From contig JACVCK010000006.1 of the NCBI GenBank assembly GCA_016742055.1, forward strand, positions 1 to 35,950: a stretch of 35,950 nt of DNA, written 5' to 3'. Shown here one piece after another: positions 1 through 35,950 of this stretch. The notes under the pieces are model-generated. The model did no database searches. It worked only from the letters and a program-made list of their open reading frames with translations, and was not told the origin of the DNA. The position numbers and the translations under genes are program-made. The first letter of the stretch is position 1, and every line of letters starts with the position of its first letter. The stretch comes from Phycisphaerales bacterium (GTDB taxonomy: Bacteria; Planctomycetota; Phycisphaerae; Phycisphaerales; UBA1924).

Positions 1-1
1 G

Positions 2-85
2 CGCTTTGTGCTCCGCCTGTGGCTCGTCGGCGGCGCGGCCTGGGATGCCCCGGAACACGCATCCCGGACTGGGGGACAACCATGA
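2..85 (+). CDS. C-terminal fragment of an upstream CDS, possibly PilN/GspL-like (truncated by window edge)
   Basis: Frame 2 is open from the window edge to TGA at 83-85 (..RFVLRLWLVGGAAWDAPEHASRTGGQP*). The stop overlaps the next start as ATGA (82-85), as expected for coupled genes. The PilN assignment rests only on the PilO-like neighbour. Confidence 0.5.
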   Translation, partial: RFVLRLWLVGGAAWDAPEHASRTGGQP

Positions 86-666
86 ACGCGACGCGCACGC
101 GGTCCATGCTGGCCGAGGGGATGATCATCGTCGCGGTCCTGGCGGCGGCGCACATGCTGCTCGTGCAGCCGGCCGAGCGGCGTGCAGCGCAGGCGGCGGC
201 CACTCTGGCGTCCATGCGGGCGACGATCGCCGAGGCCTCCGAGAGCGCGGCGTCGGCCGCGGCCCCCGGCTCTGAACGGGCGGATCGTCTCCAGGAAATG
301 AGCGAGCGCTCGCGCGACGCGGCCCGCGTCTACCAGACGATCAGCGAGTTGGGCGAACGCGCCGGCGTGCGGATCGACCGTGTGCAGCCCACGCCCTTCG
401 TCGCCGACGCGCGGACGGCGCGGGGGTTGGCGGGCGTCGGCTGCTCCATCTCGGCGTCGGGTTCGTACGAGTCGATCGCGCGGTTCCTCGACGCGCTCCA
501 GCGCGACGCGGGCTTCGCCGCGCCCACCGCCGTGCGGCTCGCGCCTCTGGTGGTGGACGGCGCGGAGATGGTGCAGGCGAGCATCGACACCGCGCATCGT
601 GCGATCGATCTTGAAGCCATCGTGGCCGGGGCGTCGGCCGGGCCGAGCACGGAGGACGACGAATGA
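82..666 (+). CDS. PilO/GspM-like type IV pilus or T2SS inner-membrane assembly protein
   Basis: ATG at 82. One N-terminal TM segment (MIIVAVLAAAHMLLV), a coiled-coil-like stretch, then a PilO-like ferredoxin-fold region (VSISASGSYESIARFLDALQRD). Confidence 0.65.
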   Translation: MNATRTRSMLAEGMIIVAVLAAAHMLLVQPAERRAAQAAATLASMRATIAEASESAASAAAPGSERADRLQEMSERSRDAARVYQTISELGERAGVRIDRVQPTPFVADARTARGLAGVGCSISASGSYESIARFLDALQRDAGFAAPTAVRLAPLVVDGAEMVQASIDTAHRAIDLEAIVAGASAGPSTEDDE

Positions 667-1160
667 GCCGTTCCGCCGAGCGAGCGATGATCGTCGGCGC
701 CTTCGCAGCCCCGCTGGCGCTCGCGATGGCCCTGCGCTTGTTGGGCGGCCCGCCCGGGCCGTCCAGCGCGTTCGCGCAGGACGAGTGGGGCGACGAACCC
801 GCGCCGATCGCGCCGGCCCTGTTCAAGCCCAACGACAATGAACTAAAGGCGGCGGCCTACGCGGCGTCCAAGCGGAATGAGCCCATCGGCCCGGCGCCCC
901 TGCTCTATCCGAAGGCCGCGGCGGCCGAGCGCGCACCTGCGCCGGCGGCGGCGCCGGCCGATCCCACGCCGACGCTCACGGTCAACTCGATCATGGCTGG
1001 GCGGGGCGGCGCGATGGCGACGGTGAACGGCAAACTGCGCCGCGTGGGCGACGAGGTCGCCCCGGGCTGGAAAGTCAGCGCAATCGACCCCGTCGAGGGC
1101 ACGGTGACCGTGGCCCACGCCGATGGGCGCGAGGTCGTCGGCCGTCGCGCTGGGCGCTGA
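663..1160 (+). CDS. PilP/GspB-like pilus assembly-associated protein (putative)
   Basis: ATGA overlap with the preceding gene. N-terminal signal/TM, Pro/Ala-rich linker, C-terminal LTVNSIMAGRGGAMATVNGKLRRVGDEVAPGWKVSAIDPVEGTVTVAHADGREVV, resembling the small beta domain of PilP/GspC-type proteins. Confidence 0.5.
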   Translation: MSRSAERAMIVGAFAAPLALAMALRLLGGPPGPSSAFAQDEWGDEPAPIAPALFKPNDNELKAAAYAASKRNEPIGPAPLLYPKAAAAERAPAPAAAPADPTPTLTVNSIMAGRGGAMATVNGKLRRVGDEVAPGWKVSAIDPVEGTVTVAHADGREVVGRRAGR

Positions 1161-1183
1161 ACCGCGGACTCCGCGCGCACCGG

Positions 1184-1189
1184 TATGCT
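1184..1189 (+). promoter_or_regulatory. Candidate -10 element (TATGCT), 7 nt before ATG 1197
   Basis: Sequence TATGCT-GGTCCGG-ATG. Part of a recurring TANNNT-6/8 nt-start pattern in the window. Confidence 0.45.
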
Positions 1190-1196
1190 GGTCCGG

Positions 1197-2342
1197 ATGA
1201 GCGATCCGCTGCTGTGGTTCGACGCCCACCTGGACCTTGCGTACCTCGCGGTGAACGGGCGAGACATGGGCGCTCCGCCGGAGTCCTGCGGCGGGCCTCA
1301 TCATCCGGCGGCCGTGACGCTGCCGTCCCTGCGCGAGGGCGGCGTGCGATTCGCCCTCGGGACGGTGTTCACCGAGGCCGGGGGCGCAGGGCCCGAGGGC
1401 TACCCCGTCTGCGACGCCCAGCGGGCGCACAAGGCGGGCAGGGCGCAGTTGGAGGTTTACCTGACTTGGCGCGACCGGGGCGACGCGGCGCTCGACCTCC
1501 TGCGCGCGATGCGCACAGATCCGCACGTGGGCGAGATCCGGGGCGGCATGGGCGTGAGCGAGGTCGTCCACGCGGACGCCCTTACCGCGGCACGGCGCGC
1601 GGCCAGGGACGAAAAACTGCACCTGGGCGTCCTCATCGAGGGCGCCGACCCGATCCGCACTCCGGATGAACTCCAATGGTGGGCGGAGCGCGGGGTGGTC
1701 GCCGTAGGCATGGCCTGGTGGCGCTCCTCGCGCTACGCGGGAGGAAATGGATCCGACGACCCGCTGACCGACCTGGGGCTGGAACTCGTGCGCCAAATGG
1801 ATGATCTCGGCCTCGTGCACGACGTGTCGCACCTGAGCGACCGGTCGCTCGAAGGCCTGCTCGGCGCCACGGAGCGGGTCGTGATGGCGTCGCATTCCAA
1901 CTGCCGCGCCCTGATGCCGCCGGGCAAGGATGGCAAACCCAACCAGCGCCACCTGACGGACGACGCGATCCGCGAGATCGCTCGGCGGGGCGGGATCATC
2001 GGGCTGAATCTGCTGGCGAGTTTTCTCCACGAGGATCCCAAGGCGGCGGGCGTCGAAGACTGCGTACACCACGTCGAGCATGTGTGCGAACTGGTCGGCC
2101 ACCGGCGCGCCGTTGGCCTCGGCAGCGACATGGACGGCGGCATCACGGCCGAGGAACTGCCCCGCGGGCTGCGCCGCCCGGCGGATCTTCGGAAGATCGC
2201 CGAAGCGCTCGGCGCCCGAGGATGGAGCGACGCGGAGGTTCGGGGTTTCGCGGCCGGGAACTGGCTGGAGTTCTGGCGCCGCGCCGCGAATGAACGGCCC
2301 GGGCGTGGGGCCGCGGGGCCCCTGGTCGGCAGGAGCGGCTGA
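1197..2342 (+). CDS. Membrane dipeptidase, peptidase family M19
   Basis: FDAHLDLAYLAVNGRD at the N-terminus, LIEGADPI, LVHDVSHLSDRSLEGLL, VMASHSNCRAL, VGLGSDMDGG: typical M19 metal-ligand blocks. ATG 1197 preferred over ATG 1185 because 1185 lies inside a -10-like element. Confidence 0.88.
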   Translation: MSDPLLWFDAHLDLAYLAVNGRDMGAPPESCGGPHHPAAVTLPSLREGGVRFALGTVFTEAGGAGPEGYPVCDAQRAHKAGRAQLEVYLTWRDRGDAALDLLRAMRTDPHVGEIRGGMGVSEVVHADALTAARRAARDEKLHLGVLIEGADPIRTPDELQWWAERGVVAVGMAWWRSSRYAGGNGSDDPLTDLGLELVRQMDDLGLVHDVSHLSDRSLEGLLGATERVVMASHSNCRALMPPGKDGKPNQRHLTDDAIREIARRGGIIGLNLLASFLHEDPKAAGVEDCVHHVEHVCELVGHRRAVGLGSDMDGGITAEELPRGLRRPADLRKIAEALGARGWSDAEVRGFAAGNWLEFWRRAANERPGRGAAGPLVGRSG

Positions 2343-2529
2343 CCCCGCCGTTCGGCTGCCCCGGGCTGTGCGCCGAAACGTGGAAAGGGCGCGGGCTGTG
2401 CGTCCGAGAACTGCAACCTCCCGAACAGGTGGGGACGTATAGGGGATGGTCGGCCGCATGGGCGGGGCCCTCCTCCTGCTGTTCATCCCCGCTCAGCCGC
2501 TTTCGAACGCGAAGAGAAGGAGTCCTCGG

Positions 2530-4050
2530 ATGCCCAGCCGAGCGGTCCATCGTCCGGGTGCGCAAGCCATTGTGCTGTCAATAATTATGATGAGCGGCGC
2601 GCTCGCCGATCCGCCGCTGACGTTCGGGCCGGCGGGGTCGGTCGAGGGGGGCGTCAAGGTCTTCTACGACCAGGTCCAGCCCGATGGCTCGCTGCGGGGC
2701 GGGAGCCGGCTGGTGCGGGGCGAATCGCTGGGTCGGTGGGTCGGGCTCGTGCCCATCAGCGACGTGACGATGGTGCTGGAGCCCCAGGGCGTCGGCGCCA
2801 ACGGGGACAATCGCTTCGACCTCGTCTTTGTCGGCGACGGCTACCGGGGTCCGCCCCCGCCGACCATCGCGAACACCACGGCCGTGCCGCCGGATGAGAA
2901 CCTGCCGCCCACGGCGACCGATTTCCAGAACTACGAGCGGCACGTCGGCGGCGCGCTGTACCGGCTCTTCGACATCGAGCCGTTCCGGCGCTACCGGCCG
3001 GTCTTTCGATCGTTCCGCGTGGATGTTCGTTCAAACGAATCAGGAGTCAGCAATGACCCTGTCGAGGGCGTCATGCGCGACACCGCGATGGATATGCGGT
3101 TCTGGTGCGACGGCGTCGAGCGCCTCCTGTGTGTGAACACCATCGCGGCGCAGCAGTACGCCGACCAGGCCCCGTTCCTCGACCTCATCGTCGCCGTCGC
3201 CAACTCCACCAAGTACGGCGGCAGCGGGTACCTCGGTCAGAATGTGCTGACGATCAGCGGCGGCAGTTCCACGGCCTATCACGTCACCGCCCACGAGATC
3301 GGGCACGTGCTCGGGATCCTCGCGGACGAGTACGCCGTGGATGAACTCTTCGAATGGCCCGGGGGCGAGCCGTCCGACCCCAATCTCTCCACGTTCGAGG
3401 CGCCGGACATGGTGGCGCTGAACGGCAAGTGGGCGGCGTGGATCGGCAACGACCTGCCGGGATTCGATGGGCCCATTTGGACGTACGAGGGCGGCGGGTT
3501 CTACCAAGGGGGCGTGTTCCGTCCGAGTCCGAACTCCGCCATGCGGACGATCGGCCGCCCGTTCAACGTCGTCGCGCTCGAGCGGCTCGTGGTGGGCATC
3601 TACACCCGCGTGGACCCGATCGACAGCGTCAGCCCCGCCAGCGCCGTGGCGACGCCGAACACGGTGTTCTCCGTCGAACCGATCCCCGTGGTCGGTGCGC
3701 CCTTGACCGTGCAGTGGTTCCTCAACGGCATGCCCCTGTCGGTCCCGGTCGAGAACGTGTTCGACCTGTCCACGATCACGCTTCCTCCCGGCATCCACCA
3801 GGTCAGCGCCCGCGTCACCGACCCCACGACCTTCGTGCGCTCTCAGGCGCTCCGCGAGCAGTGGCTCACGCAGACCCGGAACTGGATCGTCGAGGTTCCC
3901 GCGGCGGGGGCGGCGGGCGCTTCGCTCACCGACGCCGCGGCGGCGCTGAGGCAGTGGGGCGAGAGCGGCGCCGGCCTGGAGGGCGACGTGAACCGGGACG
4001 GACGGGTTGACCTGCGCGACCTGCTGCGAGCGCTGGGCGCCCGGGAGTGA
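2530..4050 (+). CDS. Secreted peptidase family M64 (IgA-peptidase-like) metalloprotease with C-terminal dockerin-like motif
   Basis: NRFDLVFVGDGY, KYGGSGY and the zinc motif HEIGHVLGILADEY (3292-3333), typical of M64. C-terminal GDVNRDGRVDLRDLLRALG (3982-4047) resembles a dockerin/EF-hand repeat. Start 2530 has a purine-rich SD (AGAAGGAG) and gives a signal peptide; ORF extends upstream to 2446. Confidence 0.85.
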   Translation: MPSRAVHRPGAQAIVLSIIMMSGALADPPLTFGPAGSVEGGVKVFYDQVQPDGSLRGGSRLVRGESLGRWVGLVPISDVTMVLEPQGVGANGDNRFDLVFVGDGYRGPPPPTIANTTAVPPDENLPPTATDFQNYERHVGGALYRLFDIEPFRRYRPVFRSFRVDVRSNESGVSNDPVEGVMRDTAMDMRFWCDGVERLLCVNTIAAQQYADQAPFLDLIVAVANSTKYGGSGYLGQNVLTISGGSSTAYHVTAHEIGHVLGILADEYAVDELFEWPGGEPSDPNLSTFEAPDMVALNGKWAAWIGNDLPGFDGPIWTYEGGGFYQGGVFRPSPNSAMRTIGRPFNVVALERLVVGIYTRVDPIDSVSPASAVATPNTVFSVEPIPVVGAPLTVQWFLNGMPLSVPVENVFDLSTITLPPGIHQVSARVTDPTTFVRSQALREQWLTQTRNWIVEVPAAGAAGASLTDAAAALRQWGESGAGLEGDVNRDGRVDLRDLLRALGARE

Positions 4051-4074
4051 CGGGAGGGAGCGGGGGCGCTCGGC

Positions 4075-4080
4075 TACGCT
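4075..4080 (+). promoter_or_regulatory. Candidate -10 element (TACGCT) upstream of tRNA-Val(TAC)
   Basis: TACGCT 18 nt before the mature tRNA 5' end; fits the TANNNT pattern. Confidence 0.3.
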
Positions 4081-4098
4081 ATGGGCTGTCCACCCTGT

Positions 4099-4172
4099 GG
4101 GCGGGTAGCTCAGTCGGCTAGAGCGCTCGCTTTACACGCGAGGGGTCGTGGGTTCGAGTCCCTCCCCGCCCA
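4099..4172 (+). tRNA. tRNA-Val (anticodon TAC)
   Basis: Cloverleaf by eye: acceptor GGGCGGG/CCCGCCC, D-arm GCTCAGTCGGCTAGAGC, anticodon stem CTCGC/GCGAG with loop TTTACAC, T-arm GTGGG TTCGAGT CCCTC. CCA not encoded. Confidence 0.93.
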
Positions 4173-4220
4173 CTTCATGCCCCGTTCCCATGCATCTCCA
4201 GCGCGGGTGTCCGCCGCTTG

Positions 4221-5471
4221 ATGGGCGTCGTCGCCGACGCCGCGTACCTGGTCGCCGCCGTGGTTTCGGCGCCGCTGTGGATGCGCAAGAAGCGTGCGGG
4301 CTGGTCGGAGCGATTCGGGCGGCTCGAGCCGCTGCCCGCGCCGGCGCCGGGGCGCCCGCGCCTGCTGATCCACGCTGTGTCGGTGGGGGAGGTGAACCTG
4401 ATCCGCGCGCTGGTGGACCGGCTCGCGCCGGAGGCGGACCTGGTCGTCGCCACCACGACCGACACCGGCACGGCGCGCGCGAAGGAACTGTACACGGGGC
4501 GAGCGCACCTGGTCCGCTACCCGCTGGACGCCTCGTGGTGCGTGCGCCGTTTTCTCGACGCGGTCCGCCCGGATGGCGTGGCGCTCGTCGAACTGGAGTT
4601 GTGGCCCAACTTCGCCCGCGCCTGCCGCGCGCGGGGCGTCCCGCTGGCGATCGTGAACGGGCGGCTCAGCGATCGTTCGGCGGGCCGATACCGCGCCGCC
4701 CGGCCGCTGCTGGGGCGGGACTTTCGCGGGCTGGAGTTCATCGCGGCGCAGGACGAGGTCTACGCCGGCCGCTTCCGGGGCGCGGGCGCCCGCGCGGAGC
4801 GCGTGCGGGTGGTGGGCTCGATGAAGTGGGACGCCGCGCAGACGATCGAGCACGTGCAGGGCGCCGAAGCCCTCGGGCGGGAGATGGGCATCGACCCCGA
4901 TCGCCCGCTGATCGTCGCGGGCAGCACGGCCCCGGAGGAGCACGCGCTCCTGCGCGACGCCACGCCCGAGGGCGTGCAACTGCTGTGCGCGCCGCGCCGG
5001 CCCGAATGGTGGGACGACGCCGCCGACGCGCTCGGCGGCTGCGTCCGCCGCTCACGCCGACCGGCCGGTTCCCCCGGTTCCCCCGGTTCCCCCTCGCCCA
5101 CCGGGCGCTACCTCCTCGACACCATCGGCGAACTCCGGAAGGCCTACGCCCTTGCCGACGTCGCCATCGTCGGAAGGTCCTTTGGGTCCCTCTTCGGCTC
5201 GGACCCCATGGAGCCCGCGGCGCTGGGCAAACCCGTTGTCATCGGACCCGCCGTCGCCGACTTCCGCACCGTCGTCGAAACCATGAAGCACGAGGACGCC
5301 ATCCTGCAGATCACGCCCGAAGAACTCGCGCCCACCCTCACACGCCTGTTCACCGACGCGAACGAACGGCGCGCCCGCGGCGCCAGGGCGCTGGCCTGCG
5401 TCCGGAAGCACCAGGGCTCCACCGAACGCCACGCGCGGCTGCTGCTCGAGATGCTGGGGCGATCGCCGTGA
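4221..5471 (+). CDS. waaA: 3-deoxy-D-manno-octulosonic acid (Kdo) transferase
   Basis: RPRLLIHAVSVGEVNLIRALVDRL, VALVELELWPNFARACRARGVPLAIVNGRLSDRSAGRY, LLDTIGELRKAYALADVAIVGRSF, DPMEPAALGKPVVIGP: WaaA/KdtA motifs. Confidence 0.9.
   Translation: MGVVADAAYLVAAVVSAPLWMRKKRAGWSERFGRLEPLPAPAPGRPRLLIHAVSVGEVNLIRALVDRLAPEADLVVATTTDTGTARAKELYTGRAHLVRYPLDASWCVRRFLDAVRPDGVALVELELWPNFARACRARGVPLAIVNGRLSDRSAGRYRAARPLLGRDFRGLEFIAAQDEVYAGRFRGAGARAERVRVVGSMKWDAAQTIEHVQGAEALGREMGIDPDRPLIVAGSTAPEEHALLRDATPEGVQLLCAPRRPEWWDDAADALGGCVRRSRRPAGSPGSPGSPSPTGRYLLDTIGELRKAYALADVAIVGRSFGSLFGSDPMEPAALGKPVVIGPAVADFRTVVETMKHEDAILQITPEELAPTLTRLFTDANERRARGARALACVRKHQGSTERHARLLLEMLGRSP
5067..5093 (+). repeat. Three tandem copies of 9-bp GGTTCCCCC inside waaA
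   Basis: 5067-5075, 5076-5084 and 5085-5093 are identical; encodes part of GSPGSPGSP in the waaA frame. Confidence 0.95.
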
Positions 5472-6367
5472 CGCGCGAGTCCGAACTGCTACGCCACATC
5501 TACGAGCGCTCCCGCGCCCTGCGCGGCGCGGGCGGGGTCGAGGTCGGCCCCGGCGACGACGCGGCGGTCCTGGAATGGTCCGGCGGGCGGCTGCTGGCGA
5601 CCGTGGATCAACTGGTCGAGGGCCGCCACTACGACCCGCGATCCACGCCGGTGGACCTGATCGCGCGCAAAGCCGTGGCGCGATCCGTTTCGGACATCGC
5701 GGCGATGGGCGGCGAGCCGGTGGCGGCGCTCGCCGCGGGCGCGCTGCGGGAGGGGTTCGCGCAGGAGAACGAGCTATTCGACGCCATGGCGCGCTGGGCG
5801 GGTCATTGGCGCTGCCCGCTGGTGGGGGGCGACATCGCGCGCGTGGCGGGCCCGAGCGTGCTGAGCGTGACGGTCTTGGGGCGCATGGGCGCCGGTCGGC
5901 GCCCGGTCCTGCGCAGCGGCGCGCGCGATGGCGATACGGTGTACGTCACCGGCGCGCTCGGCGGCTCGCTGCGGAGCGGGCGGCACCTGACGTTCGAGCC
6001 GCGACTGCAAGAGGGCGCCTGGCTCTGCGAGACGCTCGGCGATCGCCTGCACGCGATGATGGACCTTTCGGACGGCTTGGGACGCGACGGCGCGCGCCTG
6101 GCCGAGGCCTCCGGCGTCGGGCTGGAGGTCAGTCTCGGATCGCTGGCTCTGCACTCCGACGCGCCCACCTGGCGCGAGGGCGTCGGCGACGGAGAGGACT
6201 ACGAACTGCTCTTCGCGGCTTCGGGCCCCGTGCCGGGGCGCTGCCCGACCACCGGAACGCCGATCTCGAGCATCGGAAAGGTCGTCGAGGGGAGCGGCTG
6301 CTTCGGCGTCACGGAGCGCGGCGAACGCGTCGATCTCGGCGAGATGGGGTGGGACCATGCTGGCTGA
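5468..6367 (+). CDS. thiL: Thiamine-monophosphate kinase
   Basis: GTG start overlapping the waaA stop (GTGA). GPGDDAAVLEW, TVDQLVEGRHYDPRSTPVDLIARKAVARSVSDIAAMGGEP, MMDLSDGLGRDGARLAEASGVGLEV, GEDYELLFAA: ThiL motifs. Confidence 0.93.
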   Translation: MTRESELLRHIYERSRALRGAGGVEVGPGDDAAVLEWSGGRLLATVDQLVEGRHYDPRSTPVDLIARKAVARSVSDIAAMGGEPVAALAAGALREGFAQENELFDAMARWAGHWRCPLVGGDIARVAGPSVLSVTVLGRMGAGRRPVLRSGARDGDTVYVTGALGGSLRSGRHLTFEPRLQEGAWLCETLGDRLHAMMDLSDGLGRDGARLAEASGVGLEVSLGSLALHSDAPTWREGVGDGEDYELLFAASGPVPGRCPTTGTPISSIGKVVEGSGCFGVTERGERVDLGEMGWDHAG

Positions 6368-6836
6368 GGGCTGGACGGCCGAAATCACCACCGCCTCGCC
6401 CGCAGAAACCGAGCGCCTCGGCGAGCGCATCGGGCGCGCGCTGCGCCCCGGGGACCTCGCCCTCCTGCACGGAGAACTCGGCGCAGGCAAGACCTGTCTG
6501 GTGCGCGGCGTCGCCCGCGGCATGGGCCTCGACCCTGCCGGGGTCAACAGCCCAACGTTCGTCGTGGTGAACGAGTACGGGCCGACCCCGCGCGGCGGGC
6601 GGCTGCTCCACATGGACGCCTACCGCCTCCGCGCCCCGGAAGACCTCGACGCGCTCGGGCTCGATGAGAGCCGCACGGGCGCCGCGATGGTGGTCGAATG
6701 GGCGGAGCGCGTCGCGTCGGGGCTCGGCCCCGCGATCGTCGAAATCTGGATGAGCCACGAGGGAGGCGAGCGCCGCCGGGTCCGCCTGCGGGGGCCGGAT
6801 CTCGAGTGGCGCGCGGCGCTCGGCGACCTAGACTGA
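6357..6836 (+). CDS. tsaE: tRNA N6-adenosine threonylcarbamoyltransferase ATPase subunit TsaE
   Basis: LLHGELGAGKTCLVRGVARGMG (Walker A), VNSPTFVVVNEY, LLHMDAYRL: TsaE/YjeE family. Confidence 0.92.
   Translation: MLAEGWTAEITTASPAETERLGERIGRALRPGDLALLHGELGAGKTCLVRGVARGMGLDPAGVNSPTFVVVNEYGPTPRGGRLLHMDAYRLRAPEDLDALGLDESRTGAAMVVEWAERVASGLGPAIVEIWMSHEGGERRRVRLRGPDLEWRAALGDLD
6829..6834 (+). promoter_or_regulatory. Candidate -10 element (TAGACT), 6 nt before yacG ATG
   Basis: TAGACT-GACCCC-ATG; overlaps the tsaE stop. Confidence 0.35.
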
Positions 6837-6840
6837 CCCC

Positions 6841-7044
6841 ATGGAGCCGACCCGGGACAGCCCAAACGAGCCGGCGCCCCGGGGGCATGCATGCCCGATC
6901 TGCGGCGCTCCGGTGGCGTCGGAGACGCCGAGTTTCCCTTTCTGCTCGGCCCGCTGCCGCATGGCCGACCTTGGGCGCTGGTTCGGGGGGCGGTACACCG
7001 TGAGCCGGGACGTGACGGAAGAGGACCTCACCGAGGGCCCGTGA
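6841..7044 (+). CDS. yacG: YacG-like zinc-binding DNA gyrase inhibitor
   Basis: CPICGAPV...FPFCSARCRMADLGRWFGGRYTV: YacG Cys4 zinc site and LGRW motif. Confidence 0.88.
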   Translation: MEPTRDSPNEPAPRGHACPICGAPVASETPSFPFCSARCRMADLGRWFGGRYTVSRDVTEEDLTEGP

Positions 7045-7083
7045 CGTCGGCGGGCCGATGTGGCCCCGAGTTCGCAGGGCGGG

Positions 7084-7089
7084 TAGTCT
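7084..7089 (+). promoter_or_regulatory. Candidate -10 element (TAGTCT) for the ExbB/ExbD cluster
   Basis: TAGTCT 14 nt before ATG 7104; TANNNT pattern. Confidence 0.3.
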
Positions 7090-7103
7090 GACGGGCAACG
7101 GAG

Positions 7104-7853
7104 ATGCCCTGCATGCGAACACGGATGTTTCGTCGGCTGATCGGGTTGGGAACGCTGGCGACGGCGGGGGCGGCTGCCTGGGCTCAGGGCGACGCCGGCG
7201 CGGGCGCGCCGAGCGAGGGCTCGGCCCTGATGTCGCTGTTCTGGGCGTCGGCGGACGTCTTCACGGGCGTGATCGTGCTGGGCTCGTTCCTGGCGGTGGC
7301 GGTGATCGTGCGCAGCCTGCTGGAGATCCGCGCCTCGGTCATCATGCCCGCCGAGAGCGTGGACGAGATCCGCAAGAAGATCAACCGCGCCGACTGGACG
7401 GGCCTGCGCCAGTTCGTCGAGACCGACGAGGCCTTCCCCTCGCGCGTGCTCAGCGCCGCGATGGGCGCCACGCGCGGGCGCGCCAGCGCCCGCGACGCCG
7501 CCGAGTTGACCGCCAGCGAAGAGGCGGCGCGCTGGTTCCGGCGGATCGAGATGCTCAACGTGCTCGGGCACCTGGGCCCGCTGCTGGGCCTGGTCGGCAC
7601 GGTGTACGGCATGATCCTGGCGTTCGCGGCGCTGGGGCAGACGGGCGGGCAGGCGGGGCCGGGCGAACTGTCCCTGGGCATCTCCAAGGCGCTGTTCCAC
7701 ACGTTCCTGGGCCTGATGCTCGCGATCCCGGCGCTGTTCGCCTACGGCTGGCTGCGCACGGCGGTGGACCGGATCTGCACGCGGGCGATGGTGCTCTCGG
7801 CCGAACTGGTCGACTCCCTCCCGGACGAGGTGTTCGAGCGGAAGGGCGCCTGA
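7104..7853 (+). CDS. MotA/TolQ/ExbB proton channel family protein
   Basis: N-terminal signal-like segment; TM segments; RIEMLNVLGHLGPLLGLVGTVYGMILAF and ISKALFHTFLGLMLAIPALFAY, typical ExbB/TolQ TM2-TM3. Confidence 0.9.
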   Translation: MPCMRTRMFRRLIGLGTLATAGAAAWAQGDAGAGAPSEGSALMSLFWASADVFTGVIVLGSFLAVAVIVRSLLEIRASVIMPAESVDEIRKKINRADWTGLRQFVETDEAFPSRVLSAAMGATRGRASARDAAELTASEEAARWFRRIEMLNVLGHLGPLLGLVGTVYGMILAFAALGQTGGQAGPGELSLGISKALFHTFLGLMLAIPALFAYGWLRTAVDRICTRAMVLSAELVDSLPDEVFERKGA

Positions 7854-7856
7854 CCG

Positions 7857-8291
7857 GTGCGTCGGCGCTCGCACATGCCGGAAGACTCCGTGGCGCCGGT
7901 CAACGCGACGCCGCTGATCGACGTCGTGCTGTGCATGATCGTCTTCTTCCTCATCGTCGGGCGGCTGGCGGAGACGCAGCGGACGCCGATGCGCTTGCCC
8001 GAGTCCTCCGTGGGCTCGGCGCAGATGCCGCCCGACTCGTTCGTCGTGAACATCATCCCCGGCGAGGGCGGCGTCGGCGCGCAAGTCATCGTCAACAACG
8101 CGGACGTGGGCTTTGAGGGCATCGAGCCGGCGCTGCGCGAGCGGCTGGAGCGCCAGCCCAACGTCGTCGTGCAGATCCGCGCCCCGCGCGATGCGCCCTA
8201 CGGACTGATCGAGCCCGCCCTCGAGGCGTGCGCCAAGGCCGGCGCGCCCGAGTTCCGCCTCGCCACCGAACGCGCGGGGGGCGGGCTGTGA
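7857..8291 (+). CDS. ExbD/TolR-family biopolymer transport protein (copy 1)
   Basis: GTG start; VNATPLIDVVLCMIVFFLIVGRLAETQ (single TM with Asp), periplasmic C-domain. Confidence 0.85.
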   Translation: MRRRSHMPEDSVAPVNATPLIDVVLCMIVFFLIVGRLAETQRTPMRLPESSVGSAQMPPDSFVVNIIPGEGGVGAQVIVNNADVGFEGIEPALRERLERQPNVVVQIRAPRDAPYGLIEPALEACAKAGAPEFRLATERAGGGL

Positions 8292-8767
8292 GCGCGTTCC
8301 GCCGCCGCAACGCGGCCGTTGTGGCGGCGCGCCACTTCGGGCCCAACATGACCCCGATGGTCGACATCGTGATGGTCATCCTCATCTTCTTCATGGCCGG
8401 GTCGGCGTTCATCGGCCCTGAATGGTTCCTCGACGTGGGCATGGCCGCCGGCACGCGCGCCGCCCCGCCCGAGGACGCGCCCACGCCGTCGATGGAGTTG
8501 CCGCCCGCGCGGATGGTCGTGCGCCTGCACGCGGGCCCCGGAGGCGCCACGGTGGCGACGGGCCTGGGGCTCGAAGGCGCGCCCCTCGAAGCGCTGGAGG
8601 CCCGCGTCCGCGAGTACGTCCGCGCCGGCGGCGCCGATCGGATCCGACTGGTCGTCGAGCCGGCGCGGAACACGCCCTACCAGGACGTCATCCGCGTCTA
8701 CAACCTGTGCCTGACCTCCGGCGCGCCCGACGTCTCGCTCGCCAAATCGCGCGAGCCGGCGCCCTGA
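8288..8767 (+). CDS. ExbD/TolR-family biopolymer transport protein (copy 2)
   Basis: GTG start overlapping the previous stop (GTGA); NMTPMVDIVMVILIFFMAGSAF; C-terminal NTPYQDVIRVYNLCLTSGAPDVSLA. Confidence 0.83.
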   Translation: MSAFRRRNAAVVAARHFGPNMTPMVDIVMVILIFFMAGSAFIGPEWFLDVGMAAGTRAAPPEDAPTPSMELPPARMVVRLHAGPGGATVATGLGLEGAPLEALEARVREYVRAGGADRIRLVVEPARNTPYQDVIRVYNLCLTSGAPDVSLAKSREPAP

Positions 8768-8771
8768 GCGC

Positions 8772-9218
8772 TCAGCGGGCCGCGGCGTAGATCTGCAGCC
8801 GGTGGCCGTGGGGCTCCAGCCCCCGTTCGCGGCAGATGCGGTCGCGGATGGCGATGAGTTCGGGGATCTCGATGGGGATCATCTCGTTGGTGTCCACGCG
8901 GACGAGCAGGTCGCGCGGGCGCCGACCGTAGGCGAGTTGATAGTGCGTCTGCTCCGAATCCACCAGCACCTGCTGGATGATGCCGGCCTCCTGGAGCAGT
9001 TTGATCGTGCGGTAGATCGTGGCCTTGCTCACGCGGAACCCGGCGCGCTTGAGTTCCTCCTGCAACTGCTCCGCCTGGAACAGGTCGTCGAGCCGGATGA
9101 TGGACTCGAGGATCTGAGCGCGCTCCGGGGTGTACTTCTGGCCCTGCTTTTTCAACTCGCGACGGAACACCGCGCAGAGGGGTTCGGCGATTGAGATGCG
9201 GGGTTGAAAATCTTCCAT
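8772..9218 (-). CDS. Fur-family transcriptional regulator (divergent; canonical metal-binding motifs not seen)
   Basis: KKQGQKYTPERAQILESIIRLDDLFQAEQLQEELKRAGFRVSKATIYRTIKLLQEAGII is a clear Fur winged helix. The dimerisation domain reads THYQLAYGRRPRDLLVRVDTNEMIPIEIPEL with no HHHDH or CxxC. Confidence 0.88.
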   Translation of the reverse strand: MEDFQPRISIAEPLCAVFRRELKKQGQKYTPERAQILESIIRLDDLFQAEQLQEELKRAGFRVSKATIYRTIKLLQEAGIIQQVLVDSEQTHYQLAYGRRPRDLLVRVDTNEMIPIEIPELIAIRDRICRERGLEPHGHRLQIYAAAR

Positions 9219-9242
9219 GCGGTGTGCGGCCTCTCGGGCGTG

Positions 9243-9248
9243 AGTTTA
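9243..9248 (-). promoter_or_regulatory. Candidate -10 element (TAAACT) for the Fur-family gene, overlapping the polX stop codon
   Basis: On the minus strand TAAACT lies 24 nt before the ATG at 9218; the TAA is the polX stop. Confidence 0.3.
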
Positions 9249-11048
9249 GCGGCGGGCGGGCTTCCTGCCGGGCTTGGGCCCTTTCGGCTCCGGGCCGGGC
9301 TCGCGACGCAGCCACGCGCGCAGGCGCTCGGCGGACCACGTATTGACGCAGCGTTCGGGCGTCAGGCCGCCCCGCCGGCCGGTCAGGACCCCGTAGCGCA
9401 GGTGATCGAAGTCCGTCTCGGCGTGGACGTCGCAGTCGATGGCGATGAGCGAGCCCGCCTCCAGCGCCGCCCGGACGTGCGCGTCGCGCAGGTCGAGCCG
9501 GAGCCAATTGGCGTTGATCTCGAGCGCGACGTTCCGGGCGGCGGCCGCCTCGGCGACGGCCCGGATGTCGATGCTCAGCCCTGCGCGCTTGTTGATGATC
9601 CGGCCCGTGGGGTGCCCGAGGATGCGGACGTAGGGGTTCTGGACGGCGCGGATCAGCCGTGCGGTGGCCTCCTTCTCGCTCTGGCGCAGGGACGCGTGCG
9701 GAGAGGCGACGACGATGTCCAGCCGGGCGAGAAGTTCGTCTTCGTAGTCGAGCGAGCCGTCGGCGAGGATGTCCACCTCGCTGCCGGCGAGGATCGTGAC
9801 GCCCTCGACGTTGCGGCGGGCCGCGTGGACGGCCTCGATGTGCTCGAGCAGCCGCTCGGGCGAGAGGCCGCCCGCGATGGCGCTCGACTTGGAGTGATCG
9901 GTGACGGCGATGGTGTGGAAACCGCGCGACTTGGCGGCGCGCGCGAGTTCCTCGATCGACATCGCGCCGTCCGAGGCGGTGGTGTGCGCGTGCAGTTCCG
10001 CGCGGACATCGCCCTGTTCGATCAGCCCGAACGCCTGCCCCGCAGGGCGGTCCAGTTCCCCGGCGTCCTCCCGCAATTCCGGCGGAACGAAGGGCAGTTC
10101 GAGCGCCGCGTACACATCCGCCTCGGTCTTCGAAGCGACGGCTCGCACGCCCCGGCTCTGGGGCGGCGCTTTCGCCTTGTCCTCGGGGTACAGGCCGTAC
10201 TCGTTGAGCGTCATGCCCATGCGCAGCGCACGCTCGCGGAGCCGGACGTTGTGCTCCTTGGAGCCGGTGAAGTACAGCATCGCGGCGCCGAACGACTCGG
10301 GCGGCACGATGCGCAGGTCGGCCTGCACGACGTGCCCGCGGGCCGTCTTGAGCCGCACGGACGACTTGGACTCGCCCGCCGCGAGGACCTGCGTGACCTC
10401 GGGCATCGAGCGGAAGGCCTCGCCCAGTCCGGCGCCGTCTGTCACGGCGGCGAGGATGTCGATGTCGCCGATGGTGTCCTTCCCGCGCCGGAGGGAACCG
10501 GCGTAGGCCACGGCGCCGGCCCCTGCGATCGGCGTCAGGCGCGCGACGATCGCTTCGGCGATGGGCATCGCCACGCCCAGCGGCATGCGCTCGCCCGCCT
10601 GCGCCGCGAACGTCAGCGCCGCTTTGATGTTCTCCACCGTCTTGGCGCCCATCCGGGGCACGGTCAGGATCGAGCCGTCATCGATCGCCCGGCGGAGCGC
10701 GTCGAGGGAGTCCACGCCGATCGTCTGCCACATCGCGCGGACGGTCTTGGGCCCCAGGCCGGGGATCTCGAGGACCTGCAGCAGCCCGGGGGGCGTGGCG
10801 GCGAGCAGTTCCTGATGCTCGGACATCGCCCCGGTGTCGAGGTATTCGCGGATCTTCTCCGCGATCTTCTTGCCCACGCCGGGGATGGCGTCGATCGCGT
10901 CGCGATGGTCGGCGAGGCTCGTGGGATGGTCTTCGATGGCCCGCGCGGCCCTCGCGTGGGCCGAGGCGCGGAAGGAATCGGCGCCGTTGAGTTCAAGGAG
11001 TGCGGCGATCTGTTCGAGCAGCGCCGCGATGTCCTGATTCACGCCCAT
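9246..11048 (-). CDS. polX: DNA polymerase/3'-5' exonuclease PolX (N-terminal HhH and pol beta, C-terminal PHP)
   Basis: IPGVGKKIAEKI (HhH), YAGSLRRGKDTIGDIDILAAV (pol X site), RAELHAHTTASDGAMS, AVTDHSKSS, GSEVDIL, GHPTGR, LEINAN, CDVH (PHP blocks). Start MGVNQD at 11048 preferred. Confidence 0.92.
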   Translation of the reverse strand: MGVNQDIAALLEQIAALLELNGADSFRASAHARAARAIEDHPTSLADHRDAIDAIPGVGKKIAEKIREYLDTGAMSEHQELLAATPPGLLQVLEIPGLGPKTVRAMWQTIGVDSLDALRRAIDDGSILTVPRMGAKTVENIKAALTFAAQAGERMPLGVAMPIAEAIVARLTPIAGAGAVAYAGSLRRGKDTIGDIDILAAVTDGAGLGEAFRSMPEVTQVLAAGESKSSVRLKTARGHVVQADLRIVPPESFGAAMLYFTGSKEHNVRLRERALRMGMTLNEYGLYPEDKAKAPPQSRGVRAVASKTEADVYAALELPFVPPELREDAGELDRPAGQAFGLIEQGDVRAELHAHTTASDGAMSIEELARAAKSRGFHTIAVTDHSKSSAIAGGLSPERLLEHIEAVHAARRNVEGVTILAGSEVDILADGSLDYEDELLARLDIVVASPHASLRQSEKEATARLIRAVQNPYVRILGHPTGRIINKRAGLSIDIRAVAEAAAARNVALEINANWLRLDLRDAHVRAALEAGSLIAIDCDVHAETDFDHLRYGVLTGRRGGLTPERCVNTWSAERLRAWLRREPGPEPKGPKPGRKPARR

Positions 11049-11055
11049 GGTCGGC

Positions 11056-11061
11056 AGTTTA
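11056..11061 (-). promoter_or_regulatory. Candidate -10 element (TAAACT), 7 nt before the polX ATG
   Basis: Minus strand TAAACT-GCCGACC-ATG; the TAA is the stop codon of the upstream small ORF. Confidence 0.45.
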
Positions 11062-11349
11062 GCCGGCGCGTCGTCGGGCGCGATCCGCACGGGCGCGCTG
11101 GCGGGCGGCGGCGGGGAGCGTGGGCGCTCGGGCGCCGTAGGTTTCGGCCAGGCGCTGCTCGACGGATTGGACGATCGCCGGGCGGTCGGACTCTGGCGCG
11201 AGCAGCAGCGCCGCGAGCCATCGGCGGGCCAGCGTCGGACCGGCGGGCCTCAGGAGTTCAACCACCATCCTGAGGTCGTCGTCGGGGAAGAGCGTCGGCG
11301 ACGCGTTTGGCTCGTGCGGAGCGTGAACGAGGGGGCGGGCTGGGGGCAT
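11059..11349 (-). CDS. Small hypothetical protein (possibly starting at 11268)
   Basis: Compact helical-looking peptide DDDLRMVVELLRPAGPTLARRWLAALLLAPESDRPAIVQSVEQRLAETYG between the XRE gene and polX, same strand. Full ORF overlaps the XRE gene by 92 nt; the internal ATG at 11268 reduces this to 11 nt. Confidence 0.5.
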   Translation of the reverse strand: MPPARPLVHAPHEPNASPTLFPDDDLRMVVELLRPAGPTLARRWLAALLLAPESDRPAIVQSVEQRLAETYGARAPTLPAAARQRARADRARRRAG

Positions 11350-11722
11350 CGCCGGGATTCTCCTGCTCGGCGCGGAGGCGCGCCTCGAGGGTGAGGACGT
11401 ACGTCTCCACTCGGTCCAGCCGCGACTGGAGGCGCTCGATGGACTCGGCGATCGCCGCGAGAATCTCTCCGGGGCGTGCGGAATCCACGGCGCTGGCGCG
11501 GGTTTCGGCCGTCGGGGAGCGCGGGCCGCGCCCGGTCAGGAGCCAGTCCGCGTTGATGTTGAAGGCGCCGCAGATCCCGGCGAGGAACTCGATGCTCGGC
11601 GATTGGCCCAGCATGTACCTGCGGACGTTCTCCGCGTGGACGCCGGTGACCTCGGCGAGGGTGCGGAAAGAGACGCCCTCTGTGACTTCGCGAAGCCGCA
11701 GATGGAGTGGGGACGTGGACAC
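11258..11722 (-). CDS. XRE/CI-repressor-like HTH protein with C-terminal coiled coil
   Basis: VSFRTLAEVTGVHAENVRRYMLGQSPSIEFLAGICGAFNINADWLLTGRGP is a Cro/CI-type HTH with the NxxWLLTGxGP extension; then ILAAIAESIERLQSRLDRVETYVLTLEARLRAE. Confidence 0.8.
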   Translation of the reverse strand: MSTSPLHLRLREVTEGVSFRTLAEVTGVHAENVRRYMLGQSPSIEFLAGICGAFNINADWLLTGRGPRSPTAETRASAVDSARPGEILAAIAESIERLQSRLDRVETYVLTLEARLRAEQENPGDAPSPPPRSRSARAKRVADALPRRRPQDGG

Positions 11723-11730
11723 GGCGAGGC

Positions 11731-11736
11731 ATGGTA
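11731..11736 (-). promoter_or_regulatory. Candidate -10 element (TACCAT), 8 nt before XRE GTG start
   Basis: Minus strand TACCAT-GCCTCGCC-GTG. Confidence 0.35.
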
Positions 11737-11759
11737 CCCGCGCCGCCGGGGCGGCCGGT

Positions 11760-13871
11760 TCAAGCGACGTCGCCCAGGCCCACCGCCTGCCCGTGGGCAC
11801 GGAGCAGCCGGGCGCGGAGGAGGCGCTCGTCGTCGCGGTCCAGGGCGGGGGAGCGCTCGATCCAAGCGCCGGCGTCGCGCCGGGCCATCAGCAGCAGGTC
11901 CATGTCCCTCGGGAACGCCGCGACCCGGAACGGCGCCAGCCCCGACTGCCGGGCGCCGAAGAGTTCGCCGGGGCCCCGCAGTTCCAGGTCCTTTTCCGCG
12001 AGGACAAAGCCGTCGGTAGCCTTGGCGAGGGCCTGGAGGCGCGCCTCGGCGTCCTCTGTGGCGGGCTCGCCGATCAGCACGCACAGGGACCGGCGCGCCC
12101 CCCGCCCCACTCGCCCGCGGAGTTGGTGCAATTGCGCGAGTCCGAACCGCTCGGCGTGCTCGACGATCATCACCGAGGCGTTGGGGATGTCCACGCCGAC
12201 CTCGATGACGGTGGTGGCGACGAGCGCGTCGATCTTGCCGAGCCGGAAGCGCTCCATCACGTTCTCGCGCGTCTCGCGCTTCAACCGCCCGTGGAGCGCC
12301 GCGAGGCGCTTGCCCGCCAGCGGGCCCTCCTCGAGCCGCTTCATGGTCGAGCGAAGATCGGCCGGCGCGCGTCCAGGGCCCTCGGGCGCGTCCGAATCGG
12401 CCTCGATCGCCGGCACGACGATGTAGGCCTGCTCGCCCCGCTCGATGCGCTCGCGGACGTAGGCGTACACCTCCTCGCGCTTGTCGGGCCCCACCAGGCG
12501 CGTTGTGACGGGGATGCGCCCCGGCGGCAGGCCCTTGATCGTTGAGACGTCCAGATCGCCGAAGATCGTCAGCGAGAGCGTGCGCGGGATCGGCGTGGCC
12601 GTCATCACCAGCACGTGGGGCGTCGTCCCCGGCTCGTCCGATTTCTCCCGCAGCGCCGCCCGCTGATGCACGCCGAAACGGTGCTGCTCGTCGATCACCG
12701 CGACGGCCAGCGAACGGAAGCGGACCTCGCCCGTCAGCAGCGCGTGCGTGCCCACCAGAATGTCCACCTCGCCCGCCGCAGCGCGGCGGAGCGCGTCGGC
12801 CCGCTCCGCCGTGCTCGCGCCGCCCGTGAGCATCGCCACGCGCACGCTCGAACCCTCCAGCATCCGCGCGATCGACGCGTGGTGCTGCTCGGCGAGGATC
12901 TCCGTCGGCGCCATGATGGCGGCCTGGCGCTTGGACGCCGCGGCCATGAGCATCGCGTACAGCGCCACCACCGTCTTGCCGGCGCCCACGTCCCCCTGGA
13001 TGAGCCGGTTGGCGGGCGTGTTCTGCTGGAGGTCGTGCGCGACCTCGCGGACGACCTGCTCCTGCGAGGGCGTGAGCGTAAAGGGGATGCGCTCGCGGAT
13101 GTGCCGGTCGATCTCGGGCGACCAGCGCAGCGCCGGGGCCCGCTGCGTGCGCCGCTGGTGCGAGCGCTTGAGTTGCACGCCCAGTTGCAGCAGCAGCAGT
13201 TCGTCGTACGCCAGGCGCCGCCGCGCCGCGAGCGCCTCCGACTCGTTCGCCGGCGCGTGCATCATGCGGTAGGCGTCGCGCAGCGGGGGCAGTTCGCGCT
13301 GCCGGCGGAACTCGTCGGGCAGGTGGTCGTCGATCTGTGCCAGGGCCTGGGGCAGCGCCCGCGCGACGGCGCGCTCGATCTCGCGCGAATTGACCTCCTC
13401 GGACGCGGGATAGACCGGGCGCAGGCGCTCCTCGCCCGGCGCCGGATCGCGCGAGGCGTCGAGGAACTCCACGCGCGGGTTGACCATCTGCAGCCCGCCC
13501 TTGAAGCGCCCGGTCTTGCCCTGCACGCGGATCACCACCCCCGGCTGCACCCGCTCACGCAGGTACAGCCCGTTGAACCACACCACGTCCAGCCGCCCCG
13601 TGTGGTCCATCAGCACGGCCTCGAACCGGCGCTTGCCACGCAGAGACACCCGCGTCGCGGAAACCTCCCCCCGCACGCTCGCCACCACGCCCACCGGCGT
13701 GTCGGCGATCCGCGACTCCGCGGCCTCGAACTCGTGGCGCATCGGCAGGTGGCGCACCAGGTCCGCGACCGTCGTGATGTGCAGCGCATGGAACGCCGCG
13801 GCGCGTCGGGGGCCCACCCCCGGCACGGCGTCGATGGGCGCGCGGAGGTCCAGCGAGGGCGCGTCCGGCAT
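11760..13871 (-). CDS. recG: ATP-dependent DNA helicase RecG
   Basis: GVGPRRAAAFHALHITTVADLVRHLPMRHE, RLIQGDVGAGKTVVALYAM, MAPTEILAEQH, VIDEQHRFGVHQR, VMTATPIPRTLSLTIFGDLDVSTIKGLPPGR, LRGRVGRG: RecG motifs. Start MPDAPS at 13871. Confidence 0.95.
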   Translation of the reverse strand: MPDAPSLDLRAPIDAVPGVGPRRAAAFHALHITTVADLVRHLPMRHEFEAAESRIADTPVGVVASVRGEVSATRVSLRGKRRFEAVLMDHTGRLDVVWFNGLYLRERVQPGVVIRVQGKTGRFKGGLQMVNPRVEFLDASRDPAPGEERLRPVYPASEEVNSREIERAVARALPQALAQIDDHLPDEFRRQRELPPLRDAYRMMHAPANESEALAARRRLAYDELLLLQLGVQLKRSHQRRTQRAPALRWSPEIDRHIRERIPFTLTPSQEQVVREVAHDLQQNTPANRLIQGDVGAGKTVVALYAMLMAAASKRQAAIMAPTEILAEQHHASIARMLEGSSVRVAMLTGGASTAERADALRRAAAGEVDILVGTHALLTGEVRFRSLAVAVIDEQHRFGVHQRAALREKSDEPGTTPHVLVMTATPIPRTLSLTIFGDLDVSTIKGLPPGRIPVTTRLVGPDKREEVYAYVRERIERGEQAYIVVPAIEADSDAPEGPGRAPADLRSTMKRLEEGPLAGKRLAALHGRLKRETRENVMERFRLGKIDALVATTVIEVGVDIPNASVMIVEHAERFGLAQLHQLRGRVGRGARRSLCVLIGEPATEDAEARLQALAKATDGFVLAEKDLELRGPGELFGARQSGLAPFRVAAFPRDMDLLLMARRDAGAWIERSPALDRDDERLLRARLLRAHGQAVGLGDVA

Positions 13872-13878
13872 TGGGCTC

Positions 13879-13884
13879 AGGATA
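13879..13884 (-). promoter_or_regulatory. Candidate -10 element (TATCCT), 7 nt before the recG ATG
   Basis: Minus strand TTTGTTTATCCT-GAGCCCA-ATG; lies directly on the T-tract of the preceding terminator. Confidence 0.45.
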
Positions 13885-13914
13885 AACAAAGCCCCCGCGC
13901 CATGGCGCGGGGGC
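13884..13914 (-). terminator. Intrinsic (Rho-independent) terminator downstream of the ompA-like gene
   Basis: Perfect 24-nt palindrome GCCCCCGCGCCATGGCGCGGGGGC (13891-13914) followed on the minus strand by TTTGTTT (13890-13884). Confidence 0.82.
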
Positions 13915-13946
13915 AGGGTTTGGATCGCGTTCTGACCGGCTCGGCG

Positions 13947-14600
13947 TCAGTTGCCGATCAGGATCTCGACGCGCCGGCTGTCTTTCTTGGTGCCCTTGGG
14001 CCGCGAGGGGCCGAACGAAGCGATGTACATGCTGTCGTTCGGGATGCCCTTGGAGATCAGGTACTCTTCGACCGCCAGCGCGCGCTCCGCGCCGAGGCGC
14101 TCGTTGGTCTTCCAGCCGCTCTTGCGGATGGGGTCGGAGTCGGTGTGGCCCTCGATCCGCAGCATGCGTCCTCCGTACTGCGACTTGAGCACGCTGGCGA
14201 TGCTGTCGAGCGTTCGCTTGGCCTCGTTGCGTAGGGTGACGCGCCCCGAGTCGAACAGAATGTCGCCCGAGACGTTGAGTTTCACCCCGCCGCCGACCAG
14301 GTTCGTCGCGTCCACGCCCTCGATGCCCTCGAAGCCCGTGGCGCCCGAGGTCCCGGGAGCGCCCAGGCGGCTCTCCAGGTTCGCACGCTCATCTTCGAGC
14401 AGGGCGCGCTGGGCGTTGGCCTCGTTCAACTGAGACTCCAGTTGCGAGTTCCGCCCTCGGAGTTCCTGGTTCTCCTGTTCGAGCAGGGCGACCCGCTGCT
14501 TGGGATCGTCGCCGCAGCCGACGAGGAAGGACGCCATCAGGCCGCCCGCGAGCGCGAGGGCTCGCCGCGACGCCGATGGGGACAGCAGGAAAGTTCGCAT
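13947..14600 (-). CDS. OmpA/Pal-family peptidoglycan-binding lipoprotein
   Basis: Lipobox LMASFLVGCG; coiled coil VALLEQENQELRGRNSQLESQL; OmpA-C block GDILFDSGRVTLRNEAKRTLDSIASVLK..IEGHTDSDPIRKSGWKTNERLGAERALAVEEYL..SRRVEILI. Confidence 0.92.
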   Translation of the reverse strand: MRTFLLSPSASRRALALAGGLMASFLVGCGDDPKQRVALLEQENQELRGRNSQLESQLNEANAQRALLEDERANLESRLGAPGTSGATGFEGIEGVDATNLVGGGVKLNVSGDILFDSGRVTLRNEAKRTLDSIASVLKSQYGGRMLRIEGHTDSDPIRKSGWKTNERLGAERALAVEEYLISKGIPNDSMYIASFGPSRPKGTKKDSRRVEILIGN

Positions 14601-14704
14601 CAGACCGCCTCCGTGCAACGCTCGGACCGTGGATCGCCGGGCGACGCTCGCCCGTGGGGGATGATTCCACCCGACCCCCGCGCCCGCGTCAAGCCGGGAG
14701 CGCC

Positions 14705-16387
14705 TCAGGGCAGACGGATCACGCCGCCGGAAATCCCCGCCAGCAGCCGCTCGAACTGTGGGTGCGCGATCATCACAGCCAGCGTCGCGACCGCCAGATG
14801 CGGGCCGTAGGGCAGCGCCGCCGACGCCCCGCCCCGGAACACATAGACCATCATCGTCCAGCCCAGGCCCAGGAGAGGCGCGACGGCGAACGCCAGCAGG
14901 GGGTCGGCCCATCCCAGCGCCGCGCCCACAGCAGCCATCAAATGGACGTCCCCCAGGCCCATGGCCTCAGACCCGAAGGCCAGCGACGCCAGGAGGCGGA
15001 TCGCCCACACCACCGCCCCGCCCGCGAGGTATCCCAATACCGAACCTCCCAGCGCCTCGACCCACAGCGGCGGGTCGATCGGGTGCAGCCGGAACACCCA
15101 CACCCCCAGGACCGCCAGGAGCGTCGGCGGAAGCAGGAACGCCAGTTCTTTGATCATCTCCCGGCGCGCGTGCGGGTACGCCAGCCAGTGGGGTGGGCCG
15201 TCGTCCGTCGATTCGACTTCTTCGGGAGCCGTCCAGCGCCGACCGGCCACGGAAAGCGTCATCCCCACGCCCACGCCGAATAGGCCCTGCCCCGGCCCGA
15301 TCAACCACCCGGCTCCGCCGAGAAACAGCGGCGGAAGCACATCCGCCAGGAGACCCAACGCCGCCGGGCGCGCGCGCCGGGTTTCCGCGGCGGGCGACGC
15401 CGCCATCGTGGGATTCGACACGGGAACCGCCGCCCGCAGCAAGGCCCCAACCACCAGACCGGCCAGCGCCCCCATCAGCATGCCCGGCATCGGACGACCG
15501 AACCGCTCTCCGATCAGGAAGCCGACCACCATCAGTCCGACCGCCGGACCCGTGAACAGCAGCGTCCGCAGCAATAGAGCCCGCAGCGAGAAGACCTCCT
15601 CCTCGACCGGCGCGGCCGGCGCCCCGGCCGACGCCGCCTTCGCCTCCTCCGCCCACCGGTCGAAGTCCGCGAACGAGCGCGGAATCCAACCGATCCGAAG
15701 CAGCACGAGCGAGAGCGCCAGCCCGGCCCCGCCGCCGATCGCGGCGCCCAGCGCCGCGCCGGTGGGCGTAGGGATTGTCCAGTGCGACGCCAGCGACAGC
15801 GGGCGGTGCAGGTCGCCCCGCGCCGCGCCCAGCGCCAGCGCGTGCAGCGGGTGCGCCGCCATCGCAACGGCGGTCGCCGCCCACGGCAGCACGAGAGGGA
15901 TCGTGAACGTCCGGGCGTCGATCAGCGTCATCGCCAGGAGCGAACCCACGAGCGTGAACGCGATCAGCAGCATCGGCCAGGTCGCGCCCAGACCGGCACG
16001 GGCCCAGTTCGGCGCCTGCGCCGCGGCGCCGGTCGGCGGGCTCAGCGCGCCCACGCCCGGGAACCACACCAGGAACAGCCCCAGGAACGCCGCGGCCGTC
16101 GCCGCTTCGATCAGCGGATATTCCGGTGAGATCTTCGACCGGCAGAACCGGCACCTGCCCCCGAGGAACACCCAGCCCAGCACCGGGAAATTCTCCCGCC
16201 ACGTCAGCCGCGTGCCGCAGGATGGGCATCGCGACGGCGGGCTCCAAATCCCCTCGCCCCGCGGGAGGCGGTAGACCAGCACGTTGATGAACGACCCGAC
16301 GCACGCGCCGACCATCGCGACGAAGACCATCGGCGGCACGGCGAGCCACGACGCGGGGAGCGAGAATGCGATCGCGTGCGCGTTCAC
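14705..16387 (-). CDS. Prepilin peptidase (A24 family) with enlarged membrane region
   Basis: GACVGSFINVLVYRLPRGEG, CPSC...CRFC zinc pairs, ISPEYPLIEAATA, C-terminal EAMGLGDVHLMAAVGAALGW and LPYGPHLA: PilD signatures; 560 aa. Confidence 0.9.
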   Translation of the reverse strand: MNAHAIAFSLPASWLAVPPMVFVAMVGACVGSFINVLVYRLPRGEGIWSPPSRCPSCGTRLTWRENFPVLGWVFLGGRCRFCRSKISPEYPLIEAATAAAFLGLFLVWFPGVGALSPPTGAAAQAPNWARAGLGATWPMLLIAFTLVGSLLAMTLIDARTFTIPLVLPWAATAVAMAAHPLHALALGAARGDLHRPLSLASHWTIPTPTGAALGAAIGGGAGLALSLVLLRIGWIPRSFADFDRWAEEAKAASAGAPAAPVEEEVFSLRALLLRTLLFTGPAVGLMVVGFLIGERFGRPMPGMLMGALAGLVVGALLRAAVPVSNPTMAASPAAETRRARPAALGLLADVLPPLFLGGAGWLIGPGQGLFGVGVGMTLSVAGRRWTAPEEVESTDDGPPHWLAYPHARREMIKELAFLLPPTLLAVLGVWVFRLHPIDPPLWVEALGGSVLGYLAGGAVVWAIRLLASLAFGSEAMGLGDVHLMAAVGAALGWADPLLAFAVAPLLGLGWTMMVYVFRGGASAALPYGPHLAVATLAVMIAHPQFERLLAGISGGVIRLP

Positions 16388-16659
16388 CGGGCTCGCTCGT
16401 CGGCGGGGGGCGCGCTCAGTTCCGCGACGCGCTGCTCGGCGCGGTCGAGGATCGCGCGGCAGCGCCTCAGCAGGTCCACGCCCCGCTCGTACTCGGCGAT
16501 GGAGTCCTCCAGCCCGACCTTGCCGCTCTCGATGCGGTCGATGATCCGCTCGAGAGACGCGAGCGCCTCTTCAAAGGACACGTCGGGCGCGCCTCCTGCA
16601 TCGGCGGAGGAGCCGGGGGGCTTGGCCTTGCTCGGAGCGCGCTTCTGCACGGGCGCCAC
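16384..16659 (-). CDS. xseB: Exodeoxyribonuclease VII small subunit
   Basis: SFEEALASLERIIDRIESGKVGLEDSIAEYERGVDLLRRCRAILDRAEQRV is XseB-like; GTG start at 16659; adjacent to xseA. Confidence 0.9.
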   Translation of the reverse strand: MAPVQKRAPSKAKPPGSSADAGGAPDVSFEEALASLERIIDRIESGKVGLEDSIAEYERGVDLLRRCRAILDRAEQRVAELSAPPADERAR

Positions 16660-16660
16660 C

Positions 16661-18100
16661 TTACCTCTGGACGTCGAATAATTCCAAGTCGCCGCCGCCC
16701 CGCCGCGGCCTGCGGGCCGGATGCGGGCGTTCGGGACGAGCCGCCGCGGGTCGTTCGAGCGGGTCGGCCCCGACGACCGACGTGAACTCGCCCCCCGCGA
16801 CCCGCGTCGTGATGCGGTCGCCCGCCGCGACCTGCGACGGCGATTGCACGGCGCGCCCATCGGGCGTGAACGTCACCGAGTAGCCCCGCGACAGAACGCT
16901 CGCCGGCCCTACGGCTTCGAGCGATTTGGCGGCGCCCCGCAGCCGCTCTCGGCGCAGGTTCAGCGCCCCCGCCGCGGCGCGGTCCAGGCGCGCGCGCAGC
17001 GCCGGCAGGTCCTGGCGCTGGAGCCGCGCGCGGAGCGCCGCATCGAGGCGCGAGCCCAGATCGGCCAGCGCGATGCGTCGCTCGGCGTACATACGCTCGG
17101 GCCGCCGCTCCGCCAGGCGTTCGGCGAGGCCGGCGACGGCGAGCCGGCGCGCGTGCGTGGCGGCGCGGGAGGCGGCGCGCACGCGCCGATCGAGCGAATC
17201 GATCTGCGCTCCCACCTGCTCGCGGTCCGGCGTGAGGCGCACCGCCGCTTGCGTGGGCGTGGCGCAGCGCTCGTCGGCGGCCAGTTCCGCGATGGTCACG
17301 TCGGTTTCATGCCCGATGGCCGCGACCACGGGCACAGCGCACCGGACGACCGCCTCGGCGATGGCGCGCTCGTTGAACGCGCCGAGGTCTTCGGCGGAGC
17401 CGCCGCCCCGGGTGAGGATGACGGCGTCCACCCCCAGTTCCTCGTGCCTTCGAGAGATCATGTCCAGCGCCGCCACGACGCCCGGCGCCGCGCCCGGGCC
17501 CTGCACCAGAACGTCCACGAACACCACGCCCACGGCCGGGCACCGCCGGAGCATCGTGGAGAGCACGTCCTGCAGCGCCGCGCCCGTGCGCGACGTGAGG
17601 ACGGCCACGCGCCGGGGGAACCAGGGCAGCGGGCGCTTGCGCTCCGGGTCGAAATAGCCCTTGGCGCGGAGTTCCTCCATCAGCGCCCGCAGGCGCTGGT
17701 CGATCGCGCCCGCCCCCACGGGCTCAAGGCGCGTCACGTACAACTGCGTGCGGCCCTGCTGGGGATAGTGCTCCACCGTCCCCGCGACCACAACCTCCTG
17801 ACCATCCTCGGGCGTGAATCGGCACCGTTTCGCGGCGCTGGCGAACATCACGCAGGGGATCGTCGCCTCGTCGTCCGAGAGTTGGAACCACCAGTGCGTG
17901 CGGTCGCGGAAGCCGCTGACCTCGCCCACCACGCGCACCGGACCCGGCACGCCGCGCCGGAGCGCCGAGTCGATCAGCGCCGCCAGGTCGCGGACCCTCA
18001 GCGGTCGCTCGGCGTCCGCGGGCGGCTGGGGCTTGGGCGGTTCGACCCGCGCGGGGTCGAAGGGCAGGCGTCCGGAGGCATTGGGCTTCTTCCTCGTCAC
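16661..18100 (-). CDS. xseA: Exodeoxyribonuclease VII large subunit
   Basis: VRVVGEVSGFRDRTHWWFQLSDDEATIPCVMF (OB fold), KRPLPWFPRRVAVLTSRTGAALQDVL, ILTRGGGSAEDLGAFNERAIAEAV, PVVAAIGHETDVTIAELAADERCATPTQAA. Confidence 0.95.
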   Translation of the reverse strand: MTRKKPNASGRLPFDPARVEPPKPQPPADAERPLRVRDLAALIDSALRRGVPGPVRVVGEVSGFRDRTHWWFQLSDDEATIPCVMFASAAKRCRFTPEDGQEVVVAGTVEHYPQQGRTQLYVTRLEPVGAGAIDQRLRALMEELRAKGYFDPERKRPLPWFPRRVAVLTSRTGAALQDVLSTMLRRCPAVGVVFVDVLVQGPGAAPGVVAALDMISRRHEELGVDAVILTRGGGSAEDLGAFNERAIAEAVVRCAVPVVAAIGHETDVTIAELAADERCATPTQAAVRLTPDREQVGAQIDSLDRRVRAASRAATHARRLAVAGLAERLAERRPERMYAERRIALADLGSRLDAALRARLQRQDLPALRARLDRAAAGALNLRRERLRGAAKSLEAVGPASVLSRGYSVTFTPDGRAVQSPSQVAAGDRITTRVAGGEFTSVVGADPLERPAAARPERPHPARRPRRGGGDLELFDVQR

Positions 18101-18110
18101 CTCGTGCCGA

Positions 18111-19124
18111 TCACCACTGGATGGGGATGCCTTCCTTGCGGTACTTCTCGACGAGCAGTTGCGCCTCGGTGAGCGCCTTTTCGAGGCGGCGCGCCGCGTC
18201 GGTCAGGGCCCGGTACAGGTCGGGGTTGTTGATGAGCAGCCCCGCCGTTCCCTCGCCGTCGTTGATCCGGCCGAGCATCAGGCGCGCGTCGCCGATCGCC
18301 AGCCCGACGTTTTCGCTCAGCGCCGCGAACTCGCGCACCAGAGCCCCCGCGTTGTCGCCCAGCCGCACCGCCTCGTCGTTGACGGTCTTCGCGGTGGCGC
18401 TGAACGTCTCCACGGCTTCGGCCGTCTGGTCCACCAGCGTGGCCGCCTTGCTCACCGCGCGGCGGGCGTCGGCGAGCATCTGCTCGTCGCCCAGCCAGGC
18501 GTCGATCGACGCCGCGGCCCGCTGCACCTGCTCCACCGCCGTCGCGATGTTGGCGCGGACCTCTCCGGATTCGACGGCCGCGGAGTCCTGCGGGGTGAGC
18601 ATGCCCTCGATCCGCTCGCCGACGCGCGTGTAGGTGTCGCTGAGTTTCTGGAACGAGTCGGCGGCCGCTTCAAGCGTGCCCAGCCGCTCGTCCAGGAGGG
18701 AGCCGATCTGGTCCAGAAGCGACGAGGCGCGCCCGCGGATCGTCTCGTTGGGCTGGAAAAAGCCGCCATCGGGCGTCCCGCCGGCGGGGGTGACGAGCGA
18801 GAGCGTGGAGTCGCCGACGAACGAGCGGTCGATCGCGACCTTGACGTCGCGTGGGACCTTCGTGCCCTCGAACAGATGCACGGTGAGCGCCACGCCGTCG
18901 TAGGGGTTCTCGGCGGGGGCGATGCGCTTGATCGTGCCCACTTTCACGCCGTTGAGGGTCACGGGCGAGACGTTGGAGAGGCCCCCTGCGGTGTCGAGCC
19001 GGACCTCCAGCGCATAAGTCCGGCGGGTCTGCACGTCGCCGATGAGAAACAGCGTGATCGCGAGCCCGGCGATGCCGAGGATGGCGGTGAGGCCGATGAG
19101 GAAGTCCCTGATGCGAGGGTTCAA
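18111..19124 (-). CDS. MlaD/MCE-domain protein (lipid transport substrate-binding component)
   Basis: Single N-terminal TM (FLIGLTAILGIAGLAITLFLIG) then YALEVRLDTAGGLSNVSPVTLNGVKVGTIKRI, an MCE domain; helical C-terminus. TTG start overlaps the stop of the ATPase gene. Confidence 0.87.
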   Translation of the reverse strand: MNPRIRDFLIGLTAILGIAGLAITLFLIGDVQTRRTYALEVRLDTAGGLSNVSPVTLNGVKVGTIKRIAPAENPYDGVALTVHLFEGTKVPRDVKVAIDRSFVGDSTLSLVTPAGGTPDGGFFQPNETIRGRASSLLDQIGSLLDERLGTLEAAADSFQKLSDTYTRVGERIEGMLTPQDSAAVESGEVRANIATAVEQVQRAAASIDAWLGDEQMLADARRAVSKAATLVDQTAEAVETFSATAKTVNDEAVRLGDNAGALVREFAALSENVGLAIGDARLMLGRINDGEGTAGLLINNPDLYRALTDAARRLEKALTEAQLLVEKYRKEGIPIQW

Positions 19125-19930
19125 TCGTCGTTCTCCCGCGCGCCCGGCACGGGCGCGACGCGTTCGTCAAGGAGGGGATCGTACCGCCCGCTGAGGAACC
19201 GCATCACGTAGGGGTGCCGGGAGCGTTCCACCTCCGAGAAGGTCCCATCAGCCACGATCTGCCCGTCGTAGAGCACCACGACGCGGTCCGCCACGCGGCG
19301 CGCGCTGAGCAGGTCATGCGTGACCACCACGCCCGAAACGTTCAGCCCCCGCCGAAGTTTGATGATCAGTTCGTTGATCCCGTCCGCTCGGATCGGGTCC
19401 AGGCCCGTAGTGGGCTCGTCGTAAAGGATCAGGTCCGGCTTGAGGATGATCGCGCGGGCCAGAGCAACGCGTTTGCGCTGCCCGCCCGAGAGTTCCGAGG
19501 GCAGTTTGTGCTGCAGGCCGTCCAGGCCCACCGTCCGCAGCGCCTCGGCCACGCGCCCGGCCCGGTCCTCGGGCGAAAGGTCCGTGTGCTCCGCCAGAGG
19601 GAAGCCAACGTTGTCGCCCACGTTCATCGAATCGAACAGCGCCGACATCTGGAACAGAAACCCGATGTGCTTCCGCGGCTCGGACAGCCGCCTCTCCGAG
19701 AGGTTGTCGATCCGCAGCCCTCGGAAGAACACCCGCCCCCGGTCCGGGCGCAGCAGGCCCACGATGTGCTTGAGCAGCACCGACTTGCCCGCCCCCGACG
19801 GGCCCAGCACCACGGTTGTCTCCCCGGCGCGCAGGTCCAGCGAAACCCCCCGCAGCACCACCTGATCGCCGAACGCCTTGTGGACGTCCGCGAACCGCAC
19901 GATCGGATGATCGCGATCGATCGGGGACAT
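19121..19930 (-). CDS. MlaF-type ABC transporter ATP-binding protein
   Basis: VVLGPSGAGKSVLLKHIVGLLRPDRG (Walker A), LSGGQRKRVALARAI signature, LILYDEPTTGLDPI (Walker B), VVTHDL; MlaF-like KHIGFLFQMSALFDSMNVGDNVGFPL. Confidence 0.92.
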   Translation of the reverse strand: MSPIDRDHPIVRFADVHKAFGDQVVLRGVSLDLRAGETTVVLGPSGAGKSVLLKHIVGLLRPDRGRVFFRGLRIDNLSERRLSEPRKHIGFLFQMSALFDSMNVGDNVGFPLAEHTDLSPEDRAGRVAEALRTVGLDGLQHKLPSELSGGQRKRVALARAIILKPDLILYDEPTTGLDPIRADGINELIIKLRRGLNVSGVVVTHDLLSARRVADRVVVLYDGQIVADGTFSEVERSRHPYVMRFLSGRYDPLLDERVAPVPGARENDD

Positions 19931-19992
19931 CCCGTCGTCGAGGGTCGCGCCGGCGGGTTTCAGGTCCGGGGGTGGGTCCGGGGTCACGGCCC

Positions 19993-19998
19993 TATCAT
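19993..19998 (+). promoter_or_regulatory. Candidate -10 element (TATCAT), 7 nt before the NUDIX ATG
   Basis: TATCAT-CGCCACC-ATG(20006). Confidence 0.45.
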
Positions 19999-20005
19999 CG
20001 CCACC

Positions 20006-20545
20006 ATGAGCGACCTGGGCGAGCGGACCACGCTCCATCATGGACGAAGGTTCGACTTTGAGATCGTCACCCACAAGGGCCGGGACGGGCGGACGCTCAC
20101 GCGCGAGGTCGTCCGGCACCCCGGGGCCGTGGTCATCGTGCCCGTCCTGCCCGACGGCCGCCTGATCCTGATCCGCAACTTCCGCATCGCCGTGGGGGAA
20201 TACACCCTCGAGTTTCCCGCGGGCACCCTGGGCCGCGACGAAGACCCGCGCGTGTGTGCCGCCCGCGAACTCATCGAGGAGACCGGCCATCAGGCCGACC
20301 GGCTCGAAGGCCTCGGGTGGTTCTACACGACGCCGGGGCTGACCGACGAGCGCATGCATGCCTTTGTCGCCAACGGACTTACCGAGGTCGGGCAGCAACT
20401 GGAAGAGGACGAGGACATCGAGATTGAGCCGCACGCCCAGCCGGAGGTCCACGCCATGATCCGCAGCGGCGCCCTCCGGGACGGCAAATCCATCGTCGCG
20501 TTCATGCTCGCGTCGGACCGGGGCCTGCTGGGGCCGCCATGGTGA
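20006..20545 (+). CDS. NUDIX hydrolase (ADP-ribose pyrophosphatase-like)
   Basis: Nudix box GTLGRDEDPRVCAARELIEETGH; upstream IRNFRIAVGEYTLEFPAG. Confidence 0.92.
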   Translation: MSDLGERTTLHHGRRFDFEIVTHKGRDGRTLTREVVRHPGAVVIVPVLPDGRLILIRNFRIAVGEYTLEFPAGTLGRDEDPRVCAARELIEETGHQADRLEGLGWFYTTPGLTDERMHAFVANGLTEVGQQLEEDEDIEIEPHAQPEVHAMIRSGALRDGKSIVAFMLASDRGLLGPPW

Positions 20546-21582
20546 GCCGCGGCGGGCCATATCGGGACAGCGGCGGGCGCGGCGCCGACTTCCGGCGGAT
20601 CCTCGGTCGCATTTTCGGGGACGCCGAGAACCCGATGGGCTGGGCGCTCACGGTGGGCCGGGTCGCGGGCATCCGCGTGCGTCTGCACCTGCTGTTCATC
20701 GTGTACGCCACGGCCCAGATCCTCTACTCCATCCCTCGGGACACTCTCGGGGTCGGCTTCACGGCGCTGGCGATGACCTCGTTGTTCGTCATCGTGCTGC
20801 TGCACGAGTTCGGGCACTGCTTCGCCTGCCGCGCTGTCGGCGGCGAGGCCGACGACATCCTCATGTGGCCTCTGGGTGGACTGGCGACCGTGAGCCCGCC
20901 GCACGAGTGGCGGGCTCATCTCATCACCACCCTCGGCGGACCGGCGGTGAACGCCGCCCTGACGCCGGTCTTCGCCGGCCTGCTCATGCTGGCCGGACAG
21001 GGCGATGCGGTCCTGTTCAATCCGTTCCGACCCTCGGTGGCGGTCGGGGCGATGGGATCGTGGTGGCTCGTGGCCCTCTGGTGGCTGCACTACACGAACC
21101 TCCTGATCCTGGGATTCAACATGCTCCTGCCCTTGTTCCCCCTCGACGGCGGGCGGACCCTCCAGGCCGTCCTCTGGAGGCGGATGGGCTACGCCCCGTC
21201 GATGGACGTCGCGGCGACGGTGGGGGTCTTTGGAGCGATCGCTCTGGGCGTGTTCGCGCTCGTGGGCGACCACGTGCTGCTGCTGGGGATCGCGATCTTC
21301 GCGGGGCTGGTCAGTTGGCAGGAGCGCAGGCGTCTGCGGGCGGCGGACGATCTGGGCGAGGTCGGCTTCGAGTCGGTGTACCGGGCGCAGCAGGAAGAAG
21401 CGAGGGAACGGGGCCCGACCCGTTCCCAGCGGAAGCAGGCCGAGCGCGAGCAGCAGGTCCAGGTGGAACTCGACCGCATCCTCGCCAAGATCGCCGCCAG
21501 CGGCATGGGCGCTCTGTCCGCCAAGGAGAAGAAGGCCCTGCGGGACGCCACCGAACGGAAGCGGCGCGGCGGGAGCGGATAA
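20539..21582 (+). CDS. Site-2-protease-like intramembrane metalloprotease (M50)
   Basis: VLLHEFGHCFACRAVGGEADDILMWPLGGLA (HExxH) and FNMLLPLFPLDGGRTLQAVLW (NxxPxxPLDGGR); multiple TM segments. Confidence 0.92.
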   Translation: MVSRGGPYRDSGGRGADFRRILGRIFGDAENPMGWALTVGRVAGIRVRLHLLFIVYATAQILYSIPRDTLGVGFTALAMTSLFVIVLLHEFGHCFACRAVGGEADDILMWPLGGLATVSPPHEWRAHLITTLGGPAVNAALTPVFAGLLMLAGQGDAVLFNPFRPSVAVGAMGSWWLVALWWLHYTNLLILGFNMLLPLFPLDGGRTLQAVLWRRMGYAPSMDVAATVGVFGAIALGVFALVGDHVLLLGIAIFAGLVSWQERRRLRAADDLGEVGFESVYRAQQEEARERGPTRSQRKQAEREQQVQVELDRILAKIAASGMGALSAKEKKALRDATERKRRGGSG

Positions 21583-21697
21583 GCCCGAGCCCCGCGGTGG
21601 TAGGATCGGGCCCCCGGGATTCCCAAGGATGGACGGCGGACGGGCCGCGTGGCCCGGACGGGCAATCGACACGGACGCGGCGGCGCAACGCACCTGC

Positions 21698-22633
21698 ATG
21701 GGCATCTACGACCGTGAATACGCCAGGGCCGGGGCCGGCCCTTCGGGAATGAACCGGCTGCACGGCTGGTCGTTCAACACGTGGCTGATCGCGTCGAACG
21801 TCGCGGTGTTTGTGCTCGCGGTCCTGGCGCCGCCGCTCGGAAACTTCATGTACGAGTGGGGTCATTTCTCCACGGCCAAGGCGTTCTTCATGGTCGTGAC
21901 CCACCCCGACGGCTCGCAGCACATCCAGTTCGGGCTGGAGGTCTGGCGCTTCTTGACGTTCCAGTTCCTGCACGCCAACTGGTTGCACCTGTTCTTCAAC
22001 ATGTTCGCGCTGTGGCTCTTCGGCGAACTGGTCGAGCGCCGGATGGGCTTCAAGCGGTACGCGGCGTTCTACCTGGCCTGCGGCATCGGCGGCGCGCTGA
22101 TGTACCTGGCGCTCAACATGCTCGGCAACGCCGTCGGTTCGCTCCCGGTCGTGCTGCCGGGCGATCCGCGCACGCCGCTGGTCGGCGCGTCGGCGGGCGT
22201 GTTCGGCGTGCTCATGGCCGCGGCGTTCTACGAGCCCCGCGCGCCGATGCAGATCCTGTTCCTTCCGTTCACGATCCAACTGCGGACGCTGGCGTACGGC
22301 TACGTCGCGCTGGCGCTGCTGAACCTGCTCAATCAGGGCAACAACGCCGGGGGCGACGCGGCGCACATCGGCGGCGCGATCGCGGGCTATTTCTTCGTCC
22401 GGCGCCCGCATCACCTGACGGATTTCTTCGACGTGCTGGGCCGATCCGACGGCAAGTCCAAGCGAGCGTCGAAACCGTCCTCTCGCGCCGGAGCCCCGCC
22501 GCGCCGTGCGGCTTCAGCGCCGCCCAGCGAGGAGGTCGACCGCGTGCTGGCGAAGGTCTCGATGGAAGGGCTGCACAGTCTGAGCGAGCGCGAACGCGAA
22601 ATCCTGCGCCGGGCCTCGGAGTCGAGGCGCTAG
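21698..22633 (+). CDS. Rhomboid-family intramembrane serine protease
   Basis: WRFLTFQFLHANWLHLFFNMFALWLFGELVE, GASAGVFGVLMAAAF (GxSxG), AHIGGAIAGYFF. Start MGIYDREYAR; an in-frame ATG also exists at 21629. Confidence 0.9.
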   Translation: MGIYDREYARAGAGPSGMNRLHGWSFNTWLIASNVAVFVLAVLAPPLGNFMYEWGHFSTAKAFFMVVTHPDGSQHIQFGLEVWRFLTFQFLHANWLHLFFNMFALWLFGELVERRMGFKRYAAFYLACGIGGALMYLALNMLGNAVGSLPVVLPGDPRTPLVGASAGVFGVLMAAAFYEPRAPMQILFLPFTIQLRTLAYGYVALALLNLLNQGNNAGGDAAHIGGAIAGYFFVRRPHHLTDFFDVLGRSDGKSKRASKPSSRAGAPPRRAASAPPSEEVDRVLAKVSMEGLHSLSEREREILRRASESRR

Positions 22634-22636
22634 CCG

Positions 22637-23917
22637 GTGAGCGCGCTGCGGTTCGAGATCGTCGCACGGTCGGCGTCGTGCCACGCTCGCGTGGGCCGCG
22701 TGACGACCGCCCACGGAGCGTTCGACACGCCCGCGTTCATGCCCGTGGGCACGCGCGGGACGGTCAAGGGCGTGCTGCCCAACCTCGTCAGCGCAACCGG
22801 GGCGCAGGTCGTGCTCGGCAACACGCTGCACCTGCTCTTGCGCCCCGGACCGGACGTGGTCGCGCGGCTCGGCGGCCTGCACGCCTTCATGGGCTGGCCC
22901 GGGCCGATCCTCACGGACTCCGGTGGCTATCAGGCCTACTCCCTGGCCGACACCAACCGCGTCACCGACGACTCGGTGGTCTTCAAGTCCATCGTGGACG
23001 GCGCCCTCGTCGAACTCACGCCCGAACGCGCCATCGACGTCCAGAACAAACTCGGCGCCGACATCATCATGGCCCTCGACGACTGCCCGCCCAGCGTCGA
23101 TCCCGCGACGATGAACCAGTCGAGGCAGCGGATCGACGCCCAGCGGGCCGCGGCGGACCGGGGCCGCCGTGGCTACGACCACGGTCGGCGACTGGACGTC
23201 GCCAACGAGCGCACGATCCGGTGGCTGGAGCGCTGCAAGAAGGCCCACGCCCGCGAGGGGGAACAATCCCTTTTCGGGATCGTGCAGGGCGGGACCGACC
23301 TCCTGCGCCGGGACTGGTGCCTGGAGCGAGTATGCGCCGTCGACCTGCCCGGCTATGCCATCGGGGGGGTCGCGGTGGGGGAGGGGTTCGACGAGATCGT
23401 CAGGGTCGTGGAGCACGCGGCGCCCCGGCTGCCCGTGGACAAGCCCCGGTACCTCATGGGAGTGGGCTACGAGCGCGACCTGTTGGCCGCCGTCCGGGCC
23501 GGGGTGGACATGTTCGACTGCGTCCTGCCGACCCGGAACGGGCGCAACGCGGTGGCCTTCACCCCCGAAGGGCCCCTGCGCCTCCGGAACGCCCGGTTCG
23601 CTGAAGACCCGGGGCCGATCGACCCTTCCTGCGACTGCTTGGCCTGCCGGCCGGGCGGACACGGCTGGGCGCTGCCGCCGGGGGGCGGGGGGGCGTTCTC
23701 CCGGGCGTACCTGAGGCACCTGTTCATGGCGGAAGAGATGCTGGGGCCGATCCTGGTCAGCATCCACAACCTCCGGCACTTCCAGCGCCTCATGTTGGAC
23801 ATCCGGGCCGCGATCCGGGATGATGCTTGGTCCGCCCTCGCCCGGCGCTGGCCGGTGGCGGCACGTCCGGCTGGTTTGGACTCCGGTCAGTCCGGAGATG
23901 AACGTCCCGAGACATGA
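22637..23917 (+). CDS. tgt: Queuine tRNA-ribosyltransferase
   Basis: FDTPAFMPVGTRGTVKGV, NTLHLLLRPG, LTDSGGYQAYSLA, DIIMALDDCPP, RYLMGVGYERDLLAAVRAGVDMFDCVLPTRNGR, CDCLACRPGG zinc site. Confidence 0.95.
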   Translation: MSALRFEIVARSASCHARVGRVTTAHGAFDTPAFMPVGTRGTVKGVLPNLVSATGAQVVLGNTLHLLLRPGPDVVARLGGLHAFMGWPGPILTDSGGYQAYSLADTNRVTDDSVVFKSIVDGALVELTPERAIDVQNKLGADIIMALDDCPPSVDPATMNQSRQRIDAQRAAADRGRRGYDHGRRLDVANERTIRWLERCKKAHAREGEQSLFGIVQGGTDLLRRDWCLERVCAVDLPGYAIGGVAVGEGFDEIVRVVEHAAPRLPVDKPRYLMGVGYERDLLAAVRAGVDMFDCVLPTRNGRNAVAFTPEGPLRLRNARFAEDPGPIDPSCDCLACRPGGHGWALPPGGGGAFSRAYLRHLFMAEEMLGPILVSIHNLRHFQRLMLDIRAAIRDDAWSALARRWPVAARPAGLDSGQSGDERPET

Positions 23918-24013
23918 AACCGCCGCGGACGCCCTCGGACGAAGGGCGAGCGGCCTGCACGGCGCGGCGGGGCGCCCGGTTTGGCTCCCTCCCGTCACTG
24001 GACCTTGCTCACG

Positions 24014-24499
24014 ATGACACCGACGACTGCCCTCCTCACCCTCGAGTCCACGATTTTCTCCACGCCGATGCTGTATTTGGCGCAGGCCGACGCGGCGCCG
24101 CCGGTGGCGGGCCGTTCAGACGGCGGCGCCGTGACGGGCGAATCTGGCCAACCCCTGGGCGGCGGCGGCGGCTCGGCGCCTCCGCCGACCGGGATGGGCT
24201 TCCAGTTCATGTTCCTCATGGGCGGCCTCCTGCTGTTCATGATCCTCATGCAGGTGTTCGCGGGCCGCAAGGAGAAGAAGCGGCGCGCGGAGATGCTCGG
24301 CTCGCTCCGCCGTCACGACCGTGTGGTGACCATCGGCGGGATCATCGGGCACGTCGCGGAGGTTCGCGACGACGAGGTGGTTCTGAAGGTGGACGAGTCC
24401 ACGAACACGAAGATCCGCGTGACGCGCGCCGCCGTGCAGAGCGTCCTGAAGAAGTCGAGCGCGGAGGAGCGCCCCGTCGCCGAGGCCGCCAAGGCCTGA
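24014..24499 (+). CDS. yajC: Preprotein translocase subunit YajC
   Basis: TM FMFLMGGLLLFMILMQVFAGRKEKKRRAEMLGSLRRHDRVVTIGGIIGHVAEVRDDEVVLKVDESTNTKIRVTRAAVQSV; located between tgt and secDF. Confidence 0.92.
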   Translation: MTPTTALLTLESTIFSTPMLYLAQADAAPPVAGRSDGGAVTGESGQPLGGGGGSAPPPTGMGFQFMFLMGGLLLFMILMQVFAGRKEKKRRAEMLGSLRRHDRVVTIGGIIGHVAEVRDDEVVLKVDESTNTKIRVTRAAVQSVLKKSSAEERPVAEAAKA

Positions 24500-24551
24500 T
24501 CGACGCGCCAAACGCCGTCTCGCCCCCGCTCGCCCCGCCTTGATACCCACT

Positions 24552-27500
24552 ATGTCCCGACTCATCCGAAACACCGTTCTTCTGCTCGCGCTGCTGGTTC
24601 TGGCGGCGCTGGCGATCATGCCCCCCTCCGAGAAACTGCGTCGAGGCAAGGACCTCGCCGGCGGCGCCACGCTGGTCTACGCGGTGGAGGTGGACGCGAC
24701 CGAGAGCGCCTCCAACGTCCTGAGCGCGACGATCGAGGTGCTCAAACGGCGCGTGAACCCCACGGGCGCCCTGGACATCTCGATGGTGGCGCAGGGCGAC
24801 AACCGCATCGAGATCTCGATGCCCCTGCCGAGCGAGAACGTGCGCGCCCTCCGCGCCGCGTTCGAGGCCGCGCTCGCCGCCACCGGCACGCGCGCCATTC
24901 CCCCCTCCGAACTCGAGCGCGTGATGCGCCTCGGCGCCGCCGAACGCGTCGCCGAACTGGCGAAACTGGCCGACGGCAGCGCCCCGCGCCTCGAGATGCT
25001 CCGCGCCGCCGCGCTGCGCTACGACGAGGCCCAGCAGGCCCGCGCCGCCTTCCGCGAGGCCCAGCGCGCCGAGGCGGACGCCGCCGTGCAGGACCGGCTG
25101 CTGGACATCGCGGCCCAGGCGGAACTGGCGTACGAGGCCGCTCGCGACGGCGCGCTCGCCTCCGCTGTGAACCCGGACGAACTGCGCCGCGCCCTGGAAC
25201 TGCCCGACACACTGCGCATGATCGCGGACCGGGAGGCCGGGACGGCGGTGACGATCGGCAGCCCGCGCGACCGCGCGATCGCGCGCCTCATCGAGACGCA
25301 CCCCGAGGCCGCCGACGGCATCGCCGCCGCCGTCACCGCCTACGAGCGGTACGAGGCCGAGCGTTCGGGCCTGGACGACCCCGCGGACCTCATCCGCCTG
25401 CTCAAGGGCGCCGGCGTGCTGACGTTCCGCATCGCCCCGCAGCCGGGGCAACTGCCGGAAGAGGCCCGCCTGCGCGCCGAACTGCACGAGCGCGGCCCGC
25501 GCGCCGCCCGCTCGACCGACGCCCGTTGGTACCAACTCGACAACGTCGAGGCCTGGTACGACAACGTGCAGGAACTCCGGGCGCTCCAGGCCGACCCCGT
25601 CGGCTTCTTCGCGAGCCGCCGCTACATCGTCGAGGAGCGCGACGGGCTCTACTACATGCTCCTCTACGACGCGCCCGGCCTGCGCCTGACCGACGCCGAG
25701 GGCTCCTGGCGCGTCACCCAGTCCTTCCAGCAGGCCGACCAGTTCGGCCGCCCGGGCATCGCGTTCCGCATGGACACGCGAGGCGCCACGCTGCTGGCTG
25801 AACTCACCGGCTCCAACGTCAACCGGTCCATGGCCGTCCTGCTTGACGACCGGGTCTACACCGCCCCCAACCTCATCTCCGAAATCGGCGCCCAGGGGCA
25901 GATCACCGGCGTCTTCACCCCCGAAGACATCCAGTACATCACCCAGACCCTGCAGGCCGGCTCGCTCGCGGCGAAACTCTCGGCAGAGCCCATCAGCCGC
26001 AGCGTCACAGGGCCCGAACTCGGCGCCGACAACCTCCGGCGCGGCCTGCTGGCCGGCGGGTACGCCTTCGTGGCGATCGCGGTGTTCATGGTGCTGTACT
26101 ACTTCACCTGCGGCGCCGTCGCGATCGGCGCCCTGGTGACCAACGCGCTCCTGCTGCTGGCGCTGATGGCCGTGGGGCGCGCCTCCTTCACCATGCCCGG
26201 CATCGCGGGCGTGATCCTGACCTTCGGCATGGCGGTCGACGCCAACGTGCTGATCTACGAACGCATCCGCGAAGAGTTGATCGCCGGCCAGACGCTCAAG
26301 GCGTCGGTGCGGCTGGGCTTCCAGCGCGCCATGTCGGCGATCATCGACGGCAACATCACCACGCTGGTCGTGGCGCTGGCCCTCTACTGGACCGGCACGA
26401 CCGAGATCAAGGGCTTCGCCGTCGTGCTGGCGATCGGCATCATCACCACGCTGTTCTCGGCGCTGGTGGTCACCCGCATCCTGCTGACGTGGCTGACCGA
26501 GGGGCTCAAACTCAAGAAGATGTCGATGCTCCCCTTGGCGATCCCCGCGCTGGGGCGCGCGCTCGAGCCCCGGATCGACTGGATCGGCCTCCGCCACGTG
26601 TTCTACGCGATCTCCGGCGGCCTGATCATTCTCAGCGCCGCCGTCATGGTGCGCCAGGGCGCTGAGATGTTCGACAACGAGTTCCGGGGCGGCACGGCGG
26701 TGACCGTGCGATTCAAGAGCGAGGGCGGCGCCGACGGCGGGCCGCTCACCCTCACGCGACAGCAGGTCGAGCAGCGCGTCCGCGAACGCGCTCAGAAAGA
26801 GCCCGCCGGCTCCGAACTCGCGCGCCTGCTCACCGCCGACGTCATCGCCGTCAATCCTCAGGCCGACCAGATCACCTCCAACGTCTTCACCATCAAGACC
26901 GTCGCCACCGACGCCGACGCGGTGTCCGCCGCCATGATCGAGGCCTTCGCCGACGTGGTGGACGCCCGCCCGCCCATCGCCATCGGCGACATCCGCACCG
27001 CGCCGCTCACGCAGGCGGCGCTCGGCGACAGCGTCGGCGAGCCCTCCATCCGCGACGACGTCGCGGCGTTCCGGGGCGGCGTGGCGGTCGTGGCCCGCGG
27101 CCTCGAGCCGCCGCCCACGCTCGAGGAGATCGAGACGCGCCTCGAACAGATGGGCGCCCAGCCGGACCACGCCGGCTCGCTCACCCGCACGCATCGCATG
27201 GTGATCCTCGAGGGCGACCCCGGCGCCGTCCGCTCCTTCGCGCGCGTCGCCTTCGACCCGCAACTCTCGTTCTTCGACGACGAGGCCCGCTGGCGCACCG
27301 ACGTGGCCGAGGCCGAGGCGGCGCTGGTCTCCGACGCGCTCGAGCGAGGGAGCACCCTCGCCGGCGTGCAGAACTTCAGCCCCGCCATCGCCCGCACGTT
27401 CGTCGCCCAGGCCGCCGTCTCGGTGATCCTGAGCGTCGTCGGCATCCTGATCTACGTCTGGGTCCGTTTCGGCTCGATGCGGTACAGCGTCGCGGCGGTG

Positions 27501-28004
27501 GTGGCGGACGTGCACGACGCCTTCATCGCCGTCGGCCTGGTCGCCGTCGCCGAGATCGTCTACGAGAAGGCCCCCGGCTTCGCGTCGCTGATCGGCCTGC
27601 AGCCCTTCAAGATCGACCTGGCCATGGTCGCCGCCATCCTCACCGTGCTGGGCTACTCGCTCAACGACAAGATCGTCGTCATGGACCGCATCCGCGAGAA
27701 CCGGGGCAAACTGGCCTACGCCTCGCGCGACGTGGTCAACCTCTCCCTCAACCAGACCTTCAGCCGAACCGTCATCACCGGCACGACCACGCTCTTTTCC
27801 TGCCTCATGCTCTACATCCTCGCCGGAGAGTCCATCCGCGGCTTCGCGTACGCGATCTTCATCGGTGTCATCGTGGGGACGTATTCCTCGATCGCCATCG
27901 CGGCCCCGATGGTTTGGAGCAAAGCCGCCCCGCCTTCCAAGCCGATAAGCCGTGGGGGCGAGCCCAAGGCCGCGGACGGCGCCGCGGCCCTCGCCACCAC
28001 CTGA
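24552..28004 (+). CDS. secDF: SecDF fusion protein (protein translocase), enlarged
   Basis: SecD half: LRRGKDLAGGATLVYAVEV, GVILTFGMAVDANVLIYERIREEL; SecF half: FDNEFRGGTAVTVRF, MVAAILTVLGYSLNDKIVVMDRIREN. About 1150 aa. Confidence 0.94.
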   Translation: MSRLIRNTVLLLALLVLAALAIMPPSEKLRRGKDLAGGATLVYAVEVDATESASNVLSATIEVLKRRVNPTGALDISMVAQGDNRIEISMPLPSENVRALRAAFEAALAATGTRAIPPSELERVMRLGAAERVAELAKLADGSAPRLEMLRAAALRYDEAQQARAAFREAQRAEADAAVQDRLLDIAAQAELAYEAARDGALASAVNPDELRRALELPDTLRMIADREAGTAVTIGSPRDRAIARLIETHPEAADGIAAAVTAYERYEAERSGLDDPADLIRLLKGAGVLTFRIAPQPGQLPEEARLRAELHERGPRAARSTDARWYQLDNVEAWYDNVQELRALQADPVGFFASRRYIVEERDGLYYMLLYDAPGLRLTDAEGSWRVTQSFQQADQFGRPGIAFRMDTRGATLLAELTGSNVNRSMAVLLDDRVYTAPNLISEIGAQGQITGVFTPEDIQYITQTLQAGSLAAKLSAEPISRSVTGPELGADNLRRGLLAGGYAFVAIAVFMVLYYFTCGAVAIGALVTNALLLLALMAVGRASFTMPGIAGVILTFGMAVDANVLIYERIREELIAGQTLKASVRLGFQRAMSAIIDGNITTLVVALALYWTGTTEIKGFAVVLAIGIITTLFSALVVTRILLTWLTEGLKLKKMSMLPLAIPALGRALEPRIDWIGLRHVFYAISGGLIILSAAVMVRQGAEMFDNEFRGGTAVTVRFKSEGGADGGPLTLTRQQVEQRVRERAQKEPAGSELARLLTADVIAVNPQADQITSNVFTIKTVATDADAVSAAMIEAFADVVDARPPIAIGDIRTAPLTQAALGDSVGEPSIRDDVAAFRGGVAVVARGLEPPPTLEEIETRLEQMGAQPDHAGSLTRTHRMVILEGDPGAVRSFARVAFDPQLSFFDDEARWRTDVAEAEAALVSDALERGSTLAGVQNFSPAIARTFVAQAAVSVILSVVGILIYVWVRFGSMRYSVAAVVADVHDAFIAVGLVAVAEIVYEKAPGFASLIGLQPFKIDLAMVAAILTVLGYSLNDKIVVMDRIRENRGKLAYASRDVVNLSLNQTFSRTVITGTTTLFSCLMLYILAGESIRGFAYAIFIGVIVGTYSSIAIAAPMVWSKAAPPSKPISRGGEPKAADGAAALATT

Positions 28005-28039
28005 CCCCGGTCCGGGACCATCGTCCCCGGAGGTCCGCG

Positions 28040-28723
28040 ATGCGCAGCGGTCGTGAGCGACTGGCTCTTGGGCTTGGTCTGCTGGCGGCGCTGTGGGTTG
28101 TGGTGTACTGGGCATGGCCCGTGGAGCGCGAGCCGGCCATCACCTTCGCCGACGAGCCCGCGGGCGCCTCCGAACCCATTGTCCAGGCGCCCGTCCCGGC
28201 CCCGGTTCAGCCGCCGCCCGTGGCGACGCGCCCGCCGCCCGAGCGCACGCCCGCGACCGCTTTCCCCGAGCGCCCGCGCGTCGGCGTCGTGGCCCCCGAG
28301 TTCACCACCCACACCGTCCGCGCCGGCGAGTCGTTCCAGACCATCGCCAAGAAGGCCTACGGCGACGCGGCGCTGTGGTCGGTCGTGGCGCGGGCCAACC
28401 CGCGCGTGGACCCGCGCAAACTTCGCGTCGGCCAGGAACTGCGCCTGCCCGTCGATCCGAACAACGTGCAGGGCCTGACGGTGGGGGACCCCAAAGCCGT
28501 CGACGCGCCGCCGCCCACGCGCGCGGCGCAGGCGGTCGAGTACATCGTGCAGCCCGGCGACACCCTTGGGGCCATCGCCAAGACGTACTACAACTCCTCA
28601 GCCCTGTGGCAGGTGATCCTCGACGCGAACCGCTCGCTGCTGTCGCGCCCGCAGGACCTCCGCCCGGGCATGAAGTTGCTGATCCCGCCGGACCCGCGCG
28701 GGGCCACGGGCTCGGGGCGCTGA
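28040..28723 (+). CDS. LysM-domain membrane-anchored protein (two LysM-like repeats)
   Basis: N-terminal TM LALGLGLLAALWVVVYWAWP; Pro-rich linker; HTVRAGESFQTIAKKAYGDAALWSVVARANPRVDPRKLRVGQELRLP and YIVQPGDTLGAIAKTYYNSSALWQVILDANRSLLSRPQDLRPGMKLLIP. Confidence 0.9.
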   Translation: MRSGRERLALGLGLLAALWVVVYWAWPVEREPAITFADEPAGASEPIVQAPVPAPVQPPPVATRPPPERTPATAFPERPRVGVVAPEFTTHTVRAGESFQTIAKKAYGDAALWSVVARANPRVDPRKLRVGQELRLPVDPNNVQGLTVGDPKAVDAPPPTRAAQAVEYIVQPGDTLGAIAKTYYNSSALWQVILDANRSLLSRPQDLRPGMKLLIPPDPRGATGSGR

Positions 28724-28739
28724 GCGAACTTCGCGGCTT

Positions 28740-32657
<3,918 letters not shown>

Positions 32658-32768
32658 GCGCTGGGTGACCTCCGTGTCGCGCTCCTGCGTGGGCCGCATG
32701 TCCCGCGGCCGCTTCATCCGTGAAGCATCTGGCTCACTCGGGCCGGATCTGCGGCCCTCGTGCATCGC

Positions 32769-34700
32769 TCAACGATCGGGCTTGCGGTCCTTGTCGCCGC
32801 TCTTGGACCCGGGTGGTGGAGTGATGGGCACAACATAACTCGGACGGTCGGCCTTGGGGGGCTCGGCGCCCGGAGAAGTCGCCGGTTTTTCTTGGCCCGC
32901 GACGGCGGTGGGGGTGGTCGGCTGCGGCTCGGCGGCGGGCACGGGGACCGATCCGTCCGAGAGTTCGGGGCGCGGCGAGCCGATCGCCGATTGGGCCGCC
33001 GCCAGCAGTTCGGCCTGGAGGCGGTCCTGCTCGCCGAAAAAGATGGCCGGAATGGCCTTCTGCTTCTCGGTCAATTCGTACAGCGCGCCGACCACCTCGG
33101 AGTAGGAAAGCCCGATGCCGGCGCCGGGGGTCTCCGGAGTGTCCGTCCGCCCGAAGTACTCCACAAGCCGCGGGACGCGGTCGTCGACCGTCGTCCGGGT
33201 CACGCCGTTGGTGCGGTAGTTCTTGTACATCAGCCGGAGGGGATCGGTCGGGCTGTCGGCGGCGAGAATCAGCCGGTCCGACCAGGCGAAGACCAGGGTG
33301 GGACGCTCGACCCGGAGGCCCTCCCCGAAGATCGCGATCCGGGGCTCGCCGCTCTGGGCGACGTAGATCATGGGATAAGACGACGGCGCCACGTCCAACG
33401 TGAACTTGCCCTCGATGGCCCGGCGCTGGATGTACGGGTCCCGACGCTTGGCGAGGGCCTCGTACGCCGCGATGCGGCTGGTCGGTTCCTCTGCGTTGAG
33501 CAGTTCCCGCAGCGCGGTGTTGACGGTGGGGTCGGAGGGGAGTTCCGCCAGAAGGGTCATGGCGTCCCCGCGCATGGCCAGCGGGCCGCTGCGGGCGAGT
33601 TCCTTGAGGTGGGGCGCCGTCAGAGGATCGTTGAGGCGCGCCCCGGCGCGGAGCGCCGTCAATCGCGGAATCGGCTCGGCGTAGTCGTACATCTTCCGCA
33701 GTTCGGGGATCGCCTGAGGCCCTGCTGCCTGAAGGCACCAGCCCAGCGGCAAGGACAGCGCCGGCTGCTCCTTGAGCGCCTGGATGTACCGGCTCGCCCA
33801 CATCTCGGGGTACGAGGTGTCGATCCGCGTGTGCCGCAGGAGTTGGATGAACTCCTGGGGCTGATCCCTCCAGGCGTAGGGGATGGTGAGGGCGATGGAC
33901 TCATCGTCGCGCCCTCGGGCGATGTCGTTGCGGTCCTTTGGGCTTCGGGGGAACTTGGTGTTGATCGCCGAGGTGATCGCGCGCGAACGCAGGTGCGAGG
34001 GGTTGTCGAGCATCAGCAGCAGATCAAGCGGTTCGGTCATGATGCCGCCGTGCAGGATGCGTCCCGTCCGCCGATCGATGCCCCCGTCGGTTTGAGCGGA
34101 GGGGTCCACGAAGGGGTTGGTGTAAATAGGACCCGAGGCCTGAGCGAGGGCCCTGGCGCTCGCGCCCGACACATCGGGGGCGCCGGGACGCAGGTCGGTC
34201 GTCCAGAGCCGGCCCCCTTCGAGACTCGTCGTCGCGGTGCCCGCCAAAGCCCGGACCAGCACATCGAACCGGGCGCCCTTGGGCGCGCCGGGGGAGACGG
34301 AGGCATACACCTCGACCACCGCCGTGTTGACGTCGTTGATGAACGCGCTGGGCGACGCCCAGCCCATCCCGAACGTCTCCTGGCCGACGCCCCGGAGCGT
34401 CATCTCGCGCTCCAGCCAGATCCGCACACTGTCGGGGACGTCCGCCGAGCCGGTGCCGTTCAGCCCGACCACGATCCCGATGCCCGAGACGATCTGAGGA
34501 TCGCCGCCGCGGAGCGTGGTCTCCGACCCGATGATCCCGCGCAGGATGTCCGGAACGTCCCGGACGATCAAGGGCCTGGCCTCGGCGGTCGCCCGCTCGG
34601 GGGCCTTGGGCGCGCAACTCAGCGTCGCGCCCGCCAGAAGGGCGGCGACGGCGGCGGCGAGGGCTCGGCACGAGGGAATCAGGGTGCGGTTCAACACCAT
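32769..34700 (-). CDS. Lipoprotein with FlgI (flagellar P-ring)-like N-terminal region and HEAT-like repeats
   Basis: Lipobox-like LLAGATLSC; IVSGIGIVVGLNGTGSADVPDSVRIWLEREM and NTAVVEVYASVSPGAPKGARFDVLVRALAGTATTSLEGGRLWTTDLRP resemble FlgI; AIPELRKMYDYAEPIPRLTALRAGARLNDPLTAPHLKELARSGPLAMRGDAMTLLAELPSDPTVNTALRELLNAEEPTSRIAAYEALAKRRDPYIQR resembles HEAT repeats. Confidence 0.68.
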   Translation of the reverse strand: MVLNRTLIPSCRALAAAVAALLAGATLSCAPKAPERATAEARPLIVRDVPDILRGIIGSETTLRGGDPQIVSGIGIVVGLNGTGSADVPDSVRIWLEREMTLRGVGQETFGMGWASPSAFINDVNTAVVEVYASVSPGAPKGARFDVLVRALAGTATTSLEGGRLWTTDLRPGAPDVSGASARALAQASGPIYTNPFVDPSAQTDGGIDRRTGRILHGGIMTEPLDLLLMLDNPSHLRSRAITSAINTKFPRSPKDRNDIARGRDDESIALTIPYAWRDQPQEFIQLLRHTRIDTSYPEMWASRYIQALKEQPALSLPLGWCLQAAGPQAIPELRKMYDYAEPIPRLTALRAGARLNDPLTAPHLKELARSGPLAMRGDAMTLLAELPSDPTVNTALRELLNAEEPTSRIAAYEALAKRRDPYIQRRAIEGKFTLDVAPSSYPMIYVAQSGEPRIAIFGEGLRVERPTLVFAWSDRLILAADSPTDPLRLMYKNYRTNGVTRTTVDDRVPRLVEYFGRTDTPETPGAGIGLSYSEVVGALYELTEKQKAIPAIFFGEQDRLQAELLAAAQSAIGSPRPELSDGSVPVPAAEPQPTTPTAVAGQEKPATSPGAEPPKADRPSYVVPITPPPGSKSGDKDRKPDR

Positions 34701-34705
34701 CGGGG

Positions 34706-34711
34706 AGGGTA
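34706..34711 (-). promoter_or_regulatory. Candidate -10 element (TACCCT), 5 nt before ATG (8 nt before the following in-frame GTG) of the FlgI-like gene
   Basis: Minus strand TACCCT-CCCCG-ATG-GTG. Confidence 0.28.
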
Positions 34712-34758
34712 TCCGGAGGGGGAAACCGCTTCCATACGCGGGTTCGGGCAGGAAGGGT

Positions 34759-35487
34759 TCAGCGCGGGGAAGCCGTCGCCTGCGGGGCGCCGACGAGACT
34801 CAGCACATCCTCCACCATGCGCCCGATGCCGGCGTGGATCTCGTGCAACGGCGCGTCCAGCATGTAGGCGGGGGTCGAAACCAGGTGGTTCTCGCGGTCG
34901 ATGCAGGCCTCAACGGCCCGGCAGGCCTTGTGCTGGGCGCCCATCTTCCGGGCCGCGGCCGGGGCGTCGCCCTCCTCCCCGAGGGTGATCGTGCACCCCG
35001 GTCCGCCGTTGGCCGTCCCCAGGACCCGGGCCGCGATCACCGGCGCGATGCAGCACATGCCGATCGGCTTGCCGGCGGCGTGGAACGTCCGCACCACCCG
35101 CGCCACGTCGTCCTCCACCTCGCAGGCAGGGCCGTCCACGGCGAAGGTGCAAAGGTTCTTCGCGGCGCCATAGCCGCCGGGGAAGATGACCGCGTCAAAT
35201 TCCGCGGGGTCCAACTGCGACAGCGGCTGGCTTCCGGGATCGCCGGTCGGTCCGCCCCGGGCGATTCGGGCGGCTTCCTGCAGCATGTTGCGCTGCCGGC
35301 GGGGCTCGACTTCCCCGGAGAAATGGTTGATCGCGTTGGGCTGCTCCTTGTCGGGCGCAAAGCACCGGACGCTGGCGCCCAGCCGGGACAGATGGATCAG
35401 CACGCTCACGGACTCGTGGATCTCGGATCCATCGAACACGCCGCAGCCCGACAGGACGACGGCGACCTTTGCGGGGGTTTTCGCCAT
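34759..35487 (-). CDS. elbB: Isoprenoid biosynthesis glyoxalase ElbB (DJ-1/PfpI superfamily)
   Basis: VAVVLSGCGVFDGSEIHESVSVLIHLSRLGASVRCFAPDKEQ..VINHFSGE, FDAVIFPGGYGAAKNLCTFA, KPIGMCCIAPVIAARVLG, TPAYML. Confidence 0.92.
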   Translation of the reverse strand: MAKTPAKVAVVLSGCGVFDGSEIHESVSVLIHLSRLGASVRCFAPDKEQPNAINHFSGEVEPRRQRNMLQEAARIARGGPTGDPGSQPLSQLDPAEFDAVIFPGGYGAAKNLCTFAVDGPACEVEDDVARVVRTFHAAGKPIGMCCIAPVIAARVLGTANGGPGCTITLGEEGDAPAAARKMGAQHKACRAVEACIDRENHLVSTPAYMLDAPLHEIHAGIGRMVEDVLSLVGAPQATASPR

Positions 35488-35632
35488 GGGAGGCCTCGCG
35501 GATTGCTGTGGCCGGGGACCGGCCTGGGTGATCGGGGTTCCCACGGGGGCGGTGGAGGGTTGGTCCAGCCGCCGCCGTGCGATGGCAGGATGGATGATAG
35601 CGGCGGGTTGGCGGCCCCCGTTGCGGAGGCGC

Positions 35633-35638
35633 TATGAT
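35633..35638 (+). promoter_or_regulatory. Candidate -10 element (TATGAT) upstream of tRNA-Val(CAC)
   Basis: TATGAT 34 nt before the mature tRNA 5' end; TANNNT pattern. Confidence 0.35.
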
Positions 35639-35672
35639 GTCGACCCCCCGGCGAAGGCCTCGGGGCAGTTTC

Positions 35673-35746
35673 GGGCGCATAGCTCAGTCGGCTAGAGCAC
35701 CGTCGTCACATGGCGGGGGTCACAGGTTCGAGTCCTGTTGCGCCCA
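35673..35746 (+). tRNA. tRNA-Val (anticodon CAC)
   Basis: Acceptor GGGCGCA/TGCGCCC; D-arm GCTCAGTCGGCTAGAGC; anticodon stem CCGTC/GGCGG (one T-G wobble), loop GTCACAT; T-arm ACAGG TTCGAGT CCTGT; CCA not encoded. Confidence 0.85.
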
Positions 35747-35822
35747 TTTCGTTGGTAGATCGTGGGAGGTCGAGCGGTCGGGATTGGGGAAGGGTGGGTG
35801 TGGGGCCCCCTCGATTCAGCGC

Positions 35823-35845
35823 GGTCAAGGCGATTTTTCTTGACC
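35823..35845. repeat. Inverted repeat GGTCAAG-9 nt-CTTGACC
   Basis: Perfect 7-bp arms 35823-35829 and 35839-35845 downstream of tRNA-Val(CAC). Confidence 0.8.
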
Positions 35846-35950
35846 ACCCCCCGATTCGAATGTAGTCCTATTGGCCTCTGAGCCACGTCTCCAGGCGTCT
35901 GCCCGGCACGGCGGGCGCTGCGCGGTTCGGCGGGTCGGACAGGGAACAGG

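Follow-up and report, generated by a model that had tools for sequence, protein, structure and literature searches.

A FlgI paralogue with inserted HEAT repeats, encoded beside smc in Planctomycetota and apparently serving outside the flagellum

The open reading frame at 32769-34700 of the window, the whole 35,950-nucleotide stretch of Phycisphaerales DNA analysed here, encodes an apparently undescribed, real and widespread non-flagellar paralogue of the flagellar P-ring protein FlgI, which we call HEAT-FlgI. The protein keeps the three FlgI domains and carries a HEAT-repeat insert together with a conserved lipobox; its family branches apart from canonical FlgI as a clade of its own, is retained in genomes without a flagellum, and lies next to smc. 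With a probability of roughly 0.6, we regard HEAT-FlgI as an ancient P-ring FlgI paralogue taken off flagellar duty, namely a lipid-anchored ring or scaffold of FlgI fold that offers a HEAT docking surface.

Overall identity of HEAT-FlgI

The gene product and its parts are as follows, all on the minus strand.

32769..34700, minus strand: HEAT-inserted FlgI paralogue, predicted lipoprotein, 643 aa (open reading frame; PF02119 and PF13646 above cut-off; P-ring FlgI fold match; conserved family)
34614..34700, minus strand: lipoprotein signal peptide with lipobox Cys29 (Cys29 invariant in 28 relatives; lipidation predicted)
33816..34532, minus strand: FlgI upper inner-ring and outer-ring domains, residues about 57-295 (PF02119 profile 9-228; profile-profile comparison; domain limits from PMC8298488)
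33429..33815, minus strand: inserted HEAT-repeat domain, residues about 296-424 (HEAT_2; helical pairs in the model; insert in every clade)
33015..33428, minus strand: FlgI lower inner-ring (C-terminal) domain after the HEAT insert, residues about 425-562 (family profile against the FlgI C-terminus; a relative, L167)
32772..32975, minus strand: Pro-rich C-terminal tail, probably disordered (most of its residues have a model pLDDT under 50)

The original prediction, made from the DNA letters, proposed a FlgI-like protein with HEAT-like repeats at this place, and both parts stand. Residues 63-295 match the Pfam FlgI family PF02119 over profile positions 9-228 of 343, with 69.3 bits (E 3.7e-19) against a gathering cut-off of 25.3, and the HEAT_2 family PF13646 is matched with 32.1 bits against a cut-off of 27.7. 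The flagellar FlgI models of NCBIfam leave HEAT-FlgI under their cut-offs (51 vs 300). We built an AlphaFold2 model with 28 relatives, which reached a mean pLDDT of 83, and the best PDB matches of this model in Foldseek are Salmonella P-ring FlgI structures (7bgl and others) at E about 1e-12. The comparison with FlgI by profile and by model, which had been proposed as a check, thus returned a significant match by Pfam, by profile-profile comparison and by Foldseek. The FlgI and HEAT matches and the conserved lipobox are well above chance level.

The HEAT repeats are inserted within a complete FlgI

In Salmonella FlgI, the outer-ring domain consists of residues 1-11 and 160-230, the upper inner-ring domain of residues 12-159, and the lower inner-ring domain of residues 231-346 (PMC8298488). 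The N-terminal part of the HEAT-FlgI family aligns with the first two domains of canonical planctomycete FlgI at E 1e-33 in profile-profile comparison, and the HEAT region gave no FlgI match in the same comparison. The insert is present in every clade with a length of 129-173 aa, and HEAT_2 is over its cut-off in five of six distant family members.

Following the HEAT repeats, the family profile resumes its match to the FlgI C-terminus, scoring 37.3 (E 5.8e-5). Column-shuffled profiles (200) scored no higher than 22.7, decoy families (17) no higher than 19.1, and reversed FlgI scored 13.6. An intermediate family member, L167 (genome G202, positions 8024-9742; smc not adjacent), has a C-terminal domain that scores against Pfam FlgI: taken alone, this domain matches PF02119 positions 233-343 at E 1.5e-5 as its only Pfam hit, and positions 235-343 of the NCBIfam FlgI model at E 5.5e-6 as its best hit. 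The isolated C-terminal domain was also modelled with a pLDDT of 94, and a Foldseek search with that model did not recover FlgI; the identity of the domain as FlgI therefore rests on the profiles. On this evidence, the controlled profile match and the Pfam and NCBIfam hits of L167, we ruled out a new domain type.

Since the domain after the repeats is homologous to the FlgI C-terminal domain, the HEAT repeats are an insertion into FlgI and not a C-terminal fusion. About 130 aa of repeats interrupt a complete FlgI where its outer-ring domain meets the lower inner-ring domain. The architecture originally drawn, a FlgI N-terminus joined in tandem to HEAT repeats and followed by a separate further domain, has to be revised accordingly: the HEAT repeats sit inside FlgI, and the further domain at 33015-33428 is FlgI's own C-terminal domain. 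The HEAT segment itself had been placed at about 33413-33720; its presence was correctly read, and its limits were too narrow. The C-terminal tail varies in length and is missing or very short in the families f7-f9.

Paralogy and distribution

On another contig of the same genome, a canonical FlgI gene is clustered with flgH, a FlgA match and a downstream flgJ-like open reading frame, the last identified by eye from the sequence. Because canonical FlgI thus occupies a flgA-flgH-flgI-flgJ cluster in this genome, the gene at 32769-34700 is a paralogue. The earlier remark that no flagellar genes are in view holds within the window and does not hold genome-wide, as flagellar genes lie on other contigs.

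We found HEAT-FlgI in 58 of 61 relatives; in the other three (G021, G026 and G028) the FlgI search finds the canonical copy only. In a phylum sample of 244 planctomycete genomes, full-length HEAT-FlgI is present in all 26 genomes of the same class and, outside the class, in 24 genomes, comprising 20/20 of family f30, 3/3 of f63 and 1/1 of f70; five candidates were scored per genome, which makes the absences elsewhere in the sample weaker. The same architecture, which the original prediction proposed to look for in other Planctomycetota, accordingly recurs in the 58 relatives and in 50 of the 244 genomes. Coverage of other phyla came from 14 control genomes and a single pattern scan over genome contigs; among the best 80 matches of the scan, the named relatives are almost all Phycisphaerales, Phycisphaeraceae, Phycisphaerae or Planctomycetota. 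In a tree of 61 sequences, HEAT-FlgI groups in a single clade (100/100) that splits into two subclades at class level, and canonical FlgI stands apart (100/100), which is consistent with one ancient origin of the HEAT-FlgI clade. Our literature search met no description of HEAT-FlgI and no paper combining "FlgI" and "HEAT repeat", and FlgI is not mentioned in the main text of two planctomycete papers, on the subcellular proteome and on essential genes.

Lipoprotein signal and rod-contact residues

The lipoprotein-type signal noticed in the original prediction is upheld as a predicted lipid anchor, with Cys29 of the lipobox unchanged across the 28 relatives. A lipobox is recognisable in nearly all of 129 HEAT-FlgI members; a few members of f30 (L060/L169, L174 and L175) have no clear one. 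The residue at position +2 after the lipobox cysteine is Asp in only 1 member, for which reason HEAT-FlgI is probably placed in the outer membrane. The sorting rule for Asp at +2 is known from proteobacteria and may not hold in planctomycetes.

Salmonella FlgI contacts the rod through the basic residues Lys-63 and Lys-95 (PMC8298488). At the Lys-95 position, Lys occurs in 1 of 118 HEAT-FlgI members and the basic residue is lost in the other 117; canonical planctomycete FlgI does not strictly keep a basic residue there either, with 10 of 21 carrying Lys or Arg. The Lys-63 position is basic in 27/118 HEAT-FlgI members vs 13/21 canonical planctomycete FlgI proteins. The nearly universal loss at the Lys-95 position, together with an insert between two ring domains that could disturb ring packing, would suit an exapted monomeric lipoprotein whose FlgI fold forms no ring and now acts as a rigid scaffold or a binding module. 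However, even very divergent members keep the three ring domains and the core motifs of FlgI, and we consider such a monomer unlikely while keeping it in view as a serious alternative.

Gene neighbourhood

The genes on either side of HEAT-FlgI are those that had been named before, elbB and smc, both now confirmed by family models.

28740..32657, minus strand: smc, directly downstream of HEAT-FlgI with a gap of 111 bp (TIGR02168, 897 bits; start taken at a stretch of 14 protein letters, not shown)
34759..35544, minus strand: elbB, upstream of HEAT-FlgI on the same strand (NF008747, 262 bits)

HEAT-FlgI followed by smc in the same orientation (window 28740-34700) is a gene pair kept between planctomycete classes: of 100 HEAT-FlgI loci, 78, in two classes, have smc immediately downstream on the same strand, and in that test none has it on the opposite strand. 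Among the 17 loci outside the order, smc is found in 15 and the runner-up neighbour in 3. Loci without smc downstream include L071, L073, L085, L093, L101, L114, L120, L125, L130, L137, L142 and others, and in several of these the next gene is convergent. As a functional neighbour, elbB was ruled out, being present in only 7/81 loci. In the Phycisphaerales loci, a dCTP deaminase-like gene (50/81) and a ribonucleotide reductase-like gene (49/81), both named by eye from the sequence, lie divergently upstream. A consensus scan of the minus strand at 32500-35950 found no terminator-like site, and co-transcription of HEAT-FlgI and smc is likely.

Elsewhere in the window, a peptidase family M64 match occurs at 2446-4047 and a LysM-domain protein at 27914-28720. 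Two long open reading frames on opposite strands overlap at 24342-28115 (minus) and 24540-28004 (plus), and the one on the minus strand has no Pfam match.

The original prediction suggested that the protein might serve the pilus system of the window, and a role as a periplasmic ring or gasket in type IV pilus or type II secretion machinery would agree with several observations. A GspM-like gene (T2SSM match just under the Pfam cut-off) lies at 19-663 on the left window edge, fimbriae are reported in Phycisphaerae (PMC7783415), and every HEAT-FlgI genome of the phylum sample also has secretins. However, secretins occur in 242 of the 244 genomes, with HEAT-FlgI present or not, so their co-occurrence with it cannot discriminate, and the conserved neighbours include smc and no pilus gene. 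The proposed tie is thus unsupported, and a pilus or secretion role seems improbable to us.

The prominence of smc, the only neighbour widely kept outside the order, would fit an envelope protein that acts together with SMC as chromosomes are segregated or cells divide by budding, for instance at the site of division. A predicted periplasmic lipoprotein, however, cannot directly touch cytoplasmic SMC, and smc is not directly downstream in 22 of the 100 loci; we give such a partnership little credence. In the reading that we prefer, the two genes most likely stay together because they are co-expressed.

Retention of HEAT-FlgI without a flagellum

FlgH is absent from 6 of the 61 relatives and, within the phylum sample, from 7 of the 50 genomes that carry HEAT-FlgI, making 11 distinct genomes in total. 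In 10 of the 11 (G042, G048, G050, G054, G058, G169, G286, G259, G263 and G268), the rod proteins (PF00460) are also absent; these ten genomes are 96-99% complete and belong to five families, and FlgA is missing or below cut-off in all of them. The remaining genome, G022, was dropped as an aflagellate case on account of five rod-protein matches, despite FlgH and FlgA not being found. In the six relatives without FlgH, the PF02119 search finds the HEAT copy only.

As ten near-complete genomes keep HEAT-FlgI without rod proteins and FlgH, the protein is not a flagellar part. This result supports the envelope role independent of the flagellum that had been put forward as one possibility, and strict co-occurrence with a complete flagellar gene set, which would have marked a mere variant of the P ring, does not exist in this family. 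Most HEAT-FlgI genomes are also flagellated, a point in favour of HEAT-FlgI as an accessory to the P ring of planctomycete flagella that was retained for some other reason after flagellar loss. Yet besides the ten genomes, the loci examined have no flagellar genes near HEAT-FlgI, and FlgH is present while full-length HEAT-FlgI is absent in 79 of the 244 genomes of the phylum sample, which together make an accessory P-ring component very improbable. Planctomycete crateriform structures are ring-like outer-membrane pits in contact with the inner membrane, with composition not given in PMC5394234, and HEAT-FlgI as their ring is hardly credible, since Phycisphaerae, all sampled genomes of which carry the gene, are reported to have no crateriform structures where examined (PMC7783415).

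Proposed role in the envelope

For a lipid-anchored ring or scaffold outside the flagellum, the reading that we prefer, a mechanism may be sketched. HEAT-FlgI would be lipidated and periplasmic, with its tether probably in the outer membrane, and the FlgI fold would give a ring, an arc or at least a rigid platform beneath that membrane. The inserted HEAT solenoid would project from the rim and dock a partner belonging to some non-flagellar envelope structure. A more specific form of this proposal, which we advance tentatively and at less than even odds, is that two planctomycete lineages build an undescribed membrane-anchored ring of lipid-modified, HEAT-inserted P-ring protein, and that this ring serves a conserved machine outside the flagellum, with a possible tie to the cell cycle via the smc operon.

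Comparison with known ring and repeat proteins

HEAT-FlgI has the same three domains in the same chain order as the P-ring protein FlgI (PF02119; Salmonella 7bgl and 7cbl), with significant similarity in both profile and fold, but there are differences between the two. FlgI is a plain secreted protein with a cleaved signal peptide and no lipid anchor, whereas HEAT-FlgI is a predicted lipoprotein and carries about 130-170 aa of HEAT repeats before the last domain. Its gene stands beside smc and outside the flg operon (flgA/flgH/flgJ), and it is present where the flagellum is missing. Its Lys-95 rod-contact position is basic in 1 of 118 members, against 10 of 21 canonical planctomycete FlgI proteins. 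The flagellar P ring is a 26-fold ring around the rod. The evidence on HEAT-FlgI is genomic throughout. The L-ring lipoprotein FlgH (PF02107) is likewise a lipid-anchored, ring-type envelope protein, a likeness by analogy only: no HEAT-FlgI search matched FlgH, and FlgH is absent from the ten aflagellate genomes with HEAT-FlgI. The inserted helical repeats match those of HEAT_2 and PBS-lyase HEAT-like repeat proteins (PF13646, PF03130), but in HEAT-FlgI they are an insert in a predicted periplasmic FlgI fold instead of a free-standing scaffold.

FlgI is treated as a flagellar marker. A complete FlgI fold is conserved in bacteria without a flagellum, so FlgI hits can mislead the annotation of motility. 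The conserved pairing with smc, and an occurrence in every sampled genome of whole families, suggest that HEAT-FlgI does a housekeeping job. It is an example of a flagellar ring protein put to a different use in the envelope, and its persistence beside smc even after loss of the flagellum points to a non-flagellar, seemingly undescribed role in the envelope of these planctomycetes.
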